From contig NZ_FOLL01000016.1 in the NCBI RefSeq assembly GCF_900112315.1, forward strand, positions 62,001-126,000: a stretch of 64,000 nucleotides of DNA, given 5' to 3'. Both the position numbers and the translations under genes were made by a program. Below are positions 1-64,000 of this stretch, piece after piece (the stretch's first letter is position 1; every line of letters begins with the position of its first letter). The notes beneath the pieces are model-generated. The model was given only the letters and a program-made list of their open reading frames with translations. It was not told the origin of the DNA and searched no databases. The stretch is from Parapedobacter composti. GTDB lineage: Bacteria > Bacteroidota > Bacteroidia > Sphingobacteriales > Sphingobacteriaceae.

Positions 1-1
1 G

Positions 2-919
2 CTGCCGGCGGGATATGGCGACGGGGTGATTAATACGGCGGCTTATTCTTGGCAATGGATGGCCGCTACTTACCGTATGGCGGAGCGTTATTATACGCGT
101 AACGGCTTGCCCATTGACGAAGACTTGACGTTCAACATGAATACCATGCATGAACTTACCCGGACACCGGGAGTGCTTGACCCTGAATATAAAGCAATGA
201 ACGGTATTATGCAACCAGGGGCAGAGACCATCAACTTATACTTGAACCGCGAACCACGGTTCTACGCCAACTTGGGAATCACTGGGGGGTATTGGAGAGC
301 TCATACCGTGAGGATTAACACGATGATGTATGCTGGTGCCGACGGCGGATACAATTCTTCCACGCATGCCACAGACTTCCTGTCTACCGGTATAGGCATA
401 CAGAAACTTGTACACCCCGAGTCTCAATCCAACGCTTGGCAACGGGTGATACGGTTTCCATACCCCTTGATGCGCATGGCTGATCTTTATTTGATGAAGG
501 CCGAAGCGCTTAATGAGTACAATGCCGCGCCGACACAGGAAGTATATAACGCGGTTAATTTGGTGCGTGAGCGGGCAGGCATACCGAATGTAGAAGTGGT
601 TTGGTCAGATCCGAGTTTGGCACGGACCGTCAATAAACACCTAACCAAAGAAGGTATGCGTGATATCATTCTTGACGAACGTGCTGTTGAGTTTGCCTTT
701 GAAGGCCAACATTTCTGGGATATGTGGAGGCATAAACGGGCTGTTGCTGAGTTTTCATCTCCGGTTTGGGGATGGACGCATACCGGCACCACGGGTGAGA
801 CGTTTTTTGTGTTGGAAGTGAAGCAAGCGAGGCGTTTTACGATAACCGATTACCTGTGGCCCATTGATTTGAATGAACTGAATACTAACGGAAACCTGAT
901 ACAAAACCCAGGATGGTAA
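2..919 (+). CDS. RagB/SusD family outer-membrane nutrient-binding lipoprotein, C-terminal part
   Basis: The gene is cut by the window start: the frame is open to base 2, so the GTG at 26 is internal. About 305 C-terminal residues are visible. SusD proteins are surface lipoproteins that bind glycans or peptides and cap a SusC TonB-dependent channel in the outer membrane. Seen here: the SusD C-terminal motifs, an arginine-methionine-alanine-aspartate-leucine-tyrosine helix around 470-500 followed by a lysine-alanine-glutamate-alanine stretch (TPR-like helices), then ILDERAVEFAFEGQHFWDMW, and the usual ending in which a proline-isoleucine pair precedes a final NPGW. The SusC partner would lie just upstream, outside the window. 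Two surface lipoproteins follow in the same direction with gaps of 22 and 25 bases, so this is one PUL transcript. The glycan target cannot be told from the sequence. Confidence 0.93.
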   Translation: MPAGYGDGVINTAAYSWQWMAATYRMAERYYTRNGLPIDEDLTFNMNTMHELTRTPGVLDPEYKAMNGIMQPGAETINLYLNREPRFYANLGITGGYWRAHTVRINTMMYAGADGGYNSSTHATDFLSTGIGIQKLVHPESQSNAWQRVIRFPYPLMRMADLYLMKAEALNEYNAAPTQEVYNAVNLVRERAGIPNVEVVWSDPSLARTVNKHLTKEGMRDIILDERAVEFAFEGQHFWDMWRHKRAVAEFSSPVWGWTHTGTTGETFFVLEVKQARRFTITDYLWPIDLNELNTNGNLIQNPGW

Positions 920-941
920 TCCCACAATTAATAGGAAAGTT

Positions 942-2216
942 ATGAACATAAGGAAATATATTGCAATGGGAGCGGCTTTGCTGCTTATCGTTGGAGCCTG
1001 CAAGGAGGAAAACCGATACGCAAGCCATGTGTCCGATGGGGTTGCTCCAGGCAAGATTACCATAGTAGACCATAAGCCATTATACGGGGGCGCACGGTTT
1101 TTTTATGATTTGCCGGCAGATGAAGATTTGCTTCAGGTAGAGGCTGTCTATACCGCCAAAAATGGGAAGTCCTATACCTTTTCGGCCTCCTATTTTGTTG
1201 ACTCGTTGGATGTGTACGGATTCGGAAGTACTGATCCGCATGAAGTTAAATTGTATGCGGTAGATCGTTCTGGAAATCGATCCGAGGCGGTTACCGTGTC
1301 AGTAACACCCTTGGAACCTGCCTTCAGCCGAGTTGCTTCGTCTATAGAGGTGAAGCCTGGATTCAGTTCATTCTTCCTGGATTGGATCAATGAATTGCAG
1401 CAAAACGTGAATGTGTATGTCGACTATAGTTTTACACTCAATGGGCAACACCGGGAGTTGACGACTGTGTTTTCGTCCAACTTGGCTGAAGACCGAAGGT
1501 TTATCAATGATCTCTTCCTTTCACCTCAGGATGAAGTACGTATACGCGTACGGGTAGAGGATAGATTTGGTAACATTACCGAACCTATAGATATGGGCGC
1601 GATTACCTTGTATGAAGATATCGAAATTCCGAAGGGCAACTGGACATTGCCCAATGCCAATGACAGTATAGGGGGGGTGCCCATGTGTTTCGGGGACGGC
1701 TTGGAGGGGCGGTCCGCAAAGGTAATCGACGGAATCATCGACCGCGGGGACAACCTTAACTTCATGCATACCCATAGCCGCGGCCGTACCGGGCGGACAG
1801 CCGACGGCAATATGCCATGGAATTTTATCATTGACTTGGGCGATTATTATGAACTGAGCCGTATCGTTACGGTGCAACGGCATTCGGGGGGCTTAGCCAA
1901 TATCAATCGGGGGCAATATTATCAGTCGGAAAACGTGGGGATGTATAATATGTATGTATGGGATGACGATACAGATCAATGGGTATTTATCTCACAACAT
2001 AAAATACCGGTGCCCGTAGGGCTCAGTGAGTTGGAATTTGTACAGGCTGGCGAAGCTGGAGACGAGGCTTACATGTATCCCAACGACCCGCAGTATACTA
2101 AGCCCACACGTTGGTTCAGGTATGAGGCAATTAAAAGTTTCAACGGAAATTATACACTCGAAGACGCGAACTGTCTCTCAGAAATTACCTTATTTGGTCG
2201 TAAAGCCAACCGATAG
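942..2216 (+). CDS. DUF4959/DUF5126/DUF5000-type surface lipoprotein
   Basis: A 424-residue lipoprotein: hydrophobic signal peptide with lipobox ending at Cys20 (IVGAC), so probably an outer-membrane or surface lipoprotein. Order by my reading: an N-terminal fibronectin-like DUF4959 domain (about 35-130), a second beta-sandwich (DUF5126, about 130-235) and a C-terminal discoidin/F5-8C-like DUF5000 domain (about 245-420) rich in Trp, Asp and Gly with the WFRYEAIKSFNG stretch. Proteins of this make-up accompany SusC/SusD pairs and are thought to bind glycans. It sits 22 bp after the SusD gene and 25 bp before another lipoprotein, so it belongs to the same PUL operon. Family names come from recognition by eye; a carbohydrate-binding role is inferred. 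Confidence 0.82.
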   Translation: MNIRKYIAMGAALLLIVGACKEENRYASHVSDGVAPGKITIVDHKPLYGGARFFYDLPADEDLLQVEAVYTAKNGKSYTFSASYFVDSLDVYGFGSTDPHEVKLYAVDRSGNRSEAVTVSVTPLEPAFSRVASSIEVKPGFSSFFLDWINELQQNVNVYVDYSFTLNGQHRELTTVFSSNLAEDRRFINDLFLSPQDEVRIRVRVEDRFGNITEPIDMGAITLYEDIEIPKGNWTLPNANDSIGGVPMCFGDGLEGRSAKVIDGIIDRGDNLNFMHTHSRGRTGRTADGNMPWNFIIDLGDYYELSRIVTVQRHSGGLANINRGQYYQSENVGMYNMYVWDDDTDQWVFISQHKIPVPVGLSELEFVQAGEAGDEAYMYPNDPQYTKPTRWFRYEAIKSFNGNYTLEDANCLSEITLFGRKANR

Positions 2217-2241
2217 TTTGTTTCGATAAAAAACAGCAGAC

Positions 2242-3900
2242 ATGTTAAACAGAATATTATTTTTCCTTATGCTGGCAGCCTCATTATTGGGCGCTTGTGA
2301 CGGCATGTACGATAGCTTGGAAAATTATTCAGGTGAAATCGTCTACCCCGCTAAATATGACACGATTGTGGGGCATATCGGCTATGAACGGGTCGAGATT
2401 GATTTAATGAAGGCGGGCCGTATTCCGAGTCGCCAAATCAATTTGGGAAAGGCAAGAAAAACGGTAATTGAATATGATGGAGAAGTAGTTGTTATCGACT
2501 CGTTGGTGTCTTGGGTCAACATCACAGCGCTTACCCAGCCCAAGTTGTATCGTTTCCGGATTTATACCATAGACGAATTCGAGAATAAGTCGGTGCCCCA
2601 AGAGATCGCGCTTATTCCTTATACGTCAGTTGACGTGGGGGGATTGGCCATCAATGCTCCCCGAGTGCTGGCTTCGCAGAATGCGGCTGTGGTCGATTGG
2701 CCCAACGGGCTTTCGTCCGTATTGCTTGATTATAAAAGTCTGTCGTTCAAGTACACCGATAAAGACGGGGTGGAGCAGGGCGGCGATCGAAAGCAAGATT
2801 CGCGCTTCTTTATTGGCAATTTGCAACCAGGGGAAACCACTACGGTGGAAATAACCTATAATGTCGTACCCAAGGTAAATAATGTACCCATTCTTGACAC
2901 CATTCCATTGGTCAAAGAACTGGTTATTAATATGCCTACGGGAAGTACACCTTTTGCACCTTCCGAACGTACTATTTTGGAAACTAATGGGGTTAGTCAG
3001 TTTACGGCCGACGGCGTTTCGCCGTTTACGAAACTGGTATATCCGGTCCATGCGAACTCGTTGCAAGACATTTTCTATTTTCCGAATCTAAGGGAAATTG
3101 ATCTTACCGGTGGCGATATATTCCAGATGACAACGCTGAGGTATGACCGCAACGGCGTGCAGACCACTGTGGGCGGCGGTACGCTCGTTCCCTTTGCACG
3201 GAAGGTATCAGATATACCCTCGGCTAATGTGCAGCCACTCAAAGATCTGCTGGAGGCCGGTATCCTTGAAAAGGTTCGTTATATACCGAATTCAATGGGG
3301 CTGGACGCCCTGTTGGCGCCGTATGTAGAAAGCGGCGTAGTCGAACTGGTGAGCTCGCCGGAAGAGGCGATTATTCCGATGAAGTTCTTTGTGGATGGTA
3401 GGGTACAGGCTCAGGCTTGGTGGATGGATATTACCAATCCTGCAACGGACGCACCGGCAGGTACGGATTTGCAAAACGTGTTTAAGACGACATTGCGGGA
3501 CCGAAGTGCTTCATTTGTTTTCGCGCTGCCACGCGAATATCAGTTTAACGTACGAGAATACAAGTATTTGAAATTTAAAGTGTATGCGCCTGCTAAAAGC
3601 TCCTTTCAAGGGGTTTATGCGCCTTATCAGCGGCTCTGGCCCCGCTTCATGAACTACATGTGGGCATTCCCCCAGCACAGTGATTTCGGGCAGGAATACT
3701 GGGCGCCTGACGCAAATAATTTCAGAATTGCTGATTCGGATCTGCAAAAATGGGTTGACGTGACTGTAGACTTGTCAAACGCGTTGAACCGGCATAACCG
3801 GGTCATCGTAATAAACGTGGGCGGCGAGCCTTCGCTTACGTTCGCCCCTGCTGTTGATATTACCTATTATTTTGCTAACTTTAGGTTCACTAAAGAATAA
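2242..3900 (+). CDS. DUF4998 domain surface lipoprotein
   Basis: A 552-residue lipoprotein with signal peptide and lipobox at LLGAC (Cys19). The N-terminal ~200 residues follow the DUF4998 pattern (a glycine-glutamate-isoleucine-valine-tyrosine-proline-alanine-lysine-tyrosine start, then repeated fibronectin-like strands ending in a YRFRIYTIDEFENKS-type segment). The C-terminal half (about 380-552) looks like a jelly-roll carbohydrate-binding module with a YYFANFRFTKE ending. It is the last gene of the PUL operon: the stop is followed at once by a bidirectional terminator hairpin. Presumably an auxiliary surface glycan-binding protein for the SusC/D pair; ligand unknown. Confidence 0.8.
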   Translation: MLNRILFFLMLAASLLGACDGMYDSLENYSGEIVYPAKYDTIVGHIGYERVEIDLMKAGRIPSRQINLGKARKTVIEYDGEVVVIDSLVSWVNITALTQPKLYRFRIYTIDEFENKSVPQEIALIPYTSVDVGGLAINAPRVLASQNAAVVDWPNGLSSVLLDYKSLSFKYTDKDGVEQGGDRKQDSRFFIGNLQPGETTTVEITYNVVPKVNNVPILDTIPLVKELVINMPTGSTPFAPSERTILETNGVSQFTADGVSPFTKLVYPVHANSLQDIFYFPNLREIDLTGGDIFQMTTLRYDRNGVQTTVGGGTLVPFARKVSDIPSANVQPLKDLLEAGILEKVRYIPNSMGLDALLAPYVESGVVELVSSPEEAIIPMKFFVDGRVQAQAWWMDITNPATDAPAGTDLQNVFKTTLRDRSASFVFALPREYQFNVREYKYLKFKVYAPAKSSFQGVYAPYQRLWPRFMNYMWAFPQHSDFGQEYWAPDANNFRIADSDLQKWVDVTVDLSNALNRHNRVIVINVGGEPSLTFAPAVDITYYFANFRFTKE

Positions 3901-3919
3901 TAAGCTGAACAGATCTTTT

Positions 3920-3960
3920 CAAATCAGCCGTTCCCGTTAAATCGAGGAATGGCTGATTTG
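3920..3960. terminator. Bidirectional terminator between PUL operon and ROK gene
   Basis: A 15-bp stem (3920-3934 with 3946-3960, one G-T pair) with an 11-base loop lies between convergent genes. A T-rich tract precedes it on one side and TTTG follows on the other, so it can end transcription from both directions. Confidence 0.75.
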
Positions 3961-3964
3961 TTTA

Positions 3965-5218
3965 TCAGCGCTCCGCCTCGATGCTTGAAAGGAGCATATC
4001 AAAATACTTTTCGAATGCTATATGTGCAATCCCTTTAGCCCCTGCATCGGCGCCTAATCTGGAAAGCTCCACACGGGCGATATCCCGTAAAGGAGTCATG
4101 CAATAGGTATTGATGGCCTGCTGGATAGGTATGGTGATGTATTGGTTGGCTTCGGCGATTTTCCCTCCCAAAATAATCAGTTCGGGGTTGAACAGCTGGA
4201 TAAGCGTGGCAATACCTTTGCCCAGTCTCTCGCCGATCGAGGCAAGTATGCTGATCGCATATTGGTCGCCTTTGTTCGCGGCATTAATAACAATCTGAGG
4301 CGCGATATTCTCAATCTCTTGTTCCGGCAGCGTGTTCAGCAGGGAATCTTGTCCGGATAAAATCCCTTCCCTTGCCATGTTAGCCAGGGCGACTCCGGAA
4401 GCAACGGTTTCCAGACAGCCCTTTTTTCCGCAATAACAAAGGATACCGTCTTCCACGAAGGGCATGTGCCCCATTTCGCCCGAAAAACCAGCTGCGCCGT
4501 TTCTTACGCGGCCATCCATAATAATCCCCAAGCCGATACCCCAGTCCATTAGGATGACCAGCACGTCCTTTCGGCCCTGTGCTAAGCCAAACTTAAGTTC
4601 GGCCATCGCCGCGCTTTTAACATCGTTGACGATGAAAGCAGGTTTGCCCAATTGGTTGGAGATGTACTCCCGGAGCGGCAATTGCTTTTCGTCCGACATA
4701 TAGGTGTGGTTTCGACCGTCTTTATAACTGATAAGGCCAGGCATACTGATGCCGATAGCGAGAATTGCTTTTTCCGGAACGTCCGAATCGTCCATGAATT
4801 CGGTTAATAGTCGCACTAGCTGAATGGCCGACGACCAGTCCTGCGTCAGGGTAAAGGGGATTGAAACTGACCGAAGAAATGTGTTGGTGTTGTCAACAAG
4901 CGTCATCTTCACCCTGAATAGCTCCACTTCTGCACACAGGATATAAAACGTGTTAGGTTTTATTTTGTTCAAAACCGGCTTTCTTCCGCCGATGGAGTTT
5001 CCTTTCTCATTCTGTTCAATGATGCCCACTTGGGCCAGCGAACTGATAAGTTCCAACGTTTTGGGAGCACTTATCCTTAAATGCTTGCATATCGCCGCGT
5101 TAGTCATTCCATTGCCGGCAATCAAGGCCTTAACCAATTTCAATTTAAATCCATGGTTCTTCTTCTCGATTTTCGACTTGTTTTCCAAGTGACTATTACT
5201 TAAAAACAATGGGGACAT
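3965..5218 (-). CDS. ROK family transcriptional regulator (NagC/XylR type)
   Basis: 417 residues. An N-terminal winged helix-turn-helix (about 20-85, with the GMTNAAICKHLRIS recognition region) is followed by a ROK sugar-kinase fold. The ROK zinc motif CYCGKKGCLE is intact, as is the preceding GEMGH motif that supplies the His ligand; the nucleotide-binding DWGIGLGI loop is present. Such proteins repress sugar-use genes and are released by a phosphorylated or free sugar. The gene is divergent from the Gfo/DUF1080 operon (169 bp between starts), which is its likeliest target together with the PUL on the other side. A -7 box on the minus strand (5239-5246) gives a short leader. Confidence 0.92.
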   Translation of the reverse strand: MSPLFLSNSHLENKSKIEKKNHGFKLKLVKALIAGNGMTNAAICKHLRISAPKTLELISSLAQVGIIEQNEKGNSIGGRKPVLNKIKPNTFYILCAEVELFRVKMTLVDNTNTFLRSVSIPFTLTQDWSSAIQLVRLLTEFMDDSDVPEKAILAIGISMPGLISYKDGRNHTYMSDEKQLPLREYISNQLGKPAFIVNDVKSAAMAELKFGLAQGRKDVLVILMDWGIGLGIIMDGRVRNGAAGFSGEMGHMPFVEDGILCYCGKKGCLETVASGVALANMAREGILSGQDSLLNTLPEQEIENIAPQIVINAANKGDQYAISILASIGERLGKGIATLIQLFNPELIILGGKIAEANQYITIPIQQAINTYCMTPLRDIARVELSRLGADAGAKGIAHIAFEKYFDMLLSSIEAER

Positions 5219-5238
5219 AGTGATATATAATTAGCCTT

Positions 5239-5246
5239 CAAAAGTA
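5239..5246 (-). promoter_or_regulatory. -7 box (TACTTTTG) for the ROK gene
   Basis: Read on the minus strand, TACTTTTG fits the Bacteroidota TAnnTTTG -7 consensus 20 bases before the ATG at 5218. No clear TTG lies at the usual distance, so the call rests on the -7 box alone. Confidence 0.45.
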
Positions 5247-5350
5247 AGTTTATTATTTTATTACAGGGTATAGTTTTGTTACATATTTGCAAAAAGAATT
5301 AATCTTTTGAAAAAAAATAAGAAAAGTTTTACGTTATTCGGATGAAATAA

Positions 5351-5358
5351 TAAATTTG
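5351..5358 (+). promoter_or_regulatory. -7 box (TAAATTTG) for the Gfo/DUF1080 operon
   Basis: TAAATTTG matches TAnnTTTG 29 bases before the chosen ATG (5388). The upstream region to 5218 is A+T rich and holds a second match, TAGTTTTG at 5271-5278, so two starts are possible. It lies in the shared region with the divergent ROK gene, where an operator would be expected. Confidence 0.45.
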
Positions 5359-5387
5359 TGACCAGACCGATTTGGAAATCAATAACC

Positions 5388-6659
5388 ATGAAGAAAGAAA
5401 ACTCATCCCGTCGGGAATTTATCAAAAAATCATTGATTGGGGCGGCGGCATTCAGCATCGTTCCGCGTTTCGTATTAGGCGGCCCGGGATACTTGGCGCC
5501 GAGCGATCACCTTACCAAGGGTGTCATCGGTGTCGGGGCTATGGGCCGCGGACACTTTGGCTATGCAGGCACTAAAACTGTAGCCATCTGTGACGTAGAT
5601 ACTCGTCACCTTAAACTGGCTATGCAGCGGTTGAGTGATCCCGGCGTGAAACAGTTTGCGGATTTCCGGGAACTGATCCAGTTACCGGAGGTGGATATCG
5701 TTCATATTGCTACACCTCCGCACTGGCATGGTATCATGGCAGCCGAAGCTGCCCGCATGGGAAAGGATATTTGGTGTGAAAAACCCATGACAAGGACCAT
5801 CGGTGAAGGGAAACGGGTCGTGGAAGCCGTTAGACAGCATGGAAATATCTTCCGGCTGAATACGTGGTTCCGCTTCGATGCGAACTTTTACGGGATGAAT
5901 GTGCCAGTGAAAAAGATAAAAAAGTTGGTTGATTCCGGTATGCTGGGATGGCCGTTGAAAGTCACCATCAGTAAACATACGGGATTTGACTGGAAGTTTT
6001 ATTGGGTGGGGCGTGAAAACCTGCCGGTGGAACAGGTGCCTAAAGAGCTGGATTATGAAATGTGGCTTGGGCCAGCCCCGTTTAAACCTTACAGCACTCA
6101 TCGCGTACATACGACATTCCGCGGGTATTGGGATTACGATGGCGGCGGGTTAGGCGATATGGGCCAGCATTATATTGATCCGGTTCAGTATTTTTTGAAC
6201 AAGGACAATGAAAGTCCCGTTTCTGTAGAGGTCGATGCGCCGCAGCAGCACAGTGACGCAGTCGGAACATGGCGCCGAGTTACCTATACTTATGCCGACG
6301 GTTGCCAGATTATCCTCGATGGGGAGGGTAAGGACGTAGGAAGGCCGTATATTGAAGGACCCAACGGCAATCTGTACCGCGGGTTTAAATCTGACATACC
6401 GGATATGGAACGGAAGCTAGCCGCTTTCCCTGATCCGGAACCGCAGATGACGGATTTCGTCGAAGCAGTTAAGAACCGTCGAAAGTTTGCGCTTAACGAG
6501 GAAAACGGGCACCGCTCATGTACCATTGTAAATATGGGATTGATAGCCTTGCGCCTGGGGCGGTCGCTTAAATTTGATCCCGAGCGCCAGGTTTTCATCG
6601 ATGATGAAGCAGCAAACCGGTTAATCGATCAGCCCATGCGTGGCCCTTGGTCCATATAA
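5388..6659 (+). CDS. Gfo/Idh/MocA family oxidoreductase, Tat-exported
   Basis: 423 residues from the ATG at 5388, preferred over the GTG at 5358 because it puts a twin-arginine signal (SRREFIKKSLIG) near the N-terminus. After the signal comes a Rossmann fold with GVIGVGAMGRGHFG, the family's EKPMTRT motif about 130 residues in, and a C-terminal alpha/beta substrate domain. Family members are NAD(P)-dependent sugar dehydrogenases; exported ones with a Tat signal carry their cofactor folded in. The next gene carries DUF1080 domains, and that pairing is known from bacterial pathways in which a glycoside is oxidised at C3 and the 3-keto sugar is then cleaved. So a periplasmic 3-dehydrogenase of a glycoside is the likely role; the substrate is not known. 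Confidence 0.88.
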   Translation: MKKENSSRREFIKKSLIGAAAFSIVPRFVLGGPGYLAPSDHLTKGVIGVGAMGRGHFGYAGTKTVAICDVDTRHLKLAMQRLSDPGVKQFADFRELIQLPEVDIVHIATPPHWHGIMAAEAARMGKDIWCEKPMTRTIGEGKRVVEAVRQHGNIFRLNTWFRFDANFYGMNVPVKKIKKLVDSGMLGWPLKVTISKHTGFDWKFYWVGRENLPVEQVPKELDYEMWLGPAPFKPYSTHRVHTTFRGYWDYDGGGLGDMGQHYIDPVQYFLNKDNESPVSVEVDAPQQHSDAVGTWRRVTYTYADGCQIILDGEGKDVGRPYIEGPNGNLYRGFKSDIPDMERKLAAFPDPEPQMTDFVEAVKNRRKFALNEENGHRSCTIVNMGLIALRLGRSLKFDPERQVFIDDEAANRLIDQPMRGPWSI

Positions 6660-6687
6660 ATTTGATAACATAAGTTCAAAAGAATCC

Positions 6688-9600
6688 ATGAAGAGATCCA
6701 TCATATATGCGCTTACAGCGTTTTTAATAGTGCCGGTGACGGTGTATGCCCAGCAAGGCGATAACCGTACCACAACGACCAAGATAGCCGATTTGCTTGC
6801 TCTACAGCCCGCGGAAACCACAGAACGTTTCCATGACGCCATGCAACAGCTCGAACGGTTTTCTGCCGCTGAAATCTCCGCATTACTTCAGCAGTTAACC
6901 CCTCCGGGTACCGATGGCAACACGGGGGCGGTTTATGCGGCGAATAGTTATAGTTATCATGTGCTGAGCCCGGGTAAGACGCTTCAACGGGCAGCATTCA
7001 TCGAGGGTGCGTTGGACGCGCTGGAAGTGGTAACAGACAAGGATGTAAAGGGGTTTATCATTCAGTTGCTTCAGAATGCAGGCGACAATTCAGCGATTAA
7101 TACGTTAAGCGCGTATCTCTATGATACCTATTTAAGCGAAAAAGCTGCACGTGCCCTTGCACGTATTGGTTCCGATGAGGCCGGATCTGCGTTATTGAAG
7201 GCATTGCCAGAGGCAACAGGAATTGCCGAAATCAATATCATCAATGCACTTGGTTTCATCGGTTACCAACCAGCAGAGGCCGCTATATTACAAAAGGCGA
7301 ACACAACGGATCAGAACCTGCGCCGGGTTGTTATATACGCTCTTTCGGAAATTGGGGGAACGGCTTCCGCGGCGGTATTGGAACAAGCGGCGAGTGCCTC
7401 GGGTTATGCGTATGACCCGACAGGCGCCACAGGGGCGTATGTTCATTATATCGGCAGGCTGGCGGAAAACGGCCATGTTGCTGCGGCTCGTAAAGGTGCC
7501 GCAAGGCTTTTCAATGCTGCCAGCACCGCCAATCAGACACAGACACGAATTGCAGCGCTGGATGCCCTTACCGCGATTAACGAAGAACGGCAGGTAAAGG
7601 CACTGGTAAAAGCAGCAAAGGATGGCAATGGCGTATATCGGAATGCCGCACTAATGTTGCTGACACCTTATATCGACGGACGTGTATCCTCGCGTCTGAC
7701 CAGGGGATTGGCTAAGGCCGACAGCAGGGTTCAAGTGGATATCCTGCATTACCTGGGTAGCTGCAACCAGGTTTCCGCGCTTCCTGAGGTTAAGAAGGCA
7801 TTAAATGCAGATGATGCCGCGGTTCGTCTCGCTGCCGTTGAAGCCTATAACAAATTGGCCGGCGATGCAGCCGCCCAAGTGCTGCTCGACCGGCTTGCTG
7901 CAAGTGACGAAGATACGCAGGAGGCTATCAAAACACTGTTGTTGACTTCAGAAAACAAGGAGCTTCCGGTTTTGGTTACTCATACACTGGCTGAGGCTAA
8001 GGATCCAAAGATTCAGGTATTGTTGCTTGACGTGCTTGCACAGCGTGAAGCCGCAGAGAGTATGCCGGTTATCCTAAGCTTGATCCAAGGAAATGCGTCA
8101 GCCGAAACCAAGACGGCCGCTTATCATGCGCTGCCCCGCGTGGCCCGCCCGACAGATCTGGATAAACTGTTGGAACTTTTGCTCTCCGGGGGCAATGAAC
8201 ATAATAAAAAGGTGCAGGAAGCTTTAGTGTCGTCGGTCACTCGGAGTGCCGACAAAGGGGCATATACCCAACGTATCATTGACCGCTTGAATGCCGCGGA
8301 TGGTTCTCAGAAATCCCGTTTCTTCCCTGTGCTATCCGGAATAGGCGGCGACACGGCGCTGGCGGTGGTATCCGGTTTTACCGAACACCGTTCGGATTCA
8401 GCGTTGTATGGTGCTGCGGTTTCTGCTTTGGCGAATTGGACAGACGCTGCGGCGTTGCCCCGGTTAGTTGAGTTAAGTCGGGAAAAAACGCTGGGTGCGA
8501 ATAGGTTAGATCAAGTGATTAAAGGATTAGTGCAGAAAATAGGCATGGCCAACGTGCCGGCTGAACAGAAAGTATTGCACCTTCGTGATGCATTCGAGGT
8601 ATCCAGGACGGTCGACCAAAAAAGAGCGATTTTAAAGGCATTGGAAGCTTACAAAACGTATAATGCATTGATGTTTGCCGGCCGGTTTTTGGACGATGAA
8701 CAACTTAAGTCGACAGCCGCGAACACGGTGATGAATATTGCGCTGGAGGATAAGCGCTTCTACGGAGCAGATGTAACCGCATTGTTGAATAAGGTAATCG
8801 GATTACTGTCGGGAAGTGAAAGCAGTTACCTGCGGGAAGCCATCCAAAAACACCTTAATGAGCTTCCGAAGGGGCAGGGGTATGTTTCCTTGTTCAACGG
8901 GCAGGATCTGGAAGGATGGAAAGGGCTGGTGGCCAATCCCATTAAGCGAGCTGCGATGGATGCGAAAACCCTGGCCGCTGAGCAGAAAAAAGCAGACGAG
9001 GTGATGCGGCAGGGGTGGTATGTGGCGGATGGCGTACTGCATTTCAACGGGAAAGGCGATAATATTGCCACGTTAAAGCAATACGGCGATTTCGAGCTGC
9101 TGGTGGATTGGAAGTTGGCTAAAGAGGGCAAAGACGGCGATGCGGGTATTTACCTGCGGGGTACTCCACAGGTGCAGATATGGGATACTTCGCGCGTCAA
9201 TGTTGGCGCCCAGGTCGGTTCGGGCGGATTATACAATAACAAAAAGCATGAAAGCAAGCCGCTGAAAGTAGCTGACAACCCTTTAGGCGAATGGAATACG
9301 TTTCGGATAATCATGGTGGGCGACAGGGTGACGGTATATCTCAACGGCGAGCTCGTGACAGACAGTGTAGTGCTCGAAAATTATTGGGATAGGAGCCTCC
9401 CGATATTCCCGAAGGAACAGATAGAATTACAGGCCCATGGTACACATGTCTCTTACCGCGATATCTACATTCGGGAACTGCCGCGAAAAGAGGTGTTTAA
9501 ACTGTCCGATAAGGAAAAGGCAGATGGGTTCGAGGTGCTGTTTGATGGAACCGATTTATCGGCATGGACCGGTAATACCACGGCATACCAAATCAGTGAA

Positions 9601-10101
9601 GAAGGTACATTGGCTATATACCCGACGAAAGGCTCGGGGGGCAATCTGTACAGTAAAGCGGAATTCGCCGATTTTATCTATCGATTTGAGTTCCGCCTAA
9701 CGCCGGGAGCTAATAATGGAATCGGCATCCGTACTCCAATGGAGGGCGATGCCGCTTACGTGGGCATGGAAATACAGGTGCTTGACGACGGCGCCGATAT
9801 GTATAAGAGTTTGGCGCCTTACCAATATCACGGATCCGTGTATGGCATTATACCTGCAAAAAGGGGATACCTAAAGCCTGTGGGTGAGTGGAATGAGCAA
9901 GAGATTTATATTAAAGGTAACCATATCAGGGTAACGTTGAACGGTACGGTGATTGTGGACGGTGATTTGGCTGAGGCGACCAAGAACGGTACGTTGGATG
10001 GGAAAAACCATCCAGGCTTAGCGCGTAAATCCGGACATATCGCGTTTCTGGGACATGGCTCAGAGGTGCATTTCCGGAATATCCGGGTAAAGCGGTTGTA
10101 G
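6688..10101 (+). CDS. HEAT-repeat protein with two DUF1080 (3-keto-disaccharide hydrolase) domains
   Basis: 1137 residues from the ATG at 6688, which is followed by a Sec signal peptide ending near VYAQQ; earlier in-frame starts overlap the previous stop and would bury it. Residues ~30-725 are a long alpha-solenoid of HEAT-like repeats, Ala-rich with recurring aspartate-alanine-alanine-valine-arginine helices. Two concanavalin-like DUF1080 domains follow: ~731-945 (VSLFNGQDLEGW start) and ~948-1137 (FEVLFDGTDLSAW start). DUF1080 proteins cleave 3-keto-glycosides, matching the oxidoreductase 28 bp upstream. The solenoid may dock the enzyme to a partner or to a glycan. It is followed by a strong bidirectional terminator. 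Confidence 0.88.
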   Translation: MKRSIIYALTAFLIVPVTVYAQQGDNRTTTTKIADLLALQPAETTERFHDAMQQLERFSAAEISALLQQLTPPGTDGNTGAVYAANSYSYHVLSPGKTLQRAAFIEGALDALEVVTDKDVKGFIIQLLQNAGDNSAINTLSAYLYDTYLSEKAARALARIGSDEAGSALLKALPEATGIAEINIINALGFIGYQPAEAAILQKANTTDQNLRRVVIYALSEIGGTASAAVLEQAASASGYAYDPTGATGAYVHYIGRLAENGHVAAARKGAARLFNAASTANQTQTRIAALDALTAINEERQVKALVKAAKDGNGVYRNAALMLLTPYIDGRVSSRLTRGLAKADSRVQVDILHYLGSCNQVSALPEVKKALNADDAAVRLAAVEAYNKLAGDAAAQVLLDRLAASDEDTQEAIKTLLLTSENKELPVLVTHTLAEAKDPKIQVLLLDVLAQREAAESMPVILSLIQGNASAETKTAAYHALPRVARPTDLDKLLELLLSGGNEHNKKVQEALVSSVTRSADKGAYTQRIIDRLNAADGSQKSRFFPVLSGIGGDTALAVVSGFTEHRSDSALYGAAVSALANWTDAAALPRLVELSREKTLGANRLDQVIKGLVQKIGMANVPAEQKVLHLRDAFEVSRTVDQKRAILKALEAYKTYNALMFAGRFLDDEQLKSTAANTVMNIALEDKRFYGADVTALLNKVIGLLSGSESSYLREAIQKHLNELPKGQGYVSLFNGQDLEGWKGLVANPIKRAAMDAKTLAAEQKKADEVMRQGWYVADGVLHFNGKGDNIATLKQYGDFELLVDWKLAKEGKDGDAGIYLRGTPQVQIWDTSRVNVGAQVGSGGLYNNKKHESKPLKVADNPLGEWNTFRIIMVGDRVTVYLNGELVTDSVVLENYWDRSLPIFPKEQIELQAHGTHVSYRDIYIRELPRKEVFKLSDKEKADGFEVLFDGTDLSAWTGNTTAYQISEEGTLAIYPTKGSGGNLYSKAEFADFIYRFEFRLTPGANNGIGIRTPMEGDAAYVGMEIQVLDDGADMYKSLAPYQYHGSVYGIIPAKRGYLKPVGEWNEQEIYIKGNHIRVTLNGTVIVDGDLAEATKNGTLDGKNHPGLARKSGHIAFLGHGSEVHFRNIRVKRL

Positions 10102-10123
10102 TTCGATTCGGTTGTTTGGATCG

Positions 10124-10160
10124 AAAAGGCCGGCAGCGTAATAAACGTTGCCGGCCTTTT
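10124..10160. terminator. Bidirectional terminator between DUF1080 gene and dapA
   Basis: The hairpin has a 15-bp stem (10124-10138 with 10146-10160, one mismatch), GC-rich core GGCCGGC, a 7-base loop, and A4/T4 flanks on either side. It sits between convergent genes. Confidence 0.9.
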
Positions 10161-10174
10161 CTGTCGAATTATTT

Positions 10175-11056
10175 CTAGTTTTCCACTTGCTCCAATTCAC
10201 GGTCAATGCTGGCCACCAATTGCTCGCTGGCTTCCACCAGTGGCAGCCGCACACGGGTACCACAGATTCCCATGCGGGCAAGGATAGCTTTTACACCGGT
10301 AGGGTTACCTTCTGCAAAACACAGTTCGGTAATACGCAGCAATTTGCTGTGGATAGTCCGGGCATCCTGGTAATTTCCTTCCAGGCAAAGACGGGTAAGC
10401 GTAGCCACTGCAGCGGGAAAGGCGTTCCCAACAACCGAAATTACACCTACAGCGCCCAGGGCCATCATCGGTAGCGTCGCCGGATCATCGCCGGAAATCA
10501 AAAGAAAATCTTCTGGTTTATCGCGCATGATTCTGCTGAACTGATCAATACTGCCTGATGCTTCTTTGGTGCCGACAATATTGGGAACTTCCCGGGCAAG
10601 CCTGACCGTCGTCTCGGCCGAAACGTTGCTGCTTGTCCTTCCCGGAACATTGTACAAAATGATGGGTAACGGCGATGCCGTCGCGATGGCTTTATAGTGC
10701 TGATAAATGCCTTCTTGGGTGGGTTTATTATAATACGGACTCACAGACAGGATGGCTGAGTAGCCGCTGGTGTCAAATGTCTCCAATTGATGTAAGGCTT
10801 CGGCGGTGTTATTCCCTCCAATTCCCGCAACCAAAGGAATGCGGCCGTCTGCCTTTTCGGCGGTAAACTGCCACACCGTTTTACGCTCATCCGCTGTTAA
10901 CGTAGCCGTTTCACCGGTAGTTCCCAATGAAACCAAATAATCCGCGCCGCCCTTTATCTGGTGTTCTATAAGCTGCGCGAGTGCGTCATAATCAACCGTT
11001 CCGTCTGTATGAAATGGGGTTACCAATGCTACCCCTGCGCCGTAAAGCTCCTTCAT
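10175..11056 (-). CDS. dapA: 4-hydroxy-tetrahydrodipicolinate synthase
   Basis: 293 residues, the usual DapA length. It condenses pyruvate with aspartate semialdehyde in the lysine/diaminopimelate pathway, in the cytoplasm. Visible active-site features: the Thr-Thr pair in SLGTTGET (46-47), Tyr135 in ILYNVPGR with its Arg140, and the Schiff-base Lys164 in GTKEAS. It follows the DUF6913 gene with a one-base gap, which in turn abuts ligA, so the three probably form one transcript ending at the hairpin 10124-10160. Confidence 0.97.
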   Translation of the reverse strand: MKELYGAGVALVTPFHTDGTVDYDALAQLIEHQIKGGADYLVSLGTTGETATLTADERKTVWQFTAEKADGRIPLVAGIGGNNTAEALHQLETFDTSGYSAILSVSPYYNKPTQEGIYQHYKAIATASPLPIILYNVPGRTSSNVSAETTVRLAREVPNIVGTKEASGSIDQFSRIMRDKPEDFLLISGDDPATLPMMALGAVGVISVVGNAFPAAVATLTRLCLEGNYQDARTIHSKLLRITELCFAEGNPTGVKAILARMGICGTRVRLPLVEASEQLVASIDRELEQVEN

Positions 11057-11057
11057 G

Positions 11058-11594
11058 TCATTGTATTTTTCCTAAATAATGTTTTATTGCTGTTAATAAT
11101 GTGGTGCTGTTCCCCAATTCGCCCTTTATCATCCATCCATAACCATCGCTAAGCACGCGGTTATACCGCCCGATACGGAATGCCGCCTTGGCCTTGATGG
11201 ATGCATAATCCAGTGGCAGGCAGGTATCATCTGCGCACAGGTTCAGCAAAAGGTCAAAATTAACAGAAATAAATGATTTTATCGCATGCCCTTTGGGAAT
11301 GAAGTTCCAGGTTAGGTCTGCCGGCCCCAACAGTGTCAAGTTGAGCTGGGGTGGGATATCCATCCCAAATTCCGAAAATCCTAATATGCTGCAGGTTTTG
11401 CCGTCTTTCTGAAGTCGGTTGGCCAGATCAGTTATCCACGCCAAATCTTCATACCGCTGCAACGGAATCAATACGGCGATGTGTTGGGCCTCCCGATAGC
11501 TTACTGAACGCGGCGGTATATCGGACTGCTTTTTCATTGTACGACACAGCCACTGCTTCCCGGTTTTATGGCGTATAGCCACTAAAAAACGCAT
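11058..11594 (-). CDS. DUF6913-like conserved protein
   Basis: 178 residues from the ATG at 11594; a TTG at 11603 would overlap the ligA stop. No catalytic motif is apparent. The central part reads like an alpha/beta fold (HIAVLIPLQRYEDLAWITDL, then a hydrophobic VNFDLLLNLC strand, then IGRYN). It resembles a Bacteroidota family annotated DUF6913 that often sits beside dapA, as here. Function unknown. It is squeezed between ligA (5-base gap) and dapA (1-base gap), so it is translated from the same mRNA. Confidence 0.75.
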   Translation of the reverse strand: MRFLVAIRHKTGKQWLCRTMKKQSDIPPRSVSYREAQHIAVLIPLQRYEDLAWITDLANRLQKDGKTCSILGFSEFGMDIPPQLNLTLLGPADLTWNFIPKGHAIKSFISVNFDLLLNLCADDTCLPLDYASIKAKAAFRIGRYNRVLSDGYGWMIKGELGNSTTLLTAIKHYLGKIQ

Positions 11595-11599
11595 AATGT

Positions 11600-13651
<2,052 letters not shown>

Positions 13652-14386
13652 TTATTCCTCCAACTTACTCCATATTTCATAAATAGGGTTACCGGTGGAG
13701 CTCAATCCGGAGTGGTGCCATTGTCCGTCTTCAATTTTTCCATCGAATGTAAGTGAAGCACCTACGCGGCTGTTATCGCGTGAAAAGAATTCGATATGTT
13801 CCGTGTATTTGCCGTTTTCGAAGGTATACGTGCCGCCCCCCGTTCCTGAAAATTCGCCGGTTTTGATATTGATGGCCACCCATTGGAAGCGTTTGCCGCT
13901 CAATATCTTCAGCGTACGGCGGTCGCGCAGCGGCATTTGGCCCATGTCTTCGCCTTGTTTCCGTCCGGTAATACGCCATACGCCCGCCATCGGCCCTTCA
14001 TTACTGTCAATCCGGCGCCAGGCGGCCCGTGTTCCCGAGAGGTTTGTCGTTAATGTGCCGCTCACTTTGTATTCAAATGTGCTGGGCTGGCCCAGCCAGG
14101 TAGCTATGGGAGTCTTATTTGCAACATTTTCCGTATCGTACTGCCAGGTGATGATGAGTTTATCACCCTCGGTCGTATAGGTGCCGCCTCTGGTTGCTAT
14201 GAACTTTTTGTTTTTAATGTCAAATGTGCTATGTGATACATAACCGTCTACGAACACGGCGGTCTGCTCGATTTCGCCTTGTTGCGTATGCCATGCGCCT
14301 GATAAAGCGTCGGCCTGAAGTGCATTGCTGTTCAAGCTGGTCAATAAGCCAACCATTACAAAAAAAACTGGGACAGGACTTTTCAT
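13652..14386 (-). CDS. Secreted DUF4488-like protein with two related domains
   Basis: 244 residues with a Sec signal peptide (cleavage near SNALQADA). The rest appears to be two copies of one lipocalin-like beta-barrel unit: SGAWHTQQGE ... GGTYTTEGDKLIITWQYDT in the first half and AGVWRITGRKQGED ... GGGTYTFENGKYTEHIEFF in the second. The GGTYTxExGK pattern resembles DUF4488. It is probably periplasmic and of unknown function. It lies 18 bp upstream of ligA on the same strand, so some read-through is possible, although the two products are unrelated. Confidence 0.72.
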   Translation of the reverse strand: MKSPVPVFFVMVGLLTSLNSNALQADALSGAWHTQQGEIEQTAVFVDGYVSHSTFDIKNKKFIATRGGTYTTEGDKLIITWQYDTENVANKTPIATWLGQPSTFEYKVSGTLTTNLSGTRAAWRRIDSNEGPMAGVWRITGRKQGEDMGQMPLRDRRTLKILSGKRFQWVAINIKTGEFSGTGGGTYTFENGKYTEHIEFFSRDNSRVGASLTFDGKIEDGQWHHSGLSSTGNPIYEIWSKLEE

Positions 14387-14463
14387 GTGGTTATTAAGGG
14401 TTTGTTATTCTTACGCTTAAAAATACAACTATCCTCAAAAAAAGTTGTAATGTATTCGGGATG

Positions 14464-15495
14464 TTACAAAAAGCGCTTTGCGTTGAGCTGACTGAAACGG
14501 GTTTTTGCCGACATGTAGAATGCCCAAACAATGCTTCCACGATACCAGCCTGTGTCATTTGGCGGGCGGCTATACGATACTCTTTTACGGGCAGTTTTAA
14601 AGAAATCCAGAAAAAAACGTTGGTGTGCGCGGCTTACGGCCCACGCATCGCGGAATCTACCAGTAAGAGCGAACCTGACCATCGCTATAAGGTCGATCCA
14701 CATGCGGGCGAATATGGCCCACGTGGCTTTACCCACCGGAAGATTTTTCTGTAACGTGAACAAGCTATTGCGGAAGTTAAGGTATGTTTTTCGGGGGTTC
14801 TGGACGTCCAGGGTACCACCTCCCACATGGTAAACCACCGACTGCGGGCAGTAGCCGATACGGTATCCCATCCGCTTTAGTCGCCAGCAAAGGTCTATTT
14901 CTTCCATATGGGCAAAAAAATCCGCGTCAAACCCCCCGGATGCTTCCCAACAGGAACGCCGGATGAAAAAGGCGGCCCCGCTTGCCCAAAATATATCGCA
15001 GGGTGTATCATACTGTCCATCGTCAGGCTCAACCACATGGAGTATTCGGCCCCGGCAAAACGGAAAACCATAGCTGTCCATATAGCCGCCGGCGGCGCCG
15101 GCATGTTCAAAATAGTTACGGTGATAACACGATCGGATTTTCGGCTGTGCTGCTGCCATATCCGGATTGGCTTCCAGCAGAGCAATCACAGGATTAATCC
15201 AGTTTGGTGTCACCTCCACATCAGAGTTGAGCAACACAAAATAGTCAGCGTCAACCTGTTTCAGCACTTCATTATACCCGCCCGCAAAACCCAGGTTCTG
15301 CCGATTGCGGATGATCCGGACGGTTGGAAAGTGGGTGGTTACAAATGTGATTGAATCATCCGTCGATCCGTTGTCTCCAACCACAAACTGCACCTGTGGA
15401 TAGGTACTGTTGTATACCGACGGTAGAAATTTCTCCAGGAAAAATCTACCGTTCCAATTGAGGATAACCACGGCTACTTTCGGATGCTGTTTCAT
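14464..15495 (-). CDS. Family 2 glycosyltransferase
   Basis: 343 residues. A GT-A fold is seen from the start (VAVVILNWNGRFFLEKFLPS), with the nucleotide-binding DNGSTDDS motif, LLNSDVEVTP in the DxD position, and the HMEEIDLCWRLKRMGY acceptor-site segment with the ED-like acidic pair. The layout matches rhamnosyltransferase-like GT2 enzymes that build surface polysaccharide or lipopolysaccharide. Its start overlaps the stop of the acyltransferase gene by four bases (ATGA), so the two are translationally coupled; both act on the cell envelope. Sugar donor unknown. Confidence 0.92.
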   Translation of the reverse strand: MKQHPKVAVVILNWNGRFFLEKFLPSVYNSTYPQVQFVVGDNGSTDDSITFVTTHFPTVRIIRNRQNLGFAGGYNEVLKQVDADYFVLLNSDVEVTPNWINPVIALLEANPDMAAAQPKIRSCYHRNYFEHAGAAGGYMDSYGFPFCRGRILHVVEPDDGQYDTPCDIFWASGAAFFIRRSCWEASGGFDADFFAHMEEIDLCWRLKRMGYRIGYCPQSVVYHVGGGTLDVQNPRKTYLNFRNSLFTLQKNLPVGKATWAIFARMWIDLIAMVRFALTGRFRDAWAVSRAHQRFFLDFFKTARKRVSYSRPPNDTGWYRGSIVWAFYMSAKTRFSQLNAKRFL

Positions 15496-16358
15496 GGTTT
15501 AGGTGTTCGTTTCCACCGCCGGTGTGACCACAGCCACAAATGAGGTTTTTGGCGTATGATGTTCTCGGTAAATTGATTGTAGACGTCCGTTATGCTGTGG
15601 TTAGCCATTTGCTCCGGGTGTTCCACCAAGGTGGTGAACGTGCAGCTGTAATGCCCGCGTTTAATGCGGTCGATATGGCAAAATACGACAGGGAAACCGG
15701 TCATCTTCGCAATTCTCTCGGCCCCCGTATAGACCAATGTATCCCGGTTAAGGAACCGGATAAAATAATCGGAATCGGCATGTCCGGGGGTCTGATCAGC
15801 CACAAATATGCTGATATGTGGTTGGTTCCGGTAGGCAACGATTTTGCGCAGTGTTTGTTTCATAGGGACCATGATGGCGTTGAACCGGCTTCTTATAGCG
15901 TTATAAATGGTGTTTACCGCCTGATTGCGCAACGGCTTGTAAATGATAAGCACGGGGTTGTCGGTGAGCAAGCTCAGCCGGTGGATACCCAATTCCCAGT
16001 TCCCATAGTGCGCCGTTACACCTACGATACCTTTGCCGGCCGCGAAATGCCTTTCCAATTCTTCGGGGTTCTGAATCGCCATACGCCGTTTTACCGATTC
16101 GGCACTTATGCTGCGCATCTTGATGGCTTCCACGATCAGGTCGGGCAGAAAGCGGTAGAACTGGCGGGCTATCTTCATCCGTTCTTTTTCCGTCTTTTCC
16201 GGAAAGGCACCGCGGAGATTTTCTTTTACTACTTTTTTCCGATAGGAAACCACGTAATATAGAACCACAAAGAGAATATCAGACAGGACATAAACCGCCC
16301 AAAAGGGCAACAAGGATATGACGTAAATAAAAAAAGACAGTACGTAGGTTTTTCGCAT
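15492..16358 (-). CDS. LpxL/HtrB-family lysophospholipid (lipid A) acyltransferase
   Basis: 288 residues from ATG 16358; a TTG at 16367 is also in frame. One N-terminal membrane anchor (YVLSFFIYVISLLPFWAVYVL) is followed by the acyltransferase fold with the catalytic HX4E box (HYGNWE) and a conserved FVADQTPG segment. LpxL/HtrB enzymes add secondary acyl chains to lipid A at the inner membrane; Bacteroidota homologs also include ornithine- and serine-lipid acyltransferases, so the acceptor is open. Coupled to the glycosyltransferase by a 4-base overlap and divergent from the WbqC gene. Confidence 0.9.
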   Translation of the reverse strand: MRKTYVLSFFIYVISLLPFWAVYVLSDILFVVLYYVVSYRKKVVKENLRGAFPEKTEKERMKIARQFYRFLPDLIVEAIKMRSISAESVKRRMAIQNPEELERHFAAGKGIVGVTAHYGNWELGIHRLSLLTDNPVLIIYKPLRNQAVNTIYNAIRSRFNAIMVPMKQTLRKIVAYRNQPHISIFVADQTPGHADSDYFIRFLNRDTLVYTGAERIAKMTGFPVVFCHIDRIKRGHYSCTFTTLVEHPEQMANHSITDVYNQFTENIIRQKPHLWLWSHRRWKRTPKP

Positions 16359-16442
16359 TACAGCCAAAGATCATGCATGACGCTGCAAATATCCTTAAAT
16401 TTAAGTTATTTTGCAGGATTAAAAAGTAGATTTCTCGTGATA

Positions 16443-17054
16443 ATGGATACCCCACTCGTTTTACCGGCATGTTACTTGCCGCCGATAGTTTACTTCCACG
16501 CCATTTTGTCGTCCGAAAAGCCGATTTTGCTGGATGGCTTTGAGCATTACCCCAAACAGACCTACCGTACCCGTGCGTCGATTTATTCGGCTAACGGAAA
16601 ACTTGATCTCATCATACCGGTACACCGGGGTAATTCCGGTCATATTCCGATGCGCGACGTGCGGATCAATTACGAGGCCGATTGGCAGCGCTTGCATTGG
16701 ATGAGCCTTCAGACCGCATACCGCAGCGCCGCTTATTTCGAATACTACGAGGATGATTTCGCGCCATTTTACCAGCAACGGTATGAACGGCTGTTTGATT
16801 ACAATGCGGCACTACTCGAATTGCTGCTGCGGCTCCTGAAGATAGACCGGCAAGTCGGGTTTACCGACAGCTATCGCCAGGACTATGCGGCTGAGTTGGA
16901 CTTCAGGCAAGTTATTCATCCGAAAAAGTCATACCCCGAAACGGAGGTACATCCATATTACCAGGTGTTCGGAAACAAACACGGCTTCATCCCGAATTTG
17001 AGCATCGTGGATTTATTGTTCAACCACGGTCCGCAGAGTAAAAGGTATCTATGA
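16443..17054 (+). CDS. WbqC family protein
   Basis: 203 residues. The ATG at 16443 is chosen because the family start (VLPACYLPPIVYF) follows directly; the longer frame from 16377 adds an unrelated tail. Family signatures: a DGFEHYPKQTYRTRASI stretch, IIPVHRG, and a C-terminal NLSIVDLLFNHGP. WbqC-like proteins occur in O-antigen loci and are suspected transferases, but the reaction is unproven. The neighbour acyltransferase and glycosyltransferase agree with envelope biosynthesis. The stop overlaps the first base of a terminator-like hairpin. Confidence 0.88.
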   Translation: MDTPLVLPACYLPPIVYFHAILSSEKPILLDGFEHYPKQTYRTRASIYSANGKLDLIIPVHRGNSGHIPMRDVRINYEADWQRLHWMSLQTAYRSAAYFEYYEDDFAPFYQQRYERLFDYNAALLELLLRLLKIDRQVGFTDSYRQDYAAELDFRQVIHPKKSYPETEVHPYYQVFGNKHGFIPNLSIVDLLFNHGPQSKRYL

Positions 17055-17093
17055 GGCCTAAAACTTTTTGCCGGATTGTTTGTTTTTAGGCCT
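17054..17093 (+). terminator. Terminator hairpin after the WbqC gene
   Basis: The 10-bp stem AGGCCTAAAA/TTTTAGGCCT (17054-17063 with 17084-17093) encloses a 20-base loop. The hairpin overlaps the stop codon and precedes the next gene by about 20 bp. The loop is long and no pure T tract follows, so it may be partial or attenuating. Confidence 0.5.
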
Positions 17094-17115
17094 GTTAACC
17101 AATGGCAGAAACCGT

Positions 17116-17775
17116 ATGCAGCTATTGAAACGATGTTTTCCGTTTTTCCTATTATGTTGTGTGTTCACTGCGGCCGCAGTGGCACAGGAAGGCAGCGACA
17201 CCCTGCATCACCGCAAGGTGTATGTAACCAGCGGCCTTGGATGGGGGCTGGCCGTCGGAGCCACTAACGACATATTGAAGGCTAAATTTTCCAACAGTCT
17301 GGGGCTGGATATTTCGTTGAGAAACCGTCATTACTTTGTTTATCCATCACTTGATTTCCTGGCGTTTGAATATAATCAGCACGAGGATGATCCGCAGTAT
17401 GCGCACCGGCTGGAGCAGGGGAGAAGCAACTTCTATGTACTTAATCTTGCGGGTGGGATGCGTAAGCAGCTCGGTAAGCTTAATGTCTACGCTTTTGCTG
17501 GTCCGGGAGCTGCCGTGGTGGTAGAACCACGGGCGCGTTTGTCGGCCGCGGATCAAAAGATTGTCATTGAAAATAAAAGCCAGTTTACACCTACCGTCCG
17601 GGGCGGGATGGGGGCCGATTACCGGATTGGCGGATTCTTTCTGTTTGCGGAAACCGGCTGGCTCCATCATTTTAGGAATATACAAAAACGCCCGGTCAAC
17701 ATCGTCTCCCTCTACGGTGGGTTGAAGACGGATGTGACCAGGCTCAAAGACAGTGCGATCGGATTATTTCGCTGA
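17116..17775 (+). CDS. Outer-membrane beta-barrel protein
   Basis: 219 residues from ATG 17116, which opens a Sec signal peptide (cleavage near AAAVAQEG). The mature part alternates short amphipathic strands typical of an 8-strand barrel (VYVTSGLGWGLAVGAT, HYFVYPSLDFLAFEYN, NLAGGMRKQLGKLNVYAFAG, VRGGMGADYRIGGFFLFAETGW). It resembles the OmpA/PorT-like barrels common in Bacteroidota. Role unknown. Its 3' end overlaps the convergent lipoprotein gene by 12 bases. Confidence 0.75.
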   Translation: MQLLKRCFPFFLLCCVFTAAAVAQEGSDTLHHRKVYVTSGLGWGLAVGATNDILKAKFSNSLGLDISLRNRHYFVYPSLDFLAFEYNQHEDDPQYAHRLEQGRSNFYVLNLAGGMRKQLGKLNVYAFAGPGAAVVVEPRARLSAADQKIVIENKSQFTPTVRGGMGADYRIGGFFLFAETGWLHHFRNIQKRPVNIVSLYGGLKTDVTRLKDSAIGLFR

Positions 17776-18405
17776 AACGCTGAGTTCGACCACCTCAACA
17801 TCGATGGAGTCGAATAGTTTATGAGACGACTTCAGCTCTTGTTCGGGCTTTACTTCGTCAAGCAAGCGCACATCCACGGCCCGTTGTTTGACGATGTCCA
17901 ATTTACCTCCCAAGCAGGGATTGTTGGTTTCGAGATCCCCGCCGTTGAAGCTCGTGATAACCGCAAATCCATCTAAACTATTGTAAAAATTGGTCATCGT
18001 AATCGGCATGAAATTGTTGTATTGCTTCACTTCATTCAGCGTTGAACCCACTCTCAGGCCTTCAGCGGTTTGGTACGGTCCGAAGTTGTTAGCAACGGCA
18101 ATTTTCGTGATGGTGTTGTACGGTTCCTGCTGTTCAGCCCAATATACGGTAATTTCCTCCGCTTCATTGGGGAACACCCTGGTGATGTGTACCGTGCTGC
18201 CGTCTACCTCTGCGGTACCGTTTTCTAGTTTGTCGGCACCGATGGCACTATCCAATGCGGCGTATGAGTAACTGAGTTTAACCGGGCCGATCCCCTCGCA
18301 GGTAATGGCATTTGGGTCTACAGAGGCCTCTTCTTGTTTCTTTTGCCCTTGTTGGCAGGCTGTGACTACCAAACCGATTAGGGCGATACTGAGCAGTTTG
18401 TTCAT
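17764..18405 (-). CDS. Lipoprotein of unknown function
   Basis: 213 residues with a lipoprotein signal (LVVTAC, Cys17) followed by a short charged linker. The mature part has an IGPVKLSYSYAAL start and a repeated pattern of short strands with GLRVGSTLNEVK in the middle, a stretch often found in periplasmic proteins that check calcium or peptide ligands, but I do not recognise the family. Convergent with, and overlapping by 12 bases, the barrel gene; divergent from coaD. Confidence 0.65.
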   Translation of the reverse strand: MNKLLSIALIGLVVTACQQGQKKQEEASVDPNAITCEGIGPVKLSYSYAALDSAIGADKLENGTAEVDGSTVHITRVFPNEAEEITVYWAEQQEPYNTITKIAVANNFGPYQTAEGLRVGSTLNEVKQYNNFMPITMTNFYNSLDGFAVITSFNGGDLETNNPCLGGKLDIVKQRAVDVRLLDEVKPEQELKSSHKLFDSIDVEVVELSVSAK

Positions 18406-18496
18406 GGTGATTATAATAATAAGTTTACTAGTTTGCCGCTAAATTAGAAAAATAAACCGGTATTGGAACAATAAGAAACGAAAGATGGGCGTTTGC

Positions 18497-18527
18497 TTGT
18501 GTCTGATGGTCAAAATACCTAATTTTG
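18497..18527 (+). promoter_or_regulatory. Promoter for coaD
   Basis: TTG at 18497-18499, a 20-base spacer and TAATTTTG at 18520-18527 fit the Bacteroidota TTG-N19..20-TAnnTTTG pattern. The ATG of coaD follows 18 bases after the -7 box. Confidence 0.65.
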
Positions 18528-18545
18528 AGAAAAGAAAAATAATAC

Positions 18546-19028
18546 ATGAACATCGCCGTTTTCCCCGGTTCTTTTGATCCCATTACCAACGCACATGTCG
18601 CCATTGTTGATAGAGCGCTGGGCCTGTTTAACAAGATTTATGTGGCAGTAGGGGTTAACACCACAAAAAAGGGTTTTTTTGATCACGATCGGCGTCTGGA
18701 TATCATCAGGGAAACCTTTTCAGGTTATGGCGGGGCTGTGGAACCGGTACGGTTCGAGGGATTAACGGTCGATTTTTGCCGCAAAGTGGGGGCACGCTAT
18801 ATTTTAAGGGGCATGCGCAATACGGCCGACTTCGAATTTGAAAAGGCCATCGCCCTGAATAATGCCGTGCTCGCACCGGATATCGAAACGGTGTTTCTCA
18901 TGAGCAGCAGTGGACTAGCCCATATTTCGTCTACCATTATCAGGGAGATATTGACAAATAACGGTGACGTCAGCCAACTCGTACCGGCAGCGGTAACAAG
19001 AGCGATGGAGGAGAGAGATAGCCTATAG
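18546..19028 (+). CDS. coaD: Phosphopantetheine adenylyltransferase
   Basis: 160 residues, normal for CoaD, which makes dephospho-CoA from ATP and 4'-phosphopantetheine. Nucleotidyltransferase motif: FPGSFDPITNAH; the usual (T/H)xGH reads T14-N-A-H17, so the Gly is Ala while both catalytic-type residues remain. The second motif ISSTIIREI near the C-terminus (ATP gamma-phosphate binding) is present, as is ILRGMRNTADFEFE. Own promoter upstream; convergent with the NUDIX gene with an 11-base gap. Confidence 0.96.
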   Translation: MNIAVFPGSFDPITNAHVAIVDRALGLFNKIYVAVGVNTTKKGFFDHDRRLDIIRETFSGYGGAVEPVRFEGLTVDFCRKVGARYILRGMRNTADFEFEKAIALNNAVLAPDIETVFLMSSSGLAHISSTIIREILTNNGDVSQLVPAAVTRAMEERDSL

Positions 19029-19039
19029 CCGAAATCTAC

Positions 19040-19627
19040 TTATTGTTGAATCGTATCTAATATATCTTCTATTAAGGGATACGTATTTTCCCTGATTTTA
19101 GTGAATTTTTCTTTGGCTAACCAGATTGCTTCCGTAATATCTTCTTCAACCTGGGGCTTAAGTTTGGGAATTTTGTTTACGCCCATCTCATACCAGTTGG
19201 TTTTTTTGAGCACCAATTCGCCTTTCATCTGGTACGCATGGTAGGTAGTTAGGATCTTCTGCCCCAAATAATCCACTTTAATGCCGCATTCTTCCGATAC
19301 TTCCCGCACCGCTGCCTTCTTCATGGATTCGCCTTCATCCACTTTCCCCTTTGGCAGATCCCATTTGCCAAGCCGGTGTATGAAAAGATAACTGCCCTCC
19401 CCATTCTTTACCAGGCCGCCCGAGGCTTTAATTAATCTGACCTTTTTTTTAATTACATGGAGAATCTCTTTGGGTTTTTCTATTAAAATGAAAAATGTGA
19501 CAAAAAAACCACTGCTTTTTGTTTGTTTGAAAAGTTTTTCAAAGTCAAATTCTTGATGGTCAATTGTTTGAAAGTTGGTAAGGTTTTTGGGTATAAAATC
19601 TGCCAAGACGAGAACAGATTGGTTCAT
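19040..19627 (-). CDS. NUDIX hydrolase
   Basis: 195 residues from the ATG at 19627, preferred since longer frames run across the pyrE start. The NUDIX box is complete: G-X5-E-X7-REVSEECG within the segment that begins GKVDEGES (about residues 108-130). The N-terminal ~75 residues are an extra region with FVTFFILIEK. NUDIX enzymes cleave nucleoside diphosphates linked to another group; the substrate cannot be deduced. Divergent from pyrE with 22 bp between starts, so the two promoters overlap. Confidence 0.88.
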   Translation of the reverse strand: MNQSVLVLADFIPKNLTNFQTIDHQEFDFEKLFKQTKSSGFFVTFFILIEKPKEILHVIKKKVRLIKASGGLVKNGEGSYLFIHRLGKWDLPKGKVDEGESMKKAAVREVSEECGIKVDYLGQKILTTYHAYQMKGELVLKKTNWYEMGVNKIPKLKPQVEEDITEAIWLAKEKFTKIRENTYPLIEDILDTIQQ

Positions 19628-19645
19628 ATAAATTTTATAGATTTG
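19619..19645 (+). promoter_or_regulatory. Promoter for pyrE, nearly leaderless
   Basis: TAGATTTG at 19638-19645 fits TAnnTTTG; only four bases (CGCC) separate it from the ATG at 19650. A TTG at 19619-19621 lies 16 bases upstream, shorter than usual. If correct, the mRNA would begin at or next to the start codon. Confidence 0.5.
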
Positions 19646-19649
19646 CGCC

Positions 19650-20315
19650 ATGAATAATATGAATGAGGTTGCACAAAAAGTTGCCGAATCATTATTGCAA
19701 ATTAAAGCAATTAAATTACAACCCAAAAAACCTTTTGTGTGGGCTTCGGGTTGGAAATCTCCGATTTATTGCGATAACCGTGTAACTTTATCCCATCCTC
19801 CTATCCGGACGTACATCCGTCAAAAGCTGTCTGAATTAATCCAAGAAGAGTTCGGTAGTGTGGAGATGATTTCCGGTGTGGCTACGGCTGGTATCCCTCA
19901 GGGCGTATTGGTAGCGCAGGATCTGGGATTGCCTTTTACCTACGTACGCAGTAGTTCGAAAGATCATGGGCGCAAAAATCTGATTGAGGGCGAGGTGGTT
20001 AGCGGGCAGCGCGTTGTTGTTGTCGAAGACCTGATTTCCACAGGAAAGAGCAGTTTGAAAGCGGTACAGGCGTTGCGCGACGCTGGTTGCAACGTCGTAG
20101 GCCTGGTGTCCATATTCACCTATGGGTTTAGTGACGCGGAGAAGAATTTTGCAGAAGCCAAATGCCGTTACATCAGTCTGTGCGATTATGAAACGCTTCT
20201 TGAAGTGGGAGCGAAGCACAATTATATTTTAGCTAAGGATATTGATGTCCTTAAACAATGGCGTCTCGATCCGAGTAACTGGGACGTTCCGGCCAATGCA
20301 GGAGCGGATCAATAG
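19650..20315 (+). CDS. pyrE: Orotate phosphoribosyltransferase
   Basis: 221 residues. Converts orotate and PRPP to OMP in pyrimidine synthesis. The PRPP-binding loop VVVVEDLISTGKSS (acidic ED pair followed by the STGKS turn) is clear at about 118-131; the SGWKSPIYCDNR segment and the YVRSSSKDHGR catalytic loop are conserved. A second in-frame ATG lies at 19659. Followed after 16 bp by a small SRPBCC gene, probably on the same transcript. Confidence 0.97.
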   Translation: MNNMNEVAQKVAESLLQIKAIKLQPKKPFVWASGWKSPIYCDNRVTLSHPPIRTYIRQKLSELIQEEFGSVEMISGVATAGIPQGVLVAQDLGLPFTYVRSSSKDHGRKNLIEGEVVSGQRVVVVEDLISTGKSSLKAVQALRDAGCNVVGLVSIFTYGFSDAEKNFAEAKCRYISLCDYETLLEVGAKHNYILAKDIDVLKQWRLDPSNWDVPANAGADQ

Positions 20316-20331
20316 GCCTTTTTGAAGAAAG

Positions 20332-20730
20332 ATGACGGTAATCGAAAGTAAGGTAACGCTGAAGAGGCCGGTAGCCGAGGTGTATACTTTTTTGGCCGAC
20401 TGCAATAATCATGAGCAGTTGATGCCCGAAAATGTAAGCGGTTGGTCGTCCACGCGTGATGAGGCGCGTTTCACCATCCAGAATATGGCCAGTCTGGCTT
20501 TGAAGGTGGAAAGCCGTATGGAAAACAGGGAGGTGGTGTTTGTGCCGTCGGAGAGAGCGCCTTTTGACGTGACCCTCCGGTGGCAGGTTCAGCCGGATGG
20601 CGAATACCAAACGCAGGCCAGACTGACCATAGAAGCAGAACTTAATATGATGATGAAGATGGTGGCCGCCAAACCGTTGCAGAAACTGGCGGACTTCCAA
20701 GTGGAAAAACTACGGGCCGTATTAGGCTAA
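20332..20730 (+). CDS. SRPBCC (START-like) family protein
   Basis: 132 residues with the SRPBCC pattern: TVIESKVTLKRPVAEVYTFLADCNNHEQLMP at the start (strand, then helix lining the cavity), several beta strands, and a long C-terminal helix. These helix-grip proteins bind hydrophobic ligands; no enzyme residue stands out. Probably co-transcribed with pyrE and ended by the strong hairpin 20747-20790. Confidence 0.82.
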   Translation: MTVIESKVTLKRPVAEVYTFLADCNNHEQLMPENVSGWSSTRDEARFTIQNMASLALKVESRMENREVVFVPSERAPFDVTLRWQVQPDGEYQTQARLTIEAELNMMMKMVAAKPLQKLADFQVEKLRAVLG

Positions 20731-20746
20731 CTTGACCGGTACAGCG

Positions 20747-20790
20747 GATATAAGAAAAGCCGATGAATTTTCATCGGCTTTTCTTATATC
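20747..20790. terminator. Bidirectional terminator, perfect 20-bp stem
   Basis: A 20-bp perfect inverted repeat (20747-20766 with 20771-20790) with a 4-base loop ATTT lies between the convergent SRPBCC and superoxide dismutase genes. The stem itself carries AAGAAAAG/CTTTTCTT so it works on both strands. Confidence 0.92.
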
Positions 20791-20812
20791 TTAGCAATTA
20801 CAGCGTCTATAG

Positions 20813-21574
20813 TTAGGCGAACTGCTCGGCAACAAAGTCCCAGTTCACCACGTTCCACCAATTGGTAATGTATTCAGGACGCCGGTTTTGGTAATGCAGG
20901 TAGTACGCATGTTCCCATACGTCAAGACCCAGCAGCGGCTTGCCCGTCAACTCGGCGTCATCCATCAACGGGTTATCTTGGTTAGGCGTGGAGCCAATCT
21001 TTAATGTGCCGTTATCGTCAACAAGCCATGCCCAGCCCGAACCAAAGCGACCGGCACCCGCTGCGGCGAATTGTTCCTTGAACTTATCGAACGATTCAAA
21101 TGAACTGTTGATAGCGTCCATCAGTTTACCGGTGGGAGCATTGCCGTCCAACGGTGCACGAAGCGATTTCCAGAAAAAAGTATGGTTCCATGCCCCGCCT
21201 CCGTTATTGCGCACTTTTGCCGAAAGTTTGGAGATGTTGGCAAAAAGCTCCTCCGGAGTGGAATAGCTTACCTCTTCGGCTTTGATGGCCTCGTTTACGT
21301 TATTGATATACGAAGTGTGGTGCTTGGTGTAATGGATTTCCATGGTTCTGGCATCGATGTGCGGTTCCAGTGCATTGTACGTATACCCCAGCGGCTCCTG
21401 GGAAAACTGCAGTGGCTCAGCATCATCTGTGGATGAGCCGCCCGATGATGAATTCGGTGAACTGCACCCCACCAATGTATTCAGGGGGTTAACCCCCAGC
21501 GCTGTGGAGGCGACAGTTGCTGCCGAAATGCCAATAGTAGTACGTAAAAAATTCCTTCTGTTGGTAGTTGCCAT
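20813..21574 (-). CDS. Exported Fe/Mn superoxide dismutase (Mn-type residues)
   Basis: 253 residues, about 50 longer than cytosolic enzymes because of an N-terminal export region: twin Arg in RRNFLRTT, a hydrophobic stretch and a lipobox-like LVGC (Cys36), then a Ser/Gly linker. The dismutase domain (about 53-253) keeps the four metal ligands: His in HYTKHH, His in WNHTFFW, and Asp and His in LDVWEHAYY. Gly before the second ligand (NNGGGAWNH) and Gln in the NQDNPLM segment are the choices typical of Mn enzymes. It turns superoxide into peroxide and oxygen, here in the periplasm or on a membrane. Single gene with its own promoter. Confidence 0.94.
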
Positions 21575-21610
21575 AACGGTGAGCGATTTTGATTTATAGC
21601 TTAATTACAC

Positions 21611-21639
21611 CAAAAGTAGGAATTTGTTTTTAAATCCAA
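21611..21639 (-). promoter_or_regulatory. Promoter for the superoxide dismutase gene
   Basis: On the minus strand, TTG (21639-21637), 18 bases, then TACTTTTG (21618-21611), 36 bases before the ATG at 21574. Confidence 0.6.
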
Positions 21640-21677
21640 GGAAATCAATTGGCTTTTTATCCGCCTATGCACAAAAA

Positions 21678-22388
21678 TCAGTCACAGTTCCCGTTAGGGC
21701 TGCATGACGGGCCGTCGGTCACGTCCAATGGAACTTTGGGGTTTTCTATGCGCCACGCCGCAAATGCTTTTTGAAGCGTCTGCAAAAACACTTCCGGTGG
21801 TTGTGCGCCCGACACGGCATATTGACGGTTAAACACGAAAAACGGCACGCCGCGGATTCCCAGGTTCCGGGCTTCCTGAATGTCCTGGGTTACTTCGTGA
21901 GCAAAAAGATCGCTATCGAGCATCGTTCTGGCGGCGGCTTCCGCTAAACCGGCATCCTTGGCCACCGCGATAAGCGTATCGTAGTCACTGATATCTTTTC
22001 CGTCAGTAAAATGTGCGCGGAACAAGGCTTCTTTCACGATATTTCCCCGGTTTACCGATTGGGCCAGGTGTATCAGGCGGTGGGCATCCCAAGTGTTGGC
22101 TACAATGGCGCGTTCGAAATTCAGTTCCACACCGGCTTTTTTCCCCGACAGGGCGACATCTGCGGTCATTTCCCGCGCTTGCGCAATGCGGATGCCTTTC
22201 CGCTGGGCCAGGTATTGATATGTGTCGGCATAGGTGACACCCTTGGGCAATTCCGGATCCAGTTGGAAGCTTTTCCATTCCAGTTCAACGGCGTCTGACT
22301 CGCTAAACCGCGCCAGCGCTGCTTCAACGTTATGCTTGCCAATGTAACAAAACGGGCAAACAATATCTGACCAAACTTCAATCTTCAT
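21678..22388 (-). CDS. DsbA/FrnE-family oxidoreductase
   Basis: 236 residues from ATG 22388, where the family begins (KIEVWSDIVCPFCYIG). The thioredoxin-fold CPFC active site is at 11-14, with an inserted helical domain in the middle and the cis-Pro loop RGVPFFVFN near residue 187. FrnE-like proteins are cytoplasmic dithiol oxidoreductases or isomerases; no signal peptide is seen. A -7 box lies only four bases before the ATG, so the mRNA may be leaderless. Confidence 0.9.
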   Translation of the reverse strand: MKIEVWSDIVCPFCYIGKHNVEAALARFSESDAVELEWKSFQLDPELPKGVTYADTYQYLAQRKGIRIAQAREMTADVALSGKKAGVELNFERAIVANTWDAHRLIHLAQSVNRGNIVKEALFRAHFTDGKDISDYDTLIAVAKDAGLAEAAARTMLDSDLFAHEVTQDIQEARNLGIRGVPFFVFNRQYAVSGAQPPEVFLQTLQKAFAAWRIENPKVPLDVTDGPSCSPNGNCD

Positions 22389-22392
22389 CTGA

Positions 22393-22400
22393 CAAAGATA
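22393..22400 (-). promoter_or_regulatory. -7 box four bases before the FrnE-like start
   Basis: Minus-strand TATCTTTG (22400-22393), then TCAG, then the ATG at 22388. No convincing TTG at the usual distance. Confidence 0.45.
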
Positions 22401-22460
22401 CCCAGGTTTAAACATTTAGTTATGCCGGCGATCGGAAATCTACATTATGATGACCTTGAA

Positions 22461-23471
22461 CTAATGGGCGGCAAGAAATTTCATCAGCGGCGCGATGAAC
22501 TGGTCGTACCGCTCAATGTGGGGCAGGTGACCTACGTCGTCAATTTCCACCAACTGTGCATTGGGTATGGTTTGCGCCGTCTTCTTGCCCAAAAGAGGGT
22601 AATTGCCCAGCGTTTGCTGTATGTCTTTGGGCGCATTGGCCTTGCCTAATGCGGTGCGGTCGCGCTGTCCGATAATCAATAGGGTAGGCACTTGGACATT
22701 ACCGAATTCATAGACGACCGGCTGGGTAAAAATCATGTCATACAATAATGCCGAGTTCCACGCAATGCGCGGATAATCAATATCGTTAGTCCAGCCCGCC
22801 AGCATATGTACCCAGCGTTCATACTCCGGCTTCCATTGGTTGTCGTAATAAAATGTCAATTGGTAGTTCTTTATTTTGTCATATGTCTGTTCCAGCTCGC
22901 TTTTGTACCAATCGTCCACGGTTTGGTAGGGAACGACAGTTTTCCAATCCTCCAAACCAATCGGATTTTCTAGGATGAGCGTTTCCGTCCGGTCGGGATA
23001 CATCAGGGCAAACCGCGTGGCCAGCATCCCGCCCATAGAATGCCCCAGTACATGAACGCGAGCGATATCTAGACTATCCAGTAACGTACGGGTATTCTTG
23101 GCCAGCAACTGGAACGAATATTGGATGCGGTGCGGTTTCGACGATTTTCCGAAGCCGATTTGGTCGGGCATCACCACACGGAAACCGGCTTGTGCCAGAT
23201 CCTTTGCTGTCTGTTCCCAGTACGCACCGTTGAAGTTTTTGCCATGAAGCAGTAACACGGTTTTGCCGTTCGGTTCCTTCGGCTTTACATCCATATAGGC
23301 CATCTTCAAGGCTTCGCCCTGTATGTCCAGTGAGATATAGACCGTGGGAAACGGATAAGGAATGGTTTCCAGGTTGACGCCGATGGGTTTGTTTTCCTGT
23401 GCCCCGGACGGCAGTACACATAGCGAAGCCAACGCTAAAGCGACGGCAATTTTATGACAATGATAACGCAT
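22461..23471 (-). CDS. Secreted alpha/beta hydrolase
   Basis: 336 residues from ATG 23471; the longer frame to 23792 runs back through the MFS gene and is not real. A Sec signal peptide ends near PSGAQENK. The alpha/beta-hydrolase fold shows the oxyanion strand VLLLHGKNFNGAYWE, nucleophile elbow GHSMGG, an Asp after strand 7 (IIGQRDRT) and the catalytic His in VGHLPHIE. It resembles haloperoxidase/epoxide-hydrolase-like enzymes; substrate unknown. It follows the MFS gene by 14 bp on the same strand and is probably in the doxX-MFS operon. Confidence 0.88.
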   Translation of the reverse strand: MRYHCHKIAVALALASLCVLPSGAQENKPIGVNLETIPYPFPTVYISLDIQGEALKMAYMDVKPKEPNGKTVLLLHGKNFNGAYWEQTAKDLAQAGFRVVMPDQIGFGKSSKPHRIQYSFQLLAKNTRTLLDSLDIARVHVLGHSMGGMLATRFALMYPDRTETLILENPIGLEDWKTVVPYQTVDDWYKSELEQTYDKIKNYQLTFYYDNQWKPEYERWVHMLAGWTNDIDYPRIAWNSALLYDMIFTQPVVYEFGNVQVPTLLIIGQRDRTALGKANAPKDIQQTLGNYPLLGKKTAQTIPNAQLVEIDDVGHLPHIERYDQFIAPLMKFLAAH

Positions 23472-23485
23472 AACAAATGAGGTGA

Positions 23486-24652
23486 TTACACTGCATGTCG
23501 GTAAAAAAGCAGGTGCCCCGCCAGCATAAGCAGCGCAAAGCCTGCACCTACTAAGGTAACACCTGTCCATTGAAAATGTTCCCACGCAATGGATGCCATG
23601 ACCGTACCTAACGAACCGCCGATGAAGTAGCTTGTCATGTAAATGGTGTTTACCCGGTTGGTCGCCTCGGGGTGTTTCGAAAATATGATAGACTGGTTGA
23701 TGAGGTGCACGGCCTGTAATGCAAGATCGATGAGCAGTACGCCAGCGATGAGTGCGATGTATCCGGTAGCGCCAGGTCCACCGATAAGCCACCAGGAAAA
23801 CAATGCCAGCGCAGCGGATGCGACGAACAATTGGTTTCGGTCTACCCGGTCGATTACTTTGCCCAATATTGCAGGTATCAGCGCGCCGGCGATGCCCAAA
23901 ATACCGAAGGCCCCTGCTACGCTGCTCCCCGCATGGAAAGGCGGCCCTTCAAGATGGAATACCAGTGTAGTCCAAAATGCCGTGAATGCGCCAAAGCTGC
24001 ACGCACCTCGCCACGACGCCAGGCGTAACGCGCTGTCGTGCTTCAGGTAATGCATAAGTGATCGCATGAGTGCGCCGTAACTGCCCCGGAAAGAAGGCTT
24101 TACCTCCGGAAGGGTTTTCACGAGCAGCATCCAGAATACCAACATGATTACGGCGCCGAGGAAAAACATGTGCCGCCAACCCAGGTGTTCGCCCACCAAG
24201 CCGCTGACAATGCGGGATGCAAGGATGCCGATAAGCAGTCCGCTCATGACCATACCGATGGACTTGCTTTTTTCTTCCGGAATTGCTAACGTGGCCGCCA
24301 ACGGTACAAAAAGCTGGGGGATTACACATGTCAGCCCGAGGAAAAAACTGGCGATAACCAGCCAAGGGAGCGAATGGCTGAATGCAGCAAGCAATAGCGA
24401 GGCAATGATGAAGGGAAATATACCCAAGATCAGCCGTCGCCGGTAAAACTTATCAGCAAGCGGAACCAAAAAAAATAATCCTGCGGCATACCCCACCTGG
24501 GTGGCCATAGCCACCGCACCGGCGGCCGCCTCTGAAGTGCCGAAATCCCTTGCTATCAGCCCGAGCAAAGGTTGGTTGTAATAATTATTGGCAACCACCA
24601 ATCCCGCGCCGATGGTCATGACCCATAGCGTACGTCGGTTCAGGCCGGTCAT
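23486..24652 (-). CDS. MFS transporter
   Basis: 388 residues with 12 predicted membrane helices. N-terminal half: NYYNQPLLGLIARDFGTSE and the loop 2-3 motif PLADKFYRRRLILG, typical of the drug/sugar efflux (YfmO/AraJ-like) branch. Substrate unknown. The start overlaps the DoxX gene's stop by four bases. Confidence 0.9.
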   Translation of the reverse strand: MTGLNRRTLWVMTIGAGLVVANNYYNQPLLGLIARDFGTSEAAAGAVAMATQVGYAAGLFFLVPLADKFYRRRLILGIFPFIIASLLLAAFSHSLPWLVIASFFLGLTCVIPQLFVPLAATLAIPEEKSKSIGMVMSGLLIGILASRIVSGLVGEHLGWRHMFFLGAVIMLVFWMLLVKTLPEVKPSFRGSYGALMRSLMHYLKHDSALRLASWRGACSFGAFTAFWTTLVFHLEGPPFHAGSSVAGAFGILGIAGALIPAILGKVIDRVDRNQLFVASAALALFSWWLIGGPGATGYIALIAGVLLIDLALQAVHLINQSIIFSKHPEATNRVNTIYMTSYFIGGSLGTVMASIAWEHFQWTGVTLVGAGFALLMLAGHLLFYRHAV

Positions 24653-25044
24653 GGAGCAGAGCTCCTAACGGTTTTGCCGATGGGATGCCGGAGCAGCAAC
24701 AGTCCCGCTAAGTACAGGCTGTGCACCAGCTGAGCGGAAATCGCGTTCCAGTTTTCTATCAGCGAGCTTCCGAAAATGAGGGCGGTCATGATGCCCAGAG
24801 CCGTGACCAAGGCCTGTGTGAACCAGCGGCCGCTGAGCAGCCAGATACCGGTTATCAGCTCAGCAAAGACGAGTAAATATCCGAAAGCCAGAACGAACCC
24901 CTGGGGGAGTACCGTGCCTGCAAATTGTTCTGCCATACCGGAGGCAAAAGCATGCAGCTTCGGCAACCGTACAAGCCCATGTCCTAAAAATGACATAGCA
25001 ATGGGCATTCGTATGAAAAGAGCGATGACGCGCTGGTTGTTCAT
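24649..25044 (-). CDS. DoxX family membrane protein
   Basis: 131 residues from the ATG at 25044, with four membrane helices. The sequence RVIALFIRMPIAMSFLGHGLVRLPKL and the GYLLVFAELITGIWLLSGRW helix fit DoxX/DoxD-like proteins, which occur with redox and thiosulfate metabolism genes. The earlier start at 25164 would overlap rocD. First gene of a DoxX-MFS-hydrolase operon with a clear promoter. Confidence 0.8.
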   Translation of the reverse strand: MNNQRVIALFIRMPIAMSFLGHGLVRLPKLHAFASGMAEQFAGTVLPQGFVLAFGYLLVFAELITGIWLLSGRWFTQALVTALGIMTALIFGSSLIENWNAISAQLVHSLYLAGLLLLRHPIGKTVRSSAP

Positions 25045-25064
25045 ATTACGATGGATGTGTGTGA

Positions 25065-25095
25065 CAAAGATACATGCATTTGCTGTCGGGGGCAA
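25065..25095 (-). promoter_or_regulatory. Promoter for the doxX-MFS-hydrolase operon
   Basis: Minus strand TTG (25095-25093), 20 bases, TATCTTTG (25072-25065), ATG 20 bases further on. Confidence 0.65.
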
Positions 25096-25127
25096 TCCGG
25101 TTTTGTAAATTGTTTGGGAGAAAGTTT

Positions 25128-25135
25128 TAACTTTG
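25128..25135 (+). promoter_or_regulatory. -7 box four bases before the rocD start
   Basis: TAACTTTG (25128-25135), then GCCC, then the ATG at 25140. A TTG lies 22 bases upstream (25103-25105). Confidence 0.5.
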
Positions 25136-25139
25136 GCCC

Positions 25140-26378
25140 ATGTCAACAACGATAGAAACACCAATAAAGACGCAACAATTCATAGAAAAGGAATTGCGGT
25201 ATAGCGCGCATAATTACCATCCGCTGCCGGTAGTACTTGAAAAGGGCCAAGGGGTGTACGTGTGGGATGTCGAAGGCAAGCGTTATTACGATTTTCTGTC
25301 GGGCTATTCTGCGGTCAACCAAGGGCACTGCCACCCCCACATCGTCAATGCATTGGTGGAGCAAGCCCAGAAGCTTACGCTGACGTCCCGCGCATTTCAC
25401 AGCGATCTGCTCAGTGTGTATGCGGCTTATATCACGGAATATTTCGGGTACGACAAAGTATTGCCCATGAATAGCGGGGTCGAGGCCGTGGAAACAGCCC
25501 TGAAGCTGGCCCGTCGTTGGGGATATGACAAAAAGGGCATTCCCGCCAACCAAGCCAAAATCATTACGGTTGAAGGCAACTTCCATGGCCGCACGCTCAA
25601 TGTGGTGTCGTTCAGCACCGATCCCAGTTCACGGGACGGCTTCGGCCCGTTCATGCCGGGATACGAGGTGATCCCTTATAATGATCTGGATGCCCTGGCC
25701 CAGGCGCTCCGGGATCCGCTGGTGGCGGGATTCCTTGTTGAGCCCATTCAGGGAGAGGCAGGGGTGTATGTACCCGATGACGGCTACCTGGCCGGTGCCT
25801 ATGCATTGTGCAAGCAGGCCAATGTGCTGTTTATCGGTGATGAGATACAGACCGGACTGGCCCGTACCGGCAAGTTGTTGGCGTGTGACTACGAGCAAGT
25901 GCGGCCCGATATCCTCATCTTGGGTAAAGCGCTCAGCGGAGGGATGCTGCCGATATCTGCGGTGCTGGCCGACGATGATGTGATGCTTTGCATCCGGCCT
26001 GGAGAGCACGGGTCGACCTATGGCGGCAATCCGTTGGCCTGCAAGGTGGCTGTGGCCGCACTCGAGGTAATCCGGAAGGAGGGATTGGCAGAGCGGGCTT
26101 TCGAATTAGGGAATTATTTCCGCGATCGGATTCGTCAACTGAATCACCCCCATATCCGCGAAGTGCGGGGTAAAGGGCTGCTGAACGCCATTGTCATCGG
26201 ACATGATAACGCTGAAGCGGCATGGGAGCTTTGTCTGGCATTAAAAGACAATGGGCTGCTGGCCAAGCCTACGCATGGCGACAAAATCCGGTTTGCACCG
26301 CCGTTGGTCATTACTAAAGATCAGCTTGATGAATGCATTTCGGTGATTGAGAAGAGCTTGGAAGAGGCACTAAGATAA
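25140..26378 (+). CDS. rocD: Ornithine aminotransferase
   Basis: 412 residues, class III PLP aminotransferase. It moves the delta-amino group of ornithine to 2-oxoglutarate, giving glutamate semialdehyde. Seen: [17 protein letters not shown], the PLP-phosphate loop [20 protein letters not shown], the [14 protein letters not shown] segment (Asp binding the ring nitrogen) and the Schiff-base lysine in [13 protein letters not shown], followed by [11 protein letters not shown]. These fit OAT closely. Followed after 16 bp by rlmB on the same strand. Confidence 0.95.
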
Positions 26379-26394
26379 CGATAAACATAGCATA

Positions 26395-27168
26395 ATGCAG
26401 CAACCACATTGGCGCAGTAGCCATGAAAAGAAGGAAACCAATCAGCATGTATATGGCATACGTGCGGTGATTGAAGCTATTGATAGCGGCAAAGAGATCG
26501 AATCGTTGTTTGTGCAGCGTGGCCTGAGCGGTCCGTTGTTCCTCGAATTGAAACAATTGCTCCGGCAGCATGATATCGGTTACCAGCAGGTGCCGGTAGA
26601 AAAGTTAAACCGGATGACGCGGAAAAACCACCAAGGTGTTATTGCGGTTATTTCACCCATTAGCTATCAGCGCACGGAGGACATTATTCCCCAGATTTAC
26701 GAAAGGGGGGAGGTTCCGTTGCTGGTGATGCTGGATGGCATCACCGACGTCCGTAATCTGGGCGCCATCGCCCGTACGGCGGAATGCGCCGGTGTCCATG
26801 CGATTATCGTACCCAAAAGAGGGTCGGCCGAAATCAACCCTGACGCTATCAAAACTTCCTCCGGGGCGTTGTATAAGATTGCCGTTTGCCGGGAAGACAG
26901 TTTAGCAAAAACCGCTAAGTTTCTACAGGAATCCGGTATCCAGGTAGTCGCTTGCACGGAAAAAACGGAACTGGATTTATACGGTATGGACTTCAGCGTC
27001 CCTACTGCATTGGTGCTGGGTTCCGAAGAGCATGGTGTTTCGGAGGACGTGCTTCGTGTAGCGGATCACTTGGCCAGAATACCTATGGCCGGCTCCATCG
27101 CTTCACTTAATGTGTCGGTATCTGCCGGGGTTGCACTGTATGAGGCGGTAAGACAGCGGATGGGTTAG
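26395..27168 (+). CDS. rlmB: 23S rRNA (guanosine-2'-O-)-methyltransferase RlmB-like
   Basis: 257 residues. N-terminal substrate-binding domain (QHVYGIRAVIEAI, L30e-like, about 15-90), then a SpoU/TrmH knot domain with all three motifs: DGITDVRNLGAIARTAECAG, ALVLGSEEHGVSEDVL and SIASLNVSVSAGVALYE. RlmB methylates G2251 of 23S rRNA with S-adenosylmethionine; members of this family can also act on tRNA. Its stop codon is directly adjacent to the stop of the convergent thx gene. Confidence 0.93.
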   Translation: MQQPHWRSSHEKKETNQHVYGIRAVIEAIDSGKEIESLFVQRGLSGPLFLELKQLLRQHDIGYQQVPVEKLNRMTRKNHQGVIAVISPISYQRTEDIIPQIYERGEVPLLVMLDGITDVRNLGAIARTAECAGVHAIIVPKRGSAEINPDAIKTSSGALYKIAVCREDSLAKTAKFLQESGIQVVACTEKTELDLYGMDFSVPTALVLGSEEHGVSEDVLRVADHLARIPMAGSIASLNVSVSAGVALYEAVRQRMG

Positions 27169-27288
27169 CTACCCCTCCGCTTTCGCAACGGTTTCCGCCT
27201 TCTTCTTGTTTTTCTTGCGTTGCCTGCGCTTGCCGTACGTGCCGTTAACGATTTTTCCGCGTTTGCTTTTTTTATCTCCTTTTCCCAT
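27169..27288 (-). CDS. 30S ribosomal protein Thx
   Basis: A 39-residue, very basic protein: MGKGDKKSKRGKI, then VNGTYGKRRQ and a Lys/Arg-rich middle with a short acidic-neutral tail. This matches the Thx/bTHX family, which sits in a cavity at the top of the 30S head. The GKGDKKSKRGKI...GTYGKRR signature is diagnostic. Its stop codon abuts the rlmB stop with no spacer. Confidence 0.93.
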   Translation of the reverse strand: MGKGDKKSKRGKIVNGTYGKRRQRKKNKKKAETVAKAEG

Positions 27289-27392
27289 ATTGAATCAGTT
27301 AAGTGGTTAAAAAATCCAGTTAATTGATAACACGTGATAAAAAACGGATCGCTAAGTTAGCAAATAAAGTATAAAAACAAAAGCGTTGCTGC

Positions 27393-30300
27393 TCAGGCAA
27401 CCTCGCGCATATCCACGGCCACCACACGTGATACACCCTGTTCTACCATGGTGACGCCATAGATGATGTCTGTGCTGGCAATCGTACGTTTGTTATGCGA
27501 CACAATGATAAATTGCGACTGGTCTGAAAACCGACGGATAATGTTGTTGAATTTATCGATGTTCGTGTCGTCCAGCGGGGCATCCACCTCGTCAAAGATA
27601 CAGAACGGAGCCGGTTTGAGCAGGTAAAGCGCAAACAGCAATGCGGTGGATGTCAATGTTTTTTCGCCACCTGAGAGCTGGTTGATGGACAGGGGACGTT
27701 TGCCCTTGGGACGGGCCATAATATCGATGTCTGACTCCAGCGGGTTATTAGGATCGGTCAGGATAAGGTCGCACGTGTCTTCCTCATTGAACAGTGATCG
27801 GAATACATTGATGAAGTTCTCGCGCACACGCGTGAATGCGTCCATGAACTTCTCGCGCGCCGTATCGTCTATTTCCTGGATGGTTTCCATGAGCGATTGT
27901 TTTGCGTCAAGCAGATCCTGCTTTTCCTTGGTGATAAACGTATAGCGCTCGTTCATCTCCTGGTAAGCTTCCATGGCCATGGGGTTGATGCTCCCGAATT
28001 CGTCAAGTTGTTTGCGGAGTTTTTCCGTTTTTTCGCGCAGGGTTTCCTCGTCTTCTTCCGGCATCGGAAGCGGTGTTTCGTCCCCGTCACCAGGCATCAA
28101 GTCGTTGATGTCGATGGCGAATTCGACAGACAGGCGTTCCTTCAGCGCGTTGAGTTCAAGTTTCAGGGTGGTTTTTTTGTCGCGCAGCTCCTCAAACAGG
28201 AAATCCACTTGATCTTTTTGCTTGCGCAATTGGCTGATGTGTTCCTCCGTCTCGTTTATTTGCCCCCGGGACTTGTAATAATCTTCTTCTACTTCCTGCA
28301 ACCCTTTTTCGTAGGCTTCTTTTTGGGCATACATTGCAATGAGGTCTTCATCGGAATCGTCCACATGCTGCAATGTGTCTTTGATAGCTGCCTGTACCTG
28401 CTCGTATTCCCCTGCATTTTTGGCTATCCGGCTTTCATAAGTCTCGCGTAGGCTTTCTCGGTATTCAAGGTCTTTGGTTATCCCCGATACCTTGTTCTGC
28501 TGTTGATGAAAGCGGATGTTCTCCTGGTTATATGCTGAGGACTTTTCGGTCAATACGTCGGCGAGCTCCTGAAAGGCCTGCTGCATATCATGCACCGCCG
28601 CACTTTGGGTCGCTTTATCGGCTTTCAGTAGTTCCAAGCGGGGTTCCGCAAGTTGAAGTTCGTTCTGTATGCCGGCCATCTTTTGTTCGATGTCCAATTT
28701 GCGGTTCTGGCTATTGGTAATGAACGCCTGGTATTGTTCTTGTTTGGTCTTTACGGACACCAGCTCGTTGTGGCTACGGTTGAGCTGTTGCTGCAGTTCC
28801 TCGATGCGTGCTTTCTGCGAGCTGGCCTTCAGGTCGATTAAACGCTGGTTTTCAACGGCCAACTGCGCTTGCTGCGTGGTAATTTTTTGATCGAGCAACT
28901 TAATTTCTTTTGCCAGGTTTTCAAGGTTTTTGGCACGCCCGATGCGCTTACCTTCAAAGAGGCCTACCGATCCCCCGGCCATTCCCAGTTTATTTTTGCT
29001 GAATTTTCCGCTTTTGTGCAGCACGGTGATCCCTTCGGTTGGCAAAGGGGTGTCTATATCACCTTCGTCATCCGCCTTGATGAGGTACACGTTGTGCAGC
29101 AGGGTCCGGCACAGCGGCAGGTACTGTTCGTCAACCGCGATGATGTCCAGCGCGGCGATAAGCCTGTCGTGCGGTGCAGGTGGCGTTTCCGGTACCATAT
29201 GGCTACCGATGCTGTCGAGCACAAAGAAACTTGCACGCCCCCGCGCTGAATCACTAAGCAGCCGTATGGCGTGAACTGCCTCTTCGCGGTGTTGAACCAC
29301 ATAATGGTTCATGTATGGATCAAGGAAATTCTCGATAGCTATCCGGTATTCTTCCTGACAGAACAACACATCGGAAAACAGGGGATACGGCTTTTTCCAG
29401 CCTGCACTCTTGCGCAGGAACCTGATGGACTCCGGAAACCCTTCAAGATTGTCCACCAATGATTTGGTCAGGTTATATTCGTTTTGCTTGGCATCCAGTT
29501 GCCGGTTGTTCCGGTTCAGCTCATCCTTCAGCGATTGGATGGCGGTTTCCGTATCCGTTATTTTCCCGGCGAGTTCATGTTCGGCGGCAATGACCCCGTC
29601 GTAATCCAGCTGCAATGCTTCTGTTAACCGCTCCAGATCAGCTACCATGACATTGAATTGGTCAAGTTCTTCGGCCTTTGACGCCGCATCAGACACGTTG
29701 CGCAGACTTTCCTGTTCCAACGCATCGTATTGGATGCGTAGTACGGCAATTTCCTTTTCGAGTTTATAAATCTCGTTTTGCAAGTCGGCTAACGTCCGGA
29801 CGGCCGCATCCATTTTTCCTTTCGCACTTTGCTGCTGTCCGCGGAGCTCATCCACCTCCGTTTTTCGTTGGCCCAGCGCGGCAGTGATAGCTTCGAGCTT
29901 TTGTTGTTCAGCGGCATGTTCTTCATTCAGCCGTTTAATATTGTAAAGTGCGTGGTTAAGTTGCTGTTTGTCTTGCGTAAGCTCATTGCTCAGCCGCAAT
30001 TCTTTATCCTGAAGGTTGCGCAGCTGCTCATTTTTGACTTTTTTGTCGCTCTCATACGCCCGTATTTTAGCCGTGTAATCGTTCGTAGCCTTCTGCTGGG
30101 TAGCTAAGTTCTTTTCCTTGGCGAGGCTTTCTTGTTTGAGCTGCTGGAGCAAAGCTTCCAGCTTGGCAATTTCAGCACCAGTCCGGGCTTGTTCTGTACG
30201 TTGGGCAACTTCCTGTGCATCCAGTTGGGATAACGACTCACTGAAATGAGCAATACGGTATGTGGCCAGCGACACACTGAGCGTTTTGTACTGTTCTTTC

Positions 30301-30953
30301 AGGCGGTAATACCGCTCGGTTTTCTTCGCCTGGTTTTCCAGGGTTTTGAGGTTCTTTTCTATTTCAAAAAGTAAATCGGCCACCCGACTCAGATCAGCTT
30401 CCGTATCTTTTAACTTGTTGAGGGTTTGTTTCTTGCGGACTTTATATTTAGAAATGCCTGAGGCTTCTTCAAATAAATTTCGACGGGAATTATCCTTATT
30501 GTTGATGATTTCATCGATCATCTTCAGCTCAATAATGGAGTAGGAATCGGCGCCGATGCCGGTATCGAGGAAGAGGTCGGTAATATCTTTAAGCCGGCAT
30601 TTTACATCATTGAGCCGGTATTCACTCTCGCCGCTGCGGTAGAGCTTACGGGTAATGGTTATCTGCGAAAATTCCGTGGGCAAGATGTTTTTGGTATTGT
30701 CAAACGAGAGTGATACTTCGGCAAGGTTGGCAGCTTTCCGGTTTTTGGTGCCGTTAAAAATAATATTTTCCATCTTCTCAGAACGCAGCATGCGTGTGCT
30801 TTGTTCGCCCAACACCCACCGAATGGCATCCACAACGTTGGATTTACCACAGCCATTAGGTCCTACAATGGCAGTTACACCCTCATTGAAGTGGATAGTG
30901 ATTTTATCGCCAAAACTTTTGAAGCCTTTTATTTCGAGCTTGGTTAGTTGCAT
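27393..30953 (-). CDS. smc: Chromosome segregation ATPase SMC
   Basis: 1186 residues, full-length SMC. N-terminal Walker A GPNGCGKSN (about 32-40), first coiled coil (about 170-500), hinge (about 510-670, with GFPESIRFLRKSAGW and a Gly-rich AGGSVGLF end), second coiled coil (to about 1010) and C-terminal head with signature QLSGGEKTLTS and Walker B CIFDEVDAPLDD. SMC dimers with ScpA/ScpB organise and separate the chromosomes. Expressed alone, with an A+T-rich upstream region containing TACTTTTG (minus strand, 31005-30998). Confidence 0.97.
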   Translation of the reverse strand: MQLTKLEIKGFKSFGDKITIHFNEGVTAIVGPNGCGKSNVVDAIRWVLGEQSTRMLRSEKMENIIFNGTKNRKAANLAEVSLSFDNTKNILPTEFSQITITRKLYRSGESEYRLNDVKCRLKDITDLFLDTGIGADSYSIIELKMIDEIINNKDNSRRNLFEEASGISKYKVRKKQTLNKLKDTEADLSRVADLLFEIEKNLKTLENQAKKTERYYRLKEQYKTLSVSLATYRIAHFSESLSQLDAQEVAQRTEQARTGAEIAKLEALLQQLKQESLAKEKNLATQQKATNDYTAKIRAYESDKKVKNEQLRNLQDKELRLSNELTQDKQQLNHALYNIKRLNEEHAAEQQKLEAITAALGQRKTEVDELRGQQQSAKGKMDAAVRTLADLQNEIYKLEKEIAVLRIQYDALEQESLRNVSDAASKAEELDQFNVMVADLERLTEALQLDYDGVIAAEHELAGKITDTETAIQSLKDELNRNNRQLDAKQNEYNLTKSLVDNLEGFPESIRFLRKSAGWKKPYPLFSDVLFCQEEYRIAIENFLDPYMNHYVVQHREEAVHAIRLLSDSARGRASFFVLDSIGSHMVPETPPAPHDRLIAALDIIAVDEQYLPLCRTLLHNVYLIKADDEGDIDTPLPTEGITVLHKSGKFSKNKLGMAGGSVGLFEGKRIGRAKNLENLAKEIKLLDQKITTQQAQLAVENQRLIDLKASSQKARIEELQQQLNRSHNELVSVKTKQEQYQAFITNSQNRKLDIEQKMAGIQNELQLAEPRLELLKADKATQSAAVHDMQQAFQELADVLTEKSSAYNQENIRFHQQQNKVSGITKDLEYRESLRETYESRIAKNAGEYEQVQAAIKDTLQHVDDSDEDLIAMYAQKEAYEKGLQEVEEDYYKSRGQINETEEHISQLRKQKDQVDFLFEELRDKKTTLKLELNALKERLSVEFAIDINDLMPGDGDETPLPMPEEDEETLREKTEKLRKQLDEFGSINPMAMEAYQEMNERYTFITKEKQDLLDAKQSLMETIQEIDDTAREKFMDAFTRVRENFINVFRSLFNEEDTCDLILTDPNNPLESDIDIMARPKGKRPLSINQLSGGEKTLTSTALLFALYLLKPAPFCIFDEVDAPLDDTNIDKFNNIIRRFSDQSQFIIVSHNKRTIASTDIIYGVTMVEQGVSRVVAVDMREVA

Positions 30954-31215
30954 TTATTCCGATGATCTCCTTCTGTTTCCGTGGCGAATTTAAGAAACAA
31001 AAGTAAAAAACTTTGAAATGTTTTTGCCGCCTGTGCGTCTATATAGGCCGTGGGAGTAAGGCCTTACAGATAATTTATATTCTACTCGGATTTTATTGAA
31101 TAGCAAGACCCGATTTTATGTAAATTAGGAGTTAGTTTGACTTAAGTCGTTTCTAACGTTCGAAGCGGTTGTCTGCGATGTAGCGGTAAGGCGGTCAATT
31201 GTAAAAAATAATACA

Positions 31216-31223
31216 TACCTTTG
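31216..31223 (+). promoter_or_regulatory. -7 box before the 43-aa membrane protein
   Basis: TACCTTTG at 31216-31223 fits TAnnTTTG and is seven bases before the ATG at 31231. Confidence 0.5.
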
Positions 31224-31230
31224 CACCGAA

Positions 31231-31362
31231 ATGGGTGCCAAGCGACAGGATGATGAAGATTTCGGCTTCTGGACAAAGTACAAACATTTTGCCGGCAGCG
31301 AGCTATTGCTGTATACCGTGATGGTGGTGGGCATCTTATTGGGCATACTCATATTCGGTTGA
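31231..31362 (+). CDS. Small membrane protein, 43 residues
   Basis: An ORF of 43 residues with a charged, hydrophilic front (MGAKRQDDEDFGFWTKYKHF) and a single C-terminal transmembrane helix (LLLYTVMVVGILLGILIFG). The charge pattern, codon use like the neighbours and a -7 box seven bases upstream support a real gene. I do not recognise a named family. It precedes the exonuclease gene by 50 bp and is probably its operon partner. Confidence 0.6.
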   Translation: MGAKRQDDEDFGFWTKYKHFAGSELLLYTVMVVGILLGILIFG

Positions 31363-31412
31363 ATCAACGTAAATAACTTCACCTCTATACATCCAGCGAT
31401 ATCAGTAACAGC

Positions 31413-32384
31413 ATGAATCTCAAATTGAAACGCCCGTTGGCTTTTTTTGATCTGGAAACCACCGGCGTAAACATTTCTACCGACCGTATTGTCGAAATTT
31501 CTATCCTAAAAGTTTATCCGGATGGTGTGGAAACCGTGAAAACGCTGAAAATAAATCCGGGAATGCCGATACCCTTGGAATCGTCCATGTTTCATGGTAT
31601 TTATGATACAGATATCCAAGGTGCTCCCATGTTCAAAGATGTAGCGGCGGAGTTGGCCGACTTCATCGGCGATGCCGATTTGGCAGGCTACAATTCCAAC
31701 AAGTTTGACATCCCTATGCTTATGGAAGAGTTTATCCGGGCCGGTGTTGATTTTTCGTTGGATGATAGGCATTTCGTTGATGTGCAGAATATTTTCCATC
31801 AAATGGAACAGCGTACGCTCAAGGCGGCCTACCGTTTCTATTGCGGCAAGGACCTGGATAATGCCCACAGCGCGGAGGACGATGTCCGGGCCACGTATGA
31901 AGTGCTGAAGTCGCAGCTGGATCGTTATGAACAGACCGAATGGGAAGACAAGTCCGGCAATAAGTCCGTCCCTGTGGTGAATGACGTGGAGGCCCTGCAC
32001 CGCTTCACCAATCTAAACCGTCCGGTTGATTTCGCCGGCCGGATGGTGTTCAACGAGCAGGGAGAAGAAGTGTTCAACTTCGGCAAACACAAAGGCCGTG
32101 CGGTGGAGGAGGTCTTCGCTATTGAACCCAGCTATTATTCGTGGATGATGCAGGGCGACTTCCCGTTGTATACCAAAAAATGTTTGGACAAAGTGTGGCA
32201 GCGTTTCCGGGCGAAGCAAAAAGAGCAGCGCGCGGCTAAAGTGGCCGCATCTGCGCCCATGACGGCAAAACCAAAATCGGATCAGCGTCCGCAGAAGCCG
32301 CCGCAACCGCAACGTCCCAAGCAAAAGCCGGGGCCGATCACCGATGACATGCTGCAAAGCTTACGCGAAAAATTCGGGAAATAA
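31413..32384 (+). CDS. DnaQ-like 3'-5' exonuclease (DEDDh) with Exo X-type C-terminal region
   Basis: 323 residues. The DEDDh exonuclease motifs are in place: FFDLETTG (D-x-E, motif I), YNSNKFDIPML (motif II) and HSAEDDVRATYEVL (motif III, His and Asp). A second short domain (about 205-255, VFNFGKHKGRAVEEV ... YYSWMMQGDFP) resembles the C-terminal unit of exodeoxyribonuclease X. A Pro/Lys/Gln-rich linker (about 270-305) precedes the end. It could act in DNA proofreading or repair; it is shorter than, and distinct from, PolC/epsilon proper. Confidence 0.9.
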   Translation: MNLKLKRPLAFFDLETTGVNISTDRIVEISILKVYPDGVETVKTLKINPGMPIPLESSMFHGIYDTDIQGAPMFKDVAAELADFIGDADLAGYNSNKFDIPMLMEEFIRAGVDFSLDDRHFVDVQNIFHQMEQRTLKAAYRFYCGKDLDNAHSAEDDVRATYEVLKSQLDRYEQTEWEDKSGNKSVPVVNDVEALHRFTNLNRPVDFAGRMVFNEQGEEVFNFGKHKGRAVEEVFAIEPSYYSWMMQGDFPLYTKKCLDKVWQRFRAKQKEQRAAKVAASAPMTAKPKSDQRPQKPPQPQRPKQKPGPITDDMLQSLREKFGK

Positions 32385-32422
32385 CCATTTAACAATACTG
32401 ACCCGTCATTGACAAACATCGC

Positions 32423-32453
32423 TTGAATCACATCGGCTAAAATCCTATTTTTG
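32423..32453 (+). promoter_or_regulatory. Promoter for trxB
   Basis: TTG (32423-32425), 20 bases, TATTTTTG (32446-32453), then 18 bases to the ATG at 32472. Confidence 0.65.
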
Positions 32454-32471
32454 TCTGTCAAAAAAATAGCT

Positions 32472-33425
32472 ATGTCACAAGAAACCGAACACGTGAAGTG
32501 CCTGATTATCGGCTCAGGCCCGGCAGGTTACACAGCCGCCATCTATGCCGCTCGGGCAGACCTGAAACCGGTAGTATATACAGGGATCGTGCCTGGAGGG
32601 CAGCTTACGCAAACCACCGAAGTGGAGAACTTTCCGGGTTATCCGGATGGTGTGCAGGGGCCTCAATTGATGGAGGATTTCCGGAAGCAGGCGGAACGTT
32701 TCGGTACCGATATCCGGTTTGGCTATATCACTTCGGTTGATTTCTCGGGCGATGTGCACCGGGTGGTCGTAGACGGCGAAAAAACGGTGACGGCTGATAC
32801 GGTGATTATCGCTACTGGCGCCACAGCCAAGTGGCTGGGCCTGGAGAGTGAGCAAAAGTACAACGGTTTCGGTGTCTCAGCATGCGCCGTATGTGACGGA
32901 TTTTTCTTTAAGGGGCAGGATGTGGCTATCGTAGGCGCGGGCGATACCGCAGCAGAAGAGGCGACATACCTGGCAAAACTTTGCAACAAAGTTCATATGT
33001 TGGTGCGCCGTGACGAGTTCCGTGCTTCCAAGGCCATGCAGAACCGCGTATTGAATACCCCGAATATTGAAATCCATTATCACACGGAAACGAAAGAGAT
33101 TGTTGGCGATGGACAGAACGTGACGGGTGTACGGGTCTATAACAACCAGACGTTGGAAGAAAAGGTGTTGCCTGTTACGGGGTTCTTCGTGGCTATCGGC
33201 CACAAACCCAATACGGAGTTATTCCAAGGTATATTGGATATGGATGCCAATGGGTATTTGATTACCAAGCCAGACAGTACATGTACCAATATTGAAGGGG
33301 TTTTCGCTTGCGGCGACGTGCAGGATCATGTTTACCGACAAGCGGTCACGGCCGCAGGGACAGGGTGTATGGCCGCCCTTGAAGCCGAGCGTTACCTTGC
33401 AGCCAAGGAGCATACGTTGGTATAA
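32472..33425 (+). CDS. trxB: Thioredoxin reductase
   Basis: 317 residues from ATG 32472; the TTG at 32451 falls in the -7 box. Passes electrons from NADPH through FAD to thioredoxin. FAD-binding GSGPAGYTAAIYA (15-27), redox pair C138-x-x-C141 in SACAVCDG, NADPH-binding GAGDTAAEEA, and the C-terminal ACGDVQD FAD motif are all present. Single gene with its own promoter. Confidence 0.97.
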   Translation: MSQETEHVKCLIIGSGPAGYTAAIYAARADLKPVVYTGIVPGGQLTQTTEVENFPGYPDGVQGPQLMEDFRKQAERFGTDIRFGYITSVDFSGDVHRVVVDGEKTVTADTVIIATGATAKWLGLESEQKYNGFGVSACAVCDGFFFKGQDVAIVGAGDTAAEEATYLAKLCNKVHMLVRRDEFRASKAMQNRVLNTPNIEIHYHTETKEIVGDGQNVTGVRVYNNQTLEEKVLPVTGFFVAIGHKPNTELFQGILDMDANGYLITKPDSTCTNIEGVFACGDVQDHVYRQAVTAAGTGCMAALEAERYLAAKEHTLV

Positions 33426-33445
33426 TCGGTCGTACCGGACTAGTA

Positions 33446-33943
33446 CTAGTACACCGGAGCACCGTTTTCGAGCCATTGCGCCCAATTTTTTTCGTATACG
33501 TGCACTTCGGTGGTCTGGACGTTACCGTTATTATATACCGGATTCCGTTGATTGACCCATTCATACAGTCCGCCGAAGAGGTGATATACGTGCTGATACC
33601 CCGCTTTTTGAAGCTTTTCACCGATACGTTCGCTTCTGTTGCCAATGGCGCAGTAGACGACGACGGTATCTGTTTTAGGAATGTTGTACACCTTACGCAT
33701 GTCGAACCAGGTATACCCCACATGCTTAGCATGTTTTAAGTGGCTGACGGCAAACTCATCCGCTTCCCGTGCGTCTAGTAAGATGATGCCATGCTGCATC
33801 ATCCGTTTCAGCTCGCCTACGGTAACGGCCGGCACGCTGTGCCGGTAGACGCCGTTCAACCGGGCGGCAAATTCAGCGTTCACGGTTGAATCTTGGGAAA
33901 TAGTCCCCAAAGCAAGCCCCGTCCATGTAACAATATTCCACAT
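33446..33943 (-). CDS. Rhodanese-like protein with N-terminal hydrophobic segment
   Basis: 165 residues from ATG 33943, which shares a base with the stop of the upstream gene (TGATG). A short hydrophobic N-terminus (WNIVTWTGLALGTI) may be a signal or anchor. The rhodanese domain (about 45-135) has ILLDAREADEFAVSHLKHAKHVGY and the active-site Cys in VVYCAIGNRSE. Rhodaneses move sulfane sulfur; being translationally coupled to a persulfide-dioxygenase-like gene supports sulfide/persulfide metabolism. Confidence 0.87.
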   Translation of the reverse strand: MWNIVTWTGLALGTISQDSTVNAEFAARLNGVYRHSVPAVTVGELKRMMQHGIILLDAREADEFAVSHLKHAKHVGYTWFDMRKVYNIPKTDTVVVYCAIGNRSERIGEKLQKAGYQHVYHLFGGLYEWVNQRNPVYNNGNVQTTEVHVYEKNWAQWLENGAPVY

Positions 33944-35283
33944 CACTTCACCGGAATGAGATCCAGAATATGGTTGCCGATATCCAATACGGTAGCGCTA
34001 GGCAATGCGGCGGCAACCAAGCTTGAACCGATGGCCGATCGGTAGCCCCCGGCACAATGCACCGCTACAGGTTTGTCCACAGGGATTTGATGAATACGGT
34101 CGCGCAGTTCTGGCAGCGGGATGTTAATGGCTCCCTTAAAGATGGGACGGTCAGCGGCCTCTTGGGTGCTTCGGATATCGAGGATGGTGTAAGAATCGGG
34201 GTTTTCCACAAATTCCCCAGCGTTGAAGGGAGGCGATATCATCGGCCCCTCAGAAGAAAACAGCACACCTCCTTTAATGAACTGTTCATAACCGATTTTA
34301 GCCGCTTTTTCAATAAGAAGCTGCAGTGCCTCTGCGTTATCCGTGAGCAAATAAAATGGCTCACCCGGCCCGATAATGGTGCCCAGCCAAGTTTCGAAGC
34401 GGAGTCCGTCCGGTATATTGAATGCTCCGGGCAGATGACCCGCCTTGAACTGTCCCTGCTGGCGCCCGTCTACGACCATAGTACCTGATTCCAGGTTGGC
34501 CGTGTCAAGACGCGGAATGGCAGCCGTACTGGGCCCGAACGCCCCCGCGCCGCGCTTGTTTAGGGCTACATCGAATGGGAAATAGCGAGGAACGAACGGC
34601 TGCTGCTCCAATAGCAGCGCCACAAACTCATCTTCGCTCATTGGTTGCAGGGCATAGTTTGATGCCGCCTCCCTGCCGATGGTACTGGAAAGGTCGCTGC
34701 CCATATTTTTGCCGCACAGTGAGCCGGGGCCATGCGCGGGGTATACCCGCACGTTTTCAGGCAGGGTCAATAATTTTTTCCGGAGCGAATGGTAAAGTTC
34801 CCGGGCCAGTGCCTCAGCCTTTGCCGTGATATGGCCCACATTTTCCCGAAGATCAGGGCGGCCTACATCGCCCACGAATAACGTGTCGCCGGTAAAGACG
34901 GCTTGTGGCTGGTCATTACTGTCCCTAAGCAAGACACAAATGCTGTCCGGCGAATGCCCAGGCGTATTAAGCGCTTCAAGCCACACCTTGCCCAGCCCAA
35001 TGCGGTCGCCATCATCAAAGGGCTCATGCGGGTATTCCGCACCGCTTAAACGGCTGGTATAGATCGTAGCGCCCGTTAGCCGGTGCAATTCGGTGTGGGA
35101 GCTCACAAAGTCGGCATGGGGATGAGTCTCTACGATGATGGAAATGGTAGCCCCCTGTTCCCGCGCAAAATCCAGATAGGGTTCGGGGTTCCGTGCCGGG
35201 TCTATCAATGCCATCTGGCCATCGCTGTAAATAGCATACGAAGCGTGCGAGAGCCCTTCGTCATAAAATTGGTGTATATTCAT
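33943..35283 (-). CDS. MBL-fold persulfide dioxygenase-like protein with two rhodanese domains
   Basis: 446 residues. An ETHE1-type metallo-beta-lactamase domain (1-~240): ETHPHADFVSSH, TGDTLFVGDVGRPDL and VYPAHGPGSLCG supply the mononuclear-iron ligands. A first rhodanese-like domain (about 255-345) lacks the catalytic Cys (FYLLTDN in its place); the second (about 360-440) has it (VHCAGGYRS). ETHE1 enzymes oxidise glutathione or CoA persulfide to sulfite, and the fused rhodanese hands sulfur on. A -7-like TATTTTTG lies upstream on the minus strand (35382-35375). Coupled to the next rhodanese gene. Confidence 0.9.
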   Translation of the reverse strand: MNIHQFYDEGLSHASYAIYSDGQMALIDPARNPEPYLDFAREQGATISIIVETHPHADFVSSHTELHRLTGATIYTSRLSGAEYPHEPFDDGDRIGLGKVWLEALNTPGHSPDSICVLLRDSNDQPQAVFTGDTLFVGDVGRPDLRENVGHITAKAEALARELYHSLRKKLLTLPENVRVYPAHGPGSLCGKNMGSDLSSTIGREAASNYALQPMSEDEFVALLLEQQPFVPRYFPFDVALNKRGAGAFGPSTAAIPRLDTANLESGTMVVDGRQQGQFKAGHLPGAFNIPDGLRFETWLGTIIGPGEPFYLLTDNAEALQLLIEKAAKIGYEQFIKGGVLFSSEGPMISPPFNAGEFVENPDSYTILDIRSTQEAADRPIFKGAINIPLPELRDRIHQIPVDKPVAVHCAGGYRSAIGSSLVAAALPSATVLDIGNHILDLIPVK

Positions 35284-35422
35284 TCACGTGATTTTTTAAA
35301 GGCGCGTGTCAACCCGTATGGCATCCGGTAGAACGGACTGTCCCTGCGGGGTTCCTGGCGTCGCCCTAACGTTGCAAAAATAGGAAATGTTTTGTGGGAA
35401 ATTAATTTCGTATTTTGGCCGC

Positions 35423-36322
35423 ATGTGGATGGAGGCACGCCATTGGTTAACTCGTTGCGGTGGAGTAATGTTGGCAACGGCATTGCTTACCCCTCTCGCT
35501 CAAGGTCAACAACTCCCGTTTGCTGGTAGGGATCCTAAAGGCGAGATCACCGATCCGTACCTAAAAGAGGTCTCGGGATTGGTTGCAGCCGGAGCAATTC
35601 CGCATGGTTTATGGACGCACAACGACAGCGGCGACGAAGCCCGGATTTTTCTGATCGATGACGCTGCACGGCACCGTGCAACCTATTATCTTGAAGGAGT
35701 TACCGCCTACGATTGGGAAGATATCGGCATCATGAAGCGGGGAGAACATCACTACCTGCTCGTAGGGGATATTGGCGACAATCTGGCGCAGCGCCCCACG
35801 GTAACCATCCAACTCGTAGCGGAACCCGCCGCCATAATGGGGCCGGAACCGTTGGTGGACACTATCCCCCGAGCGAAGATACGTTCATACACCTTGCGTT
35901 ATGAAGACGGTGCGCGCGATGCAGAGGCCATGTTTTTCGATCCCATCGACAAACTGGTATACATCATTGCCAAGCGCGAACTGGGTGCGGGTTTATACCA
36001 GGTTGCATTGCCGGAAACAGCCTCCGACACCTTAACGCTGCGGCGGGTGGGGCGGCTTCCATATACGTTCATCACTGGCGCAGATATAAGTCCTGGTGGC
36101 TCGGAAATCCTTGTGAAAAACCTTTTGGAGGTTTATTATTGGAAACGGCGTGAAGGGGAGACGGTGCCAGAGGCGCTCCGTCGGCCAGCTACAAGGCTGC
36201 CTTACCAGCCGGAACCGCAGGGCGAGGCCATCGCTTTTGCCGGTGACGGTAGTGGATACTTTACATTGAGTGAATCGCTGCTGGGTTTAAAGGCAATATT
36301 GTATTTTTACAGACGATTATAA
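35423..36322 (+). CDS. Secreted protein of unknown function, beta-propeller-like
   Basis: 299 residues from ATG 35423 (35429 also possible), with a signal peptide ending near LAQGQQ. Recurrent short blades, such as HNDSGDEARIFLID, YDWEDIGIMKRGEHHYLLVGDIGDN, DAEAMFFDPIDKLVYIIAKR and FITGADISPGGSEILVKN, suggest a beta-propeller. The Asp/Asn-rich loops would suit metal or glycan binding. The layout is reminiscent of phytase/esterase-like secreted propellers, but I would not assign an activity. Six bases before the esterase gene on the same strand, so co-transcribed. Confidence 0.7.
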   Translation: MWMEARHWLTRCGGVMLATALLTPLAQGQQLPFAGRDPKGEITDPYLKEVSGLVAAGAIPHGLWTHNDSGDEARIFLIDDAARHRATYYLEGVTAYDWEDIGIMKRGEHHYLLVGDIGDNLAQRPTVTIQLVAEPAAIMGPEPLVDTIPRAKIRSYTLRYEDGARDAEAMFFDPIDKLVYIIAKRELGAGLYQVALPETASDTLTLRRVGRLPYTFITGADISPGGSEILVKNLLEVYYWKRREGETVPEALRRPATRLPYQPEPQGEAIAFAGDGSGYFTLSESLLGLKAILYFYRRL

Positions 36323-36328
36323 CATCAT

Positions 36329-37147
36329 ATGGAAATGAAAGTTGGTTTACTATTAAGCATCTGGATAATAGCGGTAAGCAGCTTGCAAGCTGCGGAAGTC
36401 GACACTGTCAAGGTATACAGCACGGCTATGGACAAGGAAATCAAGGCTGTGGTTATTACGCCCGATGATTATGCTGTACGGGATTCGCTGCCGGTGGTGT
36501 ATCTGTTGCACGGGTATAGCGGCAGCTACGCGGATTGGGTAAATAAAGCACCGGTAATCAAGGTATTGGCTGATCGCTATGGCTTCATGATTGTTTGCCC
36601 TGATGGCGGGTATGGCAGCTGGTATTGGGATAGCCCGGTGGACGAGTCATTCAAGTATGAAACGTTTATCGCAAAAGAGTTGGTCGACTGGATTGACGGT
36701 CGTTACAAAACTATTGCCGGCCGCAAGGGAAGGGCTATTTCTGGTTTAAGCATGGGAGGACACGGTGCACTGTATATTGCTTTTAGGCATCAGGACACTT
36801 TCGGGGCCGCTGGTAGTACAGCGGGTGGAGTAGATATCCGGCCGTTTCCACTTAACTGGGACATGGCCAAACGCTTGGGAAGTTATGCAGAACATCCCGA
36901 GCATTGGGAGCAATATACGGTTATCAATATGATGCACCTGCTTACACCCGGCAAATTGTCGCTGATTATCGACTGCGGCACCGGTGATTTTTTTTACCGG
37001 GTAAACGAGCAGTTGCACCAGAAACTTCTCGATCGGAATATTCCGCACACATACATCACCGGACCCGGAGCGCATAACTGGGCGTACTGGCAGCAGTCCA
37101 TCCCATACCAGTTACTCTATTTTTTTGATTTTTTCGGCCAGAAATAA
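36329..37147 (+). CDS. Secreted esterase (esterase D / S-formylglutathione hydrolase type)
   Basis: 272 residues with a Sec signal peptide (SSLQAAEV). Alpha/beta-hydrolase of the esterase D family: VVYLLHGYSGSYADW (oxyanion region), nucleophile elbow GLSMGGHGA, Asp in IIDCGTGDFF and His in GAHNWAYW near the end. Secreted members remove acetyl or feruloyl groups from plant polysaccharides; a cytosolic formylglutathione role is unlikely given the signal peptide. Follows the propeller gene by six bases. Confidence 0.9.
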   Translation: MEMKVGLLLSIWIIAVSSLQAAEVDTVKVYSTAMDKEIKAVVITPDDYAVRDSLPVVYLLHGYSGSYADWVNKAPVIKVLADRYGFMIVCPDGGYGSWYWDSPVDESFKYETFIAKELVDWIDGRYKTIAGRKGRAISGLSMGGHGALYIAFRHQDTFGAAGSTAGGVDIRPFPLNWDMAKRLGSYAEHPEHWEQYTVINMMHLLTPGKLSLIIDCGTGDFFYRVNEQLHQKLLDRNIPHTYITGPGAHNWAYWQQSIPYQLLYFFDFFGQK

Positions 37148-37153
37148 AAACGC

Positions 37154-37222
37154 ATGTCGATATGGCTGTTTTTTAATTTACTGTTTTTCAGCTTATTGCT
37201 TTTGATGATTAAAAACAAATGA
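37154..37222 (+). CDS. Possible 22-residue membrane peptide
   Basis: The ORF begins six bases after the esterase stop and encodes MSIWLFFNLLFFSLLLLMIK plus two residues: one hydrophobic helix with Lys at the end. It is T-rich, so chance is a serious alternative, and no ribosome-binding site is visible. Reported as a candidate only. Confidence 0.2.
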   Translation: MSIWLFFNLLFFSLLLLMIKNK

Positions 37223-37295
37223 CTTTTTTGAATAAATAATTGCAGCTATTTGTAAAAATTCTATAACTTTAACGCGCAAACCAAATTATAAACTT

Positions 37296-37336
37296 AAAAG
37301 GGGTCCTGGTTGATTTCAATCAGGACCTTTTGTTTT
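37296..37336. terminator. Rho-independent terminator between esterase and DUF-like coiled-coil gene
   Basis: A GGTCCTGG...CAGGACC stem (12 bp, one G-T pair) followed by TTTTGTTTTT; on the opposite strand the A-rich flank serves the convergent gene. It lies 150 bp after the esterase stop, so it may instead end a short RNA starting near 37275. Confidence 0.75.
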
Positions 37337-37362
37337 TGACGGCGTGAAAGACTTCCCGTCGA

Positions 37363-37644
37363 TTAAAGCTGCTGTTGCTGCCTGAGCTGATCAACATTGT
37401 TATTGGCTTTGAATTCTTCTGTCGTTTCAGCAAACGCCTCCAGAAGTTCGGTTATTGCATCCGAGTTGTCCGCCGTCCGTTGATAGATGTTGGGCAGCAC
37501 ACTTTCCAGCCGGCTGTCGCCCAGTTCGATATTGTCCACTTCCACTTTTCCAATTTTCTCGAGCACCGCCTGTTGGCTCCGTTTCAAATCCTCCAGTTCC
37601 CTGACAATCTTTTCCATTAATTCAAATTTCTTCAACTTATCCAT
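37363..37644 (-). CDS. Small coiled-coil protein of unknown function
   Basis: 93 residues, mostly helical and charged: MDKLKKFELMEKIVRELEDLKRSQQ (a coiled coil), then an ITELLEAFAETTEEFKAN helix and a Gln-rich end (DQLRQQQQL). No signal, membrane or catalytic motif. It stands at the edge of the accessory island. Unrecognised family; the length and regular codon use suggest a true gene. Confidence 0.55.
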   Translation of the reverse strand: MDKLKKFELMEKIVRELEDLKRSQQAVLEKIGKVEVDNIELGDSRLESVLPNIYQRTADNSDAITELLEAFAETTEEFKANNNVDQLRQQQQL

Positions 37645-37698
37645 AATATCTCCGCATTTGTCTTACTTAAAAAACATGTTTTTAAGCAAAAGGTTTTT

Positions 37699-38037
37699 TT
37701 ATGGTGTATTATGGACGTCTGGTCTTAGGCTCTTCCAACGCTTGTTTATTTTTTCAACACCATAATAACGAGTAATCTCTTTTTTATCATTTTCATTTCC
37801 ACGTTCAAATACACGTTGGATAACCGCCCGGCATTGTCGTTGCCAATCGATCCGGTTGATGTCGGTATCCCAGAAAAGTGATTTACTTAGGATAGATAAA
37901 TCCGGTGTTGGTTTTGCTTCCTGGATAAAGCACCTCAGTTGCCGAAAGATTATCTTCGTTATCCTCTGCTTGCCCAGAAAGTGCCTATTCGCGGAGTTTA
38001 ATACTGTCGATAACGATAATCCGGCGGCTCTTGTTTT
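37699..38037 (-). pseudogene. Remnant of a DUF6922-like gene without a start codon
   Basis: Minus-strand frame of 112 codons with no ATG, GTG or TTG at a sensible place. The last ~75 codons read PTPDLSILSKSLFWDTDINR followed by IDWQRQCRAVIQRVFERGNE and an ITRYYG segment, the FWD ... VIERV ... YG layout of the small DUF6922 family, which often accompanies nucleotidyltransferase (AbiEii-like) genes. The expected start region (IQEAKPTPDL) has ATC where an ATG might be. Upstream codons look non-coding. Probably a decayed piece; the stretch 37645-38151 holds nothing else I can support. Confidence 0.4.
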
Positions 38038-38151
38038 TCATGTCCTGATATACGGAAGTGTATATATATTAACACTTGTTTCTGCTAACGATTGCACCGG
38101 TTATGGAGTCCTATATGTGATGCACTGAGCCGTCCCGAGAACAACTATAAT

Positions 38152-38574
38152 CTACCGCTTTTTATAAAAATCATCCAGCTGTTTTTTGCCCTTTTCATAT
38201 TCAGCTTCGGCAATGGAATCCAATGCCTTGCTGTGATAGATGCCAAAAAAATAATTGGAAATGGGTTGTCCATCCACAGGCATTAAGTATGGGGTCGCGA
38301 TCAAATCATACGCATATGCTTTTCCTAAGCTGTCAGCTAACTTATTTACATCAGTATTGCCAATAATATCAAAATTTATGGAAACGGAAACATCTTTCAT
38401 AGCTGTATCAGGCTGAGCATAAAATACTCTTAAGCCACACATAAATACAGCCTGCTTAAAACTCGCTTTCCAATCTGCTTTTCTCCGTTGTTCCGTCTTG
38501 TGAGCTGCACATGCACTACAAAAAAGCATGAGAAATATAACTATCGCTTTTGTTTGTCCAATATTTACCACCAT
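38152..38574 (-). CDS. Tai4-like immunity protein
   Basis: 140 residues from ATG 38574 (38592 is an alternative). An N-terminal export signal (IVIFLMLFCSACAAH) suggests a periplasmic or lipid-anchored protein. The mature part has the Tai4 pattern: WKASFKQAVFMCGLRVFY with its Cys, a central ADSLGKAYAYD helix, and a C-terminal FGIYHSKALDSIAEAEY segment. Tai4 proteins block the Tae4 peptidoglycan amidase by binding its active site. It lies two bases after the Tae4-like frame, so this is an effector/immunity pair. It seems intact although the toxin's start is lost, so it may still protect. Confidence 0.68.
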   Translation of the reverse strand: MVVNIGQTKAIVIFLMLFCSACAAHKTEQRRKADWKASFKQAVFMCGLRVFYAQPDTAMKDVSVSINFDIIGNTDVNKLADSLGKAYAYDLIATPYLMPVDGQPISNYFFGIYHSKALDSIAEAEYEKGKKQLDDFYKKR

Positions 38575-38576
38575 AT

Positions 38577-39038
38577 TCAGTTCAATTCCCATAAATGAAT
38601 GAATGCCACTCCCTGTTGTCGGCCATTTATTGGAGGCCTTGCTCCAATACCAAAATAACACCCAGCATTACAGGTTTCACCATTCCAGATATCAGCATGT
38701 CCCGATGCGAAATCCCGAGGATAATTCGGGACCATAATGTAAATGCCTTTTTTACCCGACAGCAAAGTTGGAAAATTCTTCCCGTTCTCTCCTCCCTGAG
38801 CGCCCGTGAATTTTGTGGGTTCGCCAAAAGTTTTTATCATCCAAGCATTAAGATTAGCCGCTCCCAAAAAATAATTCTTTCCATCTGCTCCTTTTGCCGT
38901 TTGCCCTATTATGGTCGGTATTGTTATTCCGGAATAATTCAAGGCCCTTGAAACCCTAAGTGCACAGGCATTTTGGTAATCATTGTTTGTGTCATTCAGA
39001 TGTAGACTATAAACCGTGCCCGGTCTTTTGAAGCTATC
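38577..39038 (-). pseudogene. Orphan Tae4-type peptidoglycan amidase domain, no start codon
   Basis: The open frame runs from just after a TAA (39041-39039) to the stop at 38577 and has no ATG before the catalytic region. Tae4 features: YQNACALRVSRALNYSG with the catalytic Cys (codon 38966-38964), WMIKTFGEPTKFTG, GIYIMVPNY, the catalytic His in ASGHADIWNG, and the usual ending FIHLWELN. Tae4 cleaves gamma-D-glutamyl-DAP bonds and is best known as a type VI effector. Here its 5' end is joined, out of frame, to a decayed copy of the lipoprotein anchor (39025-39326). It looks like a displaced toxin cassette; immunity gene follows. Confidence 0.72.
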
Positions 39039-39326
39039 TTACCGGGTTGTTTGGTGGTAGCCAAAACTTTTTCGAAATGCTGCCTGGCTTTCACCAAAGA
39101 AAGATTTCAATCTGCGTCTACCTACAAATCCGAAAGCTGGTCGCGTTTTGCACAACTGTTTATTACAAGTAATGCCAAAATAATCATGAGCGGGGTTCTC
39201 TTGCTCTTCATATTTTCAGGTTTAACTAATACTTTATCTTAAAAGTCTGTCAGCTTTTATTGTCATTTAAAGAAACCTAAAGCAGAAAAGTGGGTGACAA
39301 AAAAATAAAAAATTACTACAGTTGTT
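39025..39326 (-). repeat. Direct repeat copy A: decayed copy of the anchor's 5' region
   Basis: Near-identical to 42192-42494 by eye (scattered substitutions and small indels only). It holds the upstream region and the first ~60 codons of the lipoprotein anchor. In this copy the ATG is present but the frame is broken by a TAG where copy B has CAG and by a TGA where copy B has CGA, shortly after the lipobox. It ends in the last codons shared with the PIN-gene tail. It is a pseudogene fragment that leads into the orphan Tae4 domain. Confidence 0.88.
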
Positions 39327-39682
39327 AACGCAGAGATCCGGCCACAACTTAACATACGGCCCGGTAAGCACTATGAGCAGCATCCACATAACGACAGCAA
39401 TTAGGCTGTATTGAAGCAGTGAGGACACCATCGAAAAATCCCCATGAGGCGCAGAGCATGTACGGAGCATGCCGTTATCAGCATCAGAGAGACGAACAGC
39501 GCGGACGACAAAATAGTAGGCATTTGCCTCCCATACCGCCGCAAATACCAGTTTGAACCCAGCGCATAAATAGATAAATTCCAAAGGTTCCTGCTTACCA
39601 GAACAGGATACCAGCATACCATTGCGGTAGCAATGCTCAGTTGGAAAAAACGGAAGAGTAATAATTTTTCAACTATTTTCAT
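39324..39682 (-). pseudogene. Possible frameshifted membrane protein
   Basis: Two minus-strand frames together look like one membrane protein. The first, from ATG 39682, gives hydrophobic segments (LLLFRFFQLSIATAMVCWY and ILSSALFVSLMLITACS); near 39450 a shift to the next frame adds YSLIAVVMWMLLIVLTGPY before the sequence runs into repeat copy A. It could be a small immunity or accessory protein truncated by the duplication. The evidence is weak: hydrophobicity and position only. Confidence 0.3.
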
Positions 39683-39817
39683 ACCTGAGGCCTGAATTAT
39701 TTTGGAAATGCCAACATATACCTTACTTTAACGACCGTATCAAAGGGCCGACAACCTCTGGTATGCTGCAATAACTACAATAGCTGAAATTGGTATGGGG
39801 AAGGGCAAACGCCATGA

Positions 39818-40462
39818 TCATTCGTTAAACAAATCCTTCCGAACATCAATTATTATCTTTATACTATCGATACGGTAAATATGGCCCGGGCTTTGGGTAT
39901 AATATAAAACGATCGGCGCCCCATACTGCCTTTTTACTCGTTCTTCAAAATACTGCTGTGCTTTGTTATTCGTTAAACCCAACTTCATATGAAAAATATC
40001 GTTTTTTGCCTCAACCGTATAAAGTAATACACTGTCTATTCCCTTGTCATGCCTTTCCTCGCGGAAACCTACGTAAAAGCCAGATTCTTCTTTATGTTCC
40101 TGCTTTTCGACGTCGCTCACCTGCAAGCTGTGTTCATGGATGCTGATACTATTGTCGAACAACACCTTATTACGGTCGCGCCATAGCTTAATACTGTCGG
40201 CGACAACTAATGTATCTCGATGACTGATATAAATCCTCACCTTCGTGTTAGGGTAAGACATTATATGATTACTGAAATATTTCAACGCCTTATAATTGGT
40301 AATATCAAGCTGAATCCCCTCCAAGTTGGAAGATCCCTGAGCTTTGTAATCAATACCCGCCATTGACGAGGAAAGGTATACAGCATCAATATAAGACCTC
40401 TGCTCGCAGTACGGTTCTGCACAAGATGAAGATAACGCTAGGAGAAAAAGGATTCTTTTCAC
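39818..40462 (-). CDS. Probable immunity protein: exported, with two SecD-head-like repeats
   Basis: 214 residues with an export signal (ILFLLALSSSCAEPYCEQRS; Cys in a weak lipobox). The mature part has an internal duplication: IQLDITNYKALKYFSNHI ... RIYISHRDTLVVADSIKL (about 50-97) and MKLGLTNNKAQQYFEERV ... IVLYYTQSPGHIYRIDSIKI (about 157-205). Each unit recalls the periplasmic head of SecD (LTxxxAxxF...VLDG...I). The start overlaps the toxin stop by four bases, the usual arrangement of toxin and immunity genes. Function is inferred from position; no direct homolog recognised. Confidence 0.55.
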   Translation of the reverse strand: MKRILFLLALSSSCAEPYCEQRSYIDAVYLSSSMAGIDYKAQGSSNLEGIQLDITNYKALKYFSNHIMSYPNTKVRIYISHRDTLVVADSIKLWRDRNKVLFDNSISIHEHSLQVSDVEKQEHKEESGFYVGFREERHDKGIDSVLLYTVEAKNDIFHMKLGLTNNKAQQYFEERVKRQYGAPIVLYYTQSPGHIYRIDSIKIIIDVRKDLFNE

Positions 40463-41533
40463 AACTTCAATTTACTTTTCCTGACCATGGTCATAATATA
40501 ATCGTATTGAACTGTGACAATACCGAAGTTCCCCGTTGTATATGATGGATCAGACTTAATTTTGTTTTGCATCACCCCTGTAACTGGGTTATAGAATAGT
40601 TTGTTACTACTATGTGCCCCTCTAAAAGTGTCAGAAAATGCGTTGTCAAAATATCTCAAATAATTTACTCCATTTTCGTTACCCATACCAACAATAACAA
40701 TAAAGTGATCCGTGGTATTGTCTGTGCTAGCGTTTGAGGTCCCCGACTTGTAATCCACGCCTACAATCACTGGAATACCATTACTTAACGCGTATTTAAT
40801 ATAGCTTATTGCTTTTTTTAATTCAAACGCATTTGCTACTCCATTTTGATAGGTTTGAAAGGTTTGAGGTAAACCAAAACCATCAGTATCATAGTAATTT
40901 GAAATCGTGTATCCTAACTTCGCAAGCTGTTCTTTTGAAAAATCCATACAACTTAAGCCATGCACTGCAACATCTTCCGCTCGCCAACCGATGAAATCTT
41001 GAGACAAAATCACCGAAGGAATATTTTCCCACGGAGACTGCAAATCTACTATTTCCTGATATGTATTAGTATCATAATTACCGCCAGCATTATTATTGGG
41101 ATCGATATTTGGAGGCTCATTATAGTCAGTTCTTGCAGTCAAAAAATCGGGCACATCAAGTCCCGAGAATTCCGAAATCTTTTGAACCACCCAAGCTGCA
41201 AACGCAACTAAATTTTCATTGTCTTCCGCTTGGCGCACAAAATCAATGAGCTGTTGGCTCTGGGCCTCCGATAATGATAAGTCAACATCGTAGCCGTACG
41301 ATACGAAGATACTGTTCAGGATTTCCGATGCAGATAAATTTTCCACTGCATCTTCTTCCCCATCGATAGGTCCAGGAACAATTTCAACCGGAATGTCCAA
41401 CTCCGAACACGGTAGAATATAATCCATCCCAGGAGGCGGTGGTACGGTAGGAACAGTATAGTTTGGATCTGGGTTACAATCCAAAGGTGTATAGTCATTT
41501 GGCCCGCTACCGCCGTTATTACCTCCCCCCCCC
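40459..41533 (-). CDS. C-terminal toxin domain: papain-like cysteine protease or amidase
   Basis: Open frame that begins in the G9 tract and continues about 357 codons to the stop at 40459; an ATG at 41607 in this frame lies inside the anchor gene and is probably not used. After a Gly/Asn/Pro linker come acidic helices (ENLSASEILNSIFVSYG), then a fold with a candidate triad: Cys in VAVHGLSCMDFSKEQLAKLG, His in TDHFIVIVGMG and Asp/Asn in LRYFDNAF, as in C39/papain-like enzymes. It should be exported with the lipoprotein anchor, to act in another cell's envelope or cytoplasm. Needs a -1 change in the G tract to be joined to the anchor. Immunity gene overlaps the stop. Confidence 0.65.
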
Positions 41534-42376
41534 AGGCGGGCCTTCGCTCCCATTATCCTCTCCGCCATCAATCGGGCCTTCTGGCGGTGTTTCCACGCAT
41601 GTTTCAATTGTTACGGACACTGTTCTTGATCTCTTGGGCCCGATTCCGCCTTGTTGCTCACATGTACAAATAGAACGTTGCTCCCAGGTATGATCGGCGC
41701 AACTGCACACATGACCCGGATATCTAATCCAGAAAGTGATGATTTGGCATTGTGCATCATCTCCCCAATCACCGGGTGGCTCATCGGAAGTTATAGAAGC
41801 CTGTTTTGCTACCTTCGGCCTCTTGCTGTCATTCAATACCTTACCATCTTCATAACGGAATATCCGTTGTGCTTTACCATCCCAATTCATTACGATAATA
41901 TCTCCATCATATTTCCTCGAAGTTTTCGCTTCAAACCACTTATTTGACGGTTTCAGTTGTACCCACTCCGTGATGATGTTATCGGCTGTGTCCTTGTACA
42001 TCATCATGTAATTTAAAAAGCCGAATTTGACCATTTTGTCATCAGAAATCTGCACATACGTACCCTGTCTGTGGAGTGGGGTAAGTACTGCTTGATGGCC
42101 CGAACTCAGCTCACGGTATTGAAACGCATCCCACATAGGTTGTTTATCGTGGTTATGTTCACGATTTTCATCGTGCTGATGTGCCCTGGGGGCTTTTGAA
42201 GCTATCTTACCGGGTTGTTTGGTGGCAGCCAAAACTTTTTCGAAATGCTGCCTGGCTTCCACCAAAGAAAGATTTCGATCTGCGTCTACCTGCAAATCTG
42301 AAAGCTGGTCGCGTTTTGCACAACTGTTTATTACAAGTAATGCCAAAATAATCATGAGCCAGGTCTTGCTCTTCAC
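41519..42376 (-). CDS. Lipoprotein anchor module of a polymorphic toxin
   Basis: 285 residues as sequenced, GTG start at 42376 (the decayed copy has ATG there). Lipoprotein signal LALLVINSC (Cys19), then a short helix (SLVEARQHFEKVLAATKQ), a His-rich patch (HQHDENREHNHD), and a beta-rich domain (about 75-200) with LSSGHQAVLTPL and a DGDIIVMNWDGKAQRIF hairpin. A Cys-rich stretch (about 215-260: CQI, CSC, CTC) and a Gly/Pro linker lead to the G9 tract, where the frame ends in TAA. Similar N-terminal regions with varying C-termini occur in Bacteroidota; recognised by layout, not by name. With eight G's it continues into the toxin domain for 638 residues. Confidence 0.7.
   Translation of the reverse strand: MKSKTWLMIILALLVINSCAKRDQLSDLQVDADRNLSLVEARQHFEKVLAATKQPGKIASKAPRAHQHDENREHNHDKQPMWDAFQYRELSSGHQAVLTPLHRQGTYVQISDDKMVKFGFLNYMMMYKDTADNIITEWVQLKPSNKWFEAKTSRKYDGDIIVMNWDGKAQRIFRYEDGKVLNDSKRPKVAKQASITSDEPPGDWGDDAQCQIITFWIRYPGHVCSCADHTWEQRSICTCEQQGGIGPKRSRTVSVTIETCVETPPEGPIDGGEDNGSEGPPGGGR
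41525..41533 (-). repeat. Homopolymer of nine G (minus strand) at the anchor-toxin joint
   Basis: Nine C on the plus strand. With nine G the anchor frame reads Gly-Gly-Gly-Arg-stop; with eight it reads Gly-Gly-Gly-Gly-Asn-Asn-Gly-Gly and enters the toxin frame. A tract of this length is prone to slippage during replication, and also to sequencing error. Confidence 0.85.
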
Positions 42377-42494
42377 ATTTTCAGGTTTAACTAATACTTT
42401 ATCTTAAAAAAAGTCTGTCAGCTTTATCTGTAATTTAAAGAAACCTAAAGCAGAAAAGTGGGTGACAAAAAAATGAAAAATTACTGCAGTTGTT
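42192..42494 (-). repeat. Direct repeat copy B: 5' region of the intact anchor gene
   Basis: Partner of copy A (39025-39326). It covers the first ~60 codons of the anchor, its upstream region and the last codons of the PIN remnant. Copy and partner are 3.17 kb apart in the same orientation, so recombination between them would delete the anchor-C39 toxin and its immunity gene and reconnect the anchor's front to the Tae4 cassette. Confidence 0.88.
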
Positions 42495-42660
42495 TTAATC
42501 CTTCGGATCGGTATTGGCTGATGGTTTTATCTTTACTCAACACGTTAGGTCATGGATAGTCGCTTGCCGGATAAGCATCTGGTCAAAGGGATCCCGGCGC
42601 CATTCGGCATTCAAAAGGTGGTGAACCGCCTCAGGGGTAGGTCTTTTTTGATAAAAGAGA
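42481..42660 (-). pseudogene. C-terminal remnant of a PIN-domain (VapC-like) toxin, frameshifted
   Basis: Minus-strand frame reads EAVHHLLNAEWRRDPFDQML followed by IRQATIHDLT, the PIN-toxin pattern RDPFDRxLIAQA with its conserved Asp. A frameshift around 42540 then gives LSKDKTISQYRSEGLKQLQ and a stop at 42483-42481, which matches the usual VSKDxxFxxY ending. The first half of the gene and its antitoxin are absent. The stop codon lies inside repeat copy B. Confidence 0.62.
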
Positions 42661-42665
42661 AAAAA

Positions 42666-42769
42666 CGGCCTTAAAGGCCGATAGAACAGTTAAATGTAAA
42701 CAACTCCGACTTTAGTCGGATAATAGTGATAAAAAACGAAAAAAGCCGTCTCGGTATTTTTGAGACGGC
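42666..42769. terminator. Cluster of three hairpins between the sensor kinase gene and the toxin island
   Basis: Three inverted repeats in a row: CGGCCTT/AAGGCCG at 42666-42680, TCCGAC/GTCGGA at 42705-42720 and GCCGTCTC/GAGACGGC at 42745-42769. The last has A-rich and T-rich flanks and looks like a terminator usable from both strands. They stop transcription of the kinase operon before the island. From 42770 to 42917 I see nothing further. Confidence 0.55.
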
Positions 42770-42917
42770 CTCTTGATACTAAACGATTCCTTTGTTGCGG
42801 GCTGACAGGGATTACTATCGAACACTTAATACCATTTTTGACGTTTTTGGATGCTATTAAGTAACCATAAATAGAGTAAAGTCTGTCTAAAGGGAGTGCG
42901 AACACTGCTCTTTATCG

Positions 42918-44954
42918 CTATGAGAAACTCAGCGTAATCAGCGTACCCTTGTTTTGCCCGGTATCTAAAACAATACAGCACTGTATGGCATCGGCGAGGT
43001 CCCGGATAATGTGAAGGCCCAGTCCGGATTTGGTGCCTATTGCCGCTTCTTTGTTGTACAGGGCGTCTGCCTGTTCGCGTAAAATGCCCGGGCCGTTATC
43101 GGTAATGCTTAGCTGTACTTTATTGTCCTGTCTCACGGCCTTCCATTCCAATTGCGGATCGGGCGTGTTTTTGAGGGCTTTCAGCGCGTTTACCGTCAGG
43201 TTGTATAGAATTGTTTTCAGATAATCCTCATCGGTATGGACGGAAACAGCTTCGGGATTGCTATAGGATACGACTATGGCCGGATCAGTGGGAATGTTGT
43301 TGCGCAGGTATTCAAAAAGTGAGCTTACCTGCACCATTTTCTTTTGCGGGGTGAAACGCTCCATCTGGCTCTTGCTCCATAACAGGACGGTCTCCATGGT
43401 TTCCAATACATTTTCCGCTGAGTCGGTCAATTTTTGCTGATACAGTTCAGTACTACTGTCATCAAGCAAATCAGGAGCATTTTTTTGTAGGTGGAGAAAA
43501 TGGATAAGGTTGGCTACTGGGCCGCGGAGATCATGGCTTAAGATGCCGAAAAACCTTGTTTTTACCTTATTGGCTTCATCCAGTTTATTATTAAGGGCAA
43601 GCAGCGCCGCATTGGTCCTCCGGCGTTGCACATTTTGATAAAGCAATAATCCCCCGATGACAAACAGCAGCGCTGCTCCGCCGATCAGGGCAAGCCGGGT
43701 ACGCCGGGCATTGCTGAGTTGCAGTTCGTTTATCGCCAACTGCTTGTCCCGCAGGTCTATTTCGCGTTGGCTCTCCATGGCCGCTATCCGGTTTTTATTT
43801 TCTTGGGAAAACAGGGAATCACTGATCTGATGGCTGCTATTTAAAATTTCAATGGCCTCTTTATAGCGGCCTTGCTCTTCCAGTACCCTGTAGTATGCCC
43901 GGTAAAATTGCATTAACTGCTCCCTGTTCCCGGACTCCTTGGCAAGCGATATACCCTGTTTCAGGTCGCTATCGGCAGCCTTCAGCAACTCGGCCTTCGA
44001 CATCGTAAAACGTGGCGGCATTTTATTTCTCAGGCTGTCATTTTGATAAAGGTTGATGTAAATGGTTCCTCTATTGCCAATGTTGCTGATGGTATAAATG
44101 GTGGTCAAGTTGCTCCTTTCCCAAATCTCCTGAGATTTTTCAATATAAGCTAACTGTACAGCCGGTTCATTGTTATAGCATTCCACCAATTGGGTGTATA
44201 TTTTTGCTTTTCCAAAATCATTGCCTATGGTATCCAAATATTGGATTGCCTCAAGGAATGGCTTTTTTGCTTGCTCGGCATCTTTCTCCAAAAGATGGCT
44301 GACGCCTATTATTTCGAGCGAATTGGCCAATTCGGTGTAATTTTTTTCCTTCCTGAAAATGGAAGCCGCATTGCCTGCATACACTCTTGCCTTTTCAAAA
44401 TTATGCTGCTGGACAAAGATCGCCGAAACAAGGTAAGCCCCTTTGGCCTGTAAGCTGGGGTGGTTGTTCTTTTCAGCAAGATCCATCCCTTTCATAAAAA
44501 AGTCGAATGCCTCTGTGTACCGGTTTTCATGCTGATGGATATTCCCAAGGTTATACAGCATGCTTATTTCCCCTTCAGCATCACCCAGTTCTACGAACAG
44601 GTCATAGGCTTTGCCAAAATGGGATAGGGCCTCCTGTCGTTGCCCCGACTCCATTAACACATTTCCAAGGTATTGTTCGGATGTGGCGATCCCGATAGGC
44701 CAATCGGCCTGTTCCGCTTGCGAGACCGCGGCTATGGCATATTCTTTTGCTTTTATTAAATCAATCCCGGCATAGATACGGGTGATCTGGTTGAGTAGGT
44801 CTACCCGGATTGTATCATTTTCTTCATGGTTTAACCGCAACAGCAATGAATCCAACTGCCCTTGAGCCTGATTTTGCCAGGCATGTACCAAGGCTTCCGT
44901 ACCCGAAAGTATCAACAGAAGGAACAACGATATGAAGTTTTTGACACCCATCAT
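42918..44954 (-). CDS. Sensor histidine kinase with periplasmic TPR domain
   Basis: 678 residues: signal peptide or first helix (ISLFLLLILSGTEALVHA), TPR repeats (about 30-400), one membrane helix (LALIGGAALLFVIGGLLLYQ, about 425-445), a coiled linker, then a HisKA domain with the phosphorylated His in FGILSHDLRGPVANL and an HATPase domain with N box (YNLTVNALKAL), G1 (ITDNGPGI) and G2 (GTKSGLGLHI). The TPRs presumably sense a protein or peptide in the periplasm. The start codon directly follows the stop of the LytTR regulator gene, so the two form a two-component pair. Confidence 0.92.
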   Translation of the reverse strand: MMGVKNFISLFLLLILSGTEALVHAWQNQAQGQLDSLLLRLNHEENDTIRVDLLNQITRIYAGIDLIKAKEYAIAAVSQAEQADWPIGIATSEQYLGNVLMESGQRQEALSHFGKAYDLFVELGDAEGEISMLYNLGNIHQHENRYTEAFDFFMKGMDLAEKNNHPSLQAKGAYLVSAIFVQQHNFEKARVYAGNAASIFRKEKNYTELANSLEIIGVSHLLEKDAEQAKKPFLEAIQYLDTIGNDFGKAKIYTQLVECYNNEPAVQLAYIEKSQEIWERSNLTTIYTISNIGNRGTIYINLYQNDSLRNKMPPRFTMSKAELLKAADSDLKQGISLAKESGNREQLMQFYRAYYRVLEEQGRYKEAIEILNSSHQISDSLFSQENKNRIAAMESQREIDLRDKQLAINELQLSNARRTRLALIGGAALLFVIGGLLLYQNVQRRRTNAALLALNNKLDEANKVKTRFFGILSHDLRGPVANLIHFLHLQKNAPDLLDDSSTELYQQKLTDSAENVLETMETVLLWSKSQMERFTPQKKMVQVSSLFEYLRNNIPTDPAIVVSYSNPEAVSVHTDEDYLKTILYNLTVNALKALKNTPDPQLEWKAVRQDNKVQLSITDNGPGILREQADALYNKEAAIGTKSGLGLHIIRDLADAIQCCIVLDTGQNKGTLITLSFS

Positions 44955-45656
44955 TTACGCGATTAGATTCCGGACGGTTTCTTTATAGCTACGCCCGATG
45001 GGAACGGCTACGCCGTCAATAAGCAATTCCGAAGGAGTCATTTTGTCTATGAAATGCGGCTGTACGGCATAGCTACGGTGTACCCGCAGAAAGCCTTCGA
45101 AGGAAGGGGTCTTTAACAGGTTGCCTAGTGAAGCCAGCACATGGTACCGTTTAGCTTTGGTAACCACTGTGGTGTAGTCTTTCAGCGCCTCCAAGTATAG
45201 AATATCACTGCTGCGGACTTTTACCTGCTGATGTCCGTCTTTGATAAAAATCGTATCGCCATGCAGGCTGTGGTCCAGAAGTTCCGATTTCTTACGCATG
45301 TGAAGGTACTCTTCCAGACGCTGCATCGAGACGGCAAACCGTTCCGCCGCTAACGGCTTTACCAGAAAATCCAACGCCGCGAGCTCAAAGCTCTCCACGG
45401 CATAGTCCGGATAGGATGTAATAAAAATACAGGCCTCCGTATCGATGAGCTCCCTGCGAAGCTGCAAACCGCTGATCTCTCCCATATCGATATCCAGCAG
45501 CAATACCTGCGGCCGGGTGGCTTCTATTTCCTTTAGGGCCACTGCGGGAGAATCGTACACACCAACGATATCAAGGAACGTGTACCTCCTCGCAAAGGCC
45601 TGCACAGTAAGCCGGTCTATCTCGTCATCGTCTATTATAATACAGCGATAAGCCAT
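44955..45656 (-). CDS. LytTR-family response regulator
   Basis: 233 residues from ATG 45656; the track-length start at 45692 overlaps the -7 box. Receiver domain (1-~115) with acidic DDDE cluster, phosphoacceptor Asp in LLLDIDMGEISG and a Lys in DFLVKPL; LytTR DNA-binding domain (about 135-233) with the DTIFIKDGHQQVKVRSSDILYLE and RVHRSYAVQ segments. It is translated directly before the kinase. LytTR regulators bind direct repeats upstream of their targets; the lipoproteins across the divergent region (45821 onward) are candidate targets. Confidence 0.93.
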   Translation of the reverse strand: MAYRCIIIDDDEIDRLTVQAFARRYTFLDIVGVYDSPAVALKEIEATRPQVLLLDIDMGEISGLQLRRELIDTEACIFITSYPDYAVESFELAALDFLVKPLAAERFAVSMQRLEEYLHMRKKSELLDHSLHGDTIFIKDGHQQVKVRSSDILYLEALKDYTTVVTKAKRYHVLASLGNLLKTPSFEGFLRVHRSYAVQPHFIDKMTPSELLIDGVAVPIGRSYKETVRNLIA

Positions 45657-45679
45657 GAAAAACAGCAGTTTAAGTAAGT

Positions 45680-45710
45680 CAAAAGTAAGCATAATTCATA
45701 TCGCTTGCAA
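45680..45710 (-). promoter_or_regulatory. Promoter for the LytTR-kinase operon
   Basis: Minus strand TTG (45710-45708), 20 bases, TACTTTTG (45687-45680), 23 bases before the ATG at 45656. A clean match to the consensus spacing. Confidence 0.7.
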
Positions 45711-45820
45711 ACCCTTCCTTCGTCTATTAAAACTGTCGTTCGTCTATTGGGGTTTGCGCAGGTTCCGCATTCTGAAAACCTTTGTAGCAGATTTATTTTG
45801 TCACAAAAAACCCGTTTGTT

Positions 45821-46507
45821 ATGAAAGCAAAACTTATATCACTCAGCCTGCTTGCCTTTGTTATGTTCTGCACGGCAGCATTTACTTCTTGCAGCAAAGA
45901 CGATGACATACACCCCGAAGACACCTTTGACATCCACAACCCTGAAGGGTATTTTCTGTATGTAAAACAATCGAATCCTGACGGCTCCTACCCCGGCTTT
46001 ATGGTGATGAAATTCATGCCCGGACAGATTTTGAGAATAAGTGGGGTGTCAGGCGATATAGATGCTCCATATACGGTCATCAATGGAAATGCCATGGATA
46101 TTCAGTACGGCGAAGGCGCCCGAATAGTTTTTGAAGGTGAATCGATATGGAGTACGTTCGAATTATTTACAGAATTTGTTTTGATTAAAGAGCCGGAAAG
46201 CAACCAACTGGCGGGCAAATCATTCTCGGGCACTTATTATAAAGGCGATAAGTCCATCCTGCACCAAAATTTCTTCTACAGCTTTGCCGCTGACGGGAAC
46301 ACGGTAGATGCGGGTTTCAACCCGGAAACCGCTGAACGCACCGAAAACTACACGCCTGTCGGAAATATTGCCGCAAGAGCTGTACTCGACAATGGCGATA
46401 CAGAGTTTATGGTACTGGTGAACGGGCAATTGAAAGTAAACTATAAAGTATACTCTCCTGATGTTCCCACTTGGCCGGATTATCATGGCGCATTTACGCA
46501 GCAATAG
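45821..46507 (+). CDS. Lipoprotein of unknown function, paralog of the next gene
   Basis: 228 residues. Lipoprotein signal (MKAKLISLSLLAFVMFCTAA then FTSC, Cys24) followed by an acidic linker and a beta-rich domain: YPGFMVMKFMPGQILRISGV, YTVINGNAMDIQYGEGARI, LAGKSFSGTYYKGDKS. The signal and the layout (property value, Gly-rich strands, a LxGKxFxG turn) repeat in the gene at 46531, so the two are tandem duplicates that have diverged. Divergent from the LytTR operon. No function recognised. Confidence 0.72.
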   Translation: MKAKLISLSLLAFVMFCTAAFTSCSKDDDIHPEDTFDIHNPEGYFLYVKQSNPDGSYPGFMVMKFMPGQILRISGVSGDIDAPYTVINGNAMDIQYGEGARIVFEGESIWSTFELFTEFVLIKEPESNQLAGKSFSGTYYKGDKSILHQNFFYSFAADGNTVDAGFNPETAERTENYTPVGNIAARAVLDNGDTEFMVLVNGQLKVNYKVYSPDVPTWPDYHGAFTQQ

Positions 46508-46530
46508 GAAATAATTTAAAATTCATATAC

Positions 46531-47226
46531 ATGAAAGCAAAACTTATATCAATCAGTCTGCTTGCCCTGCTTATGCTCGGTACGGCAGCACTTACGTCCT
46601 GCAGCAAAGATAATGAAGAGGCAGCCGAACCTATGCCCGCTGATTTTGGCATTGCCGACTACATGATTGTTGGTGAAACCTTTTGGGGAATGAACCAGTC
46701 GGGCACTCCCCCTTATATCATGACCTTTGATGTGGGCGGCAAAACCACCATCTATACGCTAAGCGGTCAATCGGAAACGACCTATACCGTTGAAGGAAAC
46801 CGGGTAACACTTGCTGATCTGGGATACTTTGAAATTGACGCGGATACGGAATCCGTGGACGACTGGCTGCTGGTCGGCGCGTTAAGCCAGGGCAGACTTT
46901 TACGAAAGAGCGAGGGGAATCCCCTGAATGGAAAAACCTTTGCAGGGCAACTGATGGAATGGAACATTAACGGAGCGGATGAGCGGATCAATTATAACAA
47001 TTATCGGCTCGTCATTGATAACGCTGAGGTGAACGAGCTATACAGCTACAGTGTTGGCCCCTATGTCATTCCGGTAAACCAGACGTGGAGCTATACACCG
47101 GTCGGAAACTCCGGTGGCCAAGGTCAGGACGGAGATCTCAGTTTTTTGTTTTATCTGGATACGGATGGTCGTCTCGTTTTCTGGCGTCACCGATTGGGAG
47201 GGTACAATTACTATTCACCTCAATAA
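46531..47226 (+). CDS. Lipoprotein of unknown function, paralog of the previous gene
   Basis: 231 residues from ATG 46531. Signal MKAKLISISLLALLMLGTAA then LTSC (Cys24) differs at only a few positions from that of the upstream gene. The mature part again has PPYIMTFDVGGKTTIYTLSG, an ETTYTVEGNRVTLADLG strand set and NPLNGKTFAGQL. It is 23 bp after the previous gene and 74 bp before the next; likely one operon of envelope lipoproteins. Function unknown. Confidence 0.72.
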   Translation: MKAKLISISLLALLMLGTAALTSCSKDNEEAAEPMPADFGIADYMIVGETFWGMNQSGTPPYIMTFDVGGKTTIYTLSGQSETTYTVEGNRVTLADLGYFEIDADTESVDDWLLVGALSQGRLLRKSEGNPLNGKTFAGQLMEWNINGADERINYNNYRLVIDNAEVNELYSYSVGPYVIPVNQTWSYTPVGNSGGQGQDGDLSFLFYLDTDGRLVFWRHRLGGYNYYSPQ

Positions 47227-47300
47227 CGTAACGATCATAAACATTAACAAAAACACGTCAGCATCATTCATGCTGTACATTACAAAAAAAGGACACCATC

Positions 47301-48197
47301 ATGAATACGTCTATTATACGATTGATCATCCCGGCTATGGTTTTCATGCTTTGCGCTACGGGTTGTAAAAAAGACCCGGCAAATAATGGCGAGCGGTGCC
47401 AAATTCCCCGCCTGTCGGTAATCAACGCTGTTGCGTTTGAAAATCCCTGTGCCATTGCCGTTTCCAACGACGGGAAGATCGCCATCACCACATACAATGG
47501 CTTTGAAAACGGATACGGTTCTGCCGGGACAACCCGGGTATGGAGAAGCTACGAGGCCTGGAGTAAGGGGGATGTTCCCCCAATTCTGCCTTCTTTTCAA
47601 AACATTGCGGCAGAAGCCGCTGTGTTTGACAATGCCGGAAACCTGTATATCGCCGAGACCGAACAGGTGGCGGGGATCGCAGTCTACCTGAATCAAAATG
47701 AAAACTTCCTGTACAGCCACACAATTCACGGGAATTTCAACAATCCCAGAGGGATGGTTTTTGATAAGGGCACATTATGGATCGCCGACGATGGAAACAA
47801 GCGTGTGGTATCGGTACGCAACCCGCAAAGTCCAAACTACCAGGTTTCCGATGCCTTTTCCACGAATGGGAGTGTAAAAGCGGTAACCGCAGATAATGCC
47901 CATTTCTATTACGTACAATATGACGAGAACAGGGTTGTAAAACGAAACAAGTCGGACGGAGGTGAAACGTATATCCAGGTTGCCAGTCCCGTGGACATCT
48001 CCCTGCACGACGGGAATCTGTATGTCACTTCCCCGTCCACACACCATTTGACGGTAATTTCGAGCGAGCGGTTTTCAAACGAATGCATGGGAACCTTTGA
48101 AAACTTCGATGCCTCCTATGCGTCAGCTTATTATCAGGGTGTGGGGCTCCTCTTGGTATCTCACGATGAAGACGAAATCAAAACACTAGCGTTTTAG
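47301..48197 (+). CDS. NHL/beta-propeller lipoprotein
   Basis: 298 residues with a lipoprotein signal (CATGC, Cys22). The mature protein carries NHL-like blades: NPCAIAVSNDGKIAITTY, AAVFDNAGNLYIAETEQ, NNPRGMVFDKGTLWIADDGN followed by KRVVSVR, and SPVDISLHDGNLYVTSPS. Propellers of this type bind proteins or ligands at the surface. Third of the lipoprotein series after the kinase pair. The stop overlaps the first bases of the ATPase remnant on the opposite strand. Confidence 0.8.
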   Translation: MNTSIIRLIIPAMVFMLCATGCKKDPANNGERCQIPRLSVINAVAFENPCAIAVSNDGKIAITTYNGFENGYGSAGTTRVWRSYEAWSKGDVPPILPSFQNIAAEAAVFDNAGNLYIAETEQVAGIAVYLNQNENFLYSHTIHGNFNNPRGMVFDKGTLWIADDGNKRVVSVRNPQSPNYQVSDAFSTNGSVKAVTADNAHFYYVQYDENRVVKRNKSDGGETYIQVASPVDISLHDGNLYVTSPSTHHLTVISSERFSNECMGTFENFDASYASAYYQGVGLLLVSHDEDEIKTLAF

Positions 48198-48606
48198 TAC
48201 CTGTAACAGGCAAAAGAAGTCGGTTCGACAGATTGGGCCTGATAGCATTCAATCATGGAAAAGAAGTTAATAACCCTGTTGATAAGATTAATAGAAACAC
48301 TATCATCGTTAAAGTATTTCTTTATCCTTTCATCATTTGACATTTTATGACTCGGATATTTATAGAACAAGTATGCTTCTAAAAATTTACGCATATTGTT
48401 TCCGAAATTATATTGGTATTCGTGGGAAATAGCCGACATTTCTGATATAGAGCAGTTGTAAATCTGGCTGAATAAATAGTTAAACTCCGTTATGTAATTT
48501 TTAAGATAGTCTGGAGCTAATTTCAAAAACGTATGTTCCTTGTTTTTTCTATCAATAATAAAATTCTTAATATCAGCTTTATCTCTACCCTCAGGTTGTG
48601 GTTTGT
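48194..48606 (-). pseudogene. C-terminal fragment resembling an AAA-type ATPase
   Basis: About 135 codons in an open minus-strand frame whose beginning is replaced by the recombinase fragment. The text NYITEFNYLFSQIYNCSIS, then YNFGNNMRKFLEAYLFYKYP and SINLINRVINFFSMIE, fits the helical end of AAA_13/RloC-like ATPases that occur in defence and mobile loci. It has no start and no Walker motifs. The base composition is A+T richer than the flanking genes. Family assignment is tentative. Confidence 0.4.
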
Positions 48607-48611
48607 ATTTG

Positions 48612-49439
48612 ACCACGTGGATGATGGTACAGGAGAAGATGAAACGCCCCGAAAAAACAAGGACGGTCATAGATGATGAAATCCCATTGCGTGGGGTATT
48701 GAAATGCCATTGCGGAAACCCATTGTCGGGCGCACCGTCAAGGGGCAAATCGGGCAAGTATTTCTATTATTACAAATGCAGGCACTCCAAGCACAACAAT
48801 ATAAGTGCAATAAAAGCCCATAACCAATTTTTGGAAGCCTGCGAACTGATGAGCTTGCCGAGTACAAGGGTAAGGAAGATTAGGACAGTAACGAAAAGCT
48901 CGCTCGATTTGGAAATGGAGAGCAACCGTAAAAAGGTCATCGAAAAGAGAACCCAATTGCAGGAAGTCGAGGAAAAACTGTTCTCGGTCGAGGAGAAATG
49001 GATAAAGAACGAAATCAATAAAGATACCTATGACCGTTGGTATTCGATATACAACAACGAGATACTGAACCTCAAAGGGGCAATCGAACGATTGAGCAAT
49101 GACCAAAGCAAGGCGTTCAGCATATTGGAAGACAACCTGAACCTATTGACCGATATGCGCCACGTATATATGGTGTCCGATACTCTGCAAAAAAGAGAAT
49201 TTGTGAACAGGGTGTTCGACAGCAATCTGTACTATGAGAACGGCATTTATCGAACACCTACCATGCTCGGTTTATTGTCGCATAACCATTTGAAAATGAA
49301 AGAAAAAGGATTGCTGATTTACGAAAAAAAAGAGGATCTTCTTGATGAAGACCCTCTCAGCGGAGAGGGAGGGATTCGAACCCTCGATACGGTCATCCCG
49401 TATACACACTTTCCAGGCGTGCTCATTCGACCACTCTGA
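48612..49439 (+). pseudogene. C-terminal half of a serine recombinase
   Basis: The fragment begins abruptly near 48612. It shows MKRPEKTRTVIDDEIPLRGV, then the zinc beta-ribbon (LKCHCGNPLSG ... YYYKCRHSKHNN with four Cys), a long coiled coil (about 48900-49100), and a FVNRVFDSNLYYENGIYRTP end. The catalytic Ser domain is missing, so it cannot recombine DNA. The frame runs on through the terminator and the antisense of tRNA-Ser to 49439; the last ~30 codons are not protein of this family. Confidence 0.85.
49324..49356 (-). terminator. Terminator of tRNA-Ser
   Basis: On the minus strand a hairpin (GAGGGTCTTC...GAAGATCCTC, 49356-49332) is followed by eight T (49331-49324), a few bases after the tRNA 3' end. 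Confidence 0.82.
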
Positions 49440-49448
49440 CACCTCTCC
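49361..49448 (-). tRNA. tRNA-Ser (anticodon GGA)
   Basis: An 88-base tRNA: acceptor GGAGAGG pairs with CCTCTCC (49368-49362), discriminator G at 49361; D-arm, anticodon loop CTGGAAA (anticodon GGA), long variable arm typical of class II serine tRNAs, and T-loop GGTTCGAATCC. CCA is not encoded. Preceded by an excellent promoter and followed by a terminator. Its 3' side is where the recombinase remnant ends. Confidence 0.95.
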
Positions 49449-49459
49449 GATAGGGGATG

Positions 49460-49490
49460 CAAAAGTAAGCGTTTATCTCGAGGATTTCAA
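49460..49490 (-). promoter_or_regulatory. Promoter for tRNA-Ser
   Basis: Minus strand TTG (49490-49488), 20 bases, TACTTTTG (49467-49460), 11 bases before the mature 5' end. Confidence 0.75.
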
Positions 49491-49508
49491 CGGTATTTGC
49501 AAATTTGA

Positions 49509-50804
49509 TCAATCTTCTGCCAAAAACTTCAGCACCATTTCGTTAAATGCTTTAGGGCTATTCACGGGAAAATAATGGTCTTCTCCGGTAGCGATATAGA
49601 GCGTACTGTTAGGTATATGATGGGCGATATCACGGGTATGGCCTTCCTTAATGATGTCATTTTCGCCGGCCATCACCAATACCGGGCATCGGATGGCCCG
49701 TAGGTCTTCGTATATCCTATTAGGCTCAGTTTGCAGGAGGGTCATCAGGCGTGCGGCATGTTGCGAGGCCGCGCTGGTGTCAGCCGCAAGGGCTTTCCTG
49801 CGCTTTTCAACCTCTTTAAGGATGCTTGGGTCCACCACGCTTTCATTGATGTGTATATTGGCTCCCATGGTTACCAACCTGTTAACCTTGGCAGGATACC
49901 GCATGGCTAGGATGAGTCCGGTATTGCCACCATCGCTCCATCCCACTACGTTGATACTATCTAAGCCCAATGTATCCAATAAGTCCTTGATGTCGTCTGC
50001 GAAAAGCTCATACGTGTAACGCTCGTCATTGGAGGTCGACTTGCCCTGTCCCCGGGTGTCTACAGCAATTACGCGGTAGTGTTTCGCCAATTCCGGAATC
50101 TGTAGGGAGAACGCCATGATGGACTGGGAGTTGCCGTGAAGCAGCAATAGGGGAGCTCCCTGCCCGTAACTCTCATAATACAGGTTGACGCCGTTGACCG
50201 ACACCGTATGGCCCGCGTTGTCGTTGTTGCCGTAGGCCACGGGCTTTATGAATCCCGAACCGTCGACTAATGCAGACCGTTTGCCATGATAGGGATCTTC
50301 GGAGGTAGCGCTCAATGTGAACCCCTCATGTTGCCGCAAGAACCCCCAATGTTGGCTTACGCTATCGCCCTCGAATCCGCCGGATGGAATGAGTACTTTT
50401 TCTAGTTCCCCCGCATCGCTTTCAACAAAAAGTTGAAAGTCGTCAAAGTAAAAGCGTCCCTGCCGGCTGTACAGCCCGCCGAACGCGAGATATTCGGCGT
50501 CGTGGTCAATTTTTCCTTCGATGGCATACACCTGCCAATGGCTGGATCGGATCGGTTTGTCCATCATGTTGTCAAAAAAGCCGACACGTTGGTTCTTTTT
50601 ATCAACCCGCGCCCAGATTTCGGCTTCAGCGGTGGAGTCGATAAGTTCTACTTTCACCGCGGCTTGCAAGCGGAAGTTTTTGCCCTGGTGCGCTTCAACG
50701 GGAATACGTTGGATGAAAGCCCCCCAATCGTCAGCCGGTTGGGCAAAAGACAAAACGGGGACTAAGCATAGCCAGATAAGGGGCACACGGATATGGTATA
50801 TCAT
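49509..50804 (-). CDS. Secreted alpha/beta hydrolase with N-terminal sandwich domain
   Basis: 431 residues from ATG 50804; signal peptide VPLIWLCLVPVLSFAQP. A beta-sandwich, CBM-like region fills residues ~20-215 (GKNFRLQAAVKVELIDSTAE, FYFDDFQLFVE). The hydrolase (about 220-431) has LLLLHGNSQSI, nucleophile elbow GWSDGG, Asp in VMAGENDII and His in TGEDHYFP. It resembles secreted proline iminopeptidase/lipase-like hydrolases; substrate unknown. A -7 box lies five bases before the ATG. Confidence 0.87.
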   Translation of the reverse strand: MIYHIRVPLIWLCLVPVLSFAQPADDWGAFIQRIPVEAHQGKNFRLQAAVKVELIDSTAEAEIWARVDKKNQRVGFFDNMMDKPIRSSHWQVYAIEGKIDHDAEYLAFGGLYSRQGRFYFDDFQLFVESDAGELEKVLIPSGGFEGDSVSQHWGFLRQHEGFTLSATSEDPYHGKRSALVDGSGFIKPVAYGNNDNAGHTVSVNGVNLYYESYGQGAPLLLLHGNSQSIMAFSLQIPELAKHYRVIAVDTRGQGKSTSNDERYTYELFADDIKDLLDTLGLDSINVVGWSDGGNTGLILAMRYPAKVNRLVTMGANIHINESVVDPSILKEVEKRRKALAADTSAASQHAARLMTLLQTEPNRIYEDLRAIRCPVLVMAGENDIIKEGHTRDIAHHIPNSTLYIATGEDHYFPVNSPKAFNEMVLKFLAED

Positions 50805-50809
50805 GATCA

Positions 50810-50817
50810 CAAAGATA
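50810..50817 (-). promoter_or_regulatory. -7 box five bases before the hydrolase start
   Basis: Minus strand TATCTTTG (50817-50810), TGATC, ATG at 50804. A TTG lies 15 bases further upstream (50835-50833). Confidence 0.45.
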
Positions 50818-50885
50818 AAGCGCCGCTGTGGGCAAAAGGATTTTTTAACATTCCTTAACGCGTGGCAAGCGGGGGTAGCGTCACG

Positions 50886-52163
50886 TCAGAAAGTAATTGG
50901 CAGTTCCACGACGGTACGCGAGCCGTCTTTTCCCGGCTTCCACTTTGGCCCTTCGCGCACCAGTTGGATAGCCTGCCCATTGAGTGCGTCGTTAGTCGTA
51001 CGGACAACGCGGATGTTCGTAGGCATGCCGTTGTCGCCTACCGTGAAGGTCAGTACCACGGTGCCTTTGAGGCCCTCCGTTTGCCGGGCTTCCCGCTTGA
51101 GGTAACGGCGGTATGCACGCCATCCTTTTGACGGCATGGGCCGATACGCTGCTTGCCGCTTGTCGCCGCCGCGGCCAATCACCACCTCACTAAGTTCGGC
51201 AAGGTCGGGTTCCAAGATAATACTGATACTGTCAGTACCCGTGACTTCCATCCGTTTCGGTTTATAGCCCGCCATGGTCGTCGTTGATAATAGTGACAAG
51301 TCTGTTATGACGAAACTTCCGCTGGAATCGGTCACCACTATGCTATCGTTTGCCAATCGGAGGGCGACACCCGCCATTGGGATTTCGGTTTGCGGATCGA
51401 CAACCTTCCCCGTGATGGTCTGTAACCGTTGGCTCGTTTCGCCTATACCTCGTATACGTATCCCGGCCCTGCGGCCGTTCAGCGGCAAGCCCCGTTCGGC
51501 ACTGTGACTCCCTGTGCTAACGGCATCAACGTTGGTTACGGCTCCGGTTAAGTCAGCGGTATTCTGCTGGGAAAAGCCGACCACGACAGTTTCATCGAGC
51601 GTATCTTTCTTATCTTCAGCAGGATCATGCAACATGGCCAGGCGTTCCTCTTGCTGCCCAGCCGGGCTGGGTTTATTCGGTGCGGCATGAGCCTTCCTGT
51701 CTGGTACAACGGCTGTTTGTTGCGGTGCTTTCGCGTTGGTTTCCGGCGTAGCCTGGAGCCCTCTTTCGGGGGCCTTCCCATCGGCAAGCGGTTCGGCAGG
51801 CCGCACTACGGGTGCGGTCTGGCGGTTGGCCAGCGTAGGCTCGTTGCCACCGCCGGCGCCCGGTTGCATCAGCCAAAGGATGCTTATGGCGGCTGCTAAT
51901 AGTATGGTCGCGGCCACGGCACGGACTTTCCAATAGCGTAAGCGCTGTAGGGGGCGCTGTTGCAGGCGCAATTCAAGCCGTTTGCGGATATCCTGCAGGT
52001 CAGCTTTATGCATAGACGGATCGCCTTGTTCCATGCCCAGCATGATGTCCATCAGCATGGGATCATCCTGTGCATGGCGTTCCAGCGCATACATCTCGGC
52101 AGACGTAAGTTCGCCCGCAAAATACTTGCGGATCAGATCCATATCGGGGTTACGCTTTTTCAT
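50886..52163 (-). CDS. Anti-sigma-like membrane protein with carboxypeptidase-regulatory and TonB C-terminal domains
   Basis: 425 residues. A cytoplasmic N-terminus (DLIRKYFAGELTSAEMYALE, about 1-75) like anti-sigma/FecR-type proteins, one membrane helix (VAATILLAAAISILWLMQP, about 84-102), a Pro/Ala linker, a carboxypeptidase-regulatory-like domain (about 250-320, ITGKVVDPQTEIPMAGVALR) and a TonB C-terminal domain (about 345-425, GTVVLTFTVGDNGMPTNIRV). Between linker and sandwich it carries DETVVVGFSQQNTADLTGAV and RRAGIRIRGIG, wording typical of SusC receptors. It overlaps the ECF sigma gene by 14 bases, so it likely binds that sigma factor. Confidence 0.85.
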   Translation of the reverse strand: MKKRNPDMDLIRKYFAGELTSAEMYALERHAQDDPMLMDIMLGMEQGDPSMHKADLQDIRKRLELRLQQRPLQRLRYWKVRAVAATILLAAAISILWLMQPGAGGGNEPTLANRQTAPVVRPAEPLADGKAPERGLQATPETNAKAPQQTAVVPDRKAHAAPNKPSPAGQQEERLAMLHDPAEDKKDTLDETVVVGFSQQNTADLTGAVTNVDAVSTGSHSAERGLPLNGRRAGIRIRGIGETSQRLQTITGKVVDPQTEIPMAGVALRLANDSIVVTDSSGSFVITDLSLLSTTTMAGYKPKRMEVTGTDSISIILEPDLAELSEVVIGRGGDKRQAAYRPMPSKGWRAYRRYLKREARQTEGLKGTVVLTFTVGDNGMPTNIRVVRTTNDALNGQAIQLVREGPKWKPGKDGSRTVVELPITF

Positions 52164-52731
52164 GCTTGGCCTCCATGCATATCTTCAGGTTCCTTTTGCC
52201 ATTTTGAATGTAACTTTTTACCTCGTTCAAACTGTATCCCGTTATTTCGGCAACTTCCTTATAGCACTTTTCGTTCAGAAAAAAGAGATCAATGCTCCGC
52301 TTCTGTTTTTCCGGCAGCTTCTCAAGGCACCGCTCAAGGGCATTGAGTTGCTGTTCCTTTTCTTCCGCACCATTACCCGGATGCACGGCAGCTGGAAAAT
52401 CCACAAATTCGTTGATGGAAACTTCCCGTGCCCGGTTAGCCGCGCGCAGCTGCATCAAGCAGTGGTTGCGGGTGAGTACATACAGCCAGCTACCGAAGTT
52501 GCGGATTTCCTGTTTGTTGACCTTGGTGACGAGTTCCTCGAATACCTGCATGACGGCGTCCTTGCTGCGTTCGTTGTCTTGCAGGTAACGCAGGCACACA
52601 TAGTATACCATTTCGGCATGTGCGCCGAACAATTCGGCCAATACGTCCAATTCTCCGGTCTGCCGGTAACGTGCCAACAGCTGTTCGTCGCTGCTGCCGG
52701 TAGCTGCTGGGGATTTGCTGAACCATTTCAT
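52150..52731 (-). CDS. ECF RNA polymerase sigma factor
   Basis: 193 residues. Region 2 (about 15-85, LARYRQTGELDVLAELFGAH then MVYYVCLRYLQD and AVMQVFEEL) and region 4 (about 125-185, LEKLPEKQKRSIDLFFLNEK then CYKEVAEITGYSLNEVKSYI) are intact. It directs transcription of an extracytoplasmic response set. The next gene overlaps by 14 bases and encodes its probable anti-sigma protein; the divergent vWA gene 120 bp away is a likely target. Confidence 0.94.
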   Translation of the reverse strand: MKWFSKSPAATGSSDEQLLARYRQTGELDVLAELFGAHAEMVYYVCLRYLQDNERSKDAVMQVFEELVTKVNKQEIRNFGSWLYVLTRNHCLMQLRAANRAREVSINEFVDFPAAVHPGNGAEEKEQQLNALERCLEKLPEKQKRSIDLFFLNEKCYKEVAEITGYSLNEVKSYIQNGKRNLKICMEAKHEKA

Positions 52732-52851
52732 CTAAGGGGCGTTGGTTACCGTACTGTCGTCCGGTCATTTTTGCCGTTGTTAAAATAGTTTTTTTTTCTG
52801 GTTTATGGAAATCCGGAAGTCGCTGCATCCTTGGCCAAAAAAATCGAAGCC

Positions 52852-54750
52852 ATGAAAACTTATTGTTATGCAATGGTACTGATGCTATGCCTGGTAGGGT
52901 ATAGGAACGGTACACCGCACCCAATCACGGGCACAGTTTATGACAGCGGCGCGGGAAAGCCGCTCGCCGGCGTACAGGTTCTTGTAGAGGGGACACAGAC
53001 AACTGCGCGCACCGATGGTAATGGTCGTTATTCCATAGCGGCAGACCGCGGGCATTACCTCCGGTTTGCGTTTGTTGGCTATGAGACGCAGCGTGTAAAG
53101 GTCGGTGAGCAGGATACGCTGGATGTGCAGCTTGTTCGGGAGTCGGTTTCGTTGGAAGAACTGGTTGAGGTTGGCTACGGCAGCCAGCGCAAGCCCAACC
53201 TGGTGGGCGGCGTTGCTTTGGTCGATGAAGGTACGTTAGCCGGACGCGCTTCTGGCGTACGCATCCGGGGCGTCCATCCGGGGTATGTCGGTGGGCGGAT
53301 GAACACCGAATCGTACAGAGGGCTTCCGGAAAACCGCTTTTTTAACCCGGTGGATGAGCCTTTGTCTACCTTTGCCATTGATGTGGATGCAGCATCTTAT
53401 AGCAATGTGCGGCGCTTCATCAACAACGGCCAGTTGCCACCAACGGACGCTGTACGCATTGAGGAACTGATTAATTATTTTCAATACGATCTCAAGGGGC
53501 CCTCCAATGGCGAACCCGTGGCCATCCATACTGAACTGGCGGTTGCCCCGTGGAACCCCAAGCATCGGCTGCTGCGTATAGCACTCAAGGCCAGATCCGT
53601 TCCCACCGACCGGCTTCCGCCTGCCAACTTGGTGTTTTTGCTGGACGTTTCGGGCTCGATGGCGGGCGTCAATCGGCTGCCGTTGGCCAAGGCCGCCATG
53701 AAAATGCTGGTTGATCAACTGCGCGACAACGACCGCGTGGCCATCGTGACCTATGCCGGCACAGCGGGTGTGGCGATGGAAAGCACCCCTGGCAGCCAGA
53801 AAGCCACGATAAAAGATGTCATTGACGGCCTGCAAGCTTGGGGGTCAACCGCTGGAGGTGCCGGCTTGAAACTGGCCTACCGAATTGCCCGTCAGCATTT
53901 CATCCCCAACGGCAATAACCGAATCGTTTTGGCCTCGGATGGCGATTTCAATGTAGGGCCGTCAACAGACGACGATATGGAAAGCCTGATTGCAAAAGAG
54001 CGGCAGAGCGGCGTAAGCTTATCCGTATTGGGGTTTGGCATGGGAAACCTTAAAGACAGCAAGATGGAGCTGTTGGCAAACAAGGGGCATGGCAACTATG
54101 CCTATATCGATAACATCACGGAAGCCCGCAAGGCGATGGTGTCCGAATTCGGCGGAACGCTGTTTACGGTTGCCAAGGACGTGAAAGTACAAGTTGAGTT
54201 CAATCCAGATAAGGTGCAGGCTTATCGGCTGTTAGGTTATGAAAATCGCTTACTGGAGAAGGAAGATTTCAATAACGACCAGAAGCTGGGCGGCGATATG
54301 GGCGTGGGGCATACAGTTACGGCGCTATATGAGGTTGTCCCCGCCGGTATAAAGAGCAGTTTCCCCGGCGATGTGGATCCGTTGAAATACCAGTCACAGC
54401 GAAAATCTGCAGTTGCCGGTTCGTCCGGGTCATCCGATCTGGCTACTGTAAAGTTCCGCTATAAAGACCCGCACGGCGCGCAAAGCCGTAAGCAGGAGGT
54501 TGCCGTAGCCGATGGCAGGCAAGACCTGTCGAACGCCAGCGCAGATTTCCGGTTTGCGAGTGCTGTGGCTGAGCTCGGCATGCTGCTGCGCAATTCCGAA
54601 TACAAGCAGCAGGCAGATTACGACAGCCTTATCGCCCGGGCAAAGGGGGCCAAAGGAAAGGATGACGAAGGCTACCGTGCGGAATTTATCCGGTTGGCGG
54701 AAAGTGCCAAGCTGCTGGCGCAACACGGTGGGACCTCCGGCACCTATTGA
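52852..54750 (+). CDS. vWA-domain protein with carboxypeptidase-regulatory-like N-terminus (YfbK type)
   Basis: 632 residues from ATG 52852; weak signal peptide (YCYAMVLMLCLVGY). A carboxypeptidase-regulatory-like domain (about 25-95, ITGTVYDSGAGKPLAGVQVL) is followed by a SusC-like EELVEVGYGSQRKPNLVGGV and SGVRIRGV, a von Willebrand N-terminal region (LSTFAIDVDAASYSNVRRF), the vWA domain with MIDAS motif DVSGSM (about 266-440), and a DUF3520-type end. vWA proteins of this type are envelope metal-dependent adhesion or chaperone-like factors. Divergent from the ECF sigma gene and probably controlled by it. Confidence 0.9.
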   Translation: MKTYCYAMVLMLCLVGYRNGTPHPITGTVYDSGAGKPLAGVQVLVEGTQTTARTDGNGRYSIAADRGHYLRFAFVGYETQRVKVGEQDTLDVQLVRESVSLEELVEVGYGSQRKPNLVGGVALVDEGTLAGRASGVRIRGVHPGYVGGRMNTESYRGLPENRFFNPVDEPLSTFAIDVDAASYSNVRRFINNGQLPPTDAVRIEELINYFQYDLKGPSNGEPVAIHTELAVAPWNPKHRLLRIALKARSVPTDRLPPANLVFLLDVSGSMAGVNRLPLAKAAMKMLVDQLRDNDRVAIVTYAGTAGVAMESTPGSQKATIKDVIDGLQAWGSTAGGAGLKLAYRIARQHFIPNGNNRIVLASDGDFNVGPSTDDDMESLIAKERQSGVSLSVLGFGMGNLKDSKMELLANKGHGNYAYIDNITEARKAMVSEFGGTLFTVAKDVKVQVEFNPDKVQAYRLLGYENRLLEKEDFNNDQKLGGDMGVGHTVTALYEVVPAGIKSSFPGDVDPLKYQSQRKSAVAGSSGSSDLATVKFRYKDPHGAQSRKQEVAVADGRQDLSNASADFRFASAVAELGMLLRNSEYKQQADYDSLIARAKGAKGKDDEGYRAEFIRLAESAKLLAQHGGTSGTY

Positions 54751-54760
54751 CAGTTCGGCG

Positions 54761-56737
54761 TCAGAACGCCATGCGCTGTATGCGGATGGCATTGAGAATG
54801 GCCAGCAGGGCAACGCCAACATCGGCAAATACGGCTTCCCACATGCTGGCCATTCCCCCTGCGCCGAGAAGGAGCACGATGGCTTTGACGCCGAAGGCCA
54901 GGGCGATGTTCTGCCAGACGATACGGCGGGTTGCCCGGCCGATGCGGATGGCTGCGGGGATTCTGCTGGGCCTGTCGTCCTGGATAACCACATCGGCGGT
55001 CTCGATGGCCGCGTCACTGCCAAGGCCGCCCATCGCAATGCCAGCATCGCTTATGGCAATCGCCGGGGCATCATTTATCCCGTCGCCAACAAAAGCAATA
55101 CGTTCATTGGTTGTTTTAATCTCATTGATTTTGTTTATTTTATCTTCCGGGAGCAAGTCGCCGTAGGCCACATGGATACCCAACGTTGCAGCCACCGATT
55201 GCACGACGGTCGACTTATCGCCGCTCAATAGGACTGGTTTGATGCCCATGGCCTTCAATTGACGCACCGCAGTTGCGGCATCTGGTTTGATTTCGTCAGC
55301 GATGGTAAAATATCCTGCGAAGCGCCCCCCATACGCGATCGCGATAACGGTATGGCCGATGCCGGCGGGATCCGCGTCATAGGGAATATGGAACTTATCC
55401 AATAGGCGAAAGTTGCCGACGAGCAGACGCTCGCCATTCGCCACGGCCTTCATGCCGAGTCCCGGTAGTTCCTCTACCTGCTCCACCTGTAATGGATGGA
55501 CTTCGTTGCCCATGTATTCATGGATGGCCGTGGCCACCGGATGCGTACTGTGGTATTCCAGTGCATCTACCCATCGCAGTAGCGTTGGTGTGTCAACTCC
55601 CTCACGTATCACCACGTCCTGTACTTTAAATACACCTTTGGTGAGTGTACCGGTTTTATCCATCACCACGTGGCTCACATTGGCCAGGGTATCGAGGAAA
55701 TTACCGCCCTTGAAGAGGATACCGTGGCGGCTCGCTGCGCCGATGCCTCCGAAGTAACCCAGGGGAATGGAAATCACCAATGCGCAGGGACAGGAAATAA
55801 CCAGGAAAACAAGTGCACGGTAAAGCCATTCGCTGAACTGGTAATCCGTAACGATGAAATATGGCAGGACCGTAATCAATAACGCCAACAGCACAACGAA
55901 GGGAGTGTACACCTTGGCAAATTTGCGGATGAAGCGTTCCGTTGGAGCTTTTTGGGCCGAGGCGTGTTGTACCAGTTCGATGATCCGGCTAAGTTTGCTG
56001 TCGCTATAGGTTGCGGTAACGTTTACCAGCGTTACCGTGTTCAGGTTGATCATACCGGCAAGGACTGTATCGCCCTTGATTTTGGAGTCCGGCTGGCTCT
56101 CGCCCGTAAGCGCGGCGGTGTTAAATGAAGCGCTCTCGGAAATAAGCTCGCCGTCCAAGGCCAGCCGGTCGCCCGGTTTAAGTCGGACCGTCTGCCCGAT
56201 GCGGACCTTTTCAGCCTTGATGGTATGTAGCTTGTCGCCTTCCATAACAGTCACCACATCGGGGCGTTGGTCCAGCAACGACCTGATGTTTCCCTTTGCC
56301 CTGCGGACGGCCAAACCCTGCAGATTTTCACCTACGGTATAGAACAGCATCACGGCCACCCCTTCGGGATATTCACCGATGGAAAAGGCACCCAGGGTAG
56401 CAATTGTCATCAGCGTGAATTCCGAAAAATAGTCCTTTTGGGTGAAAGCCCGCAACATCTGCAGGATAACCGGTCCTCCGACCGGCAGATACGCAGCGCC
56501 GTACCATACCAAGCGCACCCAGTTATCAAAGAATCGGGTCTGTATCACCCATTCGCCATCGAAGGCAAGGCCCGTAAGCAGTAAAACGAGGCTAACGGCA
56601 GCCGGCAGAAATATCCGCAGGATGCCCGGCTCCCCGCCATGGCCGGGCGTATGCGGCTGACCTCCGGTCGCGGATGCACAGCAGTCTGCCGCATCGGGCC
56701 GGGCGGGCGGTATGGTGTCCGATTCAATAGTGTTCAT
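54761..56737 (-). CDS. Zn/Cd/Pb-type P-ATPase (ZntA/CadA family)
   Basis: 658 residues. The metal channel motif CPCALV in the sixth helix, actuator TGES, phosphorylation site DKTGTLTKG, HP-type locus (STHPVATAIHEY) and the GDGINDAPA hinge are all present. The Cys-Pro-Cys pair with the following residues fits divalent soft-metal (Zn2+, Cd2+, Pb2+) export rather than copper. The usual N-terminal heavy-metal-binding domain is absent; instead there is a short Cys/His tail (DAADCCASATGGQPHTPGHG). Its promoter places the -7 box four bases from the ATG. Confidence 0.92.
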   Translation of the reverse strand: MNTIESDTIPPARPDAADCCASATGGQPHTPGHGGEPGILRIFLPAAVSLVLLLTGLAFDGEWVIQTRFFDNWVRLVWYGAAYLPVGGPVILQMLRAFTQKDYFSEFTLMTIATLGAFSIGEYPEGVAVMLFYTVGENLQGLAVRRAKGNIRSLLDQRPDVVTVMEGDKLHTIKAEKVRIGQTVRLKPGDRLALDGELISESASFNTAALTGESQPDSKIKGDTVLAGMINLNTVTLVNVTATYSDSKLSRIIELVQHASAQKAPTERFIRKFAKVYTPFVVLLALLITVLPYFIVTDYQFSEWLYRALVFLVISCPCALVISIPLGYFGGIGAASRHGILFKGGNFLDTLANVSHVVMDKTGTLTKGVFKVQDVVIREGVDTPTLLRWVDALEYHSTHPVATAIHEYMGNEVHPLQVEQVEELPGLGMKAVANGERLLVGNFRLLDKFHIPYDADPAGIGHTVIAIAYGGRFAGYFTIADEIKPDAATAVRQLKAMGIKPVLLSGDKSTVVQSVAATLGIHVAYGDLLPEDKINKINEIKTTNERIAFVGDGINDAPAIAISDAGIAMGGLGSDAAIETADVVIQDDRPSRIPAAIRIGRATRRIVWQNIALAFGVKAIVLLLGAGGMASMWEAVFADVGVALLAILNAIRIQRMAF

Positions 56738-56741
56738 GACA

Positions 56742-56771
56742 CAAAGATAACTCCCAATCCTATGAAATCAA
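56742..56771 (-). promoter_or_regulatory. Promoter for the P-ATPase gene, nearly leaderless
   Basis: Minus strand TTG (56771-56769), 19 bases, TATCTTTG (56749-56742), TGTC, ATG at 56737. The clearest of the short-leader promoters here since both boxes fit. Confidence 0.65.
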
Positions 56772-56780
56772 GCGCGTTAT

Positions 56781-57518
56781 TCACAGCGGCCTGCTGTCAA
56801 GGGAACCCGGAGCTTTGATGCGAATACCTGCTCGGTTAAGTGCATCCCGCACGGCGCCGATGAGTGGTAGGGCGTGTATCCCATCACTGTGCAGGCATAG
56901 GGTGTCCAGTTTGTCGGCCAGCAAGAGCGCTTGTCCGGTGGCTTCCCGCATGTCTTCAATGACCGCACCGGCCACGTTCCTTGGGGTAAGTGTTCCGTCC
57001 GGCTCATAAGCCCTATCAATAAAGCCTTCCGTAGCCACACGAAGCCCTTTCTCTCGCGCGACTTTGACCATCTCGCTGCCATCAAGTGCATAAATGAATA
57101 GGCAGGGATCGAAGTCGTATACGGCTGTAACCAATGCTTCAGCCAACTCACGGTTTCGCGCTGCCATGTTATACAAGGCCCCATGCGCCTTGACATGATG
57201 CAGGCTGCCGCCGGCGGCCTTGGTGAAACTATATAGTGCACCGATTTGATAAAGCGTAATTTGGTAAACCTCGTCGGCGGAGACAGGAAGTTCCCGTCTT
57301 CCGAATCCCTCGCGGTCCGGCAGCCCGGGATGCGCGCCGATGGCCACCCTATGCCGGATGGCGGACCGGACAGTCAGTTCCATGCGCTGGGGGTCGCCCG
57401 CATGAAAACCACATGCAATATTGACAGACGACACCTGTGCTATTAACGCTTCCTCTGCCGTATTCGGTTCATTTCCCGGCGTTTCTCCTATATCACAATT
57501 CAGATCAATGGTTTTCAT
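56781..57518 (-). CDS. pxpA: 5-oxoprolinase subunit A
   Basis: 245 residues of the LamB/YcsF family (IDLNCDIGETPGNEP start, VNIACGFHAGDPQRM, GAHPGLPDREGFGRRE, HVKAHGALYN). With PxpB and PxpC it opens 5-oxoproline to glutamate using ATP in the cytoplasm. Start overlaps the pxpC stop by four bases (ATGA). Last gene of pxpB-pxpC-pxpA. Confidence 0.95.
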   Translation of the reverse strand: MKTIDLNCDIGETPGNEPNTAEEALIAQVSSVNIACGFHAGDPQRMELTVRSAIRHRVAIGAHPGLPDREGFGRRELPVSADEVYQITLYQIGALYSFTKAAGGSLHHVKAHGALYNMAARNRELAEALVTAVYDFDPCLFIYALDGSEMVKVAREKGLRVATEGFIDRAYEPDGTLTPRNVAGAVIEDMREATGQALLLADKLDTLCLHSDGIHALPLIGAVRDALNRAGIRIKAPGSLDSRPL

Positions 57519-58519
57519 GAAAAAACGGCGGTTAGTTTAGTTGTTATGGCTACGGCCAACCTAGTTAATAACCGTTCTTGCTGAAGGTATAGCTTCTCGG
57601 CTTCCATTCTGCTGATTTCGCGGAAATAAACGCTGTCTCCGGGTTTAAGTTGGCCGCAAAGCGGCATATCCACCGCCGCCACCTGGGCAATGCGCGGATA
57701 TCCGCCCGTAGTCTGGCTGTCGGCCATCAGCAGGATTAAGCGGCCATCGCCGGTTACCTGTATGGTGCCCGGCATTACAGCAGTAGACAACAGTTCACGT
57801 GCAAACAGCCGGCCTATCGGGGCACCATTGAGATGATAACCCATGCGATTGCAGGTGGGACTCACTGTATAGGGCGATGAAAGGAAATCCACCACCGATT
57901 TACCCTCAAACCATGTAAATTCGCGGGCGGGTATGACCCGTATCAGCCGGCGGTCGGAGGGCAGTAAGCGCCATCGGGCAATTCCCCATGAGCTATAACT
58001 GGAGGTTGCCGTCCGCAACCGGTGGCACAATTGCCGGGCGATGCCAGACAATGTACTGCCGGCATGCAGCACATCTCCCGCTTGCAGGGCCCTGCCCTGA
58101 AAGCCACCGAAAGCTGCCGGCATATAGGTACTGCGGCTCCCCAGCACCTCCGGCACGTCCCATCCGCCGGCTATTGCCAGGTAAGTACGGCAGCCGGCCG
58201 GGTTGTTCACCAAGGTAATATACGAACCGGCGGCAAGGTATATCGGTCGGTCAGAAGGCAATCTTTCCGAATCGACGAAGAGTGTAGCCCCGTCGCCCGA
58301 ATAAGCGATTAGGATATCTGTTTCCGTCCGTAACCGTGCATCGCCGTATGTAAATTCGATAACCGCGGCATCCGGTTCATTGCCTACCGCAAGGTTGGCG
58401 ATACGAGCCGATAGTACATCCATGACGCCCGAACGGGGAACGCCCTGCGACAAGTGTTCCCAGCGCCCCATGTCTTGTATGGTGCTCATCAAACCGGGTC
58501 TTTCAATCACTATCTGCAT
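57515..58519 (-). CDS. pxpC: 5-oxoprolinase subunit C (biotin-dependent carboxylase-like)
   Basis: 334 residues, AHS2 family: ERPGLMSTIQDMGRWEHLSQ followed by GVPRSGVMD at the start, RLIRVIPAREFTWF and SSPYTVSPTCNRMGYHLNG in the middle, and LMADSQTTGGYPRIAQV toward the C-terminus. Its start overlaps the pxpB stop by ten bases, so all three subunits are translated together in near-equal amounts. Confidence 0.94.
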   Translation of the reverse strand: MQIVIERPGLMSTIQDMGRWEHLSQGVPRSGVMDVLSARIANLAVGNEPDAAVIEFTYGDARLRTETDILIAYSGDGATLFVDSERLPSDRPIYLAAGSYITLVNNPAGCRTYLAIAGGWDVPEVLGSRSTYMPAAFGGFQGRALQAGDVLHAGSTLSGIARQLCHRLRTATSSYSSWGIARWRLLPSDRRLIRVIPAREFTWFEGKSVVDFLSSPYTVSPTCNRMGYHLNGAPIGRLFARELLSTAVMPGTIQVTGDGRLILLMADSQTTGGYPRIAQVAAVDMPLCGQLKPGDSVYFREISRMEAEKLYLQQERLLTRLAVAITTKLTAVFS

Positions 58520-59223
58520 TCCGTTATTACCTTAAATACAACCCGATCTCCCGCTTTTAATAACGTGGGCTGAGCGTTGTTGGCATCGAAAAGACGCAGC
58601 GGTGTACGGCCTATGATTTGCCAGCCTCCCGGACTCTCCAGCGAGTAGATACCTGTTTGTTTGCCAGCAATGCCTATCGATCCCGCCGGTACGGTGCCAC
58701 GGGGCGTTGATTTGCGCGGTGAAGACAGCTCACCGGGCATTCCGCCCAAGTAAGCAAAGCCCGGCGTGAATCCTACCATGTACACATGATAAACAGCAGT
58801 ACTATGTAGTTGGATTACTTCGTCCGGGGTCATGCCGATAGATCTGGCCACTTCGTTCAAATCAGGTCCGGATACACCTCCGTAGCATACCGGAATGGCG
58901 ATCGGGCTGGCAGTGGATAGGGCCGGGGTGCTTCCTCCGCGGTTAAGTCCCTTTAAGAAGCCGGCAACCCGTTCAAAGCAATTGATGCCATGCAGACGGG
59001 GCGACTGGATAACAACCACAGGATCGAAAAAAATACTCAGCGTGGTGTAGGCAGGCACGGTAGTACGGAAGCCGTCGAAAGGGCTGTGGCACAACAATGC
59101 ATTGAACCGGGTGATGCGCTCCAGGGTATCTGTGGAAATATCCGGCGCAAATTCAATGGCAACAGCAAATTCGCTTAGCGAATATATCGTAAAACCGTCA
59201 TTTGTTTGCGTCTGAATATCCAT
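58510..59223 (-). CDS. pxpB: 5-oxoprolinase subunit B
   Basis: 237 residues, AHS1 family: FAVAIEFAPDIS, then VYMVGFTPGFAYLGGMPGEL, SSPRKSTPRGTVPAGSIGIA with GKQTGIYSLESPGGWQIIGR. PxpB joins PxpC in the ATP-dependent part of the oxoprolinase. First gene of the operon; the region between its start and tRNA-Val has a possible -7 box (TAATTTTG, minus strand 59261-59254) but no well-placed TTG. Confidence 0.95.
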   Translation of the reverse strand: MDIQTQTNDGFTIYSLSEFAVAIEFAPDISTDTLERITRFNALLCHSPFDGFRTTVPAYTTLSIFFDPVVVIQSPRLHGINCFERVAGFLKGLNRGGSTPALSTASPIAIPVCYGGVSGPDLNEVARSIGMTPDEVIQLHSTAVYHVYMVGFTPGFAYLGGMPGELSSPRKSTPRGTVPAGSIGIAGKQTGIYSLESPGGWQIIGRTPLRLFDANNAQPTLLKAGDRVVFKVITECR

Positions 59224-59321
59224 CCGTTAGGTGTAATACCGACCAATGATAGTCAAAATTAATTGGCGGTCAAAATCCATACCGAAGTATGTACTCGGCG
59301 AGATGCCGTTTCAGAGGGCTG

Positions 59322-59399
59322 TGGTGGGAAATACAGGGCTCGAACCTGTGACCCCTACCTTGTCGAGGTAGTGCTCTGAACCAACTGAGCTAATTTCCC
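59322..59399 (-). tRNA. tRNA-Val (anticodon GAC), CCA encoded
   Basis: A 78-base tRNA including CCA. Acceptor GGGAAAT/ATTTCCC, D-arm TAGCTCAGTTGGTTCAGAGCA, anticodon stem CTACC/GGTAG with loop TCGACAA (anticodon GAC), T-arm with GGTTCGAGCC, discriminator A and encoded CCA (59324-59322). Position 33, next to the anticodon, reads C instead of the nearly universal U. Confidence 0.93.
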
Positions 59400-59410
59400 T
59401 GATGATGGCA

Positions 59411-59440
59411 CAAAAATAGCGTTTTTTAATAATCCGGCAA
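59411..59440 (-). promoter_or_regulatory. Promoter for tRNA-Val
   Basis: Minus strand TTG (59440-59438), 19 bases, TATTTTTG (59418-59411), 11 bases before the mature tRNA start. Confidence 0.72.
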
Positions 59441-59552
59441 ATCCTCGCGAATCTTTTTATTCTTGCAGGCACAGTCATAGCGAACAATCTCTGTACGCAT
59501 TTGTTATTAATATATTGATAGTGATTTGTGAACACACATAAAAGAATAAGTC

Positions 59553-59708
59553 ATGAGCAAGGAAAAGCCCGAAAAGAAAGGAAATAAAAAAGCCGAAGAG
59601 AAAAAAAACGCTAATGAACAGGAATTTGTTCCAGAGCGCTTCTCCGTAAAGGACCTTAGGCGGCACCAAAGTCCGAAAACAAGCCGGAATCCCAAGGTAA
59701 TCCGTTAA
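59553..59708 (+). CDS. Small Lys-rich protein, 51 residues
   Basis: 51 residues: a charged front (MSKEKPEKKGNKKAEEKKN), then EFVPERFSVKDLRRH and a basic Ser/Pro/Arg tail ending KVIR. It looks like an unstructured or nucleic-acid-binding peptide. Ordered codons, an ATG and a hairpin right after it support a gene. No named family recognised. It converges on the SRPBCC-DinB gene. Confidence 0.55.
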   Translation: MSKEKPEKKGNKKAEEKKNANEQEFVPERFSVKDLRRHQSPKTSRNPKVIR

Positions 59709-59732
59709 CACGGGGGGATCCCGGCTCTTCGT
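59682..59732. terminator. Hairpin between the Lys-rich gene and the SRPBCC-DinB gene
   Basis: AGCCGGAATCCC (from about 59682) pairs, with one mismatch, with GGGATCCCGGCT (ending near 59730). It overlaps the end of the small gene and has a long loop; a short T-rich run follows. It is between convergent genes. Confidence 0.45.
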
Positions 59733-59733
59733 A

Positions 59734-60798
59734 TCAACTCTTTGGAAATTGGGGATCCGCTTTTACCTCTTCAATCTGAAGCGTATGCCGCGCGCAGTGC
59801 GCAGCTATGAATAACAGGTTCTGGTATCCGTCAATGATACCGCCGGGGAATTCGGCAATATGGTTCCTTAAGTCTTCTACATTAGCTTGCTGAATGAAGT
59901 CCAACACGGTATTGCGGATGGTTGCCAAGTCGTTCAGCGCTGCCTCAGCATCGCGGTATTTTCCTGTTGGCTGCAGTGCTTCGGGAGCCTTATGCTTCTG
60001 GCTGCGGTCGGTTATACCGGTTATCAGAGCTTCGTCGCTGCTGGCCACTTCCGGGCGGCGCTCGGGTTGAGCCGGCTTATCCAGTTCTGCCTTTGCCATG
60101 TCAAATAACAGCCGCTCGGAGGCTACAATATGTTCCAGGCATTGACTGATGGACCACTGGTCTGCTGTAGGTTTAAATTGCAGTTGGGCCTCACTTAGTC
60201 CGGCTACACTGTTTTTCAACCGTTCCGTCGTCTGGTTGTAATAATCAATCAAGTACGCTTTGCTGCCCGTTTCCGGGCGGGACTCCAGCATGCCCTTCAG
60301 GTTTCGCAGCCCTTCTTCAAAGTCCTTGTCCATATCCACGAACCAGTTCATCAGGTTGAGCGGGTAGGATGATTTGCCGCTGATTTTCCATTCCACCTCC
60401 GTGGCATTCGGCCCCCCTTCCTCTTCCACAGTTAGCAATGCCTTGGCGGGGTTGTCAGATCCCATAAAGAATAAGTCAGACTCTACCCGCTGGCCATCAG
60501 CGATGCTCGTGATCACTTGTCTCCCTTGCCCAATTTTCTTCCCGTCCCATTCAACAGTGGCGCCCACCGTACCGTCTGTGCCGGAGTACGTTTTTTTGGC
60601 ATCCGGATCCATTTTGTACCAGACCCCATAGTTTTCTTGGTTTTTGAGGTACTTGATGTAATCAAACACCTCTTGTTTGGGTCTGTTAATGACGATGTCA
60701 GCTTCTGCTTCGAACTGCTTTGGAGCAAACAGTGCGAGCACCAGCACAAGGGCAACCAAACCGATGATGCCCAAGAGGATTCCTTTGATGATTTTCAT
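59734..60798 (-). CDS. SRPBCC-DinB fusion protein with N-terminal membrane helix
   Basis: 354 residues. An N-terminal hydrophobic helix (IIKGILLGIIGLVALVLVLALF) is followed by a START-like SRPBCC domain (about 30-175, FEAEADIVINRPKQEVFDYI) and a DinB-like four-helix domain (about 180-350) with LSEAQLQFKPTADQWSISQC then LEHIVASE and AAHCARHTLQIEEV, whose His residues could hold a metal as in DinB/YfiT proteins. The two parts are normally separate proteins. Function unknown; perhaps a membrane-anchored small-molecule-modifying enzyme. Confidence 0.87.
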   Translation of the reverse strand: MKIIKGILLGIIGLVALVLVLALFAPKQFEAEADIVINRPKQEVFDYIKYLKNQENYGVWYKMDPDAKKTYSGTDGTVGATVEWDGKKIGQGRQVITSIADGQRVESDLFFMGSDNPAKALLTVEEEGGPNATEVEWKISGKSSYPLNLMNWFVDMDKDFEEGLRNLKGMLESRPETGSKAYLIDYYNQTTERLKNSVAGLSEAQLQFKPTADQWSISQCLEHIVASERLLFDMAKAELDKPAQPERRPEVASSDEALITGITDRSQKHKAPEALQPTGKYRDAEAALNDLATIRNTVLDFIQQANVEDLRNHIAEFPGGIIDGYQNLLFIAAHCARHTLQIEEVKADPQFPKS

Positions 60799-61044
60799 GA
60801 TTTAATGGTGTTGTTTATGATTAAAGGTATTAAATTTTTTACATCCCCGAGCACTAAGTGTATAACCCTGCAAACATAATATCAATAGCAGAATAACGAG
60901 AGGTGCGATTGGGTCAATATATAGGGGGAACTGCGACAACAAACGGAACCTGCCGCAACTGGATAATTAACAATCACATAATACTTGGATAACGTGCTGC
61001 TTATTTGCTCACCGTAGGTTTGGCGCTTGAAAGTACGGCCTGTT

Positions 61045-61635
61045 ATGCCCCAAACTTACAATACATCCACAGATGCGTATCTTCTGGAAGAAGCCGGGCT
61101 CGGTAACGAAGCAGCGTTTGCGGTTTTATTTGAGCGTTATTTCCATAAATTGCATCGGTTTGCACTGAAACATCTCCGTGATGAATGTGTGGCCGAAGAG
61201 CTTGTGATGGATTTGATGGTCAATATCTGGAACAAACGGAAACAACTGCGTCCGGAGATTTCCATTGCGCCCTATTTGTACCGTGCATTGAGGAACGCCA
61301 TTATTGACTGCTATCGCCAGCAACAGTCGCCCGTGCTTTTCCAGGATGAACTTCCAGAATCGTCCGCAGCGGATACGGACGCAGACCATGCTGTTCATGC
61401 CAAAGAGCTTAATGCTTGGTACCTCCGTCAGTTAAATAGTCTGCCAGTTACCCAGCGTACTGCCTTTCAGCTCAGCCGCGATGAAGGACTCTCGTATCCT
61501 CAGATTGCCGCAAAGATGAACGTCTCGGTAAAAGCGGTGGAAAAATACATCTCCAAAACGTTGGTAAACCTTCGTAAAAAATTTCAATACGGCACCAACT
61601 GCTTGATTATCTTTTTGATTTCGCTCATTTTTTAG
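61045..61635 (+). CDS. ECF RNA polymerase sigma factor (FecI type)
   Basis: 196 residues from ATG 61045. Region 2 (about 17-85, FAVLFERYFHKLHRFALKHL and VAEELVMDLMVNIWNKR) and region 4 (about 130-185, LNSLPVTQRTAFQLSRDEGL and YPQIAAKMNVSVKAVEKYIS) are present. A hydrophobic tail (CLIIFLISLIF) is usual in Bacteroidota members. It is the first gene of a sigma-anti-sigma-receptor set with the FecR and TonB-dependent receptor genes that follow. Confidence 0.94.
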   Translation: MPQTYNTSTDAYLLEEAGLGNEAAFAVLFERYFHKLHRFALKHLRDECVAEELVMDLMVNIWNKRKQLRPEISIAPYLYRALRNAIIDCYRQQQSPVLFQDELPESSAADTDADHAVHAKELNAWYLRQLNSLPVTQRTAFQLSRDEGLSYPQIAAKMNVSVKAVEKYISKTLVNLRKKFQYGTNCLIIFLISLIF

Positions 61636-61782
61636 GCGGCATTCCTTGGCGCTATTCTTTTCGATGCACCATTGCTGAAGCAATTGGCGGCAACGGCACT
61701 TCCGGTTTTCGAGCGAACAGAAAAAAAACGTAGGGTGCCCTGCCCGTTTTTCGTATAAACAGATAAAGGGAATTATCAGTTT

Positions 61783-62796
61783 ATGGATAGCAATATTGAC
61801 AGGGAAACCATCCAGCGATACCTTGAAGGGACATGTACGCCAGAAGAGGCCGCCCGCGTAGCGGAATTACTGAAACAAGACGGAGCCGAAAACATACTCA
61901 GGCAACTGCTGGATGCCGACTGGCAGCGGTTTGACGAAGGTCCGGCAGACGGAGCTACCGCAAAAGCGTGGCAACAGAAGTTTGTGGCCAGGGTCAGGCG
62001 CCGGGGCAGACATTCGAGATTCCCCTTCCAGCGTTTCTCGCAAGCGGCTATTTGGCTGCTGCTTGCGGGAGCAAGCTTCTTCATATACCAGACGCTTACA
62101 AATCGGGATACCCCAACCAACGAGGAACGCATCGCACATGTGGAGATGCAGGAAGTGGCCACACAACGGGGACAGCGTAAAACGGTGCACCTACCAGACA
62201 GTTCAGTTATCTACCTTGGTCCGGAAAGCCGGCTTCGGTTTGCCAGGAACTTCAATGGATTGGAAAAGCGGGCGGTGCAGTTCACTGGCGAAGCATTTTT
62301 TGAAGTTCATCCCAACCCGGATAAACCCTTTACCGTGCACTCAGGCGATTTGGAAACCCGTGTTCTCGGTACTTCGTTTAAAATAGATGCACATGAGCAT
62401 CAGCCATATACCGTTCAGGTGGCAACGGGGAAAGTGCGGGTTAGCAAGACTACGCCGGATAGCATTGAAGCGCTGGCGGATTTAACCAAAGGACAGGCTA
62501 TTCAATATACGTCTCATACCGCAACTGTCAGCCGTTTAACTGCTGATCCGACGCACCTGACAGCCTGGAAGAATGGTATGGCGGTGTATGAAAATATCAG
62601 CCTTGCGGCACTGGCACGCGAGATAGCGCGCTGGTATGATGTTGATGTAACCATCCATAATCCGGATATATCGGCGTACCGCATCACCATCGCTTTGTCT
62701 TGGAAAGATCCGCTGGAGCGATCGTTGAAAGCGATTAAGGCGACCGCTAATTTCGACTATACCATAACAGATAGGAAAATTGTATTGCACCATTAA
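61783..62796 (+). CDS. FecR-family anti-sigma factor
   Basis: 337 residues: N-terminal cytoplasmic part (about 1-75, sigma binding), one membrane helix (AIWLLLAGASFFIYQTL, about 88-104), and the periplasmic FecR domain (about 125-220, GQRKTVHLPDSSVIYLGPES) with the DUF4974-type C-terminus (about 265-337, SLAALAREIARWYDVDVTI). It holds the sigma factor until a TonB-dependent receptor reports substrate binding. It lies 147 bp after the sigma gene and 234 bp before the receptor. Confidence 0.95.
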   Translation: MDSNIDRETIQRYLEGTCTPEEAARVAELLKQDGAENILRQLLDADWQRFDEGPADGATAKAWQQKFVARVRRRGRHSRFPFQRFSQAAIWLLLAGASFFIYQTLTNRDTPTNEERIAHVEMQEVATQRGQRKTVHLPDSSVIYLGPESRLRFARNFNGLEKRAVQFTGEAFFEVHPNPDKPFTVHSGDLETRVLGTSFKIDAHEHQPYTVQVATGKVRVSKTTPDSIEALADLTKGQAIQYTSHTATVSRLTADPTHLTAWKNGMAVYENISLAALAREIARWYDVDVTIHNPDISAYRITIALSWKDPLERSLKAIKATANFDYTITDRKIVLHH

Positions 62797-62881
62797 CTCA
62801 GGCAATGCCTAAAACTAAAAGGTATGCCATTTCTAAAGAAAGGAGGGATGTTAGCAACAGCATAAAACGTATAACAAAGAA

Positions 62882-62902
62882 CTCCCCGCCAGAAGCGGGG
62901 AG
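62882..62902 (+). terminator. GC-rich hairpin between FecR and receptor genes
   Basis: CTCCCCGC/GCGGGGAG (62882-62889 with 62895-62902), 5-base loop, without a T tract. More likely an mRNA processing or stability element that sets the receptor apart than a full terminator. Confidence 0.45.
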
Positions 62903-63030
62903 CCCCGATAAGATGCAGTATTTCAGGTAAACCGATGTTTGGAAGCCTCGGGTTTGCCTCAAAACTGCCGGGTTCTGCGCAAAGGCGGAACCATTACGCC
63001 TGTTACTTAAAAAACGTAATCATCAAAAGT

Positions 63031-64000
63031 ATGCAAAATGTAGGAAATCTACGCCATAATATATTGTTCGTTATGAAGTGTTCTTCGATGGTATTGATCC
63101 TGTTATGCTGGCTGTGCGGGATGTTACAAGCAGCGTCGGTAAATGGCCAATCGGTGAAGGATATTTACATCAGTATCGATTTACGACAATCTAATCTTAA
63201 GGAAAGTCTGCTGGAATTGCAGAAAAAAAGCAATGTCCGCATAGTGTTCGGGGCAGCGCTTGTGGATAATAAAGCAAGTAAAATCAACCTAAAAGAACAA
63301 CACATCAGTTTAGCACAGGCGCTGGACCGCGTGCTTATGGACTCCGGTTTGCGCTACCGCGAGGTGGATGGTTTCGTGGTTATCCAGCCGATTCCGGTAC
63401 AGGCGCGTGTCACCGGTCAGGTGTTGGATACCGACGGAAAAACCGCATTGGCGGGTGTATCCATCCGCATCAAGGGGTCGGGCGTGGGTACCACGTCTGA
63501 TGAAAATGGCCGCTTTTCAGTTGGTGTTCCCGAAGAAGGGGCCGTGTTGGTGTTTACCTACCTGGGGTATGAAACCAACGAAGTGCCGGTAAGCGCGGGT
63601 GATCGGACTATTACCGTAAGGCTTACCGTGTCGGCTACGGCACTGGGTGAGGTAACTGTACAGGCCAGGCGCCGCGCCAATACGGAAATTGCGGTACTGG
63701 AAGAACGGAGAAACGCCTCCATCATCCAGGATGCCATCTCGGCCGACCAGATTCTGAAAACGGCAAGTATCACCACCACACAGGCATTGTCAAGAGTATC
63801 CGGGGTGACCATCACCGATGATAAATATGTGGCAATACGCGGGCTTGGCGATCGCAGTGTAATCGGGCAGCTCAATGGCGCGCGTCTCGCTTCGTCGAAT
63901 CCCGACCGCAGTGCGATCCCCTTAGATCTCGTGCCCGCGTCGTTACTGGATAACATCACTATCTACAAGACCGTTACCCCGGATAAACCGGCGGATGCGG
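63031..64000 (+). CDS. TonB-dependent receptor with STN domain, 5' part
   Basis: 323 codons visible; the gene runs off the window. ATG at 63031 (63073 also possible) with a signal peptide (MVLILLCWLCGMLQAASVNG). In order: an STN domain (about 55-125, LKESLLELQKKSNVRIVFG ... SLAQALDRVL), which contacts the FecR protein; a carboxypeptidase-regulatory-like domain (about 128-205, TGQVLDTDGKTALAGVSIRI); and a plug start (IIQDAISADQILKTASITTT, then VAIRGLGDRSVIGQLNGARL). The STN plus sigma/FecR genes mark a trans-envelope signalling receptor. Substrate unknown. Confidence 0.93.
   Translation, partial: MQNVGNLRHNILFVMKCSSMVLILLCWLCGMLQAASVNGQSVKDIYISIDLRQSNLKESLLELQKKSNVRIVFGAALVDNKASKINLKEQHISLAQALDRVLMDSGLRYREVDGFVVIQPIPVQARVTGQVLDTDGKTALAGVSIRIKGSGVGTTSDENGRFSVGVPEEGAVLVFTYLGYETNEVPVSAGDRTITVRLTVSATALGEVTVQARRRANTEIAVLEERRNASIIQDAISADQILKTASITTTQALSRVSGVTITDDKYVAIRGLGDRSVIGQLNGARLASSNPDRSAIPLDLVPASLLDNITIYKTVTPDKPADA

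Follow-up and report, generated by a model that had tools for sequence, protein, structure and literature searches.

The window analysed, a stretch of 64,000 nucleotides from Parapedobacter composti, carries two neighbouring genes on the forward strand, both reading frames being open at the coordinates given here. The first (positions 5388 to 6659) encodes a Gfo/Idh/MocA oxidoreductase of 423 amino acids, hereafter GFO, identified from Pfam and motif evidence, and the second (6688 to 10101) a presumably exported protein of 1137 amino acids, in which ORF and Pfam analysis placed HEAT repeats and two DUF1080 domains. A gene for a ROK-family transcriptional regulator (3965 to 5218, reverse strand; PF00480, 1.4e-57) is divergent from this pair. 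Between the ROK gene and GFO lie an AT-rich inverted repeat, CTTTT-N13-AAAAG (5304 to 5326), a predicted ROK operator in view of the pattern in loci with a ROK orthologue, and a candidate promoter element (5351 to 5358, forward strand) that is also present upstream in sister species and is of the type TAnnTTTG, which we take to be the Bacteroidota −7 consensus. Further upstream is a SusC/SusD-type locus, of which the SusD ORF ends at window position 919 and the SusC-like ORF, so called by eye from its sequence, precedes the window (C29:57812-60940).

GFO matches the Rossmann and C-terminal profiles of its superfamily (GFO_IDH_MocA, 6e-19; GFO_IDH_MocA_C2, 2.6e-148; C-terminal family PF19051) and contains EKP and D-x-x-x-H, the Gfo/Idh/MocA motifs. 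Residues K132, D257 and H261, presumably catalytic, are invariant in all 38 homologues compared. The N-terminal signal region (residues 1–31, end set by eye; 5388 to 5480, forward strand; SSRREFIKKSLIGAAAFSIVP) shows the Tat pattern of R8-R9, F11 and a hydrophobic stretch. R8 is found in 38/38 homologues and R9 in 34/38, with lysine at position 9 in the four f44 proteins, where RK stands in place of RR. With its twin arginine, its hydrophobic stretch and a TatC encoded in the P. composti genome (2e-66), GFO fits a Tat substrate and is predicted to be exported. Its best NCBIfam match was the BT_2158_fam glycoside 3-dehydrogenase equivalog (NF058561, 8.8e-46), which spans residues 7–303 only and scores 153.6–156.5 bits against a curated cut-off of 750; GFO may thus work like BT2158 and is not filed as one. 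The closest solved relatives, 8TDF (6e-32) and 8TDH (3e-29), are named just ‘dehydrogenase’ in the PDB, and the AF2 model of GFO (mean pLDDT 46) was set aside.

The partner protein starts with a putative Sec-type signal peptide (residues 1–22, by eye; 6688 to 6753, forward strand), in a part of the AF2 model that is of low confidence. HEAT_2 was found in four stretches (5.9e-33) and PF06439 (DUF1080, 3-keto-disaccharide hydrolase) in two (6.7e-86). The AF2 model (mean pLDDT 81, from a 10-row alignment) consists of successive helices over about residues 29–725, mostly at pLDDT >85, followed by two mostly-strand domains. The helical part, with alphaRep/importin-like structural matches besides its HEAT profile, is a HEAT solenoid (residues 29–725; 6772 to 8862, forward strand). 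The two domains, D1 (residues 731–930; 8878 to 9477) and D2 (941–1137; 9508 to 10098), both on the forward strand, score 145.1 and 151.8 bits against the curated PF06439 cut-off of 26.8. A lone weak HEAT-ARM match in PADLOC (3.1e-08) was attributed to the repeats, and an anti-phage reading was rejected. ORFs, Pfam, the AF2 model and the predicted Tat signal confirm the original prediction of a Tat-type Gfo/Idh/MocA enzyme encoded beside a HEAT and double-DUF1080 protein.

The pairing is widespread. In 37 of the 38 distinct loci of the GFO subfamily, a gene with HEAT and/or DUF1080 directly adjoins GFO (L011 and L089 denote the same locus, and so do L022 and L133; neither is counted twice). Some loci had been located by the partner protein, so the pairing there is not independent; among genomes located via GFO alone, the partner gene is adjacent in 14/15. 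The genome counts of at least 15/395 and at least 12/395 were obtained by scoring up to four and up to seven first-look candidates per genome, respectively. GFO and its partner gene form a conserved two-gene module, adjacent more often than by chance and kept across several orders of Bacteroidota as a HEAT scaffold with one or two DUF1080 types beside one dehydrogenase subfamily. Neighbourhood clustering revealed no third gene recurring across genera. One genome (G178) has GFO without a HEAT-DUF1080 gene beside it, and with E up to 1e-20 neither HEAT nor D1 was matched in the rest of that genome. The metagenome-assembled genome with L014 encodes a HEAT-D1-D2 protein, and a search with E up to 1e-50 found no GFO in it.

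The composition of the partner varies: both DUF1080 domains are fused in 25 loci, D1 alone is present in three, a D2-type domain alone in eight, and the domains are on separate genes in one. In L022, from a Bacteroidales MAG, D1, a HEAT-like protein and GFO are each encoded by a gene of their own, side by side; three further Bacteroidales MAGs pair GFO with HEAT-D2 and have D1 elsewhere in the genome. The GFO tree, read by parsimony, implies at least two losses of D1, in G202 relative to its sister G435 and in the f44 genus. The solenoid drifts fastest, with a median identity of 37% over 21 loci against 79% for GFO, 75% for D1 and 68% for D2. No HEAT profile was detected at 0.001 in L116, L121, L017 or the D1 gene of L022, and HEAT in the short forms was assigned by eye. 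The unusual scaffold that had been foreseen is real and conserved, and variable in length. Mounting DUF1080 domains on HEAT repeats seems to be undescribed, though the chemistry is known elsewhere, and the natural variants (with D1 alone, D2 alone or both, with split genes, and with solenoids of different length) make the role of each part testable.

D1 and D2 are about 25% identical and represent distinct types, QVQIWD and EIQVLD, as the original prediction of two differing units had it. The motif PQVQ[IVM]WD occurs in 31/31 D1 copies, a set that leaves out L020 (frame read separately) and the frame-shifted L092, and a loosened E-x-Q-[IV]-L-D pattern in 33/33 D2 copies. The original prediction would have been refuted had both domains lacked the DUF1080 catalytic residues; as far as the family motifs show, this is not the case, since they are kept in both domains, with the exception that D1 has a Gln for the Glu of E-x-Q, the residue in most aligned solved DUF1080 members. 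This Glu/Gln difference is maintained across the copies. The structural matches of D2 are 9FBE (Z 19.0), 8RR2, 8TDA and 8V31 (Z 18.4–19.0 overall), the first two titled 3-keto-glycoside eliminase/hydratase in the PDB and the last two 3-keto-2-hydroxy-glucal hydratase; D2 and 8V31 have E-x-Q-V-L-D, G-E-W-N and H-G in common. The solved sequence nearest to D1 is 4QHZ. Judged by its sequence, D1 is a Q-x-Q-x-W-D subclass of DUF1080 without a close solved structure.

The best family of GFO, albeit below its cut-off, and the matches of D2 make the pair look like the predicted kind that cleaves glycosides via 3-keto intermediates. We estimate at roughly 60% the probability that it is an exported module that cuts glycosides without a classical glycosidase, by C3 oxidation and elimination/hydration, with the DUF1080 domains on a HEAT mount. 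Against this reading stand the wide gap between the GFO score and the BT_2158 cut-off, the Gln of D1 and its match to CBM66 (see below), and the genomes G178 and that of L014. Two reports also count against it: PMC11501099 gives no defect of BT2157/BT2158 deletions on raffinose-family sugars, and for Pedobacter PMC9007349 reports no lactose phenotype for any of ten DUF1080 genes.

D1 and D2 would be two enzyme subclasses, probably widening the substrate range (e.g. to different anomers). They could instead divide the labour, one domain acting as eliminase and the other as hydratase, sequentially on one polypeptide. The two sorts of PDB titles within the family and the maintained Glu/Gln difference are in line with this, as are four of the eight D2-only loci (L020, L021, L023 and L130), whose genomes encode a D1-type domain at another site. 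The idea is nevertheless rather doubtful, as D1-only and D2-only forms persist beside GFO, the loss of D1 is repeated, and no D1 was found in G202, G172 and G388 at E up to 1e-20. Other DUF1080 proteins of these three genomes could substitute.

The original prediction had also put the pair under the ROK regulator and next to a PUL. The regulator is NagC-like by its NCBIfam call, below cut-off (192 against 650 bits), and its orthologues, 62–76% identical, adjoin the module in six further loci. The inverted repeat has a single site in the genome (4.62 Mb) with up to three mismatches, the control giving 0, and was found upstream of the module in 7/7 loci with a ROK orthologue and 0/28 GFO loci without one. 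The pattern was built after inspection of sister sequences, so the 7/7 is a footprint and not a blind test. Six of the seven repeat-bearing loci come from one genus, within which L088, L089 and L091 offer a contrast, with neither ROK gene nor motif. L016, with a partial ROK gene (31% identical, about 8 kb from GFO), was scored as lacking the orthologue, and L142–L144 fall outside the 28. Since the repeat tracks the ROK orthologue and has a single genomic site, local control is likely, a ROK repressor acting on the pair through this one predicted operator.

The association with the PUL fared less well. It is unlikely that the pair belongs to the neighbouring SusC/SusD locus and serves the glycan of that locus, even though the two are adjacent in the window, SusC, SusD, GFO and HEAT genes follow each other in one direction behind the motif in G007 (L080), in what looks like one run, and SusC- or SusD-like genes precede GFO in L085, L092 and L124. 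In P. composti the ROK gene separates SusC/SusD from GFO and no motif was detected ahead of SusC, and in four sister species (L081–L084) no homologue of the P. composti SusC or SusD was found around the ROK-GFO-HEAT genes. In this genome, joint control with the neighbouring locus finds no support.

In the AF2 model, D1 also matches the binding module CBM66 (4AZZ, Z 14.8), and galactocerebrosidase chains match the same residues (Z about 14). Annotations of DUF1080 and CBM66 overlap, according to the part of PMC5673643 seen, and both the number of domains and the length of the solenoid are variable, as they are in binding arrays. That the DUF1080 domains are CBM66-like binding modules on a long scaffold, with GFO alone doing the chemistry or acting on a free sugar or cyclitol, is still quite improbable, because D2 is closer to the eliminase/hydratases and D1 is conserved in long invariant stretches, to a far greater extent than the HEAT part. 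Least of all do we expect GFO to be a GH109-like single-enzyme redox glycosidase with the HEAT-DUF1080 protein as accessory: GH109 combines such chemistry with Tat export and GFO is of the same superfamily, but the GH109 C-terminal family PF21252 has its one match in the genome in a different gene (C28:42268-42729) and GFO has PF19051, so that GH109 membership was rejected.

In the preferred reading of an oxidising and eliminating module, GFO would fold with its nicotinamide cofactor while still cytoplasmic, be exported by Tat and then act in the periplasm, oxidising a sugar unit at C3, after which the DUF1080 domains would carry out elimination/hydration of the oxidised glycoside. The released 3-keto sugar may be reduced back by the same GFO, by analogy with the cofactor-retaining glucose-fructose oxidoreductase, giving a cycle without external cofactor. 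The solenoid would be the mount that carries one or both DUF1080 domains and, as gene linkage suggests, probably also a dock for GFO, since segments of HEAT or HEAT-like type remain next to GFO in loci where D1 or D2 is absent or has moved away. A bolder version is tentative and, in our opinion, rather doubtful: a single exported complex of GFO and the HEAT-DUF1080 protein, with the dehydrogenase docked on the solenoid and two different lyase/hydratase domains above it, would pass on the reactive 3-keto and 2-hydroxy-3-keto-glycal intermediates and close the NAD cycle. Such a complex would be a modular, redox-neutral machine for glycoside cleavage, in which the end domains are exchangeable and one DUF1080 active site is of a new, Gln type.

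Oxidative-eliminative glycoside cleavage has so far been described, in the literature covered, as the work of separate enzymes. Glucose-fructose oxidoreductase (1OFG and relatives), which is exported with its cofactor retained, has the Gfo fold in common with GFO, at a distant match of 5e-12; its substrates are free sugars, and it is not known to have a DUF1080 partner. BT3469 (PDB 4JQT, 431 residues) likewise has tandem DUF1080 domains in one chain and could be aligned to model residues 731–1137, at an rmsd of 17.5, so the domain arrangement is not matched; it lacks a HEAT solenoid and its first domain differs from the QVQIWD type. The order of steps is similar in Caulobacter, where periplasmic C3 oxidation by LacABC and subsequent action of a DUF1080 protein were proposed (PMC9007349, in part), but LacABC is a membrane-bound dehydrogenase, whereas P. 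composti would use a Tat-exported Gfo enzyme. A parallel in gene content is BT2158-BT2157-BT2156 of Bacteroides thetaiotaomicron, also Bacteroidota. BT2158 is described in PMC11300592 as a glycoside 3-dehydrogenase of the periplasm, required on trehalose, leucrose and palatinose, and BT2156 a sugar phosphate isomerase/epimerase (from a section of PMC10434189). Both systems combine a Gfo/Idh/MocA enzyme with a DUF1080 neighbour, and GFO and D2 have their homologues there; the B. thetaiotaomicron DUF1080 protein is single-domain, with BT2156 as third neighbour, whereas P. composti has two DUF1080 types carried on a HEAT solenoid.

The window covers bases 62001-126000 of contig 29. In it, the gene for the predicted Tat-exported Gfo/Idh/MocA oxidoreductase (GFO, 5388-6659) is followed on the same strand, after a gap of 28 bases, by that of the exported HEAT-DUF1080 protein (6688-10101). 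A ROK regulator gene (3965-5218) is divergent to this pair, and past it lies a SusC/SusD-type set that includes proteins of DUF4959/DUF5000/DUF5126 and DUF4998 type. Pfam, NCBIfam and PDB sequence searches agreed on a Rossmann domain plus PF19051 for GFO and, together with the AF2 model, on HEAT (29-725), D1 (731-930) and D2 (941-1137) for its partner, with D1 and D2 the two DUF1080 (PF06439) domains. These ORFs and the concordant domain methods bear out the original prediction of an oxidoreductase adjacent to a HEAT/double-DUF1080 protein beside a ROK gene. The AF2 model of the HEAT-DUF1080 protein had a mean pLDDT of 81 and a pTM of 0.55 and was weak at places within each DUF1080 domain (824-829, 831-862, 1018-1023 and 1048-1051), so that the placement of these domains relative to the solenoid is not readable from it. 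The AF2 model of GFO (pLDDT 46) was left out.

The pairing was assessed in two sets of loci, found via the HEAT protein and via GFO. The GFO subfamily occurred in at least 15 of 395 Bacteroidota genomes (E up to 1e-120), and the partner gene adjoined GFO in 14 of the 15 GFO-found genomes, G178 (L115) being the sole unpaired one. Overall, 37 of 38 distinct loci were paired. Three Bacteroidales MAGs with a seemingly unpaired D1 gene contained GFO and then a HEAT-D2 gene. The HEAT part of L143 gave no blastp match and was called by eye. Neither L014 nor L019 had a GFO neighbour, and searches of both genomes at E up to 1e-50 gave no GFO; also without a GFO neighbour were the separate D1 genes of L020, L021 and L023 and the D1-like genes, each of a single domain, of G294, G345 and G255. 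In L014 (490-7776, a Bacteroidales MAG) HEAT-D1-D2 stands in a row with a ROK gene and an MFS transporter on one side and a kinase-like gene (called by eye) on the other; as no GFO was found in that genome, the row is a possible substrate clue. L019 (2283-9037), from a planctomycete MAG, has a gene whose product combines D1, D2 and a third DUF1080-like part; the neighbouring gene product, judged by eye, joins sulfatase, HEAT-like and cytochrome-like parts.

The two DUF1080 units had been predicted to differ, and they do: D1 is of a Gln (Q-x-Q) type and D2 of the E-x-Q type, each kept across copies. PQVQ[IVM]WD and GSGGLYNN were present in 31/31 D1 copies and a relaxed form of E-x-Q-[IV]-L-D in 33/33 D2 copies; the remaining strings tried matched 25-30 of 31 and 27-33 of 33, respectively. 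In an alignment of 24 domains the Gln type was common to D1-like domains of several genomes and is therefore a subclass, not the decay of a single copy. The best solved match of the D1 profile was 4QHZ (52 bits), of the Glu type in the same alignment, and the D2 profile matched 14 solved chains with up to 119 bits.

Upon fold comparison with VIA-align, D2 resembled 3U1X (Z 20.8), 3HBK (20.4), 9FBE (19.0), 8RR2 (18.6), 8V31 (18.5) and 8TDA (18.4), and the PDB titles of 9FBE, 8RR2, 8TDA and 8V31 name eliminase/hydratase or hydratase functions. D1 gave a Z of 16.6 with 4QHZ (rmsd 5.1), in an alignment that also takes in residues beyond D1, and 14.8 with CBM66 4AZZ. The HEAT part matched alphaRep, importin and Integrator chains; as repeat proteins, these may share only a common arrangement with it.

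Both domains are carried on the HEAT protein in 25 of the 37 paired loci, only D1 in three (G001, G002 and G004) and only a D2-type domain in eight (G202, four genomes of one genus of family f44 and three Bacteroidales MAGs). In the remaining locus, L022, GFO is flanked by a D1 gene on one side and a HEAT-like gene, running off the contig end, on the other. Among the 25, L092 (single-contig genome G014) shows a frame change inside D1 near 11198-11202, at a run of C just ahead of the D1 motif, which may be a sequencing error, a pseudogene or a real frameshift. The single DUF1080 domain of f44 shares 37-40% identity with D2 and 25-27% with D1. In the GFO tree (35 rows), D1-less G202 and G435, a D1-D2 form, were sisters (100/100) and lay outside the f44 clade; by parsimony, D1 was therefore lost at least twice. 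D2 was lost within one genus, once or twice, on weak tree support. D1 is kept as a separate gene in three of the eight D2-only genomes (L020, L021 and L023), and G255 has a D1-like gene (44%) elsewhere. No D1 was found in the genomes of G202, G172 and G388 at E up to 1e-20; G223 was covered by a separate search that scored at most 7 candidates per genome.

The enzyme-type parts are conserved and the solenoid drifts. Over 21 loci with all four parts, including L092, where D1 covers half, median identity to the window was 79% for GFO, 75% for D1, 68% for D2 and 37% for HEAT. The ORFs as called have about 130 to 760 residues ahead of the first DUF1080, and in the short forms L116 and L121 just both solenoid ends were recognisable by eye. 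A HEAT profile search at 0.001 gave no match in L116, L121, L017 or the L022 D1 gene. The L022 HEAT-like gene scored 22 bits, below the Pfam cut-off of 27.7, and matched the window HEAT part at 2e-14.

A predicted ROK operator, the AT-rich inverted repeat CTTTTGAAAAAAAATAAGAAAAG (5304-5326), lies ahead of a TAAATTTG box (5351-5358). A longer pattern of this motif, allowing up to 3 substitutions, was found upstream of the module in 7/7 loci with a ROK orthologue and in none of the 28 GFO loci scanned without one; three more matches (L013, L017 and L092) were not upstream of GFO. Twenty shuffles of the window gave no match; mononucleotide shuffling, as used here, controls only weakly for AT-rich sequence. 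A search of the whole 4.62 Mb genome with the 27-mer (up to 3 mismatches) returned one site (control 0). In G007, SusC of a SusC-SusD-GFO-HEAT run has both the motif and the ROK gene ahead of it; in the present genome no motif was found ahead of SusC.

Related genes lie at other sites of this genome. One (contig C30, 32747-34135; L095 7748-9136) encodes a second protein with tandem DUF1080, of 462 aa, which has two PF06439 stretches without HEAT, and a GldL gene in its neighbourhood. A sialic-acid-specific acetylesterase-type domain (SASA) is fused to DUF1080 at C30 458048-459538 (L096 8049-9539), adjoining a Gfo protein and an MFS transporter. Another Gfo protein (C30, 265535-266890) is closer to BT2158 of Bacteroides thetaiotaomicron, with 494 bits, under the cut-off of 750.

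In the proposed mechanism, GFO would first oxidize the substrate, D1 and D2 would carry out elimination/hydration, and GFO would again act in re-reduction, with HEAT as a putative mount and dock. The broader pathway was reportedly the subject of a 2024 paper in Nature. No HEAT-DUF1080 fusion was found by title or abstract start in one open-access library; the single paper there that mentions both HEAT repeat and DUF1080 (PMC10434189) has them in a table as separate genes. According to excerpts, BT2158 is a periplasmic glycoside 3-dehydrogenase required on trehalose, leucrose and palatinose (PMC11300592), and deletions of BT2157 or BT2158 caused no defect on raffinose-family sugars (PMC11501099). 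Excerpts of PMC9007349 describe a Caulobacter DUF1080 protein, encoded near a lactose 3-dehydrogenase, as important on lactose, and a lactose phenotype for 0/10 DUF1080 genes of a Pedobacter. GFO itself failed the GH109 domain test and scored below the equivalog cut-off of BT_2158, the NCBIfam glycoside 3-dehydrogenase family, and was therefore treated as a distinct subfamily, which may work like BT2158.
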